A DNA stretch of 51,669 nt from an uncultured Bacteroidota bacterium (GTDB lineage Bacteria > Bacteroidota > Bacteroidia > JABEUT01): contig CAIPDV010000078.1 in assembly GCA_903863935.1 (NCBI GenBank), positions 1-51,669 on the forward strand. Reading direction: 5' to 3'. The position numbers were made by a program, and so were the translations under genes. How positions within the stretch are numbered: the stretch's first letter is position 1; each line of letters starts with the position of its first letter. The notes beneath the pieces are model-generated. The model ran no database searches. It was not told where the DNA came from and saw nothing but the letters and a program-made list of their open reading frames with translations. Below are positions 1 through 51,669 of this stretch, in pieces.

Positions 1-105
1 ATTACAAGCCACGGATAAAATGTTATAACCTTCATTTTATTTAAATCATCAGCAACATGCAATCTCTCAGGTTTTTATTCTTCCGGTAATGTTATTCATA
101 ATTAT

Positions 106-113
106 TACTTTTG
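106..113 (+). promoter_or_regulatory. TAnnTTTG -7 promoter element
   Basis: The octamer TACTTTTG matches the Bacteroidota -7 consensus. It lies 22 bases before the ATG of the TPR lipoprotein gene at 136, so the mRNA leader should be short. Confidence 0.6.
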
Positions 114-135
114 AAGTGCCTGCAATAAGCATCCT

Positions 136-993
136 ATGAAGTCACTATTCGTATTTATCCTGCTTGCACTATGGGGTCTCACAGCCTGCACTCAAAAGGT
201 GTCTGATTCAATATGCGGGTTTTACATTGGTGAAAAATATTCCGATTATGTGATTATCTCAAAAAGTCATGATAGCCTTTTCTTTGACGGACACTATAAT
301 GGGAAAGAGTGTTTTGGCAGCAATCTGAAAACCATACGCAATAAGGTTATTTACACCGGTGAAAATGGAGGGCAGAGTTTTCCATTATCGCTTTCCATTG
401 ATAATAAAACACTATCATTTTCGGGGCTTTCATTCAAACGTGTCACTCCGGCAGACAGTGTTCACTCCTATGCTGACAGTATGTTTTTTTATGCCGGAGC
501 CTGGTATATAACAGCTGGCCAAAGCCCGAAAGCCGGATTACGGAAAGAACCTTTCTTTCGAACATCCATTTATTTCCTGAAAAAATCAATAGCCTTATAT
601 AGCAACAAATTACATCCTTACCTGAATTTAGGCATAGCTTACTATTGCCTCCAAATGGCCGACTCGGCAAAATTATATTGGGATATGGGCAAAAAAATTG
701 ACCCAACCGATAAAAATTGGAGCATTTATGATAAGCCCCTTGGCAATCTTTACTATCGGCTTGCACTTATGGAAAATGCAAACAAAAATCTGCAAGGCGC
801 AATAGAATTAATGCAGAGAGGCACTGCGGCCGACTCTACCAGTGAAGAACTCTGGTATAACCTGGGCGGTGCTCTATTTACTGCCAAAAGATACCTTGAA
901 GCCATGCATGCATGGCAGAAAACATTACAGATAAATCCGGCTAATGAAAATGCACAGCGAGGTATTTCAGCCATTCCTGAAGAGGACAAATAA
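136..993 (+). CDS. TPR-repeat lipoprotein
   Basis: Predicted lipoprotein of 285 residues. The N-terminus is a hydrophobic signal peptide ending in the lipobox LTAC (Cys18), so the protein should be lipid-anchored in the cell envelope. Residues about 30-105 form an unrecognised, beta-rich-looking domain. From about residue 150 onward there are TPR-like helical repeats (for example LNLGIAYYCLQMADSAK and LWYNLGGALFTAKRYLEA), which usually act as protein-binding scaffolds. The M28 peptidase gene follows 14 bases downstream on the same strand, so the two are probably co-transcribed. The binding partner and exact role cannot be told from sequence. Confidence 0.85.
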   Translation: MKSLFVFILLALWGLTACTQKVSDSICGFYIGEKYSDYVIISKSHDSLFFDGHYNGKECFGSNLKTIRNKVIYTGENGGQSFPLSLSIDNKTLSFSGLSFKRVTPADSVHSYADSMFFYAGAWYITAGQSPKAGLRKEPFFRTSIYFLKKSIALYSNKLHPYLNLGIAYYCLQMADSAKLYWDMGKKIDPTDKNWSIYDKPLGNLYYRLALMENANKNLQGAIELMQRGTAADSTSEELWYNLGGALFTAKRYLEAMHAWQKTLQINPANENAQRGISAIPEEDK

Positions 994-1007
994 CACCCAT
1001 TTTAATC

Positions 1008-2315
1008 ATGTCGAAACTCAAAATAATTTCATATTCTATTTTCCTATTCTCTGGTTTTATTTATGCCCAGCCCGATTTAAACACACTGAATGTTGTTGCC
1101 CGTGCGCATAAAATTATTGATACGCTAGCATCTCCTCACTTGGGTGGGCGTGGTTATGTAGACAACGGAAACCAGCGCGCAGCAATGTATCTGAACAACC
1201 AATTCAAAAAACTTGGATTAGTGCCTTTTGGAAAATCCTTCGAACAGAAATTTGATTATCCTGTCAATACCTTCCCTACCCCATACACGGTAAGTGTTAA
1301 CGACAACCTTGCTATTGCCGGTGCCGATTACATTGTAATGCCTGTAACCTGCACCACCAGCGGCACCTTCCCGGTCGTTCGATTCGACCGCACCATACTT
1401 ATGGACACTAATATGGTGAAGGACTTTTTTACGAAAGACTATTCCAATTCCTTTGTACTTATTGATGATTCCGGTGCAGCAAACATAAAAGAAAAGGAGA
1501 TCTGGGAGAGTTTAAAACTGAATCGGTTTAAAGCAAAAGGAATTATTTACCTATGTGATAAACTCACAGAAGAAACCTCCGAAACTGTTTCTGATTTTGC
1601 ATTTCTGGAAGCCCTCCGCAATGGACCATTCAAGTATGCAACAACTATAACGCTGGATATAAAAAACAAACTCATTCCCAATTTTCCTACCCAAAATTTG
1701 ATTGGCTACATAAAAGGAAATGTAAAACCCGATTCATTTATCGTTTTCACTGCCCACTACGACCATCTTGGGAAAATGGGCCAGATCTATTTCCCCGGAG
1801 CTAATGACAATGCCAGCGGAATTGCTATGCTCCTTAGCCTTGCCAGATACTACACTGAACATAAGGACAGTCTTCGCTATTCCGTTGCTTTCATGGCCTT
1901 CAGCGGAGAGGAGATCGCACTGCTTGGCTCAAAATACTATACCGAACATCCGCTATTTCCACTCCCGAACATTCGCTTCCTTATCAATATGGATATTATG
2001 GGGACCGGCGATGAAGGTATCACGGTGGTAAACGGAACTGTCTTCAAATCTGCCTTTGATGACCTGGTTAAAATTAACCAGCAGCAACATTTATTAAAAC
2101 TTGTAAAACTTCGCGGAGAGACTGCCAACAGCGATCATTACTTCTTTTATAAAAACCATGTGCCTTCATTTTTCATTTACACTATGGGTGGCATCAAAGC
2201 CTATCACGATATATACGACCGCCGCGAAACCTTACCCTTAACCAATTTTAGCGATGTGTATAAGCTCCTCATTCAATTTACAGACGATTTGAATAAAAAC
2301 AGATTCAAGCCCTGA
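1008..2315 (+). CDS. M28 family zinc peptidase
   Basis: Secreted metallo-aminopeptidase-like protein of 435 residues with a signal peptide (residues 1-20, ending IYA). The C-terminal half carries the M28 di-zinc set in order: His250 in TAHYDHLG, Asp267 in GANDNASG, the Glu301-Glu302 pair in SGEEIALLGS, Asp329 in NMDIMG, and His377 in SDHYFFYKN. Family members remove N-terminal residues from peptides. The region between the signal peptide and the catalytic domain (about 90-210) fits the PA-like insert many M28 proteins carry, but I cannot confirm it. The gene probably shares an mRNA with the upstream TPR lipoprotein. Its substrate is unknown. Confidence 0.92.
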   Translation: MSKLKIISYSIFLFSGFIYAQPDLNTLNVVARAHKIIDTLASPHLGGRGYVDNGNQRAAMYLNNQFKKLGLVPFGKSFEQKFDYPVNTFPTPYTVSVNDNLAIAGADYIVMPVTCTTSGTFPVVRFDRTILMDTNMVKDFFTKDYSNSFVLIDDSGAANIKEKEIWESLKLNRFKAKGIIYLCDKLTEETSETVSDFAFLEALRNGPFKYATTITLDIKNKLIPNFPTQNLIGYIKGNVKPDSFIVFTAHYDHLGKMGQIYFPGANDNASGIAMLLSLARYYTEHKDSLRYSVAFMAFSGEEIALLGSKYYTEHPLFPLPNIRFLINMDIMGTGDEGITVVNGTVFKSAFDDLVKINQQQHLLKLVKLRGETANSDHYFFYKNHVPSFFIYTMGGIKAYHDIYDRRETLPLTNFSDVYKLLIQFTDDLNKNRFKP

Positions 2316-2624
2316 ATAACACTGCAAATTGGGAACCGCCCGTTCTCTTCCGGTACAATTCCCAATAATGCAGTCTACTAATGCTTCCTTTCGATGGTTT
2401 AGAACTTTTTTCAAAGTTTCCGATACTACCTTTAACGATTATTATAGTATCAAATACAACATATTGTACTATAGCGAATGTTATAAGTTACGGTTTTGAT
2501 AACAGTCATATTTCATACCTGATAGCCGTCAGTTAATCCGGCTAACATAGTCGTAATTATAAAGAACTTAAAATCCCCGGTAAATGGCTTCAGAGTTACC
2601 TTTCAAGGCTATTTTCAGCCAGAT
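2316..2624. other. Intergenic region with no recognised gene
   Basis: About 309 AT-rich bases between the convergent M28 peptidase and the small membrane-protein gene. I see no convincing reading frame, RNA gene, promoter octamer or strong hairpin here. Confidence 0.5.
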
Positions 2625-2882
2625 TTATCCATTCTCTTCTTCCGGCATAAAGTCGGTATCTGAGAAACTGCGGCCGACCAATCCGGGAAAAATTTCCTGT
2701 AGTTGTTTTTCGTTTAGCTCGAATGGCCTTTCCAAAAAAGTATTCACCTTTTTGTAATGCCTGCGCCGCATAAAGTTTTTATATGTGTTTTGAAGGGGTA
2801 CAGCAAGCATCAAAATGGGAAGCGGCAATGCAAACAATGCAATAAATAAAAAGGGAAGGATCTTTTGTAGAATTTGAATCAT
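2625..2882 (-). CDS. Small membrane protein, unknown function
   Basis: An 85-residue protein with one strongly hydrophobic segment (residues about 5-31). A basic patch (NFMRRRHYKK) follows and suggests the C-terminus is cytoplasmic. The rest is an acidic soluble tail ending PEEENG. I do not recognise a family. An exact promoter octamer on the minus strand at 2921-2928, 38 bases before the start codon, supports this as a real, independently transcribed gene. Confidence 0.6.
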   Translation of the reverse strand: MIQILQKILPFLFIALFALPLPILMLAVPLQNTYKNFMRRRHYKKVNTFLERPFELNEKQLQEIFPGLVGRSFSDTDFMPEEENG

Positions 2883-2920
2883 GCAATCCAGTTTTGGTTA
2901 TAGATGCCCTACCTACTTTT

Positions 2921-2928
2921 CAAATATA
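2921..2928 (-). promoter_or_regulatory. TAnnTTTG -7 promoter element
   Basis: On the minus strand this reads TATATTTG, 38 bases upstream of the start codon of the small membrane-protein gene that ends at 2625. Confidence 0.55.
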
Positions 2929-2994
2929 ATAATTATTTCGGATAATTTGCATGATACACTGGAATAAATGCCAATCCAAACCAATTGTAGCTTT

Positions 2995-3041
2995 TATAAA
3001 AAAGAGAAGTACCGCCGAGGATTTCCCTGGCAGTACTTCTC
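2995..3041 (-). terminator. Intrinsic terminator of the RCC1-repeat gene
   Basis: Reading the minus strand, GAGAAGTAC (3041-3033) pairs with GTACTTCTC (3012-3004), with extra GC pairing inside the loop. A run of T residues follows. It lies just past the stop codon of the RCC1-repeat gene, as expected for a Rho-independent terminator. Confidence 0.75.
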
Positions 3042-3083
3042 ACGACTATTGGTTTAAATAGTCTCTGGGGTTAAGTTTTACAG

Positions 3084-4586
3084 TTATTTCTGAACTGTAA
3101 ATTTGGCTTGAATTAAGCCTTTGTTAGTATAAAGTTGAACCAGATATATGCCTTGTGTAAATGAAGCTACATTAATATACTGAATAGAATTCCCATTCAG
3201 CGTAGATCCATAAACCTGTTGTCCGAGTGTATTGTAAATTCTCATCTCTGTAACCAGGTTTTTTCCACAATCCATGGTTATCATGTTACTTGCCGGATTC
3301 GGGTAGATGTTCACTTCATTCATTGCAGTTATTGGTTGAATTCCCAAGGTTGTACTGCATGGATTCGTTACCATTACCGGTGTCCATTTGTCAGTAGTAG
3401 TTCCGTCACCAATTTGTCCGTTACTATTCCAGCCATTAACCCAATAATTGTCATTTTTATCTTTGCATATTAAATGCTCATCACCTAAACCGATTTCGGT
3501 TATACCTTGCAAAATTCCAACATTACCGGTTCCATGAACATGAACAGGAACATTACGCTCTGTTGTATCGTTCACGCCAAGTTGTCCGTAGGAATTAAAT
3601 CCCCATGTCCATACCGTACTATCAGCCTTTATAGCACCTGAGAAATAATCCCCGGCCTTAATAAAAGTTATTCCCATAAGAAATCCAATATTACTAGGAC
3701 CATGAACTTGCTGAGGAACCATACTTATGTTTCCATAGGTATTGTTACCTAATTCGCCATTCACGTTTAACCCCCATGACCATACAGTACTGTCAATCTT
3801 TAAAGCAAGTGCATGTTGTCCGCCAGCTGAAATGCTCGTAATTCCAATAAGATAACCAATGTTTCCGGGGCCATGAACCCGTACAGGAATATGCTTATCA
3901 ATTAATGAGCTATCGCCAAGTTCTCCATTCGTATCTAATCCCCAGGACAAGGCATACCCACCTGCTTGCAGTACTACATTAAATTGTTGTCCAGCTGCTA
4001 TTTGAGTAACAGAGGTAAGGAATCCTACGTTCAATAAGCCGTGAACCTGCACCGGTGTAAGGCTATTAGTAGTAGTGCTGTCGCCGAGTTCACCATTGGT
4101 ATTATCGCCCCATGCCCAAACTGTACCATCAAATTTTAATGCCAGTACATGTGCATATCCTGCTGATATTTGAGTTATTCCGGTTAGGAAACCCACATTG
4201 TTCGGACCATGCACCTGCTGTGGCACCACTCTATCAATAGTACCATCATTACCCAATTCTCCATCTGCGTTATATCCCCAAGCCCAAACAGTGCTGTCAT
4301 ACATTAAGGCAACAGAAAAATTTTCCCGTATTACAATTTGCTTAATATTGTGAAGAAAGCCTGTATTGCCCGGACCATGTACCCTAACAGGCAACCACCT
4401 GTCCAAAGTATCATTTACTCCCAATTCACCATTGGCATTAGCCCCCCAGGAAATTGCAGCACTATCATTACCGCAAATTATGGCTGTGTGGGCCGTGCCC
4501 GCACTTATTGTCTGGCCAAATGCATTTGTACTTCCACAGGCAAGCACAATACTTATTGAAAGAATACTTAAAGTTGTTTTTTTCAT
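3084..4586 (-). CDS. RCC1-repeat secreted protein with T9SS type A sorting domain
   Basis: Exported protein of 500 residues. A signal peptide (1-24, ending AFG) is followed by about seven RCC1-like repeats of roughly 52 residues. Each has a version of WGxNxxGELG, then VHGPxNxGFL and an ITQIxAGxxHxxALK stretch ending WAWG. Together they should fold as a seven-bladed RCC1/BLIP-II beta-propeller. The last ~75 residues (from IYPNPASNMITMDCGKN) are a classical T9SS type A sorting domain, so the protein is probably carried across the outer membrane and anchored or released. The HGPxNxGFL insert recurs in nearly every blade. Ligand unknown. The gene is monocistronic and ends at a terminator at 2995-3041. 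Confidence 0.9.
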   Translation of the reverse strand: MKKTTLSILSISIVLACGSTNAFGQTISAGTAHTAIICGNDSAAISWGANANGELGVNDTLDRWLPVRVHGPGNTGFLHNIKQIVIRENFSVALMYDSTVWAWGYNADGELGNDGTIDRVVPQQVHGPNNVGFLTGITQISAGYAHVLALKFDGTVWAWGDNTNGELGDSTTTNSLTPVQVHGLLNVGFLTSVTQIAAGQQFNVVLQAGGYALSWGLDTNGELGDSSLIDKHIPVRVHGPGNIGYLIGITSISAGGQHALALKIDSTVWSWGLNVNGELGNNTYGNISMVPQQVHGPSNIGFLMGITFIKAGDYFSGAIKADSTVWTWGFNSYGQLGVNDTTERNVPVHVHGTGNVGILQGITEIGLGDEHLICKDKNDNYWVNGWNSNGQIGDGTTTDKWTPVMVTNPCSTTLGIQPITAMNEVNIYPNPASNMITMDCGKNLVTEMRIYNTLGQQVYGSTLNGNSIQYINVASFTQGIYLVQLYTNKGLIQAKFTVQK

Positions 4587-4781
4587 GATTTAATATTTTA
4601 TTTACATTGATTTATTAATATTACAATATTATGCTTCATTAACCGAGAGGGTGTTACATTAATACCAGTAACTGTTATACATTTCACAGATGTTGTTACT
4701 TGCATTTAATGGGTAGATGCGCACCGGAAGCAAATGGTTGGGTAACCCTTGCACCGCATTGATCTGGGAATTTTAAAACCC

Positions 4782-4789
4782 TATCTTTG
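4782..4789 (+). promoter_or_regulatory. TAnnTTTG -7 promoter element of rsmI
   Basis: TATCTTTG lies 19 bases before the ATG at 4809. Transcription starting just after it would exclude the upstream in-frame start at 4749, so it helps to choose the shorter rsmI start. Confidence 0.65.
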
Positions 4790-4808
4790 CACTTCATTCA
4801 AATTTCTA

Positions 4809-5477
4809 ATGCTCTATCTCGTTCCAACACCCATAGGCAATCTGGAGGATATTACCCTCAGGGCTATACGTATATTAAAAGAGGTGAACCTGATATTGGC
4901 GGAAGATACCCGTAAAACCTCGGTGTTGCTAAAGCATTATGAAGTAACCACCCCTGTAATAGCCTATCATCAGCATAACGAGCACCACCTTACGGCTCGC
5001 ATAGCTGAAAGGATAGCAGCGGGTGAAAACATTGCCATTGTAACCGATGCCGGAACGCCCGGCATTTCCGATCCGGGATTTATGCTGGTGCGTGAGTGCG
5101 TGGCAAAAGGGATAAAAACCGAATGCCTGCCCGGTGCTACAGCATTTGTTCCGGCTCTTGTAAACTCTGGTTTACCTTGCGATTCCTTTTACTTTGAAGG
5201 TTTTCTACCCCATAAAAAAGGCCGCAATAAAATAATGGAATCATTAAAAGATTCAACCAAGACAATGGTATTCTACGAATCACCTTTTCGAGTGATGAAA
5301 ACCCTTGAACTATTTGTTGCCACTTTTGGACCTGAACGCAAAGCAGCTGTTTCGCGTGAGTTGAGCAAGCTCCACGAAGAGAACGTTCGGGGCACTCTTG
5401 CGGAACTAATCACGCACTTCACCACATCCACTATTAAAGGTGAGTTTGTTATTGTAGTCGCCGGTAAGGAAGATTAA
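4809..5477 (+). CDS. rsmI: 16S rRNA (cytidine-1402-2'-O)-methyltransferase RsmI
   Basis: RsmI methylates the ribose 2'-OH of C1402 in the decoding centre of 16S rRNA using S-adenosylmethionine. The 222-residue protein begins MLYLVPTPIGNLEDITLRA, the family's diagnostic N-terminus. It continues with LAEDTRKTSVLLKHY, the SAM-site loop TDAGTPGISDPG and FEGFLPHKKG. A longer in-frame start at 4749 would add 20 unrelated residues. I prefer 4809 because family members begin at this point and the promoter octamer sits at 4782-4789. The length is slightly under that of the E. coli enzyme, as is usual in Bacteroidota. Confidence 0.95.
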   Translation: MLYLVPTPIGNLEDITLRAIRILKEVNLILAEDTRKTSVLLKHYEVTTPVIAYHQHNEHHLTARIAERIAAGENIAIVTDAGTPGISDPGFMLVRECVAKGIKTECLPGATAFVPALVNSGLPCDSFYFEGFLPHKKGRNKIMESLKDSTKTMVFYESPFRVMKTLELFVATFGPERKAAVSRELSKLHEENVRGTLAELITHFTTSTIKGEFVIVVAGKED

Positions 5478-5523
5478 CATTTTTTCACTTATTTCTTATA
5501 CCTCATCACTTATCTCTATTTTA

Positions 5524-5531
5524 TATATTTG
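5524..5531 (+). promoter_or_regulatory. TAnnTTTG -7 promoter element
   Basis: TATATTTG lies 27 bases before the ATG at 5559 of the MORN-repeat gene. It overlaps the TTG at 5529 that could open a longer frame, which argues against that longer start. Confidence 0.65.
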
Positions 5532-5558
5532 CACCCTAAACTCACAAAATCAATACCA

Positions 5559-6527
5559 ATGAATCGTAAAATAACATTCACAATTTTTGTATTCTCCGCT
5601 ATTTTCTGCTTCACATCCAAAGCCGGCTCATTACCTGCGGATACTAATAAAATGGATGCACAAGGTCATAAGCAAGGGTTTTGGGTTGAAAACCTCGGTC
5701 CTACCAAATGGCAAGGCAACTATGCAGATGGAAAGAAAGAAGGCATCTGGGTATCCCACCACTCAAACGGAATTTTGGATGAAATTCAAACCTATAAGAA
5801 CGGCTTAAAAAACGGTCCAGACTATAACGTTGATAACAACGGATACTACCACAGCGAAAAGAACTATACCAATGACACCCTTGATGGCATTGATGTTGAG
5901 TATTCGCCGGGCGGAAAAGTAACTGCCGAAAAGACCTATAAAATGGGTAAGCTCAACGGAATTTACATGATGTATAGCGCATCGGGTATGGTTGGCGAAG
6001 AAGGCAACTACAAGATGAACAATAAAGACGGCGATTACAAATGGTATTACAGCGATGGCAAAATTGCATCTATGTATCATTATGTTAATGGTAACCTGGA
6101 AGGCCACTTTGAAAGTTACTATGAAAATGGAAACAAACTTAACACTGGAACTCATAAGAACAATGCATATGAAGGTGATTATAATGAATTCTTCGAAAGC
6201 GGAAAAGCAAAGAAAGTTGGCCAATATAAAGCCGGCAAAGAAGTGGGCATGTGGAAAGAATGGGCTGAAGATGGCCGTTTGAAGGTTCAAGGCTCATACG
6301 ATGCCGGTAAAAAGATTGGAAAATGGACCGAATATAACGATACCTTTGATCAACTTACTACAACCACTTACAAGGATGGCAAAGTAGTTAGCACAACAAC
6401 CAAAAAGGTTACTCCTCCGGCAATACCTGAAGATAAATCAGCAGCGGCAACAGATAAAAAAGCAGACAACAAGAAAGTTGTTCCGCCTGCACCTGTATCA
6501 GCTAACCCTGTTCCACCAAAGAAATAG
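5559..6527 (+). CDS. MORN-repeat exported protein (YwqK-like)
   Basis: Exported protein of 322 residues with a signal peptide (MNRKITFTIFVFSAIFCFTSKAG). The body is a run of about nine MORN-type repeats of 20-25 residues, recognisable as xYxNGKxxGxWxxYxxxG (for example YKAGKEVGMWKEWAEDG). It ends in a lysine-, alanine- and proline-rich tail. Such tracts are annotated as the MORN_2 or YwqK family and form a repetitive beta-sheet. Database names that call relatives a toxin-antitoxin component are weakly founded. The start at 5559 is chosen because the promoter octamer overlaps the alternative TTG at 5529. The gene ends just before a long hairpin shared with asd. Confidence 0.85.
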   Translation: MNRKITFTIFVFSAIFCFTSKAGSLPADTNKMDAQGHKQGFWVENLGPTKWQGNYADGKKEGIWVSHHSNGILDEIQTYKNGLKNGPDYNVDNNGYYHSEKNYTNDTLDGIDVEYSPGGKVTAEKTYKMGKLNGIYMMYSASGMVGEEGNYKMNNKDGDYKWYYSDGKIASMYHYVNGNLEGHFESYYENGNKLNTGTHKNNAYEGDYNEFFESGKAKKVGQYKAGKEVGMWKEWAEDGRLKVQGSYDAGKKIGKWTEYNDTFDQLTTTTYKDGKVVSTTTKKVTPPAIPEDKSAAATDKKADNKKVVPPAPVSANPVPPKK

Positions 6528-6542
6528 TTCCCTTAATTGTAG

Positions 6543-6589
6543 ATGGTGAATTGTAAATGCCGGATAAAGCAGCATTTCCAATTCACCAT
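6543..6589. terminator. Bidirectional hairpin between convergent genes
   Basis: ATGGTGAATTG (6543-6553) pairs perfectly with CAATTCACCAT (6579-6589), and the inner AAATGC/GCATTT extends the stem. It sits between the convergent MORN-repeat and asd genes. The downstream T-tract (TTTGCATTT) is weak, so termination is inferred mainly from position. Confidence 0.55.
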
Positions 6590-6603
6590 TTTGCATTTAT
6601 AGT

Positions 6604-7593
6604 TTAAACCAGACCTTGCTTTACCAAGTATTCGGCAATTTGCACCGCATTGGTTGCTGCACCTTTACGAAGGTTATCAGAAACAATCCACAGGTTTAAT
6701 GTTTTTGGCTGAGATTCATCCCTGCGTACGCGCCCTACAAACACTTCATCGCGGCCTTCTGCATCAATGGGCATAGGGTAAAAGTTCTTCGATGGCACAT
6801 CATTCAGGATTACACCGGGGCTTGCAGCCAGAATTTGTTTTACATCGGCTATGCTGAATTCGTTTTCAAACTCCACATTCACGGCTTCTGAATGCCCACC
6901 CGATACAGGCACCCGCACCGTAGTTGCAGTTACCCTAATGGAATCATCGCCCATTATTTTTTTAGTTTCATTCACCATTTTCATTTCCTCTTTGGTGTAA
7001 TCGTTTTCGAGGAATACATCAATATGCGGAATGACATTCATGTCAATTTTATGCGGATAGGCTTTAACCCCACTTACACCAAGCCTTTCGTCCATCATCT
7101 GCCCTACCCCTTTTTGCCCTGTACCCGAAACCGATTGGTAAGTTGAAACAACTATACGCCTTATCTTATATCTGCTATGTAAGGGAAACAGTGCTACCAC
7201 CATTTGAATGGTAGAACAATTCGGGTTGGCTATTATCTTATCAGCTTTGGTGAGCACCCCGGCATTTACTTCTGGAACAATAAGCTTTTTCGTTTTGTCC
7301 ATGCGCCAGGCCGACGAGTTATCAATAACGGTTGTACCCGCCTCTGCAAAATATGGTGCCCATTCCAGCGATACGCTGCCACCTGCCGAAAACAAAGCAA
7401 TTTCAGGCTTAGCCTTCACAGCATCATGTAACGATATTACTTTATGGTTCTTTCCTTTAAAGGTTACTTCCATTCCTACTGACTTCTCAGATGCAACCGG
7501 AATAATGGAATCAACGGGAAAATCACGTTCCTGCAAAACATTCAGCATGGTACGGCCTACAAGGCCTGTGGCTCCAACTACAGCAACTTTCAA
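6604..7593 (-). CDS. asd: Aspartate-semialdehyde dehydrogenase
   Basis: Catalyses NADPH-dependent reduction of aspartyl phosphate to aspartate semialdehyde, the branch point to lysine/diaminopimelate, threonine and methionine. The 329-residue protein starts with the Rossmann motif VAVVGATGLVGRTML (residues 3-17). It carries the active-site cysteine in NPNCSTIQMV (Cys126), the STYQSVSGTG stretch, and the substrate-binding region VPVSGGHSEAVN near 228-239. Length and motif order are normal. A minus-strand promoter octamer lies at 7642-7649. Confidence 0.97.
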   Translation of the reverse strand: MKVAVVGATGLVGRTMLNVLQERDFPVDSIIPVASEKSVGMEVTFKGKNHKVISLHDAVKAKPEIALFSAGGSVSLEWAPYFAEAGTTVIDNSSAWRMDKTKKLIVPEVNAGVLTKADKIIANPNCSTIQMVVALFPLHSRYKIRRIVVSTYQSVSGTGQKGVGQMMDERLGVSGVKAYPHKIDMNVIPHIDVFLENDYTKEEMKMVNETKKIMGDDSIRVTATTVRVPVSGGHSEAVNVEFENEFSIADVKQILAASPGVILNDVPSKNFYPMPIDAEGRDEVFVGRVRRDESQPKTLNLWIVSDNLRKGAATNAVQIAEYLVKQGLV

Positions 7594-7641
7594 TTCAGGT
7601 ATGAGTTATAGGTTATAAACAAGTTTCTAATTTAATTTTTA

Positions 7642-7649
7642 CAAAATTA
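7642..7649 (-). promoter_or_regulatory. TAnnTTTG -7 promoter element of asd
   Basis: Read on the minus strand this is TAATTTTG, 48 bases before the asd start codon. Confidence 0.5.
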
Positions 7650-7714
7650 CGGTTTTAGCCGATAGGATTAAAGGGCTTAGCCTCACTCAAAATGACAATT
7701 CTATAACCTTTAAG

Positions 7715-7740
7715 TAATTCGTAATTTTTAATTCGTAATT
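7715..7740. repeat. Tandem pair of TAATTCGTAATT
   Basis: Two exact copies of the near-palindromic 12-mer TAATTCGTAATT (7715-7726 and 7729-7740) separated by two bases. They lie immediately downstream of the outer-membrane protein gene that ends at 7747. They could form a weak hairpin or mark a repeated intergenic element. Confidence 0.6.
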
Positions 7741-7746
7741 AAAAGA

Positions 7747-8340
7747 CTAGTGCCAAAGCCCCAGATCAAACCCGGCATCAATAACAGGATTGGAATATGG
7801 ATTGTACACTGAATTATTGAAATTCCAAAGCCCATAAACAAAGAAGAAAAGTTTGTCGGTTACTTTTTCTTTATACCCGAGCCCAAGCATAGGCAAAGCT
7901 AAATTTCCCCTATACATCTGCCCGGTAATAAAGCTTTGCTCCGGAACATTCAGCACATCATATTCGCCCATTAAAAAAACGCGGTCAAGGTCCTCCGGCA
8001 AAAAGAACAGGGCAGTAATGCGGGCACCATATGTACTCGATGAATATCGACCATATCCATACCCGAAATCCTCACTCACATATTGGTAAATAGGGCCTGC
8101 ACCAACCATGAAACTCTTATTGAAATGATAATTCAGAAGCGGCTCAAGGCCAACATACGTATAGGTACCAAACTGTAAACCGAAACTCCCGCCAATAGAC
8201 AAATTTTCACCAAAGCCTCCGGGTTTTGAGTTCGGATTATTTATATTGCTCTGAGTGGTATTGCCATCTCCCGGGCGAACGTATTGCGCCTGCATGTTTA
8301 ATGCAGAACATAAAAGTAAAATTCCGATTATTTTTTTCAT
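7747..8340 (-). CDS. Probable outer-membrane beta-barrel protein
   Basis: Exported protein of 197 residues. I start it at the ATG at 8340, giving MKKIIGILLLCSALNMQAQ, a clean signal peptide ending AQA; an upstream in-frame ATG adds only five residues. After a Gly/Asn-rich linker the protein alternates short amphipathic strands rich in Tyr, Gly and Phe (SIGGSFGLQFGTYTYVGLEP, FMVGAGPIYQYV, FFVYGLWNFNNS). This looks like a small outer-membrane beta-barrel of about eight strands. I cannot assign a specific family or function. Confidence 0.75.
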   Translation of the reverse strand: MKKIIGILLLCSALNMQAQYVRPGDGNTTQSNINNPNSKPGGFGENLSIGGSFGLQFGTYTYVGLEPLLNYHFNKSFMVGAGPIYQYVSEDFGYGYGRYSSSTYGARITALFFLPEDLDRVFLMGEYDVLNVPEQSFITGQMYRGNLALPMLGLGYKEKVTDKLFFFVYGLWNFNNSVYNPYSNPVIDAGFDLGLWH

Positions 8341-8397
8341 ATCATAAAAATACAACTATGAACGATGGCCTTTGTCTGATTTACTATAGTTCATAGT

Positions 8398-9459
8398 TTA
8401 TAGCTTATAGTTTCTGTAAGTACTTAACGTATCTCTACCTGCTTTTATTTTAGCCACTGCCTTATTACCAAGTTCCGGGGCTTTAACTCCCTCCCCTATT
8501 TCCGCCTTCGAACTGAATACCCTGGCCTCGTCCCATAGCCCCTGTTCAATAAATGAGTTTAACAACTTTGCCCCTCCTTCTACTATCACCGATTGAATGT
8601 TTCGCTTGTACAGTTCTTTTAAAATAACGCCAAGCTTGCTTCCTGTAAACTTAACCTTAACATATTCCACATTCCCTTTTGTTGCATTTTTCTTTTCATT
8701 GAATACTATAACAGAAGCAAATTTACGAAAGATATTAGAATTTGCAGGTACTATAAGCTCTCGGTCAACCAAAATTCGTACAGGAGATTTGCCTTTTACA
8801 AGGCGGGTGGTAAGACTTGGATTATCCAACAGGGCCGTATTGGTACCTATCATTATAGCCTGTTCCTCACTTCGCCAGGTGTGTGATAGCTTGTCTGCTT
8901 CTTTTCCGGTAATCTTTAGTGGCTTGGAATTTATGGTTCCTTGTTCTGATTTTGTTCTGTAAGCATCTATGAAACCATCCTTCGTCATGGCCCATTTTAA
9001 AATAATATAAGGGCGTTTTTTTGTTTGGAATGTAAAAAAACGGTGGTTTAATTCCAGGCACTCCTTTTCAAGAACACCAATTGTAACATCGCATCCACCC
9101 TTAATAAGCTTAGCTATTCCTTTGCCCTTAACCAAAGGATTCGGATCAACAGAACCGATGATGATCTTTTTAATACCATGTTTTATTATTGCATCGGCAC
9201 AGGGTGGGGTTTTACCATGGTGCGAGCAAGGTTCAAGAGTAACATAAAGAGTAGAATCTTTTAGTAATTTTTTGTTCTTTACAGATCTGATAGCATTAAT
9301 TTCAGCATGGGCTTTACCAAACTCCTTATGATACCCCTCACCAATTATTTTACCCTTGTACACAATAATACACCCTACCATTGGGTTAGGTGCTACATGC
9401 CCAATTCCTTTGTGGGCAAGTATCAGGCAATGCTGCATATTTATATCATGTATTTTCAA
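8398..9459 (-). CDS. ribD: Bifunctional riboflavin biosynthesis deaminase/reductase RibD
   Basis: Performs the second and third steps of riboflavin synthesis: deamination of the pyrimidine intermediate, then NADPH-dependent reduction of its ribose. The N-terminal deaminase domain shows VAPNPMVGCIIV, the zinc/proton-shuttle motif HAEINAI (His51, Glu53) and PCSHHGKTPPC (Cys78, Cys87). The C-terminal reductase domain (about 150-353) shows ILKWAMTKDGFI and VEGGAKLLNSFIEQGL. At 353 residues it has the expected two-domain length. It is divergent from prmC with only 48 bases between starts, an arrangement I recall as common in Bacteroidota. Confidence 0.95.
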   Translation of the reverse strand: MKIHDINMQHCLILAHKGIGHVAPNPMVGCIIVYKGKIIGEGYHKEFGKAHAEINAIRSVKNKKLLKDSTLYVTLEPCSHHGKTPPCADAIIKHGIKKIIIGSVDPNPLVKGKGIAKLIKGGCDVTIGVLEKECLELNHRFFTFQTKKRPYIILKWAMTKDGFIDAYRTKSEQGTINSKPLKITGKEADKLSHTWRSEEQAIMIGTNTALLDNPSLTTRLVKGKSPVRILVDRELIVPANSNIFRKFASVIVFNEKKNATKGNVEYVKVKFTGSKLGVILKELYKRNIQSVIVEGGAKLLNSFIEQGLWDEARVFSSKAEIGEGVKAPELGNKAVAKIKAGRDTLSTYRNYKL

Positions 9460-9507
9460 TTGATTTTTCTCTAATTTGGCTACCTCAAAAATTTATTTAA
9501 TTGGGCA

Positions 9508-10353
9508 ATGTATTTAAAAGAGGTTAAAAATATTTATGTAAAGGAACTGGGGCATATTTATTCGGACGATGAATCAAAAACCATATTGAATTATATTCTG
9601 ATAGATGCTCTGGGAATCCCAAAGTTAAATATCCTTTCGCAACCGGAACTAACTTTAAATGAAAATCAGAAGGAAAGAGTGCTTTCGTTTTTACCTGACC
9701 TGATAAAGGGTATCCCCATACAACACTTGCTGGGGGTGGCCCATTTTTATGGAATGATGCTGAAAGTATCACCCGAGGTATTAATTCCCCGGCAGGAAAC
9801 AGAAGAACTTGTGGATTGGATTATTAAAGATAGTCATGGCCTGCAGAATTTAAGGATATTGGATGTTTGCACCGGAAGCGGTTGTATAGCCCTTGCCCTT
9901 AAAAAGCATATGCGCGATTTTGAAATTACTGCCATTGATGTATCTGAAAAAGCCCTGAATATTGCCCGTGAAAATGCGGCTAACCTGAACCTGGATGTAA
10001 ACTTTATAAAGGCAGATGCCCTAAGAATGGAGCATGAAATACCGGACGATTATTTTGACATTATTGTTTCAAATCCACCTTACATACCTGAATCGGACAA
10101 GGATAACGTGCAACGTGGAGTATGGATGTATGAGCCGCATTCTGCCTTATTCGTTCCCGATGAAAAGCCGCTGACTTTTTATGAGGCTATTGGAAAATTT
10201 GCCTACAATGCGAAACCTATAACCCTTTATTTTGAAATTAATGCCGACTTGGGCGAGAACCTTATAGACCTAATGAAAAAATTGGGATTCAAAGACATAA
10301 CACTTAAACGGGATTTGAACGGCAGGAACAGGATGCTTAAATGCAAGGCCTGA
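9508..10353 (+). CDS. prmC: Release factor glutamine methyltransferase PrmC
   Basis: Methylates the glutamine of the GGQ motif in release factors RF1 and RF2 using S-adenosylmethionine, which aids translation termination. The 281-residue protein has the N-terminal helical domain ending in the family stretch VLIPRQETEELVDW. A Rossmann fold follows with LDVCTGSGCIALAL (about 118-131), the catalytic NPPY (189-192) in SNPPYIPESD, and the C-terminal YFEINADLGENL. It faces ribD divergently and is followed 55 bases later by ligA. Confidence 0.95.
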   Translation: MYLKEVKNIYVKELGHIYSDDESKTILNYILIDALGIPKLNILSQPELTLNENQKERVLSFLPDLIKGIPIQHLLGVAHFYGMMLKVSPEVLIPRQETEELVDWIIKDSHGLQNLRILDVCTGSGCIALALKKHMRDFEITAIDVSEKALNIARENAANLNLDVNFIKADALRMEHEIPDDYFDIIVSNPPYIPESDKDNVQRGVWMYEPHSALFVPDEKPLTFYEAIGKFAYNAKPITLYFEINADLGENLIDLMKKLGFKDITLKRDLNGRNRMLKCKA

Positions 10354-10396
10354 AAAATACATATCCCGATATCAGTTGTCAGTATTTTTTAGCTAA

Positions 10397-12418
<2,022 letters not shown>

Positions 12419-12431
12419 ATAGTATTAAGAA

Positions 12432-13550
12432 GTGAAAACGTTGCGATATATCTTAGTCCCCTTTTCGTTTATTTACGGAGTTTTACTAAGCGGACGTAAT
12501 ATTCTGTTCGACTTGCGGATATTGCGTTCCAGAAAATTCCCCATCTGGGTTATTTCCATTGGTAATTTATCCATGGGCGGTACAGGAAAATCACCGCATA
12601 CTGAATACATTGCCCGGTTGATGGAAAAACTGAATAAAAAGTACGATAACCTTGATCTCCCATTTCATAAAATCGGTATTTTAAGCCGTGGATATAAACG
12701 AGTAACTTCCGGATTTCTGCTGGTAAATAAAACCAGTAATGCCCGCGAAGTAGGTGATGAACCCATGCAGATGAAAAACAGACTGAATGAAGTTTCGGTG
12801 GGTGTGGATGGAAACAGGATACGAGGCATTCACGTTCTTTTATCATTGAATCCACAGCTAAAGCTAATATTACTTGATGATGCGTTTCAGCACCGTTATG
12901 TAAGGCCTGATTTTTCCATATTACTTACCAATTATAATGCCCCTTATTACAATGACAGCGTTCTTCCTTCCGGTGGTTTACGCGAACCGAAAAGCGGCTA
13001 CAAACGGGCTAAATTTATTATTGTAACCAATGTTCCGGTTAATATTACGGATGTTGAAAAAAAGCTGATCTTCAAAAATATCAATCCTAAATCATCGCAA
13101 AAAATATTTCATTCCAGTATCATTTATAATTCACTAATGCCTGTATTTAAATCAAAGGAAGCAACACCTTCTATTGATAAAAATACATCCGTAGTTTTAC
13201 TTACTGGAATAGCTAATACGCATAGTTTGTACAACCACCTTGCCGAAGTTGCCAGAGACGTTGTGCATGTTGAATTTCCGGACCATCATATGTACACTCC
13301 AACCGACATTGCCAAAGTTACAAAGGCTTTTACGTCAGTTTCCAATCCAAACAAAATTATTGTTACTACCGAAAAAGACTCAGTTCGTCTGGTACTGGGT
13401 GAGTTGATGAAAGCGTTCGGAACAGCTCCTGTATATTACCTGCCAATAGAAGTTAAAGTACACGAAGAAAAAGAATTTGAAGAAGCCATCATAAGCAATT
13501 TGCCATCGTTAAACCCGAATAAACCGGTAACAAAAAAAGAAAACGTTTAA
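12432..13550 (+). CDS. lpxK: Tetraacyldisaccharide 4'-kinase LpxK
   Basis: Phosphorylates the 4'-position of the lipid A disaccharide at the inner membrane, giving lipid IVA; its presence implies an LPS-bearing outer membrane. The 372-residue protein has the N-terminal membrane-associated helix, the P-loop GNLSMGGTGKSPHTEYIA, the ILSRGYKR motif, LILLDDAFQHRYV and the late FPDHHMYT signature. It starts with GTG at 12432, 13 bases after the ligA stop; no better ATG exists in frame before the P-loop. The C-terminus carries a Lys-rich tail. Confidence 0.93.
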   Translation: MKTLRYILVPFSFIYGVLLSGRNILFDLRILRSRKFPIWVISIGNLSMGGTGKSPHTEYIARLMEKLNKKYDNLDLPFHKIGILSRGYKRVTSGFLLVNKTSNAREVGDEPMQMKNRLNEVSVGVDGNRIRGIHVLLSLNPQLKLILLDDAFQHRYVRPDFSILLTNYNAPYYNDSVLPSGGLREPKSGYKRAKFIIVTNVPVNITDVEKKLIFKNINPKSSQKIFHSSIIYNSLMPVFKSKEATPSIDKNTSVVLLTGIANTHSLYNHLAEVARDVVHVEFPDHHMYTPTDIAKVTKAFTSVSNPNKIIVTTEKDSVRLVLGELMKAFGTAPVYYLPIEVKVHEEKEFEEAIISNLPSLNPNKPVTKKENV

Positions 13551-13571
13551 CTTTGAAAGGAATTATTCAGC

Positions 13572-14372
13572 ATGAAAAAAACCGGTTGTGGCATTTCTTT
13601 TCTAATCCTTTGTTTATCGTTTCTGCAAAACAGTACTGCCCAAACATGGAAAATGGTTTGGCACGATGAATTTGATTCTACTGCTATAAACCGCCAAAAC
13701 TGGGCCTTTGATACAGGAACCGCAGGGGATGGCTGGGGAAACAATGAACTGGAATATTATACGGATCGCCCACAAAACGCAAGGGTTGAAAACGGAAATT
13801 TACTTATTACTGCTAAAAAGGAACGATTCAATAAACGGAAATATACATCGGCAAGGCTTAAAACACTTGGGCTGCATACATTCACGTATGGTAAAATAGA
13901 AGCACGCATTAAGTTACCGGGCAGACAAGGCCTGTGGCCTGCCTTCTGGATGCTGGGAGATTCAATAGATGATATTGGTTTTCCAAAATGCGGAGAAATA
14001 GATATTATGGAATATGTGAATAACGACCCTACCAACCACGGCACTATGCACTGGCTGGCCGACCATGAACTGGCAAGCTATGGAGGAACCATCCTGGTAA
14101 ATAATGTAAACGATTATCATATCTATACTGTTGAATGGGATTCCAATTCCATTAAATGGTTTGTTGATGGCACCCAGTACTGGGAAGGGTTGGTAAAGGA
14201 TAATATCAACCAGACTGATGCATTTCACAAGCCTTTCTTTATTCTTCTAAACCTTGCAGTTGGTGGTGAATGGCCCGGAAACCCAACACACAAAACACAC
14301 TTCCCGCAAACCATGTACGTAGATTATGTGCGGGTCTACCAGAAGGAGTATGATTCCACCGGAACGAAATAG
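13572..14372 (+). CDS. GH16 family endo-beta-glucanase
   Basis: Secreted glycoside hydrolase of family 16, which includes laminarinases, lichenases, agarases and carrageenases cleaving beta-1,3/1,4-linked polysaccharides by a retaining mechanism. The 266 residues start with a signal peptide ending NSTAQ. The family entry motif WHDEFD, a substrate-cleft stretch GLWPAFWMLG and the catalytic GEIDIMEY follow, with nucleophile Glu142, Asp144 and acid/base Glu147. The extra Met in ExDxxE is the usual laminarinase-type spacing. It ends in a single catalytic domain with no carbohydrate-binding or sorting module. It lies 21 bases after lpxK, which may be read-through rather than functional linkage. 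Confidence 0.93.
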   Translation: MKKTGCGISFLILCLSFLQNSTAQTWKMVWHDEFDSTAINRQNWAFDTGTAGDGWGNNELEYYTDRPQNARVENGNLLITAKKERFNKRKYTSARLKTLGLHTFTYGKIEARIKLPGRQGLWPAFWMLGDSIDDIGFPKCGEIDIMEYVNNDPTNHGTMHWLADHELASYGGTILVNNVNDYHIYTVEWDSNSIKWFVDGTQYWEGLVKDNINQTDAFHKPFFILLNLAVGGEWPGNPTHKTHFPQTMYVDYVRVYQKEYDSTGTK

Positions 14373-14446
14373 ATTTTCCGGTTTCATTTTATCTAAGGTC
14401 CTTATCCCGATAATTCCGTTTGAATTCAATATCCCGCAAAACATTT

Positions 14447-14454
14447 TACATTTG
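14447..14454 (+). promoter_or_regulatory. TAnnTTTG -7 promoter element
   Basis: TACATTTG lies 18 bases before the ATG at 14473. A start site about seven bases downstream would fall past the alternative TTG at 14458, favouring the ATG. Confidence 0.6.
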
Positions 14455-14472
14455 TAATTGTTAACCCAGCCT

Positions 14473-16371
14473 ATGCCCGGATTTAAGATTTTTTTAAACA
14501 AGTTGCTCCATCCCCCTGAAAAGAACGGCACTGAAATGGACTGGAAACAATACCTGGTTTATGCGCTGGTAGCCTTATTTATTCTGTTTTTCACTTTTCC
14601 AAAGTTCTTTCCTGAAATACAAACAGGACCCGATGGCTCGGAAATGTTTGCTTTTAACTATTTGTTCTATCACAATATTCAGTTTGGTACAAATCTTGTG
14701 TTCACTTATGGACCGCTGGGCTTCATCTGCTCTCCAATTTGCCTGGGCAATAACTTTATAACAGGAATGATACTTGCATGTATCATTCGTTATTTCTTCA
14801 TCTACAGCTTTCTCATTTTAGGCCTTGCCGTGAATAAGGCTTACCGGGTTTTACACATTGTTTTGATAATTGGTATGTGCAACCTTATGTTCATAGATAT
14901 GGCCCTTATCGGGGGTACACTATTTGCTTTACTCATTTATCACGCCCGCAAAGAGCTGGCATGGCTAATTGCCGCTTGCGCGGTTACCACCCTTGCCTTG
15001 TTCATCAAGTCTTCTTATGGATTAATGAGCTTGTCCATTTTATTATCCTACACGTTGTATGCGGTTATTATAAACAGGCGTTTCCGGGTGATATTATATG
15101 TAGCTATTTTCACTCCGCTGTTTTTCTTCTTCACCTGGTTTCTGCTCTACCATAATGTTTCAGGGGTATTCAACTACGCGTGGTCTATGTACCAGTTCAG
15201 TAAAGATAATTCCAATGCCATGCAGGTTGATGCGGTAAACCATTGGGGTATTCTTGCCATTGCGCTGATATGTTTCTATCTCCCGCTTCTTTTCACACGG
15301 AGTGAACTAACACGTGTACTTTACTTAATTACTATGGCTGCGCTATATGCTGCTTTCAAATATTCATTTGCAAGGGAAGAAGACTGGCACCAAATCTTTC
15401 TGTTCATTTTTGTAATACTAGTTTGTGCCACCTTCCTGCTTATAAACAGTGCCAGCAGAGCCCTTGCGGTAATGCTTCCTCTTGCTTCCATTGGCCTTTT
15501 GTATGCTAATATGGTAATGACCAATATGTACAATATTGATGACCGCAAAAGAGTAACCGGGGTTGGAAATATTATAACTTTTATAAATGATTATAGTACT
15601 ACCATTAAAAATACGAAAATTAAAGATTCTATTACCCTGCACGATAAAATACTTGACCTTCAACAGGTGGCACTTATTGCCAACGGAACGGTGGATTGCT
15701 ATCCTATGGAGCTTACCTATATTGCGGCCAACACTCTCAACTGGACTCCCCGCCCTAACCTGCAAATAGGTGCGTATACCCCCTGGCTCGATAATCACAA
15801 CGCTGCATTTCTAGCTTCTGCCAGTGCACCTCAGTTCTACATTTGGGAACTGGAACAACCACCGGTAAACAATTACTCGCTGGATAACCATTATTTACTG
15901 AATGATGAACCCATTACTATTTATAATTTCTTCAATCATTACAAGGTTGCAAACTTCAATATGAAGACCGCTATCTTTAAACATTCCGACCAGGCATTGC
16001 TTGGGGAGGAACATATTAGTGGCAGCGTAACTGGCTATCTTGGCAAATGGTTGTATGTACCCACTACCGACACAAATACGGTTACCAGGGCAAGATTTCA
16101 TTTTACGAACACAACAATTGGAAGCTTGCGCAAAACATTTTATAAAGACCAGCTCTATTTTATAGACTACATGCTCGAAAACGGCTTAGTAAAGACCTAT
16201 CGTTTTGTGCCGGCTAATTCTGTTTCTGGCTTATGGATAAACCCGCTGGTATTGGGTGTAACTAAAGGCATCCGGGGAACAAAAGTGCAGGCCATTCGCA
16301 TACATGTTAGTGAAGATTGTTTGCTTGACAATATCTTTAAAATGGAATGGACTAAATTTCATAAAAGCTAA
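14473..16371 (+). CDS. Large polytopic membrane protein, unknown function
   Basis: Integral membrane protein of 632 residues. After a short polar N-terminus it has about ten or eleven hydrophobic segments between residues 20 and 350 (for example YALVALFILFFTFPKFF, LIIGMCNLMFIDMALIGGTL). A soluble domain of about 280 residues follows with no recognised motif. The topology resembles membrane glycosyltransferases of the GT-C type with a periplasmic C-terminal domain, but I do not see a convincing catalytic acidic motif, so this is only a guess. ATG 14473 is preferred over TTG 14458 because of the promoter position. Confidence 0.75.
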   Translation: MPGFKIFLNKLLHPPEKNGTEMDWKQYLVYALVALFILFFTFPKFFPEIQTGPDGSEMFAFNYLFYHNIQFGTNLVFTYGPLGFICSPICLGNNFITGMILACIIRYFFIYSFLILGLAVNKAYRVLHIVLIIGMCNLMFIDMALIGGTLFALLIYHARKELAWLIAACAVTTLALFIKSSYGLMSLSILLSYTLYAVIINRRFRVILYVAIFTPLFFFFTWFLLYHNVSGVFNYAWSMYQFSKDNSNAMQVDAVNHWGILAIALICFYLPLLFTRSELTRVLYLITMAALYAAFKYSFAREEDWHQIFLFIFVILVCATFLLINSASRALAVMLPLASIGLLYANMVMTNMYNIDDRKRVTGVGNIITFINDYSTTIKNTKIKDSITLHDKILDLQQVALIANGTVDCYPMELTYIAANTLNWTPRPNLQIGAYTPWLDNHNAAFLASASAPQFYIWELEQPPVNNYSLDNHYLLNDEPITIYNFFNHYKVANFNMKTAIFKHSDQALLGEEHISGSVTGYLGKWLYVPTTDTNTVTRARFHFTNTTIGSLRKTFYKDQLYFIDYMLENGLVKTYRFVPANSVSGLWINPLVLGVTKGIRGTKVQAIRIHVSEDCLLDNIFKMEWTKFHKS

Positions 16372-16438
16372 AAACCGGTAAGGTTTCAGCAATCAAATAA
16401 ATACGACATTTGCACTACGCCAACATTATACATTTATC

Positions 16439-17263
16439 ATGAAAAAAACGACAGGATTATTCTTATTTATTGCTCTTTGCGGGTTTACAACCATATCATC
16501 AGATGGCATATTGTTTAAAGTGGAATACAAACCCGAAACACGCTATAATGAAACATTGGAGCAATCATCAGAAGCCACAATTACATACATAGGCTCCGAC
16601 GAATTCCTTAAAAATCTGAAAGGCCGGGGCGTTAGTAACCCTACCATTTCAAATAAAAATTCTACCACCAAAGAAATATTAAAAACCGGCAAATTGACCG
16701 ACGGCGTGCACTTTCCGCTTACCATGGAATTTATTTCCACCGAAAGCAGCGATGGCAAACAGGTTATTCCCGATGGAACCATAATTTATGGAAAAGGAAC
16801 CGTTGGCAGCATGCCAACGTTCGACTCCATGTTTTCACCTGGAATGATGGACGAAACAAAAAAGGTATTTATGAAAACCATGGAAGCAACCTTATCTCAA
16901 ATAACCTTTCCTGCAAAGCAATTGAGTGTGGGTGATACATTTACACATGAAACTCCTTTAACTATTCCCATTGCCGGAAAAAAGATAGAAATGAAAATAG
17001 CGACCATTTACAAATTGGTTAGTATCAGCGGCGGACAAGCCGGTTTCGATATTTCACAACATTACACAATGACACTTGATGAATATACTACTGACGGAAC
17101 CGGCACGGGCGACGGACATATTGTGTATGACATTGCCCATAATTTCTATACGAATTTTGAAGAAAACGGCACACTTCAATTAACAATGAAAACAGATGAT
17201 TTTTCGTTGAAGATAAATACGAAAAATACTTTCAAACAAACTATTGTTTTCGGAAAGAACTAA
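16439..17263 (+). CDS. Exported protein of unknown function
   Basis: A 274-residue protein with a signal peptide (MKKTTGLFLFIALCGFTTISS). The mature part is polar and strand-rich, with Thr/Gly-rich segments (YTTDGTGTGDGHIVYD) and no cysteines suggestive of metal binding. A Met-rich stretch lies near 130-150 (FSPGMMDETKKVFMKTMEAT). I do not recognise a family; it is most likely periplasmic or surface-exposed. It follows the membrane-protein gene by 67 bases on the same strand. Confidence 0.75.
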   Translation: MKKTTGLFLFIALCGFTTISSDGILFKVEYKPETRYNETLEQSSEATITYIGSDEFLKNLKGRGVSNPTISNKNSTTKEILKTGKLTDGVHFPLTMEFISTESSDGKQVIPDGTIIYGKGTVGSMPTFDSMFSPGMMDETKKVFMKTMEATLSQITFPAKQLSVGDTFTHETPLTIPIAGKKIEMKIATIYKLVSISGGQAGFDISQHYTMTLDEYTTDGTGTGDGHIVYDIAHNFYTNFEENGTLQLTMKTDDFSLKINTKNTFKQTIVFGKN

Positions 17264-17583
17264 TTAAATATTCCTGATCGCGCCTTATTGCTTCGGCAGA
17301 TTAAGGCCTCGCTTGTATCCATCTCATATTCACTGAAGCATTCCTTCAGGTACTTATCCATATAAGTACCCTACTGCTATTTTGCAAAATTATCCAGTTT
17401 GCCATTGCAGCTCCCCCCGATATGACCTTCCTCATGCGGATTACATGACACCCATCAGCGTAAATTATGACTTTCATCGGAAACGTAACTATTCAATCAT
17501 CGGTATGTATCACTTTATAGCCATAAGCTACCCACCTTTGCATTGGAATAACCTATTAATCATTCAAACAAAAAATCAACCTG
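17264..17583 (+). other. Intergenic region with one perfect inverted repeat
   Basis: No convincing gene in about 320 bases. The one clear structure is an inverted repeat: GGTACTTA (17349-17356), loop TCCATA, TAAGTACC (17363-17370). It could be a weak terminator for the upstream exported-protein gene, though no T-run follows, or a protein-binding site. A TTTGCA element near 17537 is a weak promoter candidate for the next gene. Confidence 0.45.
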
Positions 17584-17760
17584 ATGGCAAAGTATTCAAA
17601 AAAAACGCAAGATAAGATGGAACTGGTAATGCATGAATTTAAACATGGAGAACTAAAATCCGGAAACGGAAGCGAGGTAAAGAGCCGGAAACAAGCTATA
17701 GCAATTGGACTGAGCGAAGCGCGGCAGACAGGAGCAAAAGTGCCGAAGAAAAATTCCTGA
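17584..17760 (+). CDS. Small basic protein of the DUF6496 family
   Basis: A 58-residue basic protein starting at ATG 17584. Its sequence contains VMHEFKHGELKSGNG followed by KSRKQAIAIGLSEARQ and ends in GAKVPKK. I recognise this pattern as the DUF6496 family, small soluble proteins found widely in bacteria and of unknown function. The invariant-looking core (EFKHGELKSG and SRKQAIAIGLSEAR) makes the reading frame secure despite its small size. A small lipoprotein gene begins two bases after its stop, so the two form one transcription unit. Confidence 0.85.
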   Translation: MAKYSKKTQDKMELVMHEFKHGELKSGNGSEVKSRKQAIAIGLSEARQTGAKVPKKNS

Positions 17761-17762
17761 AT

Positions 17763-17990
17763 ATGAAAAATATTAAATGGATTAAAACAATAACTTTTCA
17801 GGCGGGAATGGTTGCTGCAACTTTATTGTCCGCAATTTCCTGCAATAATTATGAGAATCCGGGCAATAATTCAGGCAAAACGGGTGATGGAACAGGCATG
17901 GATAACCTCAATACCCCTAAAAGTGATACCAGTAAAAGTTCTAATCAAATGAATTTACTTATTCGTAAAAAAGGGGATAGCTTAAATTGA
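17763..17990 (+). CDS. Small putative lipoprotein
   Basis: A 75-residue protein with a basic N-terminus, a hydrophobic segment and a lipobox-like AISC (Cys27), followed by a polar Asn/Gly/Ser/Lys-rich tail with no recognisable domain. Its start is two bases after the DUF6496 stop codon, so the two are probably translated from one mRNA. The function is unknown, and the disordered tail suggests a small envelope lipoprotein. Confidence 0.6.
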   Translation: MKNIKWIKTITFQAGMVAATLLSAISCNNYENPGNNSGKTGDGTGMDNLNTPKSDTSKSSNQMNLLIRKKGDSLN

Positions 17991-17992
17991 CC

Positions 17993-18008
17993 GAGTAATT
18001 CATTACTC
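17993..18008. terminator. Possible short hairpin between convergent genes
   Basis: GAGTAAT (17993-17999) is mirrored by ATTACTC (18002-18008) between the small lipoprotein gene and the convergent ABC-F gene. The stem is AT-rich and the loop minimal, so a terminator role is only suggested by position. Confidence 0.3.
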
Positions 18009-18014
18009 TTCATT

Positions 18015-19772
<1,758 letters not shown>

Positions 19773-19799
19773 TTATTTTTCTCAAATGCAATAAATTCT

Positions 19800-19807
19800 T
19801 ACATTTG
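19800..19807 (+). promoter_or_regulatory. TAnnTTTG -7 promoter element
   Basis: TACATTTG lies 34 bases before the ATG at 19842 of the secreted NHL/Ig-like gene. It falls inside the longer possible reading frame that begins at 19716, arguing for the shorter start. Confidence 0.65.
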
Positions 19808-19841
19808 CCGTAATATATTGGTTATTAAGAGAAATACACTA

Positions 19842-22571
19842 ATGAAAAAACTACTTACAATCTCATTTTTTACTCTTTATAGCTTATGTAACGGGCAAAT
19901 AATTACAACTATTGCCGGAACCGGTACTTTTGGATTTAGCGGAGATGGTGGACCTGCAATTTCTGCCAATATTACCGGACCAGGTGGTGATGTATTAGTA
20001 GATAATTCAGGCAATGTATTTTTCGACGACCAGGATAATGCTCGAATACGTGAAATTAATACATCCGGCATTATTACCACATTTGCAGGAACCGGAGTTG
20101 CTGGTTATGGCGGCGATGGCGGACCTGCCCTTGCTGCTAAATTCGATCAGAATACCGTTGTTGGTTTTGATTCTTCCAGAAATATGTATGTGGTTGATTA
20201 CAATAATAACCGGATACGAAAAATAAATACTTCAGGCATCGTTTCAACATTTGCAGGAACTGGTGTATCGGGTTATAGTGGTAATGGAGGTGCTGCTACC
20301 TCAGCCCAGTTGAATTGGCCTTGCTGTGTTATTTCAGATGCCGCCGGGAATATTTACATAGCTGATTCATGGAATAATGTAATACGGGAAGTGAATACCT
20401 CCGGAATTATTACCTTATTTGCCGGTACCGGAGTTCCCGGCTATAACGGAGATGGGATAGCTGCAACAACGGCCCAATTAAACCGGCCTTTCCGGATCAT
20501 TTTCGATAAGCAATGGAACATGTATGTGGCTGATGCATTTAACAACAGGATACGAAAAATCAATACTTCCGGCATCATTTCCACCTTTGCAGGAACCGGA
20601 GCTGCAGGGTATAATGGTGATGGAATACCTGCAAATACAGCCCAACTAAACGAACCTTATGGTGTATGTGTAGATACTGCAGGAATTGTTTACATAGCTG
20701 ATTCGTATAACAACAGGATACGGGAAGTTAATTCTTCAGGAACTATTACCACATTGGCAGGCACTGGTGTTGGTGGGTACGGAGGTGATGGCGGACCGGC
20801 GAATGCAGCCCAAATTAACTGGCCAGTTGGCGTTAGTTGCCGCTATTGTAATATTTATGTAGATGACTGGAATAATTACCGGATACGGATGATTTCCAAT
20901 GACCTTAAAGTGGTCGCATCTAAAGACACAATTTGTGCCGGAGACAGTGTTTCGCTTATTGCTTCCGGGGCAACTTCTTATTTATGGACACCATCCACAG
21001 GGCTTTCCTGCACTACCTGTGCTAACCCCATTGCGTCTCCAACAGTCACCACTACTTATACAGTTAAATGCGGATGCGCCACAGCCCAGATAAAAATCAC
21101 AGTAGGTTCATTGCAGTCAGTATCTTTAACCGGAAAGGATACTCTTTGTTCAGGTACCACTACCACTTTAAAAGCATCTGGAGGAACAAGCTATTTTTGG
21201 AGCACAGGTTCAACTACTGATACAATTTCACCTACGCCCATAACCACTACTATATATAAAGTGAAGATCACGAATGGCGGATGTTCCTTAGATACATCCA
21301 TTACCGTAGTAGTAAATCCGTCTCCTTCACTCACTTTAAATCAAAATGCATACACAATTTGTGGTGGCGATACTTTATTTTTTAATGTTACAGGAGCAAC
21401 AACATATAGCTGGTCTCCTACTACTGGATTAAGTTGCACGAATTGTCCCAATCCTATTGCAACGCCTACAGTAAGCACCACTTATATTGTTACAGGCTCT
21501 GATGCCGGTGGCTGCAGCAGTACAAAGAACATAAATGTAACGGTTTCATCGCCTCCTGTGCTGGCTTCTATTCCGGATGTAACAACTTGTTCAGGCGGCG
21601 TAGTTACGCTTGCTGCTAATGTGCTATCTGGCAATGGAGGAACTTATACATGGCTTCCAGGCGGTTCTTCAAACCCGACAATCACGGTTACCCCAAATAC
21701 TACCACCACCTATACCGTTCAATACACGAATGGGTGCGGAACAGTTTCAACTACTGTAACTGTTTTTGTTAATCCTATACCCACACCATCTTTCAGTGCT
21801 GATGTTACACAAGGATGCGCCCCATTATGTGTTCAGTTCCGGGACTTATGCGCAACCTCATCAAAAATTACCCAATGGAGGTGGGCCTTTGGAAACGGCG
21901 ATACTGTTAATGAGGAAAGCCCCGCTTATTGTTATCCGGATACAGGCACTTTTACTGCTTCTCTTACCATTGTTACCAATACCGGCTGTAGTGCTACATT
22001 ACAAATCGACCAAATGATTAAGGTTTATAGCAAGCCTGTTGCAAATTTTACTTTCTCCCCACAACCTGTTACTATTTTAGCTCCTACTGTTCAATTTACC
22101 GACAAGTCATACGATGCTTACGGCATAGCATTTTGGATATGGGGATTTAATGATGCCGGAGATTCCATAAGTAATTTACGAAACCCAAGCCATACATACC
22201 ATGACACGGGTACTTATTGCCCTATGTTAGTAATTGAAAACATTAAAGGATGTGTTGATACTATAACCGAATGCTTTCATGTTGATCCAATATTTGCCCT
22301 TTATATTCCGGATGCCTTCACCCCTAACGGTGATGGACTGAATGATGTTTTTCAACCTAAGGGGGTTTATGTAAAGAGTTTCGAAATGTATATCTATGAC
22401 AGATGGGGTATGGAAATTTTCCATACCAAGGATATAAACCAGGGTTGGAACGGAACCATGCATAGTGGGTCAACAATTGTGCAGGAGGACAGCTACGTTT
22501 ATAAAATTATTGCTACTGATTGGAGCAATGTTCAACATTCCTATGTTGGGCAATTTACTTTAACCAAGTAA
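19842..22571 (+). CDS. Secreted NHL-repeat/Ig-like protein with T9SS type B sorting domain
   Basis: Large surface or secreted protein of 909 residues. I start it at 19842, where the signal peptide MKKLLTISFFTLYSLCNGQ begins; the frame opens at 19716 but that stretch lacks signal-peptide character. Residues about 20-360 hold six NHL blades (for example FAGTGVAGYGGDGGPA followed by YVVDYNNNRIRKI), a predicted six-bladed beta-propeller. Next come three Ig-like repeats with CSGTTTTLKASGGTSYFWS-type cores and two PKD-like domains (FRDLCATSSKITQWRWAFGNGD). The C-terminus FTPNGDGLNDVFQPKG...YDRWG is a T9SS type B (CHU_C-like) sorting domain. The gene sits alone between two copies of a 44-bp direct repeat. 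Confidence 0.92.
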   Translation: MKKLLTISFFTLYSLCNGQIITTIAGTGTFGFSGDGGPAISANITGPGGDVLVDNSGNVFFDDQDNARIREINTSGIITTFAGTGVAGYGGDGGPALAAKFDQNTVVGFDSSRNMYVVDYNNNRIRKINTSGIVSTFAGTGVSGYSGNGGAATSAQLNWPCCVISDAAGNIYIADSWNNVIREVNTSGIITLFAGTGVPGYNGDGIAATTAQLNRPFRIIFDKQWNMYVADAFNNRIRKINTSGIISTFAGTGAAGYNGDGIPANTAQLNEPYGVCVDTAGIVYIADSYNNRIREVNSSGTITTLAGTGVGGYGGDGGPANAAQINWPVGVSCRYCNIYVDDWNNYRIRMISNDLKVVASKDTICAGDSVSLIASGATSYLWTPSTGLSCTTCANPIASPTVTTTYTVKCGCATAQIKITVGSLQSVSLTGKDTLCSGTTTTLKASGGTSYFWSTGSTTDTISPTPITTTIYKVKITNGGCSLDTSITVVVNPSPSLTLNQNAYTICGGDTLFFNVTGATTYSWSPTTGLSCTNCPNPIATPTVSTTYIVTGSDAGGCSSTKNINVTVSSPPVLASIPDVTTCSGGVVTLAANVLSGNGGTYTWLPGGSSNPTITVTPNTTTTYTVQYTNGCGTVSTTVTVFVNPIPTPSFSADVTQGCAPLCVQFRDLCATSSKITQWRWAFGNGDTVNEESPAYCYPDTGTFTASLTIVTNTGCSATLQIDQMIKVYSKPVANFTFSPQPVTILAPTVQFTDKSYDAYGIAFWIWGFNDAGDSISNLRNPSHTYHDTGTYCPMLVIENIKGCVDTITECFHVDPIFALYIPDAFTPNGDGLNDVFQPKGVYVKSFEMYIYDRWGMEIFHTKDINQGWNGTMHSGSTIVQEDSYVYKIIATDWSNVQHSYVGQFTLTK

Positions 22572-22612
22572 TTCCATAAACAATCACCCATATTGTCTCC
22601 TGTATTTTGCTA

Positions 22613-22656
22613 AGTAATCATTGCAGGTTTCTTTTTTGGAGGTGCGAAGATAGGCT
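22613..22656. repeat. 44-bp direct repeat, copy 2
   Basis: Exact second copy of 19641-19684 in the same orientation, 2972 bases away start to start. Here it lies between the NHL/Ig-like gene and the HEPN gene. It carries a displaced copy of the ABC-F promoter, leader and first codons that leads into no gene on its own strand. Confidence 0.9.
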
Positions 22657-22676
22657 ATTCAGGGGAACGAGATAGT

Positions 22677-23642
22677 CTAAAATCCCCGCATATTTAAATC
22701 TTCAAATAGTTTTTCTTTTGACAATTCAGGCCTATTACAATAATTAATAGCTTTTCTAACTTTATCGCAAAGGTCCAAATAGTCTTTGACTAAATCTCCG
22801 TTATATTCACCGCCATGTACAATTGAATTTCTCATATTATACAACTTCTTAATTCTTGCATAATTCTCTTTAAATTGCTCCTTATTCTTGGATAGAATAA
22901 TTGATAAGTGCCTCGCTATTGTATGTGCAATTTGATCCTTGCCCAGATTAAATAAACTCTCTAAACATGTCATCAGCGTTATAAACCTTATCCTTCCATC
23001 AGGAATGTCATATACGATATTGAAATTTTTAATAGCGAGCTCTGTTAATGAGTTCGATTCATACTTCGCTTTCAATATCTTCGATAATTTCTTTTTGTCT
23101 TCTGTATTTACACCATAATTCCCTAAAGATCCGCTGGAAAGTTCCGTTTTTCTAAATGAAATTTGGCGTGTACCTGATGTAATTTGAAAGTATTGGCTAC
23201 ATCGGATTTCTCCTGCTTTATATAATCTTAATTGAAGCAAAAGGTCAGAAACAAAAGAGTAAAAAGCAGTGTGTATTTCCATCTCAACAATAAAATCATT
23301 TGCTTCTGTTATTTTAAACTTATCTATTTTTTCTAAAAGGATAATTTCTGGATATTCTAAATTCAAAAAATGCATCTGCCCGAAAACCGGACTATGAACA
23401 ATTGCATGATGTAATTCATGAGATATTCCATGTTGTTTCCTTCCAATGATAATTGTTAAAGGTCGCTGGGAACTTTTAGGAACATTTAGTATCTCTGAAT
23501 AATTTTTTTCAAACTCTGAAGCGTCAACACATAAAAAACGATAACCAAATTTTTCAATTGCAGGGTTCAATTCAAGAATCGACCTATCAGTATTAATGAT
23601 ATGGGCATAAGCCTCCATTGTATACTTTCCTCGATTTAACAT
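22677..23642 (-). CDS. Apea-like HEPN domain protein
   Basis: A 321-residue soluble protein. The C-terminal ~130 residues fit an Apea-like HEPN domain: a helical region from about 200 (LAIKNFNIVYDIPDGRIRFI, LESLFNLG) leads to the RxxxxH motif RNSIVHGGEY (Arg271, His276). In HEPN RNases this motif forms the catalytic site. The N-terminal ~190 residues are unrecognised; a HELHHA stretch (75-80) superficially resembles a metalloprotease motif but lacks the full HExxH. HEPN proteins are common toxins and antiphage effectors. It is divergent from a VapBC-like pair, with both promoters in an 82-base gap. A defence role is inference. Confidence 0.75.
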   Translation of the reverse strand: MLNRGKYTMEAYAHIINTDRSILELNPAIEKFGYRFLCVDASEFEKNYSEILNVPKSSQRPLTIIIGRKQHGISHELHHAIVHSPVFGQMHFLNLEYPEIILLEKIDKFKITEANDFIVEMEIHTAFYSFVSDLLLQLRLYKAGEIRCSQYFQITSGTRQISFRKTELSSGSLGNYGVNTEDKKKLSKILKAKYESNSLTELAIKNFNIVYDIPDGRIRFITLMTCLESLFNLGKDQIAHTIARHLSIILSKNKEQFKENYARIKKLYNMRNSIVHGGEYNGDLVKDYLDLCDKVRKAINYCNRPELSKEKLFEDLNMRGF

Positions 23643-23646
23643 AATT

Positions 23647-23654
23647 CAAATATA
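23647..23654 (-). promoter_or_regulatory. TAnnTTTG -7 promoter element of the HEPN gene
   Basis: Reads TATATTTG on the minus strand, only four bases upstream of the start codon at 23642. The predicted mRNA would be leaderless or nearly so. Confidence 0.6.
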
Positions 23655-23712
23655 AGTTTATATTTCCTTCCCCTGCTGGGCTGCCTTATTGGTTAAATTA
23701 ATTATTTTTCCC

Positions 23713-23720
23713 TATCTTTG
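23713..23720 (+). promoter_or_regulatory. TAnnTTTG -7 promoter element of the toxin-antitoxin pair
   Basis: TATCTTTG lies four bases before ATG 23725. The longer in-frame start at 23689 lies upstream of the promoter, so 23725 is the likely start and the mRNA nearly leaderless. Confidence 0.65.
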
Positions 23721-23724
23721 CACT

Positions 23725-23910
23725 ATGAAACAAGTAACTTTAAACATACCCGACAACAAGTTTGAAGCATTTATGCAAACCATAAAGGACTTTGCATTTA
23801 TTAAACCTGCTCATAAAAAGGCTCACTCTGCCAAAAACAGAAAATTTACTGTTATTGAATTAAAGAATAAAGATTTCAAATTCAACAGGGACGAGTTAAA
23901 TGAAAGATAA
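23725..23910 (+). CDS. Putative antitoxin, DUF2683-like
   Basis: A 61-residue protein starting MKQVTLNIPDNKFEAFMQT. It has a short N-terminal beta strand and a helix, then a Lys-rich middle and an ELKNKDFKFNRDEL tail. The N-terminus resembles small Bacteroidota antitoxins of the DUF2683 type, which bind DNA with a ribbon-helix-like start and block the toxin with the tail. Its last 11 bases overlap the start of the PIN-domain toxin gene, the coupled arrangement typical of toxin-antitoxin operons. The family assignment is from memory; the operon logic is visible. Confidence 0.75.
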   Translation: MKQVTLNIPDNKFEAFMQTIKDFAFIKPAHKKAHSAKNRKFTVIELKNKDFKFNRDELNER

Positions 23911-24307
23911 GTGCTTTGTTGATTCCAATATTTTAATTTACGCCCATACTAACCTTGATTTAAAAAAGCAAGGTACTTCTCAAGCCCTTTTAAAATCTGA
24001 AAACTTAGTTATTAGTGTTCAGGTTCTAAATGAACTTGTGAGTGTATTCAGAAAGAAGTTCAACAAGGATTGGAAGAGCATAGGAAAAATTATTGCCGAA
24101 ACAACAGAATACTTTACAATATCCCCAATTACTGAGGAAACCGTTAACAGGGCAATTAAGCTTTCAATAAAGTACGAATATTCTTATTACGATTCTTTAA
24201 TTATCGCTTCTGCATTAGAAAGTAATTGCAAAACACTTTACTCCGAAGACCTTCATCATACCCAGATAATAGACAAATCACTGACTATTATTAATCCGTT
24301 GAAATAA
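23900..24307 (+). CDS. PIN-domain ribonuclease toxin (VapC-like)
   Basis: A 135-residue PIN-domain protein, the fold of VapC toxins that cut RNA using a metal ion. The conserved acidic residues are present: Asp8 in FVDSNILIYAH, Glu45 in VLNELVSVF, Asp98 in SYYDSLIIASAL, and Glu116-Asp117 in YSEDLHH. Length and motif spacing are typical. The start overlaps the antitoxin gene by 11 bases, implying translational coupling, and the antitoxin comes first as usual. The RNA target cannot be read from sequence. Confidence 0.92.
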   Translation: MKDKCFVDSNILIYAHTNLDLKKQGTSQALLKSENLVISVQVLNELVSVFRKKFNKDWKSIGKIIAETTEYFTISPITEETVNRAIKLSIKYEYSYYDSLIIASALESNCKTLYSEDLHHTQIIDKSLTIINPLK

Positions 24308-24400
24308 ATAGCCCAACCCCATTTCGTGGCTCTTGTTTAGGCACTCCCCCTCCCCCAAAAAAGATTTACATATATCACAGGTTTGAAAATTGGCATTGTA

Positions 24401-24408
24401 TACTTTTG
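24401..24408 (+). promoter_or_regulatory. TAnnTTTG -7 promoter element
   Basis: TACTTTTG lies 32 bases before the ATG of the FMN-reductase gene at 24441. Confidence 0.6.
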
Positions 24409-24440
24409 TACCTTGTTAATTCTAAAAATAACTTGTTTAT

Positions 24441-25007
24441 ATGTATAACCTGAAAATAATTACGTCCACGGTGCGCCCCGGAAGAAAAGGCCCTATAGTA
24501 GCTGATTGGATAGTGAACCATGCAAAAAAAACGGAAGATTTTAATGTAGAACTTTTAGATCTTGGCATCATAAACCTGCCAATGATGGATGAAGCCAATC
24601 ATCCGCTGATGAAAAAATACCAACATGAACATACCAAAAAGTGGTGTGCATCTATCGACGAAGCAGATGCATTTATTTTTGTAACCGCTGAATATGATTA
24701 TAACTACCCTGCTCCATTAAGAAATGCTATAGAATATCTTGCGCTTGAATGGCAATATAAGGCGGCAGGCATTGTGAGTTATGGAGGGGTTTCTTCTGGC
24801 ACAAGGGCAGCTAACAGCTTGAAATCAGACCTTGCCACCATGAAAATAATTCCATTATCGGAAGCTGTTCATATTCCTTTTTTCAGCCAGTTTATTGTCG
24901 ATGGAAAATTCGTTCCAAATGAAATATCCCTTAAATCTGCGGATACCATGATGAAGGAATTATTGCGCTGGACAAAAGGGTTGAAAGCTATACGGGAGAA
25001 TAAATAA
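24441..25007 (+). CDS. NADPH-dependent FMN reductase family protein
   Basis: Flavodoxin-fold oxidoreductase of 188 residues. The N-terminus IITSTVRPGRKGPIVADWI is the phosphate-binding loop for FMN, and TAEYDYNYPAPLRNAIEYL is the second conserved FMN contact. SYGGVSSGTRAANSLK completes the fold. Relatives reduce FMN, quinones, azo dyes or chromate with NAD(P)H, and the physiological substrate is usually unknown. Length is normal. The gene is monocistronic with its own promoter. Confidence 0.92.
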   Translation: MYNLKIITSTVRPGRKGPIVADWIVNHAKKTEDFNVELLDLGIINLPMMDEANHPLMKKYQHEHTKKWCASIDEADAFIFVTAEYDYNYPAPLRNAIEYLALEWQYKAAGIVSYGGVSSGTRAANSLKSDLATMKIIPLSEAVHIPFFSQFIVDGKFVPNEISLKSADTMMKELLRWTKGLKAIRENK

Positions 25008-25117
25008 CTTCTACCAATCCACAACACGTTAGCCTACAAATAAAAGAGCTTTCTTTTTGATGACATTAATCACAACCTTCTTTGATTACACTCATTATCC
25101 ATAGGCTATACAATACG

Positions 25118-25125
25118 TAACTTTG
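25118..25125 (+). promoter_or_regulatory. TAnnTTTG -7 promoter element
   Basis: TAACTTTG lies 40 bases before the ATG of the small membrane-protein gene at 25166. Confidence 0.55.
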
Positions 25126-25165
25126 TATTAGATAATGCAATGTACTCACCAATTAAACCTTAAGC

Positions 25166-25375
25166 ATGAACTTTTTCAAAATGAAAACAACCTGGTCGAA
25201 TGCCGAGCTAATACCCTTAAAGCTTTGCATTGCTTCGGCCTATATTCTTTTAGGTGGTTACTTCCATAGTTTTTTTGGCAACTATTATATTCCGCTAATA
25301 ATACTGTTCGGTATCACCGTAATTTGGTCGGTGTATCTTTGGATCAGTAAAATGAAATCGGATAACAAAAGCTGA
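25166..25375 (+). CDS. Small two-helix membrane protein
   Basis: A 69-residue protein with two hydrophobic helices (about 19-33 and 39-60: LCIASAYILLGGYFHSFFG, IPLIILFGITVIWSVYLWI) and a basic C-terminal tail (SKMKSDNKS). The pattern is that of a small inner-membrane protein with both ends cytoplasmic. A consensus promoter upstream supports expression. I do not recognise a family, and neighbours give no clear clue. Confidence 0.65.
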   Translation: MNFFKMKTTWSNAELIPLKLCIASAYILLGGYFHSFFGNYYIPLIILFGITVIWSVYLWISKMKSDNKS

Positions 25376-25407
25376 CCTACTAAGCCCTGCTAAGTCCCTA
25401 AACTGCA

Positions 25408-25444
25408 TAAAAAAAGCACCCAATATCTTTCAATAAAGGATGCT
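25408..25444 (-). terminator. Intrinsic terminator of the RRM protein gene
   Basis: On the minus strand AGCATCC (25444-25438) pairs with GGGTGCT (25421-25415) using one G-T pair, and seven T residues follow (25414-25408). It lies just past the RRM gene stop codon. Confidence 0.75.
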
Positions 25445-25477
25445 GTTGTGTTTCCTTGTTAAGGAACGGTTAAGAAA

Positions 25478-25816
25478 TTACCACTTCTTGTCGTAGTCTC
25501 TTCTTCCACCGCCTCCGCCGCCGCTATAACCGCCGCCGCCTGAGTTCCTGTCTCTTCCGCCTCCGCCTTCAGTGCGTGGTTTTGCAACCGATACTGAAAT
25601 GCTTCTGCCGTCGTGCTCACTTTCGTTAAGTGCTTCGATTGCTTTGTGTCCTTCTTCATCATTTGGCATCTCTACAAAGCCAAATCCTCTGGACTTACCT
25701 GTAAATTTATCTGTAATGATTTTGCTTGAGTTAACTGTGCCATACTGTTGAAACAACTGATTTAAAGAATCTTCACTGAACTTGAAACTTAAATTTGACA
25801 CGAAAATGTTTACCAT
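25478..25816 (-). CDS. RRM-domain RNA-binding protein
   Basis: A 112-residue glycine-rich RNA-binding protein. A single RRM carries RNP2 (IFVSNLSF, residues 4-11) and RNP1 (KSRGFGFVEM, 41-50). A low-complexity Gly/Arg/Asp tail follows (repeated GGGG and RRDYD). It resembles the small cold-inducible RNA-binding proteins of cyanobacteria and Bacteroidota, which act as RNA chaperones. I use ATG 25816; the frame extends further upstream but that stretch is not RRM-like and lies past the promoter octamer. A terminator follows at 25408-25444. Confidence 0.93.
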   Translation of the reverse strand: MVNIFVSNLSFKFSEDSLNQLFQQYGTVNSSKIITDKFTGKSRGFGFVEMPNDEEGHKAIEALNESEHDGRSISVSVAKPRTEGGGGRDRNSGGGGYSGGGGGGRRDYDKKW

Positions 25817-25843
25817 AAAAATTAATATAAATTGATTAAGATA

Positions 25844-25851
25844 CAAAGATA
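25844..25851 (-). promoter_or_regulatory. TAnnTTTG -7 promoter element of the RRM gene
   Basis: Reads TATCTTTG on the minus strand, 27 bases upstream of the start codon at 25816. It sets the short form of the protein as the likely product. Confidence 0.65.
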
Positions 25852-26117
25852 CGTTATTTAGTTGACAAAAAACACTTTTTTCTTGTTTTATTCCATTTAT
25901 GTCCAGAAAATTATTTTTCTCAGGAATTACACTTCCTGAAAACAACGCCTAACCCAATCCGTTTCAAGCCATCACAGCACCTTCTGGAGAGGACACTTAC
26001 CAAAATAGGTGCTTCTTCCATATTGTTGACTTTTTATAGTCAACTTTCTTTCAAAACATACCATTTTAATGAACAGACCTTCCAATGAAGCGTTATTTTT
26101 TATGTGCAACAATATAT

Positions 26118-26125
26118 TACATTTG
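26118..26125 (+). promoter_or_regulatory. TAnnTTTG -7 promoter element
   Basis: TACATTTG lies 31 bases before the ATG of the lipoprotein gene at 26157. Confidence 0.6.
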
Positions 26126-26156
26126 CTAATCAAACACCAAATACAACCTCATAACT

Positions 26157-26510
26157 ATGAAAAAATCAATACTTTCCATTTCCTCCATTGCACTTTTAAG
26201 CCTTGCAGCCTGCAACCAGCCCGAAGCACCTAAAGCTCCTGCCGTTCCGCATAACTGGGAGTTAACCATAACTCCCCATACTTCTATGCACGCCCTTGAC
26301 AGCGTTTCGCAAGCCTGGAAAAAAGACAGTATTGGTTTCACCATTTCCAAACTGGAATATAATGATGCCTGGAAACTGATTAAAGTAAAGGGCGCATTAA
26401 CCTGCCTGAAGAAAGGCACCCACGTTAGCGGAACCTTTGGTTCAGACAGCCTGGTATCTTATACTATTAAAATGGATGACAGTCCAAGTGTAGAAATAAA
26501 AGGAAAATAA
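26157..26510 (+). CDS. Putative lipoprotein, unknown function
   Basis: A 117-residue protein with a signal peptide ending in the lipobox LAAC (Cys19). A Pro/Ala-rich linker (QPEAPKAPAVPH) and a compact strand-rich domain of about 85 residues follow. The domain contains VKGALTCLKKGTHVSGTFGS and I do not recognise it. The gene has its own promoter and is convergent with the PD40-NHL gene, with 11 bases between the stop codons. Confidence 0.7.
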   Translation: MKKSILSISSIALLSLAACNQPEAPKAPAVPHNWELTITPHTSMHALDSVSQAWKKDSIGFTISKLEYNDAWKLIKVKGALTCLKKGTHVSGTFGSDSLVSYTIKMDDSPSVEIKGK

Positions 26511-26521
26511 GCCCGCGTTAA

Positions 26522-28630
26522 TTACTTCGCTTTCACCTGGTTTTTCACCTTCCTTACCCTGAAATTCAGCACATCAAGTATATAACTATTGCCCTCGTTA
26601 TCTACAGCCACATCAAACGGGTAGTGAACTTCTGCCTTTATGGCACGGCCACCGTCGCCATTGTACCCTGGTATTTTGGAACCTGCAATGGTGTACATCA
26701 TATTTGTCGATACATTTATGCACATGGCCCTGGCATTACCCGGATCCATCACATACACATTCCCTGCATGATCGGTACAAATTCCGGCGGGGTTATCCAG
26801 TTCTATTTTCCGGCGGTCAACCGAATCGCCATTATAGCCTGCTTTTCCGGTTCCGGCAAAGTCTGAAATGATCCCGTATTTATTCACCTTACGAATTATG
26901 TGATTGTTTCCGTCTGAGATATAAACATTGCCAAATCTATCAACCGCCACACTAAACGGATTATTGAGCTGCGCCTTGTTTGCCGGGCCATCATTACCCG
27001 AAAAACCCTTTCTTCCCGTACCTGCAAAAGTAGATATCAGGCCTGTTGCCTTGCTTACTTTGCGAACCACATTGTCTGCTGCATCGGCAATAAATACATT
27101 ACCGGAATCATCAATATCAAGGCCAACAGGATAAAGCAACCTTGCATTTCTAGCTATATCTCCATCTCCCCCATATCCCGGAAAACCAGTACCTGCAACG
27201 GTGGTTAATTTATTGGTAGCAAAAGCGATCTTTTTAACCATTACATTTCCGGCATCGCAGAAATATACATTGTGGCCGGCGTCAACCTTTATCCCGGTTG
27301 GGTAAAAAATGTTTGCATCTATCGCTTTAACACCGTCTTCACTCGAGCCTCTAACCCCGGTTCCGGCAATGGTTGCTATTTTTCCGGTTGCGGCATACAC
27401 CTTTCGTATGCGGTTGTTTTTAGAATCAGAGATATACAAATTAAGGGAATCATCAATTGCAATTCCATTGGCGGTATCAAACGAAGCAATAATAGCAGGG
27501 CCTCCGTCACCCTTGAAACCCGGTTTTCCATTTCCAACAACCGAACGTATCACCCCATTGGTAGGCACTACGAATGATTTCCAATGAACTTCCGACATAC
27601 CAAGGTTATTAGCTGAATCCACCTTCATGGATACCACAGATGTTACTTTTTTATCCGGAGCTGTTACGCCTGGTTGTGTTGGCATTGCAACCGTATCTTT
27701 CTTTACAGCCAACGCAACTGCTGTAGTATTTGTAGCGACAGGCTTTACTGTGTTTCCACTATTGGTATTGGGTTTTACTTCCAGTTCTTCATCATTTCCA
27801 TCAGGTACAATTAGCTTAGGATTAACCGAAGCAGTTGCCGTTGAAAGATCTGCCTTTTTAACTGTATCTGCTTTTATGGTTGGAGATACCACTACCAGTG
27901 GAGCAGAAGTTTTTAAGGGAGTTACGGGTTTCTCCAAGGCAACTTTCCGAGCAGTATCTTTTATTGGAGTTTTAGGCTTTGGCGTATTTTTTATGGTGGT
28001 TATTTTAGTTGCATTTGCAGTTACAAGCAGGGCTTTTGTTGTATCTACATTCACATCCATACGCGCCACTTTATTTACATAATTGGAAAGCAGAATATTG
28101 TCCGAATCTTTAGATGCGCTTCTTGTTAAAACAATTTTAGGTGTATGCAGGACCGTACTTACTTTATAAACATCTACAAGGCCTTCGGGAGAAGAACGGG
28201 TAGATGAAAAGTAGGCTGTACTGCCCGAAGAATCAGGAATGAAGAGAAAATCGTCATCGGGTGAATTGATAGGGAAGTTAAGATTCTCCGGTTCACTCCA
28301 GCTATTGCTGTCTTCATCGTAATGCGATTTATATACATCATATCCACCCAGGCTGTTATGCCCCTGCGAACTGAAATAAAGAACTTTATTTTTCGCGTCA
28401 TAATAGGGATAGTCCTCATCAAATGAAGTATTGATGATACTTCCAAGACTTACAGGCAAACTCCAGCTTCCGTCAGGTTGCTTCGTCCGCATGAAAATAT
28501 CTTTTCCGTTTTTAGTGTTCTCACCATAACTGGAAAAAAAAATATATTTTTTTCCGTGTGCCGAAAATATGAGTGAATTAAGATTGTGCTTTTTGTCTTC
28601 CGCACTTTTCAGGTCATCGGGTTCATGCAC
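26522..28630 (-). CDS. PD40 and NHL-repeat protein, C-terminal part of an interrupted gene
   Basis: This 702-codon segment encodes WD40-like PD40 repeats (residues about 10-130: IFFSSYGENTKNGKDIFM, LYFSSQGHNSLGGYDVYK). A long Thr/Lys/Ala-rich linker (about 180-345) and six NHL blades follow (for example VAGTGFPGYGGDGDIA then VFIADAADNVVRKV). It has no signal peptide of its own. It continues in the same frame from the TPR segment at 28646-29200, separated only by a TAA and five codons. The whole would be an exported TPR-PD40-NHL protein of about 892 residues. Reinitiation at GTG 28630, behind the SD-like GGAGGG, is possible but would give a non-exported product. Most likely it is part of a nonsense-mutated gene. 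Confidence 0.8.
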   Translation of the reverse strand: MHEPDDLKSAEDKKHNLNSLIFSAHGKKYIFFSSYGENTKNGKDIFMRTKQPDGSWSLPVSLGSIINTSFDEDYPYYDAKNKVLYFSSQGHNSLGGYDVYKSHYDEDSNSWSEPENLNFPINSPDDDFLFIPDSSGSTAYFSSTRSSPEGLVDVYKVSTVLHTPKIVLTRSASKDSDNILLSNYVNKVARMDVNVDTTKALLVTANATKITTIKNTPKPKTPIKDTARKVALEKPVTPLKTSAPLVVVSPTIKADTVKKADLSTATASVNPKLIVPDGNDEELEVKPNTNSGNTVKPVATNTTAVALAVKKDTVAMPTQPGVTAPDKKVTSVVSMKVDSANNLGMSEVHWKSFVVPTNGVIRSVVGNGKPGFKGDGGPAIIASFDTANGIAIDDSLNLYISDSKNNRIRKVYAATGKIATIAGTGVRGSSEDGVKAIDANIFYPTGIKVDAGHNVYFCDAGNVMVKKIAFATNKLTTVAGTGFPGYGGDGDIARNARLLYPVGLDIDDSGNVFIADAADNVVRKVSKATGLISTFAGTGRKGFSGNDGPANKAQLNNPFSVAVDRFGNVYISDGNNHIIRKVNKYGIISDFAGTGKAGYNGDSVDRRKIELDNPAGICTDHAGNVYVMDPGNARAMCINVSTNMMYTIAGSKIPGYNGDGGRAIKAEVHYPFDVAVDNEGNSYILDVLNFRVRKVKNQVKAK

Positions 28631-28645
28631 CAGGCTCCCTCCTAT

Positions 28646-28648
28646 TTA
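28646..28648 (-). other. In-frame TAA interrupting the TPR-PD40-NHL gene
   Basis: On the minus strand the codons read CAG TAA ATA GGA GGG AGC CTG GTG, so coding resumes in the same frame after the stop. Relatives with the same TPR-PD40 layout have a continuous (D/E)IGG-type stretch here, so one base change from a sense codon such as CAA, GAA or AAA would create this stop. Confidence 0.75.
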
Positions 28649-29200
28649 CTGCACCGGATAGGCGTAGTAAAACGTGGAAGAACTCAATTCCTTTTTCCGT
28701 AAAACGTCAAGATTCTGAAAATTACTCAACTGCTGAATACCGTTATTGCAAAATTGAATAAGCCTGTCTACCGGATATTTATCTGCTTCCGAAGAGGTGG
28801 CTTTACCGTTGAACTTTTCATACGAATTAATGGCTTCCGAAAAACGGTAATTAACCTGGTAAGCCCAGCCCAGGTAATAATAAGCCAGGTTTTCAACATC
28901 GCTGCTTTGCACCGCTATTTCCAGGTAATGGATAGGTCTTTCCTTGTCTGTTTTTGCATAAAGCATACATACCGCAAGGCGGTAATTATAGTCCGGATTG
29001 GTTGAATAGAGTGAAAGAAGTTGCGAATAGAGTGGATAGGCATCTGCAAATTTTTTCTCCTTAAAGTATTCGGCGGCTTGCTTCTTTATCTGGGTTTCAT
29101 CGGCAGGAAGATCCTTTTGAGCCACTCCCGATTGAGTTAGGAAAACACTCAGGAAAACCAATAGAAACAGGAACGGGAATCTCGAAAAATTAGGTTTCAT
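28646..29200 (-). CDS. TPR-repeat exported protein, N-terminal part of an interrupted gene
   Basis: A 184-residue product with a signal peptide (ending SGVAQ) and TPR-like helical repeats (AAEYFKEKKFADAYPLYSQL, YYYLGWAYQVNYRFSEAINS). The last residues, LDVLRKKELSSSTFYYAYP, match the linker that in PorE-like and OmpA-type Bacteroidota proteins leads straight into PD40 repeats. Those repeats are encoded directly downstream in the same frame after a TAA. Alone it would be a secreted TPR protein lacking its propeller domains. No promoter octamer is obvious upstream. Confidence 0.8.
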   Translation of the reverse strand: MKPNFSRFPFLFLLVFLSVFLTQSGVAQKDLPADETQIKKQAAEYFKEKKFADAYPLYSQLLSLYSTNPDYNYRLAVCMLYAKTDKERPIHYLEIAVQSSDVENLAYYYLGWAYQVNYRFSEAINSYEKFNGKATSSEADKYPVDRLIQFCNNGIQQLSNFQNLDVLRKKELSSSTFYYAYPVQ

Positions 29201-29480
29201 CCTGAAATAAAGTAGATGATTTATTCAATGTTAAATTTGAGTTAAATTCTTTGTAAGTAGGAGATCAGGGGACACATAGTCTGACAAATGTAAAAAAAAA
29301 CTGCAAAAAACATGATGTTTTACATTAAAAACAATGGTTTTTCGGTTAAAATAACGGATATTCATAATAAATAGCCCGAATTAAGCAATTGAAGAATGGC
29401 GCAGTGTATTGCTGACAGGCATCATGCTTCAGATTGATAACTGTCATATTAAATAACACGAATAAAGGTAATCTTTGGAT
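29201..29480. other. AT-rich divergent intergenic region
   Basis: About 280 bases between the divergent TPR gene and the P-type ATPase gene. I see no gene. A near-consensus TAATCTTTG (29469-29477) lies immediately upstream of the ATPase ATG and may serve as its promoter; the rest is AT-rich with no clear hairpin. Confidence 0.4.
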
Positions 29481-31991
29481 ATGGGAAAATTGGATTTTGC
29501 TCAAAATTCTGAAACTCATTCCGGACTTTCAGACGAAGAGGTACTTATTAACCGCGCAGCTTCTGGTAGAAACATTTTAACACAGCAAAAGAGAAAAAGC
29601 TGGATGGTGGTTAAAGATGTAATTACCGACCCCATGTTTATACTTCTCCTTATTGCTTGCAGCATTTATTTTATTACCGGAAAGCCTCACGAAGGAATTA
29701 TGATGGTAGTGGCAATAATTGCGATTGCCGGTATTTCGGTATTTCAGGGCATACGGACTGAAAAAGCTGTAACCGCATTGCAAAAACTAAGCCAGCCTTT
29801 TACTACCGTTATTCGTAACGGGAAAAAAGTTCAGGTACCTTCTGCGGAGCTGGTGCCCGGTGATATTATTATTGTGTCAGAAGGCCAGCAAATATCGGCA
29901 GATGCTGTTGTGCTTGAATATAATGACCTATCGGTGAATGAGTCTATTCTTACCGGAGAATCTTTTCCGGTAGAAAAAGATAAAACAAATAATGAACTCT
30001 ATTCCGGAACAACCGTCTCATCGGGTTTGGCCCATGCCAGGGTTACCTGCACGGGAAATAATACAAAAATCGGCAAGCTCGGAATAAGTATTGAGCAGAT
30101 TAAAAAAGAAAAAACTCCGCTTGAAAGACAGGTTGGTGTGTTCGTAAAACGAATGACTTTTGTCGGACTTATTGCTTTTCTATTCGTTTCCATTTTCAAT
30201 GCATGGAAAGCAGACAGCTGGCTGGTTGGCCTGATGCAAGGCCTTACCCTGGCCATGGCTATTATTCCTGAGGAAATACCTGTGGCACTATCCACCTTTA
30301 TGGCATTGGGAGCCTATCGGATGATGCAAATACATGTACTTGTAAAACAACCCCAAACTGTTGAGGCACTGGGTGCAGCTACCGTTATTTGTGTGGATAA
30401 AACGGGAACTATAACAGAAAACAAAATGCAGGTGCAGGAACTATTTGAAATGTCAACGGATACCACCTACAATACTTCTTCACTCACCGATCCGGTGAAG
30501 AAATTGCTTTTAATTGCACGGCTGGCAAGTGAACCTATCCCGTTTGACCCCATGGAAAAAGCCATTTGCGAAGCCTTCGATCTGACAAAACATTCTATTG
30601 AAGATTACAAAATGATCAATGAATATCCCCTGTCGGGATATCCACCCATGATGACACACATTTATAAAGATGCCGCCGGAAACCGAATAATAACATGCAA
30701 AGGCGCACCGGAAGGAATCATTAATAATTCATTGCTTTCCGACAAAGAAAAGAACCGTGTAATGGCAATTCAAAAAGAGATGGCGGAAAAAGGAAACCGT
30801 TTACTGGCTGTTGCCACCAGCCCTTATTCCGACGAACATTTACCTGAATTACAAAGTGCCTTTAAATGGAACTTGATTGGCCTGATTGCTTTCAGCGACC
30901 CACCTAAGAAAAACATTCCTGAGGTTATACAAAGTTTTTACGCGGCCGGGATTGATGTTAAAATGATAACCGGCGATTATGCCCAAACAGCAAGCGGAAT
31001 AGCAAAAGCCATCGGATTGAAGGATCCGGGCAAATACATTACCGGGGAAGAATTGAGCTTACTTGACGATGAAAGACTGGCAAAGGTTATTTACGAAGTG
31101 AATGTATTCGCACGCATACTTCCTGAAATGAAATTACGCATTATTAACGCATTTAAATCAACCGGTGAAGTTGTGGCAATGACGGGTGACGGCGTTAACG
31201 ATGCACCTGCACTAAAAGCCGCGCATATAGGAATTGCGATGGGCAGCCGTGGCAGCGAAGTCGCAAGGCAGGCAGCATCGCTAGTGCTGGTAAATGAAGA
31301 CCTTGCCAGCATGGTTAGTGCTGTTGCGTTGGGAAGAAAAATATACGCCAACCTGAAAAAAGCTATTCAGTACATTATTACAATTCATATTCCAATTCTT
31401 TCCTTTGTAATAGTCCCTTTGCTGTTGGGTTGGAAATACACGAACATATTAAACCCAATACACATCATATTTCTTGAACTGATAATGGGACCAACTTGCA
31501 GCATAGCATACGAAAACGAACCGCTGGAAGAATCACTCATGAAGAAAAAACCACGCAAATTCTCTACTTCCTTCTTTTCTGTTAAAGAACTTTCTTTAAG
31601 TTTGGTACAAGGCTTAGTTGTTGCGCTGGGGCTATTGCTGGTATTATATTATTGCATGTATCAATCAATGGATATTGATACAACAAGGACCGTTATATTT
31701 ACTACACTTATCTTTTCAAATATCTTGCTAACCCTTGCCGGACGGTCAAAAGAAACCACGATTTTTAAAGTAATCGGATATAAAAACAAGCTTATACCAA
31801 TCGTTATTATTACAACACTTATACTATTGGCTATTTCAATTTACCTGCCTCCGGCCCGCTCTCTTTTCCAATTCAAACCCATATCTGTTATGTATTATTT
31901 AATTTGCCTGGGGGTATCAGCTGTTTCTGTTCTTTGGATAGAATTCTACAAAAGCCGAAATAAAAAAGGGGATGTTGCCAAACAAGTCTAG
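29481..31991 (+). CDS. P-type cation-transporting ATPase
   Basis: Inner-membrane P-type ATPase of 836 residues. The N-terminus fits the cation-ATPase N domain (GLSDEEVLINRAASGRNIL), followed by the actuator TGES loop (ILTGESFPVEKD). The phosphorylated residue is Asp306 in CVDKTGTIT, the nucleotide site is CKGAPEG, and the hinge is MTGDGVNDAPALKAAHIGIAMG. The TM4 motif is PEEIPVALSTFMALGAYRM; PEEIP rather than the PEGLP of SERCA-type calcium pumps marks a bacterial subgroup of uncertain ion. Calcium is the usual annotation, but I would only say cation. ATG 29481 is preferred to the in-frame TTG at 29475. Confidence 0.93.
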   Translation: MGKLDFAQNSETHSGLSDEEVLINRAASGRNILTQQKRKSWMVVKDVITDPMFILLLIACSIYFITGKPHEGIMMVVAIIAIAGISVFQGIRTEKAVTALQKLSQPFTTVIRNGKKVQVPSAELVPGDIIIVSEGQQISADAVVLEYNDLSVNESILTGESFPVEKDKTNNELYSGTTVSSGLAHARVTCTGNNTKIGKLGISIEQIKKEKTPLERQVGVFVKRMTFVGLIAFLFVSIFNAWKADSWLVGLMQGLTLAMAIIPEEIPVALSTFMALGAYRMMQIHVLVKQPQTVEALGAATVICVDKTGTITENKMQVQELFEMSTDTTYNTSSLTDPVKKLLLIARLASEPIPFDPMEKAICEAFDLTKHSIEDYKMINEYPLSGYPPMMTHIYKDAAGNRIITCKGAPEGIINNSLLSDKEKNRVMAIQKEMAEKGNRLLAVATSPYSDEHLPELQSAFKWNLIGLIAFSDPPKKNIPEVIQSFYAAGIDVKMITGDYAQTASGIAKAIGLKDPGKYITGEELSLLDDERLAKVIYEVNVFARILPEMKLRIINAFKSTGEVVAMTGDGVNDAPALKAAHIGIAMGSRGSEVARQAASLVLVNEDLASMVSAVALGRKIYANLKKAIQYIITIHIPILSFVIVPLLLGWKYTNILNPIHIIFLELIMGPTCSIAYENEPLEESLMKKKPRKFSTSFFSVKELSLSLVQGLVVALGLLLVLYYCMYQSMDIDTTRTVIFTTLIFSNILLTLAGRSKETTIFKVIGYKNKLIPIVIITTLILLAISIYLPPARSLFQFKPISVMYYLICLGVSAVSVLWIEFYKSRNKKGDVAKQV

Positions 31992-32036
31992 GGCCCCGGT
32001 CGTCAAGGCCTCATCAAAGTAAAATTTGAATAGTGG

Positions 32037-32744
32037 TTACTTACAATCTCCTTCTGGAGTGCAAACCTCACCATTCGGAATCTCGAGAAAACTTTCTTTG
32101 TTTTTCTCACTCCATTCGGCAAAAGATTGCGTAAGAGCCTGTGAAAAGGCACTGCTCTCCTGTGCTCCGGACACAGCATATTTCCGGTCGAACACAAAAA
32201 ATGGCACTCCCTGAATACCGAAATGAATGGCCTCGTTAATATCCGCTTTCACTTCATTGGCATACATTCCGTTTTCCAAAGCAGTCCGCAATTCATTGGC
32301 ATCGAAACCTAACTCCTCCCCCATCTTTACCAATGTATCATTGTCATCAATATTTTTTCCTTCGGTAAAATAGGCCTGAAATAGTTTTTCTTCCGCCTCG
32401 TTTTGCTTACCCTTTTGTTTTGCAAAATGACTAAAACGATGGGCCTTGAACGAATTTGCAACTACGGCTTTATCGAAATTATAAACCAAGCCTACCTTAG
32501 CAGCCATTTGAGTTACGTGGTCATTCAGGCGTTTGGCTTCCGTTAAACTAAATCCCTTATGCTCTGCAAGATATTGATTTATGCTTTTGCCGGGTGTGGT
32601 CTTCATTTCCGGTGCAAGCTGGTAGCTTTTCCATTCCAGTTGAACCTTTTCCCGATTAGGGAACTCGGCCAATGCGGCTTCAAACTTGCGTTTACCTATG
32701 TAACAAAACGGACACATTACATCGCTCCAGATCTCAACTTTCAT
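32037..32744 (-). CDS. DsbA family oxidoreductase (FrnE-like)
   Basis: Thioredoxin-fold protein of 235 residues beginning MKVEIWSDVMCPFCYIGKRK, the hallmark of the cytosolic FrnE/polyketide-isomerase-like DsbA group. The active site is CPFC (Cys11, Cys14), and the late GIQGVPFFVFDRKYAVSGAQ carries the cis-Pro loop. There is no signal peptide, so it acts in the cytoplasm, probably in thiol exchange under oxidative stress. An in-frame ATG at 32765 would add seven residues (MELKNKN); I prefer 32744 because family members start there, but both fit the promoter at 32785-32792. Confidence 0.92.
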   Translation of the reverse strand: MKVEIWSDVMCPFCYIGKRKFEAALAEFPNREKVQLEWKSYQLAPEMKTTPGKSINQYLAEHKGFSLTEAKRLNDHVTQMAAKVGLVYNFDKAVVANSFKAHRFSHFAKQKGKQNEAEEKLFQAYFTEGKNIDDNDTLVKMGEELGFDANELRTALENGMYANEVKADINEAIHFGIQGVPFFVFDRKYAVSGAQESSAFSQALTQSFAEWSEKNKESFLEIPNGEVCTPEGDCK

Positions 32745-32784
32745 ATTTTTATTTTTTAATTCCATTTCAATTTAATCAGACTGC

Positions 32785-32792
32785 AAATTTAC
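32785..32792 (-). promoter_or_regulatory. TAnnTTTG -7 promoter element
   Basis: Reads TAAATTTG on the minus strand, upstream of the FrnE-like gene (40 bases to ATG 32744, 19 to ATG 32765). Confidence 0.55.
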
Positions 32793-32848
32793 GCACTCTT
32801 AAAGGAATACCGTATCCCTAAGTCGCTATACTCTGCTATACCGCGAAC

Positions 32849-33454
32849 TCAGAACAATTTTTCCCACATTTTCAATTCACCCTCAAAGGCTGTTGAATGC
32901 AAAAAATACCCCCGGGGAATCTCTTCTGTATTGCTCCAATAGGTTGCTATTCGGGTTCCCAAAGGCATAGCCGCAAACTGCAACCGTAAATACTGTGTGT
33001 ATTTCCCATAGAGCTGTGCGCTGACTTCCACTGCATCGTCCATCACTTCAGATTCGGACATGTTTTCAATAAACGCATTGAAAAAATAGAATGAATCAAA
33101 GTCTTTAAAGTTGATGTTGGTAATATTATCATGAATAAATTCAAGGTTCGACAACCTATATTTCTTTTCAAGGTTCACTGAAAGCTGATAAAGGTTTTCA
33201 CGGTACTCAACACCCGTAAATTTGCCCTGCGTAAGTGCAGCACCAATCATGCAAAACTTGCCAACGCCTGAACCTATATCCAGAACTTTTTTGCCGGGTT
33301 TGTCGGCAAGAAATTCAGCCGCAGTTTTGGCAACAGCAATAGGAGTCCAGTGTTTTCCGCTTAGTAGTTTTATATCATCGGGATAGATTGAATTAAATTC
33401 TTCATCGGTAACAATTCCGTTCTTTCTTAATTGTTCAAACACTCCATTTTCCAT
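32849..33454 (-). CDS. Class I SAM-dependent methyltransferase
   Basis: A 201-residue Rossmann-fold methyltransferase. Motif I is KVLDIGSGVGKFCMIG (about 55-70), which binds S-adenosylmethionine. The acidic loop is GVEYREN, and motif III/IV lies in NITNINFKDFDSFYFFNAF. The N-terminal ~50 residues contain an ILLSGKHWTPIAVA-like stretch seen in several unclassified bacterial methyltransferases. The acceptor is unknown. It is head-to-head with a second methyltransferase gene 82 bases away. Confidence 0.8.
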   Translation of the reverse strand: MENGVFEQLRKNGIVTDEEFNSIYPDDIKLLSGKHWTPIAVAKTAAEFLADKPGKKVLDIGSGVGKFCMIGAALTQGKFTGVEYRENLYQLSVNLEKKYRLSNLEFIHDNITNINFKDFDSFYFFNAFIENMSESEVMDDAVEVSAQLYGKYTQYLRLQFAAMPLGTRIATYWSNTEEIPRGYFLHSTAFEGELKMWEKLF

Positions 33455-33498
33455 TTTTCCATTGCACTTTTGAACCGCAAAATTCTGATTTTTAGTGA

Positions 33499-33506
33499 TA
33501 CTTTTG
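33499..33506 (+). promoter_or_regulatory. TAnnTTTG -7 promoter element
   Basis: TACTTTTG lies 30 bases before the ATG of the TPMT-family methyltransferase gene at 33537. Confidence 0.55.
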
Positions 33507-33536
33507 AAATTATAATAAAGAGACCCCTTGTAAAAT

Positions 33537-34124
33537 ATGACTAAAATAGAAAACCCGGAAACCTTTTGGAATGCACGTTATCAAAACAATGAAACGGGTT
33601 GGGATTTAAAAAAAGTATCGCCACCGTTGAAAGATTATATTGATTCACAGACTGATAAAAACCTTACCATTTTAATACCCGGTTGCGGTAATGCATACGA
33701 AGCGGAATACCTGCTGAATAAGGGTTTTCAACATGTAACACTAATTGATATTGCTCCCAGTTTAGTGAACAGATTGAAAGAAAAATTTGCAGGAAAACCT
33801 ATCAAAGTAATATGCGAAGATTTTTTTACCCATTCAAACAACTATGACCTCATACTCGAACAAACGTTCTTCTGCGCTATTGACAGGTCGTTGCGAAAAC
33901 AATATGTGGACAAGTGTTTTAACCTGCTTAACCCGAATGGTAAACTTGCAGGCTTGCTATTTAATCGTGAATTTGAGAAAGCAGGACCTCCGTATGGAGG
34001 TTCAGCAGAGGAATACAGAGGCCTGTTCGAATCAAAATTCAATCTGAAACAATTTGGTCTCTGCATGAATTCCATTCCACCCAGGCAGGGAAGCGAGCTA
34101 TTTATTGAACTGGAAAAGAAGTAA
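33537..34124 (+). CDS. TPMT-family SAM-dependent methyltransferase
   Basis: A 195-residue methyltransferase resembling the thiopurine S-methyltransferase family. It opens with FWNARYQNNETGWDLKKVSP, the family's substrate/SAM entry motif. It has the SAM-binding LIPGCGNAYEAEYLL, the acidic LIDIAPSL, and EQTFFCAID in place of motif IV. Relatives methylate thiols, selenols or halides; the substrate here cannot be told. It is divergent from another methyltransferase gene and followed 71 bases later by the flavoprotein gene, which has its own promoter. Confidence 0.9.
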   Translation: MTKIENPETFWNARYQNNETGWDLKKVSPPLKDYIDSQTDKNLTILIPGCGNAYEAEYLLNKGFQHVTLIDIAPSLVNRLKEKFAGKPIKVICEDFFTHSNNYDLILEQTFFCAIDRSLRKQYVDKCFNLLNPNGKLAGLLFNREFEKAGPPYGGSAEEYRGLFESKFNLKQFGLCMNSIPPRQGSELFIELEKK

Positions 34125-34159
34125 TGATGGCTAATTTCCCGCTAATGACTTCCGAAGCG

Positions 34160-34167
34160 TATCTTTG
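34160..34167 (+). promoter_or_regulatory. TAnnTTTG -7 promoter element
   Basis: TATCTTTG lies 28 bases before the TTG start codon at 34196 of the flavoprotein gene, supporting that unusual start. Confidence 0.6.
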
Positions 34168-34195
34168 TACACAATAATAAAAAGCAGCCTGAAGT

Positions 34196-35377
34196 TTGAA
34201 TCCAACTACTAAAAGAAAAATTGCCATAATAGGTGGCGGCCCTGCCGGATTAATGCTTGCTGCTAGGCTCGACGAAAAGAAGTTTGAGGTTACCCTTTAT
34301 GAAAAGAATACCGCACCGGCGCGCAAATTTTTGGTGGCCGGAGATGGAGGATTAAACTTAACCCACTCCGAACCTTTGGAGCAATTTATTAAACGGTATA
34401 CCCCGGTTTCATTTTTTGAACCCATCTTGCGTAATTTTTCAAATACCGATTTACAGGAATGGTTCAAGTCAATTGGCGTACCAACCTTCACAGGGACCAG
34501 CAAACGCATCTTCCCGCAAAAGGGCATTAAGCCGATAGAAGTACTAAACGCTATCCTCAAAGTATTGAAGGATAAAAACGTGAAAATTCAAACAAATTAC
34601 ACGTGGAAGGGCGAAGAAATGAACGCCGATATTAGTGTGTTTGCCTTGGGTGGTTCCAGTTGGAAGGTGACCGGTAGTGATGGTGCATGGACCGGATATT
34701 TCAAGGAAAAAGGAATTGAAATTATCCCATTCCAGGCTTCCAACTGCGCCTTTAAAATAAACTGGTCCAAAAACCTGATAAGCCTTGCGGAGGGTTTACC
34801 TCTGAAAAATATTTCTTTAAAATCGCTTAATGTTAGGAAAGAGGGGGAAGTAGTGATTACTGCATTTGGCATGGAAGGAAGCGCGATTTATGCCCTTAGC
34901 CCACAGATACGCCAGCAACTCAATGAACATCAAAAAGCATTTTGCTACATAGATCTGAAACCATCTTTAAGCCTTGCCAAACTGACTAAATTTTTAGAGA
35001 GCAAACCCGCTAACAATACCATGACCAACTATTTATCGGGCACGCTGAATCTTTCCAAATCACAGATGGCTTTGCTTAAAAACCTTACTACGAAAGAAGA
35101 TTTCACCAAGCCGGAAACCCTAGCTGCTAAAATAAAAGAACTCCCTCTGGAAATAGTCGGCCTGGGACCGATAGATGAAGCTATTTCTACAACCGGTGGA
35201 ATTTCTCTTGAGGAAATAGATACAAACTTCCAGCTTAAAAAATGGCCCGGCCATTATGTTATTGGCGAAATGCTCGACTGGGACGCGCCAACAGGCGGAT
35301 ACTTGCTGCAAGGCAGTTTCAGTATGGGTAACAACCTTGCGGAGTATTTGAATAAATCAGCTGTGGTACACTCGTGA
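34196..35377 (+). CDS. FAD-dependent flavoprotein (TIGR03862/HI0933-like)
   Basis: A 393-residue flavoprotein of the HI0933-like group. The N-terminus holds the dinucleotide-binding motif IAIIGGGPAGLMLAARL. The signature LVAGDGGLNLTHSEPLEQF and late GYLLQGSFSMGNNLAEYL complete the FAD-binding fold, with VFALGGSSWKVTGSDGAW in the middle. This length and these motifs match the TIGR03862 subfamily, whose biochemical role is not established. It starts with TTG at 34196; no ATG precedes the FAD motif in frame, and the promoter position fits. Its last 21 bases overlap the convergent NTF2-like gene. Confidence 0.9.
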   Translation: MNPTTKRKIAIIGGGPAGLMLAARLDEKKFEVTLYEKNTAPARKFLVAGDGGLNLTHSEPLEQFIKRYTPVSFFEPILRNFSNTDLQEWFKSIGVPTFTGTSKRIFPQKGIKPIEVLNAILKVLKDKNVKIQTNYTWKGEEMNADISVFALGGSSWKVTGSDGAWTGYFKEKGIEIIPFQASNCAFKINWSKNLISLAEGLPLKNISLKSLNVRKEGEVVITAFGMEGSAIYALSPQIRQQLNEHQKAFCYIDLKPSLSLAKLTKFLESKPANNTMTNYLSGTLNLSKSQMALLKNLTTKEDFTKPETLAAKIKELPLEIVGLGPIDEAISTTGGISLEEIDTNFQLKKWPGHYVIGEMLDWDAPTGGYLLQGSFSMGNNLAEYLNKSAVVHS

Positions 35378-35719
35378 TGCGATAATAAGGCCGTCTTTAA
35401 TTTCCAACACCTCCCCTACCGTCATATTTTCTTCCCCATCTACATACCTGATATACTCCATAAAAACCTTATGCTCGTCGGCAATGAATTGCTGAGGGGC
35501 ATATTTTAAACTGGGTAATCGTTCAAAAGAATCTTTCCACCAAAGCCGAAGAGCATCTTTTCCTATAATAAGCCCGTTGGTTTCCGGGTTGCGGACCTTT
35601 AATTTAGGGCTGTAATGTGCGGCATCATTGGCATACAGGGCAAGCAACTTCGCCAGGTCATGTGCATTAAAGGCATCAAACCATTGCCGTGCAATTGCAA
35701 TTATCGGACTTTCAGACAT
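35357..35719 (-). CDS. NTF2-like (SnoaL-type) protein
   Basis: A 120-residue single-domain protein with the cone-shaped NTF2-like fold. It has an N-terminal helix IAIARQWFDAFNAHDLAKLLALYANDA, typical of SnoaL/ketosteroid-isomerase-like proteins, then a beta-rich half (KVFMEYIRYVDGEENMTVGE). Family members include isomerases, cyclases and non-enzymatic ligand binders, so function is open. The 3' end overlaps the flavoprotein gene tail-to-tail by 21 bases. Confidence 0.88.
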   Translation of the reverse strand: MSESPIIAIARQWFDAFNAHDLAKLLALYANDAAHYSPKLKVRNPETNGLIIGKDALRLWWKDSFERLPSLKYAPQQFIADEHKVFMEYIRYVDGEENMTVGEVLEIKDGLIIASRVYHS

Positions 35720-35733
35720 AGGTTGTTTTCAGG

Positions 35734-35741
35734 CAAAGATA
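35734..35741 (-). promoter_or_regulatory. TAnnTTTG -7 promoter element
   Basis: Reads TATCTTTG on the minus strand, 14 bases before the start codon of the NTF2-like gene at 35719. Confidence 0.65.
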
Positions 35742-35792
35742 CGTTTGAAAATTGTTATAACTATACCTACTGGGTTGGGTGGAATATTTTTT

Positions 35793-35800
35793 TATATTTG
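35793..35800 (+). promoter_or_regulatory. TAnnTTTG -7 promoter element of the SPFH operon
   Basis: TATATTTG lies 22 bases before the ATG at 35823. It probably drives both the SPFH/GYF gene and the Tim44-like gene 33 bases downstream of it. Confidence 0.65.
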
Positions 35801-35822
35801 TCCATAATTAAACTTTAAAATT

Positions 35823-36923
35823 ATGGGCTTATTCAGTGCAATTTCACATCAGTTAATAGACATTATTGAATGGAAGGACGATTCTACCGATACCATGGTA
35901 TGGCGTTTTCCACGCTTTCAGGACGAAATAAAAATGGGTGCTCAGCTGGTAGTTCGCCAGGCGCAGGCTGCCGTTTTTGTGAATGAAGGTAAAATAGCCG
36001 ATGTTTTTCAATCGGGAACCTATACTCTCGACACCAAGAACATTCCTATACTCACCACCCTGAAAGGTTGGAAATATGGCTTCAACAGCCCGTTTAAAGC
36101 GGAAGTCTACTTTGTAAATACCAAGCAATATACCGACCAGAAATGGGGCACCAAAAACCCAATTATGCTGAATGACGATAAGTTCGGCATGGTTGAAATA
36201 CGTGCTTTTGGCACTTACGCTTTCCGTGTTGCCGATGCAAAAAAATTCATAGAAGAAATTGTTGGAACCAACAGCTACTTCTCTACAGAAGATATGGCAG
36301 GACAGTTAAAAAGCCTTATGGTTAACAAGCTTACCGAGGAACTGGCAAAAAGTAATTTCGGTGTTGAAAAATTCTCGGCCAATGTCGGTGAGGTATCCGA
36401 TTTCTGCAAGGAAAAACTGGCCCCTGTGCTCGATACATTTGGTTTGTCATTAACACAATTTATATTGGAGAATGTATCCATGCCTCCTGAATTGAAAAAT
36501 GAAATATTCCAGTATAGCCGACTCAATAAAATTGACATGTCGAAACTGACACAGATGAATGCAGCCAATTCAATTCAAACTGCTGCTGAAAACCCCGGTA
36601 TTGGCGGAGCCGGCATGGGTATTGGTGTTGGTTTGGGTATGGGCAACCTGGTAGTAAACACCATGGGGCAGGCCATAAATCAAATGCAGCAGAGTGCTAA
36701 TACGCCTCCTCCTGTGCCACAGCCATTGCAATATTTTGTAGCGGTGGCAGGCAAGCAGACAGGGCCATTTGATGAACAGCAATTATCGGATATGGTGAAA
36801 GCAGGTACCGTGATGCGCGAAACCTTGGTTTGGAAAACAGGCATGGCTGCATGGACCCAAGCAGGACAAGTGACTGAACTATCCGGAATATTCAGTGCTA
36901 CTCCACCTCCATTGCCTTCTTAA
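35823..36923 (+). CDS. SPFH-domain protein with C-terminal GYF_2 domain
   Basis: A 366-residue protein of the YdjI-like SPFH group. Residues about 20-240 form the SPFH/band-7 domain (QLVVRQAQAAVFVNEGKIAD, EIRAFGTYAFRVADAKKFIE). A short helical part and a glycine-rich hinge follow (GIGGAGMGIGVGLGMGN, about 258-276). A C-terminal GYF_2 domain starts near residue 305 (YFVAVAGKQTGPFDEQQL, ending TLVWKTGMAAWTQAG). It has no signal peptide or transmembrane helix, so it may sit peripherally on the inner membrane. It is probably co-transcribed with the next gene, a membrane protein with zinc ribbons. SPFH proteins organise membrane microdomains; the partner is inferred from the operon. Confidence 0.9.
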   Translation: MGLFSAISHQLIDIIEWKDDSTDTMVWRFPRFQDEIKMGAQLVVRQAQAAVFVNEGKIADVFQSGTYTLDTKNIPILTTLKGWKYGFNSPFKAEVYFVNTKQYTDQKWGTKNPIMLNDDKFGMVEIRAFGTYAFRVADAKKFIEEIVGTNSYFSTEDMAGQLKSLMVNKLTEELAKSNFGVEKFSANVGEVSDFCKEKLAPVLDTFGLSLTQFILENVSMPPELKNEIFQYSRLNKIDMSKLTQMNAANSIQTAAENPGIGGAGMGIGVGLGMGNLVVNTMGQAINQMQQSANTPPPVPQPLQYFVAVAGKQTGPFDEQQLSDMVKAGTVMRETLVWKTGMAAWTQAGQVTELSGIFSATPPPLPS

Positions 36924-36956
36924 GCGTTTATTAAATAAATAACCTCTGGTATTGAT

Positions 36957-38369
36957 ATGAGATCAAAAGGGAAATCCATTTTAGCCTTGCTGCTATTGCT
37001 TTTATTAGGAATTACGGAAGCCTACTCACGCGCCGGAGGCGGCGGTGGTCACAGTGGCGGTGGTGGCAGCGGAGGAGGTGGTGGCGGAGGTTTTGGCTTC
37101 TACTTCCTGCTGATGACCCCATTCGGAAGGGTTATACTTGTAATAATACTTGTTGTATATATTTATATTAAATTTGTTAAAAAGAAAAATGCAGGCGGAA
37201 CTGACCTTGAAAGCGGCTCTTCGCAAGGCCCTAAAGGACCTCCAAAACCTATAAGTCCGGCATTCTTTACTGCAAACCCGGGTTTTGCTACCGAGGAGTT
37301 TGCCTTAAAAGTGAAGACCGCATTCATGGGCATACAGGATGCATGGATGAATAAAGACCTTGGGAAAGTGCGCAAATGGATAAGCGACGGCGTTTACCAG
37401 CGGTTCAATGCGCAGTTCACTATGATGAATTTGCTGGAACAGACCAATCCGCTAAGCAACATCCAGATAAAACAGATACGCATTGAAACAGCCCGGCAGG
37501 AAGGGGCTTATAGCATCATCACGGCTTCCGTATTTTTCAAAATGGATGATAATTTCATTTGCAAAAAGAACCCGGAATTCAATGAAAAATTCATTGGTGA
37601 CACCGCTACAGAATACTGGACCTTTATTAAAAAATCCGGCATAGCCGAAAAAGACCTTTACCACAACAATAATTGCCCTAATTGCGGATATCCGCTGAAA
37701 GATGATGGAGGACAGGTGAGCAAATGCCAGAGCTGCGAAACCGTAACTTACCTCGGAGATTATGACTGGGTGCTTTGCGAAATAACCCAGGAAGAGGACT
37801 ACGAAAGGGAGAGCGAAAGCCTCACTAAAAACGCCCCTGAACTGGCTCCGCTTTATGCTGAAAAAGACAGTGATTTCTGTATACAACTCATGGAAGACAA
37901 AGCTTCGAATGCCATTATGCAATACTTTGTTTCCGAAACCACGCACGAACTGAAATATCTCCGCAGGTTTACGGATGACGCACTGTTCGCACAGCTTGAA
38001 CAACATATAAATGAGGAAGGCACCTTTGTATTTAACCGTCTGTATCTGAACGATGTTTCCCTGGTTGCAATGGAGCAGGATAATAACCGGTGGATGGCGA
38101 CATTCAATATTTATTATTCATCTATGCGACTAACACAGACTGAAAATGGGTATCAGAAAATAGATGATACCGTGGTGGAACGTTCGCTGGCTATTACCCT
38201 TGCTAAAAAAGTGGGTGTTGTGCAGGGCAACAAACTATGGGGTTTTGAATGCCCTAGTTGCGGCGCACCTTATACCGACACAACGGTTACAGAATGCAGT
38301 TATTGCTCGGCTAAGATAAACTCAAGCGATTATGATTGGGTGATGGTAAGCCTGAATGAAGGGGATTAA
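36957..38369 (+). CDS. Tim44-like membrane protein with two zinc ribbons
   Basis: A 470-residue membrane protein. A signal-like N-terminus (ILALLLLLLLGITEAYSRA) leads into a glycine/serine-rich stretch and a transmembrane helix (about 49-70, FLLMTPFGRVILVIILVVYI). A Tim44-like domain follows (about 105-225, TEEFALKVKTAFMGIQDAWM). A first zinc ribbon has the pairs CPNC and CQSC, and a second at the extreme C-terminus has CPSC and CSYC; each is followed by the same DYDWV stretch. A further Tim44-like region sits between the ribbons. It is 33 bases downstream of the SPFH/GYF gene. Tim44-like domains bind membranes or translocation partners in mitochondria; the role here is unknown. Confidence 0.88.
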   Translation: MRSKGKSILALLLLLLLGITEAYSRAGGGGGHSGGGGSGGGGGGGFGFYFLLMTPFGRVILVIILVVYIYIKFVKKKNAGGTDLESGSSQGPKGPPKPISPAFFTANPGFATEEFALKVKTAFMGIQDAWMNKDLGKVRKWISDGVYQRFNAQFTMMNLLEQTNPLSNIQIKQIRIETARQEGAYSIITASVFFKMDDNFICKKNPEFNEKFIGDTATEYWTFIKKSGIAEKDLYHNNNCPNCGYPLKDDGGQVSKCQSCETVTYLGDYDWVLCEITQEEDYERESESLTKNAPELAPLYAEKDSDFCIQLMEDKASNAIMQYFVSETTHELKYLRRFTDDALFAQLEQHINEEGTFVFNRLYLNDVSLVAMEQDNNRWMATFNIYYSSMRLTQTENGYQKIDDTVVERSLAITLAKKVGVVQGNKLWGFECPSCGAPYTDTTVTECSYCSAKINSSDYDWVMVSLNEGD

Positions 38370-38391
38370 TAACGCGGTAATTAAATAAAAA

Positions 38392-38421
38392 ATGGCAGGT
38401 AAATTTAAAAGTACCTGCCAT
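38392..38421. terminator. Bidirectional intrinsic terminator
   Basis: A perfect 10-bp stem, ATGGCAGGTA (38392-38401) with TACCTGCCAT (38412-38421), is flanked by T-rich sequence on the plus strand and by A-rich sequence on the other side. It lies between the convergent Tim44-like and isochorismatase-like genes and can serve both. Confidence 0.85.
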
Positions 38422-38441
38422 TTTTATTTTATAAAACAAAA

Positions 38442-38996
38442 TTACATTTTGCTCCATTCTTCCAGCGTAACGACATCCGCCTGCCTTGGGAAAACCTTTG
38501 TTGTAAGCACACGATGTACCTCTTCGTCGCCATCGGCACAGCAATCGGATATAATGGTGATTTGATAATCTTTGTCGGCGGCTTCTCTGGTGGTTGACAG
38601 CACAACCCCACTGGTAGCAATACCGGTAAGTACAATGTGCTGAATACCTTGTGCGCGAAGAACTACTTCCAGGTCGCTTCCCGTAAATGAGCTAACACGA
38701 CGTTTTGTAACGGTTATTTCTCCTTCCATTGGTGCAATGTCAGGATGAATTTTTGAGAATTCCTCCATTTTCATTCCTGCCATTCGCTGTTTGCTGGCCG
38801 TGAATCCTTTATTATTTGGGCTTACCTCAGGCATTCCCTGCCTGAAACCTACTACCACATATATCACAGGGATTTTTTTGCTGCGGGCGTTGGCAATCGC
38901 CTTGCCCACATTACTCAGTACGGTAGCATTGTTCGGCATCATGGGCAGGATACCTGTCTGCATATCCATTACTAGGAGAGCTGTTTTGTTTTCCAT
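38442..38996 (-). CDS. Isochorismatase-like hydrolase lacking the usual cysteine
   Basis: A 184-residue protein of the isochorismatase/cysteine-hydrolase superfamily. Asp11 in LVMDMQTGIL and Lys98 in ITVTKRR fit two members of the catalytic Asp-Lys-Cys triad. In the third position the motif reads GIATSGVVLSTTREA (125-139), where most amidohydrolase members have a Cys before Val. As I recall, true isochorismatases also lack that Cys, so a non-thiol mechanism or a different substrate is likely. It lies 31 bases downstream of an MFS exporter gene in the MarR operon; linkage to export of an aromatic compound is inference. Confidence 0.88.
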   Translation of the reverse strand: MENKTALLVMDMQTGILPMMPNNATVLSNVGKAIANARSKKIPVIYVVVGFRQGMPEVSPNNKGFTASKQRMAGMKMEEFSKIHPDIAPMEGEITVTKRRVSSFTGSDLEVVLRAQGIQHIVLTGIATSGVVLSTTREAADKDYQITIISDCCADGDEEVHRVLTTKVFPRQADVVTLEEWSKM

Positions 38997-39027
38997 ATTA
39001 ATTTGTTTTTTGTATTTATTTATAATT

Positions 39028-40302
39028 TTAGATGTTCTCTATAAGTGCATCGTCCGTGTCTGATTCTTCTTCTTTTTTCTTCTTTATCATATATTGTTGC
39101 ATCAAGTAATAAAACACACCAAAAACAACCAGCGCAGCAATACCCTCGGCCAATATAGTATTTGGTGCTCCTATTAACTTTGACAATCCGCCAATCATTA
39201 AAGCCCCCAGTGGCAGCATCCCGAAAAAGGCCATGGCAAAATAGCTTATCACCCGGCCCCTCATTTCAGGGCTAACTGTTGTTTGTATGATAGTATTGCT
39301 CACAGTAACTTGTGTCATCATACCGAAACCTGCTATTATCGCGCATAGGCAAGCAACCCAGAAAACGGTTATGTGCGAAAATAATATCAACCCTATACCA
39401 AAAATTAGGGTGGATACTAATAGTATCTTTCGAAGATTAGCCCCGGGCTTTATTGATGCCAGGAATATTGCACCTCCAATTGCACCAACCCCTATAAATC
39501 CATTCAGGTAGCCGAATGTAGAAGCATGACCCTTAAAAATAACATTGGCATAATAGGGTAGCAAGGCAGTGTAAGGAAGCACCAAAAAACTCATAATACC
39601 AAGAAACAGAATTACCAACCCTATGCTTGGAGTAGCTTTTAAATAATTGAACCCGTCTTTAAACTCACGGCCTACCTTTTTTGAACTGTTATGTGGAATA
39701 GGCTTTTTAAACCGCATCATTAAAAGGGAAATAATAACGGCAATAAAACTTACGGCATTCAGTCCGAAGCAAATTCCTGCACCAAATTTTTCCAGTACTA
39801 TCCCTGCAAAAACAGGGCCTACAATCTTCGCAAGGTTTACCATGGAAGAATTCAAGGCAATTGCATTCGACAGATCCTCTTTTTTATCCACCATTTCATA
39901 AATGAGCGAGTGACGGGCCGGAACATCAAATGCATTAATAATGCCTAATATAACACTGATGGCCAGAATTTCAAATACCGTATAATGCTTTGTTAAAATT
40001 AAAATGGTAAGTAACACGGATTGTATGAGAGAAAGTATCTGAGTTGTAAGTAATACTTTAAACCTGTCATACCTGTCGGATACTACCCCTCCGAAAAGCG
40101 AAAACAGGAAACTAGGGAACTGGGTTGCGAACATGGTTAAGCCCACCATGAAATTTGAATCGGTCATAACATAAACGATCCAGCTAACGGAGGTTTTCTG
40201 CATCCAGGTACCCATAAGCGAGATGGATTGTCCGCTGAAAAACAGCCTGTAGTTGCGGCTGCTGAATGCCCGGAATGTATTTATTTTAAAACTTGCCGCC
40301 AT
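39028..40302 (-). CDS. MFS exporter (EntS-like, MFS_3 type)
   Basis: A 424-residue major facilitator with about 12 hydrophobic helices. The N-terminus SRNYRLFFSGQSISLMGTWM is characteristic of the MFS_3 subfamily that includes the enterobactin exporter EntS and macrolide-type pumps, and the loop motif GGVVSDRYDRFKVLL follows helix 2. The tail is strongly charged (KKKKEEESDTDD). It is encoded 17 bases downstream of a MarR-type regulator and upstream of an isochorismatase-like gene, the usual layout of a repressor-controlled efflux operon. The exported compound is unknown. Confidence 0.92.
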   Translation of the reverse strand: MAASFKINTFRAFSSRNYRLFFSGQSISLMGTWMQKTSVSWIVYVMTDSNFMVGLTMFATQFPSFLFSLFGGVVSDRYDRFKVLLTTQILSLIQSVLLTILILTKHYTVFEILAISVILGIINAFDVPARHSLIYEMVDKKEDLSNAIALNSSMVNLAKIVGPVFAGIVLEKFGAGICFGLNAVSFIAVIISLLMMRFKKPIPHNSSKKVGREFKDGFNYLKATPSIGLVILFLGIMSFLVLPYTALLPYYANVIFKGHASTFGYLNGFIGVGAIGGAIFLASIKPGANLRKILLVSTLIFGIGLILFSHITVFWVACLCAIIAGFGMMTQVTVSNTIIQTTVSPEMRGRVISYFAMAFFGMLPLGALMIGGLSKLIGAPNTILAEGIAALVVFGVFYYLMQQYMIKKKKEEESDTDDALIENI

Positions 40303-40319
40303 GGTTTATTACCTTTTGA

Positions 40320-40748
40320 CTATTTGGCTTCATTCAGCTTGTTAAGTACCGGTAAAACTTTTGTCAGCAGCACTTTTTCCTTTTCTGTAAGTGATTTGTC
40401 GATGGCGTTTTTCAGCCATTCGTCTTTATCATATTTTACTTTTTCCACCATTTTTTTTCCGAACGAAGTGAGGGATATATATACTTTGCGTTTATCCTCT
40501 TTTGAAGGTGTTCTTTTAATGATGCTTTGTTCTTCCAGCTTTTTAAGTATTTGAGACATGGATTGGGTCTTGACTTTCGTCAGCGATGCCAGCTCGGTTG
40601 GCAATAAGGATGGGGACCTGAACAAATGTCCGATGGTTTCCATTTCGGTCATGGAATAGTTGTTGACAGAATCACTTTGCCTGCGTAAACCCTTATGCAA
40701 CGCAGAAATAACCGAACGCAATGATGAAGACAATTCAGATGTATTCAT
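40320..40748 (-). CDS. MarR family transcriptional regulator
   Basis: A 142-residue winged-helix regulator. The DNA-binding part reads LLPTELASLTKVKTQSMSQI for the helix-turn-helix and ITRTP-like IIKRTPSKEDKRKVYISLT for the wing, the hallmark of MarR proteins. These usually repress their own operon and release DNA on binding a small phenolic ligand. It is the first gene of an operon with an MFS exporter and an isochorismatase-like hydrolase. A near-palindrome at 40771-40786 overlaps the expected transcription start and could be its operator. Confidence 0.93.
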   Translation of the reverse strand: MNTSELSSSLRSVISALHKGLRRQSDSVNNYSMTEMETIGHLFRSPSLLPTELASLTKVKTQSMSQILKKLEEQSIIKRTPSKEDKRKVYISLTSFGKKMVEKVKYDKDEWLKNAIDKSLTEKEKVLLTKVLPVLNKLNEAK

Positions 40749-40770
40749 ATAGGATGTATAACTTAGTACT

Positions 40771-40786
40771 TTAACTTGTTAGTTTA
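40771..40786 (-). promoter_or_regulatory. Candidate MarR operator
   Basis: An imperfect inverted repeat TTAACT-TGTT-AGTTTA with one mismatch. It lies just downstream of the -7 octamer of the MarR operon, where a repressor would block transcription. The assignment is by position and symmetry only. Confidence 0.35.
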
Positions 40787-40791
40787 CCTTA

Positions 40792-40799
40792 CAAATATA
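40792..40799 (-). promoter_or_regulatory. TAnnTTTG -7 promoter element of the MarR operon
   Basis: Reads TATATTTG on the minus strand, 43 bases before the start codon of the MarR gene at 40748. Confidence 0.6.
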
Positions 40800-40900
40800 C
40801 TACAGTTTTTAATACCTTCGTTAGGAAAACTTTAATTTTTCTTTATCCTCTGAAATTGAAGAAAATAGGTTTTTCTTTACTTTACCTAATTGAAAAAATT

Positions 40901-40908
40901 TACATTTG
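40901..40908 (+). promoter_or_regulatory. TAnnTTTG -7 promoter element
   Basis: TACATTTG lies 22 bases before the ATG at 40931 of the SecD-like gene. Confidence 0.6.
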
Positions 40909-40930
40909 AATACTAAATACTTCATAAACC

Positions 40931-41917
40931 ATGCGTACTACCCATACTTTGGCAATACTGCTACTTATATTTACACATCAATTTTGTGGTTGCAAACCAA
41001 AGTCAAAGCCGCGTACAGGGCCACACAGGGTAATTGTGCTGGAAGTGGATACGTTTGGAAATTACAGACACCCGGGACAGTTTACTCCTTCCAAAATCCA
41101 TACTCTTACTCATAGCATTTCGGCAGTTATCAGGAAGCGTTTAATAAAAGCGGGTGTGAGTATTGATTCTATTGAAGTGTCCGACACAAATACACATGTA
41201 ACGGTAAAACTCTGGCACCTGGAAGAACAGGGCGCATCAATTGAACGGGTGCGTAAACTTATACAGGAGGATGGGAAACTAGGCTTTTGGGAAACATTTG
41301 ATGCTAAAGATGCCTATGCAGAACTATTCCCTGGTGAAAATGCTATTGAAAGCGATACCCTCAATTTTTTCCACAGAGAGCTTATTCGTTATTTAAACCT
41401 TGATTCGGCCCGGCTGTTTCATATTCCTTATGGTATTGGGCCATTAATTGGATATGCAGAACCAAAAGATACTATGAATGCAGATATTATTCTAAGCAAA
41501 TTGCATTTACCAAAAAACATGCATTTTTTATGGAGTTTTAAACGAATGAGGCAAAACAATAATTTAGTTGCGCTGTATGCAATAAAAGGAATAGAACCAG
41601 CCATGACAGGTGAAGTGGTTGCCGCTGCCAAGGCTGCAAAAGGAGGCATGGGCTCCCCGGTTATCAGCATTACCATGAATGATGCCGGTGCAGAGAAATG
41701 GCGTGTTCTGACAAAAGATAATATTAAGAAAGAAATTGCAATTACATTTGATGACAGGGTGTGTACAAGCCCCAGAGTAATGAGTGAGATATCCGCTGGC
41801 AAATGTGATATTTCAGGGGATTTTACAATGGATGAAGCTAAGGATCTTGCTGCTCTTCTTACAGCAGGTGATATGCCTGCGCAGGTACGCATAGTTGCGG
41901 AAAACATCGAAAACTAA
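40931..41917 (+). CDS. Exported SecD-P1-like protein without a membrane domain
   Basis: A 328-residue protein resembling only the periplasmic part of SecD. The N-terminus is a signal peptide with a poor lipobox (FCGC, Cys21). ISAVIRKRLIKAGVSIDSIEV (about 59-79) matches the SecD P1 base, and IQEDGKLGFWETFDA matches the Bacteroidota SecDF stretch GKLEFWETY. Residues about 230-325 match the P1 head: ISITMNDAGAEKWRVLTKDN, IAITFDDRVCTSPRV, then CDISGDFTMDEAKDLAALL. The six SecD transmembrane helices are absent. A stand-alone P1 domain could modulate export or be a relic. The match is by motif; I have not run a search. Confidence 0.78.
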   Translation: MRTTHTLAILLLIFTHQFCGCKPKSKPRTGPHRVIVLEVDTFGNYRHPGQFTPSKIHTLTHSISAVIRKRLIKAGVSIDSIEVSDTNTHVTVKLWHLEEQGASIERVRKLIQEDGKLGFWETFDAKDAYAELFPGENAIESDTLNFFHRELIRYLNLDSARLFHIPYGIGPLIGYAEPKDTMNADIILSKLHLPKNMHFLWSFKRMRQNNNLVALYAIKGIEPAMTGEVVAAAKAAKGGMGSPVISITMNDAGAEKWRVLTKDNIKKEIAITFDDRVCTSPRVMSEISAGKCDISGDFTMDEAKDLAALLTAGDMPAQVRIVAENIEN

Positions 41918-41981
41918 TTGGTATAGGTAGTTAATTTATTATCAACTTATCCACATCAGAAAAAAAATGGAGGTTTAGTTG

Positions 41982-41989
41982 TACATTTG
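41982..41989 (+). promoter_or_regulatory. TAnnTTTG -7 promoter element
   Basis: TACATTTG lies 39 bases before the ATG at 42029 of the CAP-domain gene. It overlaps the longer in-frame start at 41987, which is therefore unlikely. Confidence 0.6.
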
Positions 41990-42028
41990 CATATAAACTG
42001 TAATCAACCTTTTCTAATTCCTATTTTT

Positions 42029-42631
42029 ATGTTGCGTAAATTTTCAATCATAGCAGGTTTTTGTCTTCTTGCGGGAAGCTTAATTTTATTACCATCTTTC
42101 ACAATTAACCCGGAGAAAGGCGTTTATCTTGACAAAGCCCAGGAACAAAAAGCATTTGTATTGTTAAATAAAGTACGTAAAGACCCGAATGCATATTCTG
42201 AACGTTACGGTGTTTCACTAAGGGGCATTGCACCGCGTACCGACCTGGTTTGGAATGATTCACTGGCAGTGGTTGCTGAACGAAAAGCCATGAGCATGGC
42301 TATGCGTGGCTATTTCGGGCATGTTGACCCGGATGGAAACGGAATCAACATCATAATCAATAAATCGTACCCCCTATCCGACGACCTTATAAAAGACAAA
42401 AAACTAGGCACCCTTGAAGCTCTTGAAGGCGGCGCACCTTCGGGCGAAGTAGCCATTAAAAATATTGTTACCGATAAAGCCCATACCGGACAGGAAGGCC
42501 GCAAGCTTGTGCTTGGCGAAGGCGATTTTAATGCTTCCCTGAATGAAGTAGGCATTGGTTATGTGCATGGAACCGGCTCTACAAAATACTGGAGCTACAC
42601 AGTAATTATACTGGGAAAAAAGAAACAATAG
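42029..42631 (+). CDS. CAP (SCP/PR1-like) domain protein
   Basis: Exported protein of 200 residues. The start at 42029 gives MLRKFSIIAGFCLLAGSLIL, a signal anchor or signal peptide. The CAP domain shows ALLNKVR-like VLLNKVRKDPNAY, then LVWNDSLAVVAERKAMSMA, the conserved His in MRGYFGHVDPDG, and the C-terminal NEVGIGYVHGTGSTKYWSY. CAP proteins bind metals, lipids or glycans and are common secreted proteins of unknown biochemical role in bacteria. It is convergent with the MauE-thioredoxin gene. Confidence 0.9.
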   Translation: MLRKFSIIAGFCLLAGSLILLPSFTINPEKGVYLDKAQEQKAFVLLNKVRKDPNAYSERYGVSLRGIAPRTDLVWNDSLAVVAERKAMSMAMRGYFGHVDPDGNGINIIINKSYPLSDDLIKDKKLGTLEALEGGAPSGEVAIKNIVTDKAHTGQEGRKLVLGEGDFNASLNEVGIGYVHGTGSTKYWSYTVIILGKKKQ

Positions 42632-42659
42632 AGTAGCTAAAACAATTTAGTATTTTCTT

Positions 42660-43631
42660 CTAATGCCCGCAAGAAGTGGGTGTGCAAGACGTTTCAGCGG
42701 TTGAAGATTTCGGTGGATTAAAGGCAATATTGTTTGTTTTCCGGAAAGTCATGGAAGAAGGCACCTCGCCCTCAATTACATATTTTATGGTGTCATTCTT
42801 AATATAAAACCCAACAGGATAACTGGTGGAAATTTTATCGAACGCATCCACCGATAAGGTGCGGATATTAAAATCGGGTTGAAAATTCTGGTTGAAGAAT
42901 ATCTTGCTGCTGTCATCGCCAACGGCCAATGCTATAACACTGTCTACAGTGCCTGTTTTTTTGAATCCGCGTACATTCTCAAACGAATTCCAGCAATGCG
43001 TGCAGGTGTAGGAAAAACAGAAAACCATATAGGTTTTGCCCGGAACTGTTTGTACATACTTTGCCAATTCGGTATTTTTTATGTTTTGATCTTTGAACTT
43101 ACTTTTATGTGTAAGGTCGTGCAGTGCAGTTGGCATACTGAAAGTTAAGCCTGAAATGAACATGCCGGTAAGAACAAGCCCCAACATAAGTCCCTTTTTC
43201 CAGAATACCAATGGGCCTCTTACATCGTCCTTTGGATATTTCAGACGGATGGTGATACATAATATCATTAAAACTATATTCTGTATAAATGATTCAGTGG
43301 GACCCCAGGAAGAAGGACGCAGCTTACCAAAACAGCCGCAATCGTTAACTCCGTTGTGAAAATGCGCAAATGTAAATGCAGAAGTGAAGGATATTAAGAA
43401 CAGCAAGGCTATAAGCGAGTCGCGGCGCGGATTTAATTCTAATACGAGTGCCATACCAAGGGCAATTTCAACTATCACCATGAAGGGAGCCATAAAGCTT
43501 AAAAAAGGAAAACCGTAACTGGCAATAAGATTGCCGAACGCAGTTGTATCCATGGCTTTGGCAAAGCCAGAAAGCACAAAAAAAACGCCTACAAAAGAGG
43601 TACATATTTTTAATACTTTTTTATTGAACAT
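42660..43631 (-). CDS. MauE/DoxX-type membrane protein fused to a thioredoxin-like domain
   Basis: A membrane protein of 323 residues from the ATG at 43631; the frame extends upstream to 43703, but that part is less typical. The first ~140 residues carry four hydrophobic helices with the MauE/DoxX hallmark GVNDCGCFGKL. A further helix (about 150-165) leads to a soluble thioredoxin-like domain with the CxxC pair in FCFSYTCTHCWNSFENV, then YPVGFYIKND. The tail TSCTPTSCGH is Cys-rich. It resembles the BT_3928 family. MauE-type proteins deliver reducing equivalents across the membrane, so disulfide exchange in the periplasm is likely. Confidence 0.82.
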   Translation of the reverse strand: MFNKKVLKICTSFVGVFFVLSGFAKAMDTTAFGNLIASYGFPFLSFMAPFMVIVEIALGMALVLELNPRRDSLIALLFLISFTSAFTFAHFHNGVNDCGCFGKLRPSSWGPTESFIQNIVLMILCITIRLKYPKDDVRGPLVFWKKGLMLGLVLTGMFISGLTFSMPTALHDLTHKSKFKDQNIKNTELAKYVQTVPGKTYMVFCFSYTCTHCWNSFENVRGFKKTGTVDSVIALAVGDDSSKIFFNQNFQPDFNIRTLSVDAFDKISTSYPVGFYIKNDTIKYVIEGEVPSSMTFRKTNNIAFNPPKSSTAETSCTPTSCGH

Positions 43632-43766
43632 ACATCTGGGTTTTAGAAGAGAGCCGATTATGGGGATAGATAGCATTACAATATTACAAATTTCCCATAA
43701 CATAAAATAGGCCGGGGCTTGACTGGCTATTATCAGGCTTCTCGAAAAACACCGATATTTGTCATC

Positions 43767-44261
43767 ATGAAATTGCGGGAGAGAATTATTTTCATTGTGT
43801 ATACATTTTTACTTGCTTCATGCAATAATACAATGCATCAGGAAATAAAGGAACCGCAGATAAACGGCTGCTGGCACTCACACTTCGATACCCTGAAATT
43901 TGAAACGAACGGTAGTTTTATTTATACAGGACTTAGTTCGTACGGATGGGTATCTGAATCGAAAGGAAGTTGGAGATATGATGCACCTTATTTTATTCTA
44001 AATGGAGATTCAATTCATACTGATTCGTTGGATAAAATCAATAGGAAAGCTGTTGCTTACGGACGTGAGTTGATTAAAAGTGAACTTAACGGCAAAACAA
44101 TTATGGTTCCCCGTGCTTTTGCTTATGATGAAGTTAAGCCACTCTACCGGAATTTCAGGAATGAACACTACAGAATGCAAGGTGATACATTGCTACTTCA
44201 AATAAATGAAAATGGATTTGAAGAAAACCGTTTTACAAAATGTGAATTCAATACGAACTAA
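43767..44261 (+). CDS. Putative lipoprotein, unknown function
   Basis: A 164-residue protein. The start at 43767 gives a signal peptide with the lipobox LASC (Cys19); an in-frame start at 43719 would bury it. The mature part is strand-rich with Trp/Gly/Tyr spacing (INGCWHSHFDTLKFETNGSF, GWVSESKGSWRYDAPYF) like a lipocalin-type barrel, similar in outline to bacterial proteins of the lipocalin-like superfamily. The similarity is only in pattern. Its stop codon abuts that of the convergent propeller gene with no spacer. Confidence 0.7.
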   Translation: MKLRERIIFIVYTFLLASCNNTMHQEIKEPQINGCWHSHFDTLKFETNGSFIYTGLSSYGWVSESKGSWRYDAPYFILNGDSIHTDSLDKINRKAVAYGRELIKSELNGKTIMVPRAFAYDEVKPLYRNFRNEHYRMQGDTLLLQINENGFEENRFTKCEFNTN

Positions 44262-45323
44262 TTAATGACTTAAACTTATTAATGCGATAGAACCCTTATC
44301 CCCGGCTAACCAGAGATTCTTTTTTGAAGGAGAAAAACGCAGAGTATTAAATTTGAGGGAGGCTCCGGATTTATCTTTTACTTCATATATTTTAACGGCT
44401 TTACTATTATACCGGAAAGTGCCCGCGCCACCAGTCACATAAACGTCATCTTCATTCCCAAATTTTACACAAGAACCAAAAAATGGTTTATTACCTTTAA
44501 TGGGAGTCCAGGTTTTGCCTCCATCATATGTTATAGCAAGGCTTACAAAAGAAGAATCTGCTTTTTCATAATTACCTCCAGCAATAACTCCGGTTAATTC
44601 ATCAGTAAAATCAACAGAAAATATTCCTGTCAACTGTCCGCCTTCAGGTAATGGAGTATCAAAAACTTCAAAATGTTCACTCTTATCGCCGTAATGATAA
44701 ATTCTGGACCTCATTCCCCCGGTAACAAACCACAAATTATGTCCATTAATGGCAATGTTGCTGTTACTTGATGCAAAACATGCTTCTCCCGGTAGCGCGT
44801 GCACAATATCCTTGTTCAGCGACTTTTCCCATGTGGCTCCTCCATCTTCGGTAAATATAATCTGGAAAAATCCATCAATAGGATCGGCAATTGCAACTCC
44901 GTTATTGGAATCGGCGAATTTCATGCAGTCGAAAAAAATATTTTTATTTGTGTCTTTATATACAAGCATCCACGTTTTCCCTTTGTTGGTGGTCTTAAAC
45001 ATGTAAGCAGGAGATGCAATACTAAGCAGCAATACTGTTGAATCATTCAACACCGCCATGGACCGGAAGTGCAGATAAACCGAATCAACTTTAATAGAAT
45101 CAATGTGCCAGGTTTTTCCTGCATCTTCAGTATATCCCCAAACACCACGATTTGCGGCAAACCAGGCTTTGGAATCACTTAGGACTTCAAGTGCCCGAAT
45201 GCTGATATTCGGAATGGTTTTGAAGTAATGAACATTATATGCAGAATCCTTTTGTGCAAAAATGCTTTGGGTAAAGGCAATTAAAAGAAAAGAAAGAAGA
45301 AAGAAATTTCGTTTCTGCAACAT
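44262..45323 (-). CDS. Exported BNR/Ycf48-like beta-propeller protein
   Basis: A 353-residue exported protein (signal peptide ending SIFAQ). It is built of BNR-type blades with the Asp-box-like repeat TEDGGATWEKS, TNKGKTWMLVY, TYDGGKTWTPI and TEDAGKTWHID, and intervening blades such as AWFAANRGVWGY. This is the layout of sialidase-like or Ycf48-like beta-propellers with about six to seven blades. Catalytic sialidase residues are not evident, so a binding role is more likely. It has a minus-strand promoter four bases before its start, implying a leaderless mRNA. Confidence 0.85.
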   Translation of the reverse strand: MLQKRNFFLLSFLLIAFTQSIFAQKDSAYNVHYFKTIPNISIRALEVLSDSKAWFAANRGVWGYTEDAGKTWHIDSIKVDSVYLHFRSMAVLNDSTVLLLSIASPAYMFKTTNKGKTWMLVYKDTNKNIFFDCMKFADSNNGVAIADPIDGFFQIIFTEDGGATWEKSLNKDIVHALPGEACFASSNSNIAINGHNLWFVTGGMRSRIYHYGDKSEHFEVFDTPLPEGGQLTGIFSVDFTDELTGVIAGGNYEKADSSFVSLAITYDGGKTWTPIKGNKPFFGSCVKFGNEDDVYVTGGAGTFRYNSKAVKIYEVKDKSGASLKFNTLRFSPSKKNLWLAGDKGSIALISLSH

Positions 45324-45327
45324 TTAA

Positions 45328-45335
45328 CAAAGATA
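45328..45335 (-). promoter_or_regulatory. TAnnTTTG -7 promoter element
   Basis: Reads TATCTTTG on the minus strand, four bases from the start codon of the BNR propeller gene at 45323. Confidence 0.6.
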
Positions 45336-45384
45336 ATTAAAGTGTATCGTCATTGTGCTGGTTGGCTTAAAGTTACAGATATTA

Positions 45385-45392
45385 TATATTTG
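45385..45392 (+). promoter_or_regulatory. TAnnTTTG -7 promoter element
   Basis: TATATTTG lies four bases before ATG 45397 of a 53-residue membrane protein gene, which would have a leaderless transcript. Confidence 0.55.
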
Positions 45393-45396
45393 TATA

Positions 45397-45558
45397 ATGA
45401 TTGGTGCACCATTTTTTATATCGGCTATCCTAACTTTAATTATTAGTCTTTTCATACCTAAAAGCCCAAAGAGATTAGCAATAATTTGGGGTATTTTCAT
45501 TCTCCTTTCCACCCTGCTATTTATAGTTGTATTTATGCTATTGAGCCATACGTGCTGA
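45397..45558 (+). CDS. 53-residue two-helix membrane protein
   Basis: Starting at ATG 45397 this frame encodes two hydrophobic helices (ISAILTLIISLFI and WGIFILLSTLLFIVVFMLL) joined by a basic turn (PKSPKR), with a short SHTC end. A consensus promoter four bases upstream favours expression from exactly this ATG; the longer frame from 45355 begins upstream of the promoter. No family is recognised. Small two-helix proteins of this shape include transporter subunits, holin-like proteins and type I toxins, but nothing here decides between them. Confidence 0.55.
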   Translation: MIGAPFFISAILTLIISLFIPKSPKRLAIIWGIFILLSTLLFIVVFMLLSHTC

Positions 45559-45682
45559 TTCTCGAACTTAATATTTCTTATTGTCCCTGATAGAATTTAT
45601 CGCTTAATCAGCTTTTACTGTTTGCTCGATTTAGAAGTATTATTTGTTCTTGAAGAAATATTTAGCTGTTTGGTTATTGAAA

Positions 45683-46750
45683 CTATATGTAATTTATATC
45701 TTCAATGTTATCCACATCAACTATTGTAGAATAGGCTTTGTCCGGAATATCAGTTTTCTTATATCTAACTGCATTAAGAATAGTTACAAATCGAAATTTG
45801 TTTTTGTTTTTCAAGGATTCGTAATCATCAAATCCCTGGAAGAATCCAACAAGTGCGTCTCCAATTTTAAGCGTAACTCGTATCGGCGGGGAAATGCGTA
45901 GGTGGATATCAATAAAATCAGTCTTTTCTTTTGTACTTAGTATTTCCATACCACTTTTCCTTGTAGGTGACATAATTACTTTGCTTAAATAATATTTTTT
46001 AAACCAGTTAGGAAGTTTCTCCATGTCAATATTATCCCATTTTTTTTTGCCCTTTTCCCATTTAAAGTGAGCAACTGGCGCAAATTCAGTACCTGAATTA
46101 TCAAAAAAATAAGCCTGATAAGCAACTTGGGCTGCATAGAATAATAGCTCAAGTGATTTATAATAACGTTTTATAATTTTATCCGGTGGTACATCATGCT
46201 TCTTATCTATTACCCTTGATGCAACGTGTAATTTATTAATCTCGGGATCTTCGGTGGCTACAAAATATAAATAGACCTTATATCCTGCTTTGGCAGCCCG
46301 TTTCATTATATCCAATTTCGATTCGTGTGAAAAAACAGTTTCAAAAGAGAATTTTTTCTTCTCATCCAGCAATTTCTCACGTATATAATTTGCAAGTATC
46401 TGAGCCAAATGTTCATCCGATTCTTCAACATTCAAGAGTATTCTGTTCTCCTTGAATTCATAACATCTTTTAAAATCAGCTTCGGTAAACTCATTATTCA
46501 CCAGTCCGGATGCAATTGATACTGCAAAAAAGTCCTTATTCGTTACCCGTAGCTCATATTGGTTAAAAGAGAATTTGTTCGCCCTTAATGCCTGGGCAAT
46601 ATCATCTGCATTTATATAAATGCCGAAATCTATAACTTTTCCATTTTCCTTATGTTTTCTTGCAGCATCAATAATTGTGCTTTTGCCCGAACCATTAGGT
46701 CCTGCGAAAACCCGCATGCGTAAATGATCGGAAGAATTAATCGAGGTCAA
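45683..46750 (-). CDS. Zeta-toxin-like P-loop kinase with C-terminal extension
   Basis: A 355-residue P-loop protein. Walker A is GPNGSGKST (17-25), followed by INADDIAQAL (Asp49, Asp50) and FSFETVFSHESKLDIMKRA. The zeta-family tail SRVIDKKHDVPPDKIIKRYYKSLELLFYA...FFDNSGTEF follows. Zeta toxins phosphorylate UDP-N-acetylglucosamine or other nucleotide-like substrates, which blocks cell-wall synthesis. The last ~110 residues (from about 245) are an extra, strand-rich domain not found in short zeta toxins. The gene begins within the last 14 bases of an 80-residue partner gene, typical of coupled toxin-antitoxin pairs. Confidence 0.85.
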   Translation of the reverse strand: MTSINSSDHLRMRVFAGPNGSGKSTIIDAARKHKENGKVIDFGIYINADDIAQALRANKFSFNQYELRVTNKDFFAVSIASGLVNNEFTEADFKRCYEFKENRILLNVEESDEHLAQILANYIREKLLDEKKKFSFETVFSHESKLDIMKRAAKAGYKVYLYFVATEDPEINKLHVASRVIDKKHDVPPDKIIKRYYKSLELLFYAAQVAYQAYFFDNSGTEFAPVAHFKWEKGKKKWDNIDMEKLPNWFKKYYLSKVIMSPTRKSGMEILSTKEKTDFIDIHLRISPPIRVTLKIGDALVGFFQGFDDYESLKNKNKFRFVTILNAVRYKKTDIPDKAYSTIVDVDNIEDINYI

Positions 46751-46979
46751 GCTCCGCTTCTATTTTTTTTACTTCCTTTAATTGCTTTACATTACCCTCT
46801 TTATCCACGTCAATAATCCATCCATCTTTATAAATTATGGTATGGCCCATATTTTTAAGTGTCTTTCTGGCTGCCCTGCGAATGGCAGGTGTCGCTGCCC
46901 TTATCAAACCACGCTTTGTTAAGTATGCTTTTTTTGACTTAGGCCTTTTCGCAGTTTTTTTGCCTGTTCTCTTTTCCAT
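46737..46979 (-). CDS. Small basic protein, putative antitoxin of the zeta-like toxin
   Basis: An 80-residue protein with a Lys/Arg-rich N-terminus (KRTGKKTAKRPKSKKAY). A helical stretch (IRAATPAIRRAARKTLKNMG), a beta-hairpin-like segment (TIIYKDGWIIDVDKEGNV) and an acidic end (KKIEAELDLD) follow. It precedes the zeta-like toxin on the same strand and overlaps it by 14 bases, so translation is probably coupled. That position and size are those of an antitoxin, but the sequence does not resemble known epsilon antitoxins; the role is inferred from context. A promoter octamer lies four bases before its start. Confidence 0.7.
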   Translation of the reverse strand: MEKRTGKKTAKRPKSKKAYLTKRGLIRAATPAIRRAARKTLKNMGHTIIYKDGWIIDVDKEGNVKQLKEVKKIEAELDLD

Positions 46980-46983
46980 ACCA

Positions 46984-46991
46984 CAAAGTTA
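46984..46991 (-). promoter_or_regulatory. TAnnTTTG -7 promoter element of the toxin-antitoxin pair
   Basis: Reads TAACTTTG on the minus strand, four bases from the start codon at 46979; predicts a leaderless bicistronic mRNA. Confidence 0.55.
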
Positions 46992-47165
46992 AGAAACTTG
47001 TTTTAATAAAACTCATTTTTAGCACTATTAAATCAGCATACAGGTGCACAACATATCCTTTAAATTATACGGTAAGGATCTTGTTCTTCCCCCCAAAACA
47101 GGCAATGTTCAAAACTATTCCGTCCTCCGGTCAATGACTTTTTTCAAATACGCTTTTTCATGAAT

Positions 47166-47173
47166 TAATTTTG
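47166..47173 (+). promoter_or_regulatory. TAnnTTTG -7 promoter element
   Basis: TAATTTTG upstream of the long leader of the DUF5681 gene. If used, the mRNA would have a leader of about 200 bases, unusually long for this window. Confidence 0.4.
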
Positions 47174-47249
47174 CGGTATGAAAAAGAACGTGAATTTAAT
47201 ACTTCAAAAAAAACTATTTATTTTCCAGTATAAATCTGCACTTTTTAAT

Positions 47250-47270
47250 TTCCCTGTATTTAACAGGGAA
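47250..47270. terminator. Inverted repeat TTCCCTG/CAGGGAA, possible attenuator
   Basis: TTCCCTG (47250-47256) and CAGGGAA (47264-47270) pair perfectly around a seven-base loop and are followed by TCAATTTTT. It could act as a terminator or attenuator in the leader of the DUF5681 gene, or be two head-to-head copies of the TTCCCTG box. Confidence 0.4.
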
Positions 47271-47380
47271 TCAATTTTTCAAAACACTCAATATCAAGAC
47301 AATACAAATTTCATCATTTCATTATGTTCCCTGATAAATGCCTGTTATCTCTCAGTAATAACTTCTGTTAATCCCTGTTA
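47250..47380. repeat. Cluster of four TTCCCTGtTA boxes
   Basis: Copies at 47250-47259 (TTCCCTGTAT), 47261-47270 (minus strand, TTCCCTGTTA), 47327-47336 (TTCCCTGATA) and 47371-47380 (ATCCCTGTTA). The last ends four bases before the DUF5681 start codon. Short repeats in mixed orientation suggest sites for a DNA-binding protein. Confidence 0.6.
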
Positions 47381-47384
47381 ATTT

Positions 47385-47690
47385 ATGCAATACAAAAAAG
47401 GACAAAGTGGAAACCCAACCGGAAGGCCCAAAGGAGCCACCAGCAAAATAAGCGCAGAACAACGCGATTACTTGCGCAACTACATACTTACTAACCGCAA
47501 AAAATTTGAAAAGGAACTGGAAAACATGAAGGGTAAAAATTATGTTCAAATGTATCTTACCCTTATGCAATACATTCTTCCCAAACCTGCCACAGCCGAA
47601 CTGAAAGAAGTTCCGAAACTGGAAGAATTTATTGCCATGACCATAGAAGAAAGGCAGAATACTATTGAAGAAATAAGGGCTACCCTATAA
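47385..47690 (+). CDS. DUF5681 domain protein
   Basis: A 101-residue protein opening with YKKGQSGNPTGRPKGATSKI, the signature of the DUF5681 family, then a helical region (AEQRDYLRNYILTNRKKFEKEL) and an acidic C-terminus. Similar N-termini are found in phage-related and mobile-element proteins, but no neighbour here is clearly viral. Function unknown. The next gene starts ten bases after its stop, so they probably form an operon. Confidence 0.8.
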   Translation: MQYKKGQSGNPTGRPKGATSKISAEQRDYLRNYILTNRKKFEKELENMKGKNYVQMYLTLMQYILPKPATAELKEVPKLEEFIAMTIEERQNTIEEIRATL

Positions 47691-47700
47691 TTTTACCACT

Positions 47701-48045
47701 ATGAAAAAAACGAAGATAAAACCGACGGAGGAGGAACTGGTTAAGCAACTGCTGAAGACAGGTATAAAAGCAAAATATCCGAAAGGAAGTTTTATTGCAT
47801 TTACTGCACCGGACAGCATTAAGGGCCAAAAAACAACCACGGTATCCTGCGCCTGGTATAACAAGGTGGGTGATGGCTTCAGCAATAAAGATATTGTTTC
47901 GAGACCGCCCGAATGGCAAAACATACCGTATGAAAGAGCACTTGAAATTGCCGACCTGTTCGACGATTCCATACTAACAGGATTTGTATACCCGGTCCGG
48001 GAAGATGGGAATTATCCTGAGGGTTTTGAGGTTGCTAAAGCCTGA
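47701..48045 (+). CDS. Conserved-looking hypothetical protein
   Basis: A 114-residue soluble protein. It begins with a Lys/Glu-rich helix (KPTEEELVKQLLKTGIKAKY), has a strand-rich middle (GSFIAFTAPDSIKGQKTTTV) and an EWQNIPYERALEIADLFDDS stretch. I do not recognise a family. It starts ten bases downstream of the DUF5681 gene and is convergent with a small minus-strand gene. Its regular ATG start and normal composition support it as a real gene. Confidence 0.65.
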   Translation: MKKTKIKPTEEELVKQLLKTGIKAKYPKGSFIAFTAPDSIKGQKTTTVSCAWYNKVGDGFSNKDIVSRPPEWQNIPYERALEIADLFDDSILTGFVYPVREDGNYPEGFEVAKA

Positions 48046-48070
48046 AAAAGTTGTTTCAGAGAAACAACTA

Positions 48071-48274
48071 CTACCTCATTTTTGACTTCTTGCTCGGCCT
48101 TGCCGATTTACCTCTTTTAAGAAGTTTTTCCTGAATTGCTTCTGCACTCTTAATGTATTCCTCGCGATACGGGTTTCCGAACCTTGGGGCAGCAACAGGT
48201 TGAATTACCTTAGCAACAGGTGGTTTACTGTTTTCAGCAGCCAATGCATCTAATTGTTCTTTGAGTGTGCTCAT
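48071..48274 (-). CDS. Small basic hypothetical protein
   Basis: A 67-residue protein with an N-terminal helix (STLKEQLDALAAENS), a Pro/Ala/Val-rich middle, the stretch RFGNPYREEYIKSAEAIQEK, and a very basic tail (KRGKSARPSKKSKMR). The family is unknown. A consensus promoter at 48297-48304 supports it. Basic tails of this kind often contact nucleic acid, but that is a guess. Confidence 0.6.
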   Translation of the reverse strand: MSTLKEQLDALAAENSKPPVAKVIQPVAAPRFGNPYREEYIKSAEAIQEKLLKRGKSARPSKKSKMR

Positions 48275-48296
48275 TTATTTGTTGTGATATTAGATG

Positions 48297-48304
48297 CAAA
48301 GATA
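48297..48304 (-). promoter_or_regulatory. TAnnTTTG -7 promoter element
   Basis: Reads TATCTTTG on the minus strand, 22 bases before the start codon at 48274. Confidence 0.6.
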
Positions 48305-48394
48305 CTCCAAATATATGGAGGAACGGGATTTAATAATTGGAATCTTCCTTTATATGCCCTCTATTATATCAGGAATCTATCAGGAAAAGAATTG

Positions 48395-48402
48395 TAAGTT
48401 TG
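48395..48402 (+). promoter_or_regulatory. TAnnTTTG -7 promoter element of the sensor kinase gene
   Basis: TAAGTTTG lies 27 bases before the ATG at 48430. Confidence 0.5.
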
Positions 48403-48429
48403 TAATAGCAACCTTTTTACAGGCTTTCG

Positions 48430-51400
48430 ATGCGGAGATTGATGATGAGGAATCTGTTTTACAGCGCGGTATTCAGCACTGTGCTGGTAGCCTGCCACAG
48501 GCATGAAAATGATTCCGTTGCCACACAGGAGACGCCCCGGGTAATACATGCCACCGGTTTCACTAAGCCTAAAGATAGTATTAGGCCTCCGCTGGTGCGT
48601 TCGGTTGACACATTACCTAAGCCGGCCACTATTCTTATCCCCGAAGGGCAGCAGCTACCTAACGCTCCCCTGTCGAATGGCTTTACAGGCCTTGTGCCAC
48701 CGCTTACGGAAGCCTACGATTTTTCTGCCAACATTCAACTTTATGGCACCGATCAGGGGCTGGCACTCGATGCCATTTTTTGTTCCTGCTGCGATCATTC
48801 CGGTAATCTGTGGTTTGGCACCGATGGAGCAGGTATAAGCAAGTATAACGGCAAATCGTTCACCAATTACTCCATTACGCAAGGCTTACTTTACAACAGC
48901 ATTGGCAGCATTACAGAAGACAAACAGGGTAACATTTGGATTGGAACGTACGGAGGGGGTGTAAACAAATTCGATGGCAGCACCTTTACAAAATATACCA
49001 AAGAAAACGGACTGAAAGATAATACGGTTCGGGGCCTTTATGCCGACAGCAAAGGCAATATGTGGTTTGGCACCTATGCAGGTGTTACCAGGTTCGACGG
49101 GAAAACATTCACCACTTACTCTACTAAGGATGGCCTTTCAAATAATATAGTACTAAGTATTTTAGAAGATAAGACCGGTAACATGTGGTTCGGCACCTTT
49201 GGAGGCGGGGTTTGTAAGTTCGATGGGAAATCGTTCACCGCATATACCACCAAAGAAGGGCTGGTAAACAATAGGGTGCGCGCCATCCTGCAAGACAGAA
49301 AAGGAAATATTTGGTTTGGAACCCTGGGCGGAGGTGCAAGCCGGTATGATGGTAAAACATTCAGCAGCTTTACAACCGAACGCGGACTTGCAGGGAATGA
49401 CATCCGGTGTATTATTCAGGATAAAAGCGGTACTATTTGGTTTGGAACAGGAACCGGGGGCGTAAGTAAATATGACCCTTCTGCCGATACCGGAATTGGA
49501 GCCAAATGCTTTACCACTATTTCGACTTCGGAAGGTTTGTCGACAAACCAGGTTATGTCGATCGTGGAAGACCAGACAGGCAATTTGTGGTTTAGTACCT
49601 ATGGTGGCGGTGTTTGCCGCTACGATGGGGAAGCTATCATTTCGGTTACCAATGCCGGAGAGCTTTCGCACAAAACAGTACGCACCATTTTACAGGACAA
49701 ATCGGGGAATTACTGGTTTGGCACCGAAGGCGGAGGTGTTAGCAAATACGACGGAAATGTATATACCAATTACACAACCGCACAGGGCTTATGCGATAAT
49801 AATTTGCGGAGCATATTGCAGGACCGGGACGGGAACTTATGGTTCGGAACGGAAGCAGGAGGGGTGAGCATATTCAATGGAAAAACTTTTACTAACTATT
49901 CATATAAGCAGGGGTTGCCCAGCAATTCGGTTTATTCTATCCTGCAGGACAAAGCCGGGAATTTGTGGTTTGGAACCAATGGCGGCGGGGCTTGTAAATT
50001 CGACCATACCGCATTTACCACATACACCATGGCTCAGGGCCTGCCGGATAACAGCATTGATTGCATAATGCAGGACCATAGCGGAAATATTTGGTTTGGC
50101 ACCGACATGGGCGGGGTTAGCAAATTTGACGGGCATACTTTTTTGAATTATGATACAACACAGGGACTTCCCAACAATGGCATCTTGTCGATATTGGAAG
50201 ATTCTACCGGGATCTTCTGGTTTGCCACCAATGGCGGCGGCATAAGCCGTTTCGACGGGAAATCATTTTTAACTTACACTACGATGAATGGTCTGTCGGA
50301 CAATAATGTAATACAGATCAAACTAACAAAGGAACATTTTATAGGTATTGGTACAGATGCAGGGATAACCTTGCTTACCGGCTTCAACCGCAATTCTTCA
50401 AAGGATAGCAGCACCAAAGCATTGGCACCCATAAACAAACTAAGCAACGAAGAACTGAAAAATTACCAGCCCGTGTTTGAAGTGTATAATTCAAAAACAG
50501 GGTATCCGATCAAGGATGTGAACTTTTCGCAAAACTCAATGTTCCCAGATAAAAATGGCATACTTTGGATAGGCACAGGGAGTGAAAAGAACAGCTTGTT
50601 AAGGTTTAATTATGCAGCCCTGAATAAAAACAGGAATCCGCTTACATTGGCAGTTCAGGGTATAAAAATAGATAATGAAAACATTAGCTGGAACGATTTG
50701 AAAAATGAAAAAAATAATGACCCTAAATTGGCAAATGCCGCTATAGTGGAGGAGTACACAACCTTCGGCAAAGCCATGACCGAAGGCCAAAAAGCGGAAA
50801 TGAAAAAGAAATTCAACGAAGTGAGTTTCGATAGTATTGACCGTTATTACCCCGTTCCGCAGAACCTTTCCATACCACATAACCACAACAATATTACTAT
50901 TGATTATGCCGCCATTGAGCCAGCCAAACCGTTTATGGTGCACTATCAATACCGCCTGGCGGGATATGACCGAGACTGGAGTCCGCTTACCACGAAAACA
51001 TCAGCCACATTCGGTAATATGTTCGAAGGGACTTATGTTTTCGAATTGAAAGCCCAGAGCCCATTTGGAGTATGGTCTGCCCCTATTAGCTATACATTTA
51101 AAGTGCTTCCGCCCTGGTACAGGACCTGGTGGGCTTACACACTCTATGCATTGCTTTTTATTACCGGGTTAATTCTTATTATCCGGTGGCGGACCGCATC
51201 GCTGCGCGAACGTCAGAAACAACTGGAGAAAACCATCACCGAAAGGGAAAAAATTACCAATGACCTTGTGCAGCGAAATAAAGATCTGGAACAGTTCGCC
51301 TTTATTGTATCGCATAATTTAAGGGCTCCTGTAGCCAATGTTATAGCACTTTCACAAGAGTTCAACAATCCGGAGATTCCCGAAGAGGACCGTATGGAAA

Positions 51401-51669
51401 TGTTGGGTGGACTGGCCAGTGTTGTGAACAGGCTTGACGAAGTGGTAATGGATATGAATGAAGTACTCTACATTAAACGACAAATTAACGAACAAAAAGA
51501 AAATGTGGATCTTCCGAAATTATTAGATGATATACGGTCTCAGCTTAAAGACGTTATTAAAGACGTGCATGTGGAAATAAAGACGAATTTTAAAGAAACA
51601 GATACAATATATACCATCAAAAGTTATATTTACAGTATATTTTACAATTTAATCTCAAACGCCATAAAG
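48430..51669 (+). CDS. Propeller-type sensor histidine kinase, 3' end beyond window
   Basis: Membrane sensor kinase; 1080 codons are visible and the frame is open at the edge. The N-terminus is a lipobox-like signal (LVAC, Cys22). From about residue 100 there are about 14 blades of two-component-regulator propeller repeats (such as GNLWFGTEAGG then FNGKTFTNYS), two seven-bladed propellers as in HTCS-type sensors. A Y_Y_Y domain (about 818-898), a transmembrane helix (about 900-920), a coiled coil (LEKTITEREKITNDLVQRN) and a HisKA domain with phospho-acceptor His962 in SHNLRAP follow. The visible end FYNLISNAIK is the ATPase N box. The ATG at 48430 is preferred; ATGs at 48442 and 48445 are alternatives. 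Confidence 0.9.
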   Translation, partial: MRRLMMRNLFYSAVFSTVLVACHRHENDSVATQETPRVIHATGFTKPKDSIRPPLVRSVDTLPKPATILIPEGQQLPNAPLSNGFTGLVPPLTEAYDFSANIQLYGTDQGLALDAIFCSCCDHSGNLWFGTDGAGISKYNGKSFTNYSITQGLLYNSIGSITEDKQGNIWIGTYGGGVNKFDGSTFTKYTKENGLKDNTVRGLYADSKGNMWFGTYAGVTRFDGKTFTTYSTKDGLSNNIVLSILEDKTGNMWFGTFGGGVCKFDGKSFTAYTTKEGLVNNRVRAILQDRKGNIWFGTLGGGASRYDGKTFSSFTTERGLAGNDIRCIIQDKSGTIWFGTGTGGVSKYDPSADTGIGAKCFTTISTSEGLSTNQVMSIVEDQTGNLWFSTYGGGVCRYDGEAIISVTNAGELSHKTVRTILQDKSGNYWFGTEGGGVSKYDGNVYTNYTTAQGLCDNNLRSILQDRDGNLWFGTEAGGVSIFNGKTFTNYSYKQGLPSNSVYSILQDKAGNLWFGTNGGGACKFDHTAFTTYTMAQGLPDNSIDCIMQDHSGNIWFGTDMGGVSKFDGHTFLNYDTTQGLPNNGILSILEDSTGIFWFATNGGGISRFDGKSFLTYTTMNGLSDNNVIQIKLTKEHFIGIGTDAGITLLTGFNRNSSKDSSTKALAPINKLSNEELKNYQPVFEVYNSKTGYPIKDVNFSQNSMFPDKNGILWIGTGSEKNSLLRFNYAALNKNRNPLTLAVQGIKIDNENISWNDLKNEKNNDPKLANAAIVEEYTTFGKAMTEGQKAEMKKKFNEVSFDSIDRYYPVPQNLSIPHNHNNITIDYAAIEPAKPFMVHYQYRLAGYDRDWSPLTTKTSATFGNMFEGTYVFELKAQSPFGVWSAPISYTFKVLPPWYRTWWAYTLYALLFITGLILIIRWRTASLRERQKQLEKTITEREKITNDLVQRNKDLEQFAFIVSHNLRAPVANVIALSQEFNNPEIPEEDRMEMLGGLASVVNRLDEVVMDMNEVLYIKRQINEQKENVDLPKLLDDIRSQLKDVIKDVHVEIKTNFKETDTIYTIKSYIYSIFYNLISNAIK

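Follow-up and report, generated by a model that had tools for sequence, protein, structure and literature searches.

A free-standing SecD P1 domain with a lipoprotein-like signal in a Bacteroidota genome and its scattered relatives within the class

The window, that is, the whole stretch of DNA analysed here (51.7 kb), is contig C78 of a 3.76-Mb Bacteroidota genome of 98.3% completeness, and it carries a reading frame for a protein, P0001, whose parts are set out in Table 1 together with the adjoining genes. The initial annotation had placed an exported SecD P1-like protein at 40931-41917, and both this frame and the two head motifs quoted for it are present in the sequence. No known Sec component could be found among the ten scanned neighbours of P0001, and the GC3 of its gene (0.334) was below that of seven of the eight neighbours tested. 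Elsewhere in the window lie a protein combining SPFH/Band-7 and GYF_2 domains and, after it, a Tim44-like domain protein (35823-38369, +), as well as a 355-aa P-loop protein with a weak Zeta_toxin match (45683-46750, -; E 1.5e-7).

Table 1. Coordinates in the window of the P0001 gene, its parts and the adjoining genes
Feature	Coordinates	Strand	Remarks
MFS protein	39028-40302	-	divergent from P0001 gene
MarR-type regulator	40320-40748	-	divergent from P0001 gene
Stand-alone SecD P1 lipoprotein gene (lipidation probable)	40931..41917	+	P0001, 328 aa, ATG to TAA
Signal sequence, residues 1-20	40931..40990	+	read from sequence
Cys21 codon, probable lipid attachment site	40991..40993	+	Cys in 17/17 intact members
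P1 base, residues 32-122	41024..41296	+	predicted model, VIA-align 2, NCBIfam alignments
Middle region, residues 123-221	41297..41593	+	common to Bacteroidota SecDF (GPLIGYAEPKDT, FLW)
P1 head, residues 222-317	41594..41881	+	PF22599, E 2.1e-24
Last P1 base strand, residues 319-327	41885-41911	+	predicted model
CAP-domain protein, weak match	41987-42631		downstream of P0001 gene

The suggested profile search with SecD P1 families assigned the head of P0001 to Pfam SecDF_P1_head (86.1 bits; cut-off 27). In NCBIfam, the SecDF model NF009585 matched in two stretches (E 1.2e-47), residues 58-324 aligned with a shorter SecDF model and 62-325 with SecD, and the P1 of Thermus SecDF (3aqo) matched at 5.8e-14, so that the likeness to the SecD P1 base and head claimed in the initial annotation is borne out by all of these sources and, in sequence, is far beyond chance. 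The whole-protein cut-offs for SecDF (162.6 vs. 1037 bits for NF009585) and SecD (84.9 vs. 244.4 bits for TIGR01129) were not reached, and the frame stops after P1, with no RND-type transmembrane domain with its proton path, P4 or SecF part. No PPIase or chaperone family was present among the Pfam and NCBIfam matches. We conclude that P0001 is an intact, whole SecD P1, comprising base and head, that is free-standing and lacks the membrane domain.

The predicted structure of P0001 was of middling confidence (mean pLDDT 63.1, with 46-52 for the other four models; pTM 0.62), and showed a strand-helix-strand-strand-helix-strand order in the base, completed by the final strand. In VIA-align 2, residues 27-328 of this model were superposed on residues 35-263 of 3aqp_A with Z 11.8 (rmsd 3.8, 213 aligned), against Z values of 7-8 for unrelated folds, and Foldseek TM-scores (by query length) against SecDF entries were 0.31-0.50. 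The fold thus matches SecD P1 rather than an unrelated one. Nevertheless, the match cannot count as independent evidence for the fold, because the alignment behind the model included 13 SecD/SecDF P1 segments; the sequence evidence for P1 identity stands independently of the model.

The signal of P0001 ends in FCG before Cys21, a relaxed lipobox, and is followed by KPKSKPRTGP. A Cys preceded by G, A or S behind a hydrophobic stretch was found in all 17 intact stand-alone P1 proteins identified in the class, and this Cys was invariant in alignments A3 and A4. The stricter lipobox pattern is [LVI][ASTVI][GAS]C, which fits 3 of the 17 stand-alones and not P0001 (FCGC). The lipoprotein export signal that directs Bacteroidota proteins to the surface, K-(D/E)2 or Q-A-(D/E)2 after the Cys according to the accessible part of PMC5080379, could be recognised in one of the 17 (G084b), P0001 having C-KPKSKP instead; therefore most stand-alones would face the periplasm, on the motif as given there. 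Hence the initial claim that a signal peptide replaces the membrane domain stood as regards the missing membrane part and the signal with Cys21, while the lipid anchor is only probable: P0001 is probably exported and lipid-anchored, and the stand-alones in general may be lipidated on the periplasmic side. A near-constant Cys also occurs at about residue 18 inside TM1 of Bacteroidota SecDFs, in contexts such as LLALAC and LLTLVC (75 of 82 rows, in which some genes were fetched twice and that of L098 has no N-terminus), including the SecDF of the window's own genome. Together with its context it looks like an incomplete lipobox, which might favour the emergence of P1 lipoproteins; alternatively, the Cys might serve in packing.

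Contig C126 of this genome encodes a complete SecDF of 1029 aa (L061:4450-7539), which matches P0001 at 36% over residues 166-326. When the part of this SecDF beyond P1 was used as a tblastn query, no SecDF membrane part was detected anywhere in the window. The suspicion that P0001 is a misassembled or truncated secDF was rejected, since the gene is embedded in a contig of 51.7 kb, the window contains no SecDF tail and the separate secDF is complete. The same check at 17 loci recovered a tail only at L090, where it belongs to a complete adjoining secDF; at L153 the adjacent secDF runs off the contig.

The class was searched with P0001 and with profiles A2 and A4. At least 18 P1-only genes (one with an internal stop) were found in at least 16 of 395 genomes drawn from the window's class, spread over at least nine of 78 family codes (f1, f2, f10, f19, f21, f38, f56, f58 and f62); the figure of 16/395 is a lower bound, as three of the surveys scored some five candidates in each genome, one of them covering matches with E up to 1e-40. 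The carriers are G000, G003, G028, G063, G084 (two genes), G108, G119, G148, G161, G179, G224, G234 (two, in tandem), G281, G306, G314 and G340. All candidates were scored in sets of 80, 12 and 80 class genomes (all but 1, 8 and 4 in three genomes of the last set), the two sets of 80 having been chosen by us with weight on distinct families and on genomes with a second match. With all candidates scored, no full P1-only gene was detected in 80 genomes from other classes of the phylum; in two of these, G404 (C27) and G420 (C5), a short frame matched the head alone. The copy in G063 (L149:5134-6252, -) is broken by a TAG, being a pseudogene or a sequence error, and was left out of the trees and residue counts for its stop; also set aside were L095, a SecD fragment truncated where its contig stops, the G072 matches at contig ends, and head-only proteins. 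Short, exported-looking proteins with nothing but a P1-head-like stretch (L158:4473-4961 and 7600-8103, L155:5443-6276 and L157:4571-5221, with 162-277 aa in these four, and the frames in G404 and G420) form another, smaller type of free-standing SecD piece. The tandem genes of G234 (L097:4549-6566, +) overlap by about 60 bases if the second starts at TTG. The survey of Bacteroidota proposed in the initial annotation did reveal short proteins of this type in genomes with a full secDF, and P0001 is no single oddity but one of a scattered set.

SecDF was present in 15 of the 16 carrier genomes, being complete in 13 and truncated at the contig edge in G028 and G340; in G148, a carrier genome of 96% completeness, no match to SecDF reached an E of 1e-6 or better, its SecDF perhaps lying on a missing contig. 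The nearest stand-alone relative of P0001, a 351-aa protein with 36-37% identity, belongs to another species of the same genus (G003) and has the same layout, with Cys21 followed by KPRTGPH. Within this genus, 2 of 11 genomes contained the gene, several of the others being only 52-70% complete; this patchy presence, together with the copy bearing a stop, shows that the gene is dispensable. Apart from secDF, which directly follows the stand-alone gene on the same strand in G108 (gap of about 265 bases) and G340 (about 260), and one gene common to the close pair G224/G314, no conserved neighbourhood was recognised. No relatives of P0001 were found in viral contigs, and among 20 of the 38 matching plasmid records none covered more than 80% of P0001, the annotated ones being SecD/SecDF. 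For the A4 members, the only Pfam match above chance in 9/10 was the general P1-head model, and in 10/10 only SecD/SecDF models matched in NCBIfam, single weak chance-level matches aside.

Residues shared by at least 80% of 25 SecDFs were taken as conserved, and the 17 stand-alones were scored in the aligned cells. The stand-alones keep 416 of 778 such cells in the head (53%) and 213 of 295 in the middle region (72%), compared with 280 of 769 in the base, the base being the more difficult part to align and the 17 members not being independent of one another; SecDFs keep 95%, 93% and 94% in head, middle and base among each other. The head is kept better than the base in 15 of the 17, the two G234 genes being the exceptions. 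In the linker to TM2 at the C-terminus, 11 of 50 aligned cells are kept, and both the D and the second L of the GLDLxGG motif at the start of P1 are retained in none of the 17. This pattern is what would be expected if contact with the membrane domain had been lost while the gripping part was maintained.

In a careful tree of 43 rows, with ten long branches flagged, the G161 stand-alone joined its own SecDF (93/94, not starred) and that of G108 was nested among SecDFs in one clade (99/99, starred), a hint that the stand-alone P1 arose several times. In a quicker, earlier tree with 64 rows, G161 and G108 lay outside the SecDFs and G306 lay among them, so that the placements depend on the rows and columns used. 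Uniting all 17 stand-alones in one group cost 0.66 log units and was not rejected (p-AU 0.471), nor was joining the genes of the window and G003 with the SecDFs of their genus (p-AU 0.455).

The P1 domain itself is already known; what is new is its occurrence in a free-standing, lipoprotein-like form. P0001 resembles the P1 of SecD/SecDF (PF22599; 3aqo, 3aqp, 5xan) in its head by Pfam, in base and head by the structural match, and in the middle insert common to Bacteroidota SecDF, but differs from SecD/SecDF in having no transmembrane helices beyond the signal and no proton path, P4 or SecF part, and, like the other stand-alones, has lost GLDLxGG and most of the linker to TM2. The isolated Thermus SecDF P1 (3aqo), a separate 229-residue chain that we take to be a laboratory construct, demonstrates that P1 folds alone, whereas P0001 is a natural P1-only gene with an export signal. 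PpiD, a membrane-anchored periplasmic chaperone at the Sec exit in the accessible part of PMC7793623, would be comparable by hypothesis only, as an energy-independent catcher held near the translocon; P0001 is unrelated to it and its proposed anchor is a lipid. No description of free P1 lipoproteins was found in the literature searched, which included few subscription papers, in agreement with the initial statement that no family of soluble or lipid-anchored SecD P1 proteins has been described.

The reading that we tentatively favour, while giving it somewhat less than an even chance, is that of a passive catcher or holdase. By its sequence, the gene is a duplicate of the periplasmic P1 of SecDF fused to a lipoprotein-like signal, with the probable anchor at the place of TM1 and GLDLxGG and the protein ending where TM2 would start. 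The mature protein would hang from a membrane into the periplasm, where its head, described as the substrate-binding site of SecD in the accessible part of PMC7793623, could hold envelope proteins while they emerge or are unfolded, close to where Sec releases them or en route to BAM. Anchored by a lipid, such a P1 could keep its grip on a chain but exert no pull; the substrates might be passed on and SecDF backed up without proton coupling or a proton-driven pull. Substrate binding by the free P1 and its benefit to the cell are presumed here, and the patchy spread suggests that the role is an accessory one, for particular loads or conditions. The complete P1, the absence of the motor and the full SecDF in the same genome count for this catcher role, as do the recurrence of such genes in the class, the Cys in all 17 intact members, the retention of SecDF-conserved residues in head and middle, the low dN relative to dS in the G224/G314 pair and the substrate binding described for the head; the strict lipobox in 3/17, the better-kept base of the G234 genes, dispensability and the few conserved neighbours count against it.

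A P1 scaffold taken over for a binding job apart from protein export could account for the fast divergence (stand-alone identity to P0001 of 18-35%), the long branches and the absence of conserved export neighbours, but the better retention of SecDF-conserved cells in head and middle than in base points to a continuing importance of the old binding surface, leaving a new ligand on the unlikely side. A free P1 might otherwise occupy the partners of SecDF, such as the translocon, a SurA-like chaperone or BAM lipoproteins, and thereby tune or limit it. SurA was predicted on the P1 head of SecDF (PMC9987972), and a SecD from which P1 is missing fails to move Sec parts into outer-membrane fractions (PMC7695460), both as stated in the accessible parts of these papers; the gene directly upstream of secDF in G108 and G340 agrees with such a regulator or competitor, whereas secDF does not adjoin in the other loci examined, and we consider this role rather unlikely.

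Fast divergence, patchy presence and the TAG in the G063 copy would also be expected of a decaying secDF duplicate that had chanced on a signal. However, 17 of the 18 copies remain open despite deep divergence, the Cys is present throughout the intact copies, and loss is uneven between head and base. Furthermore, in the G224/G314 pair, the sole one close enough for such estimates (the window's gene lacks a relative of this kind), dN was 0.18 and dS 0.86 (NG86), or 0.16 and 1.82 (YN00), with the same residue in 295 of 430 aligned codons and 72, 63 and 167 differences by codon position; a dN/dS of about 0.1-0.2 indicates that this lineage is constrained by purifying selection. A mere remnant is thus improbable in our judgement. 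Extending the catcher role, it is a long shot that Bacteroidota repeatedly freed P1 onto a lipid anchor and that P1 on the outer membrane acts in trans as a relay from Sec to BAM, handing over SecDF substrates, for which no description was found in the literature searched.

The roles proposed for P1 are those of the moving arm of a proton motor, a substrate-binding site and a contact to chaperones and BAM. A natural, motor-less P1 beside a complete SecDF offers a ready-made tool to separate these roles, and would show that part of a widespread machine can turn into an accessory gene of its own.
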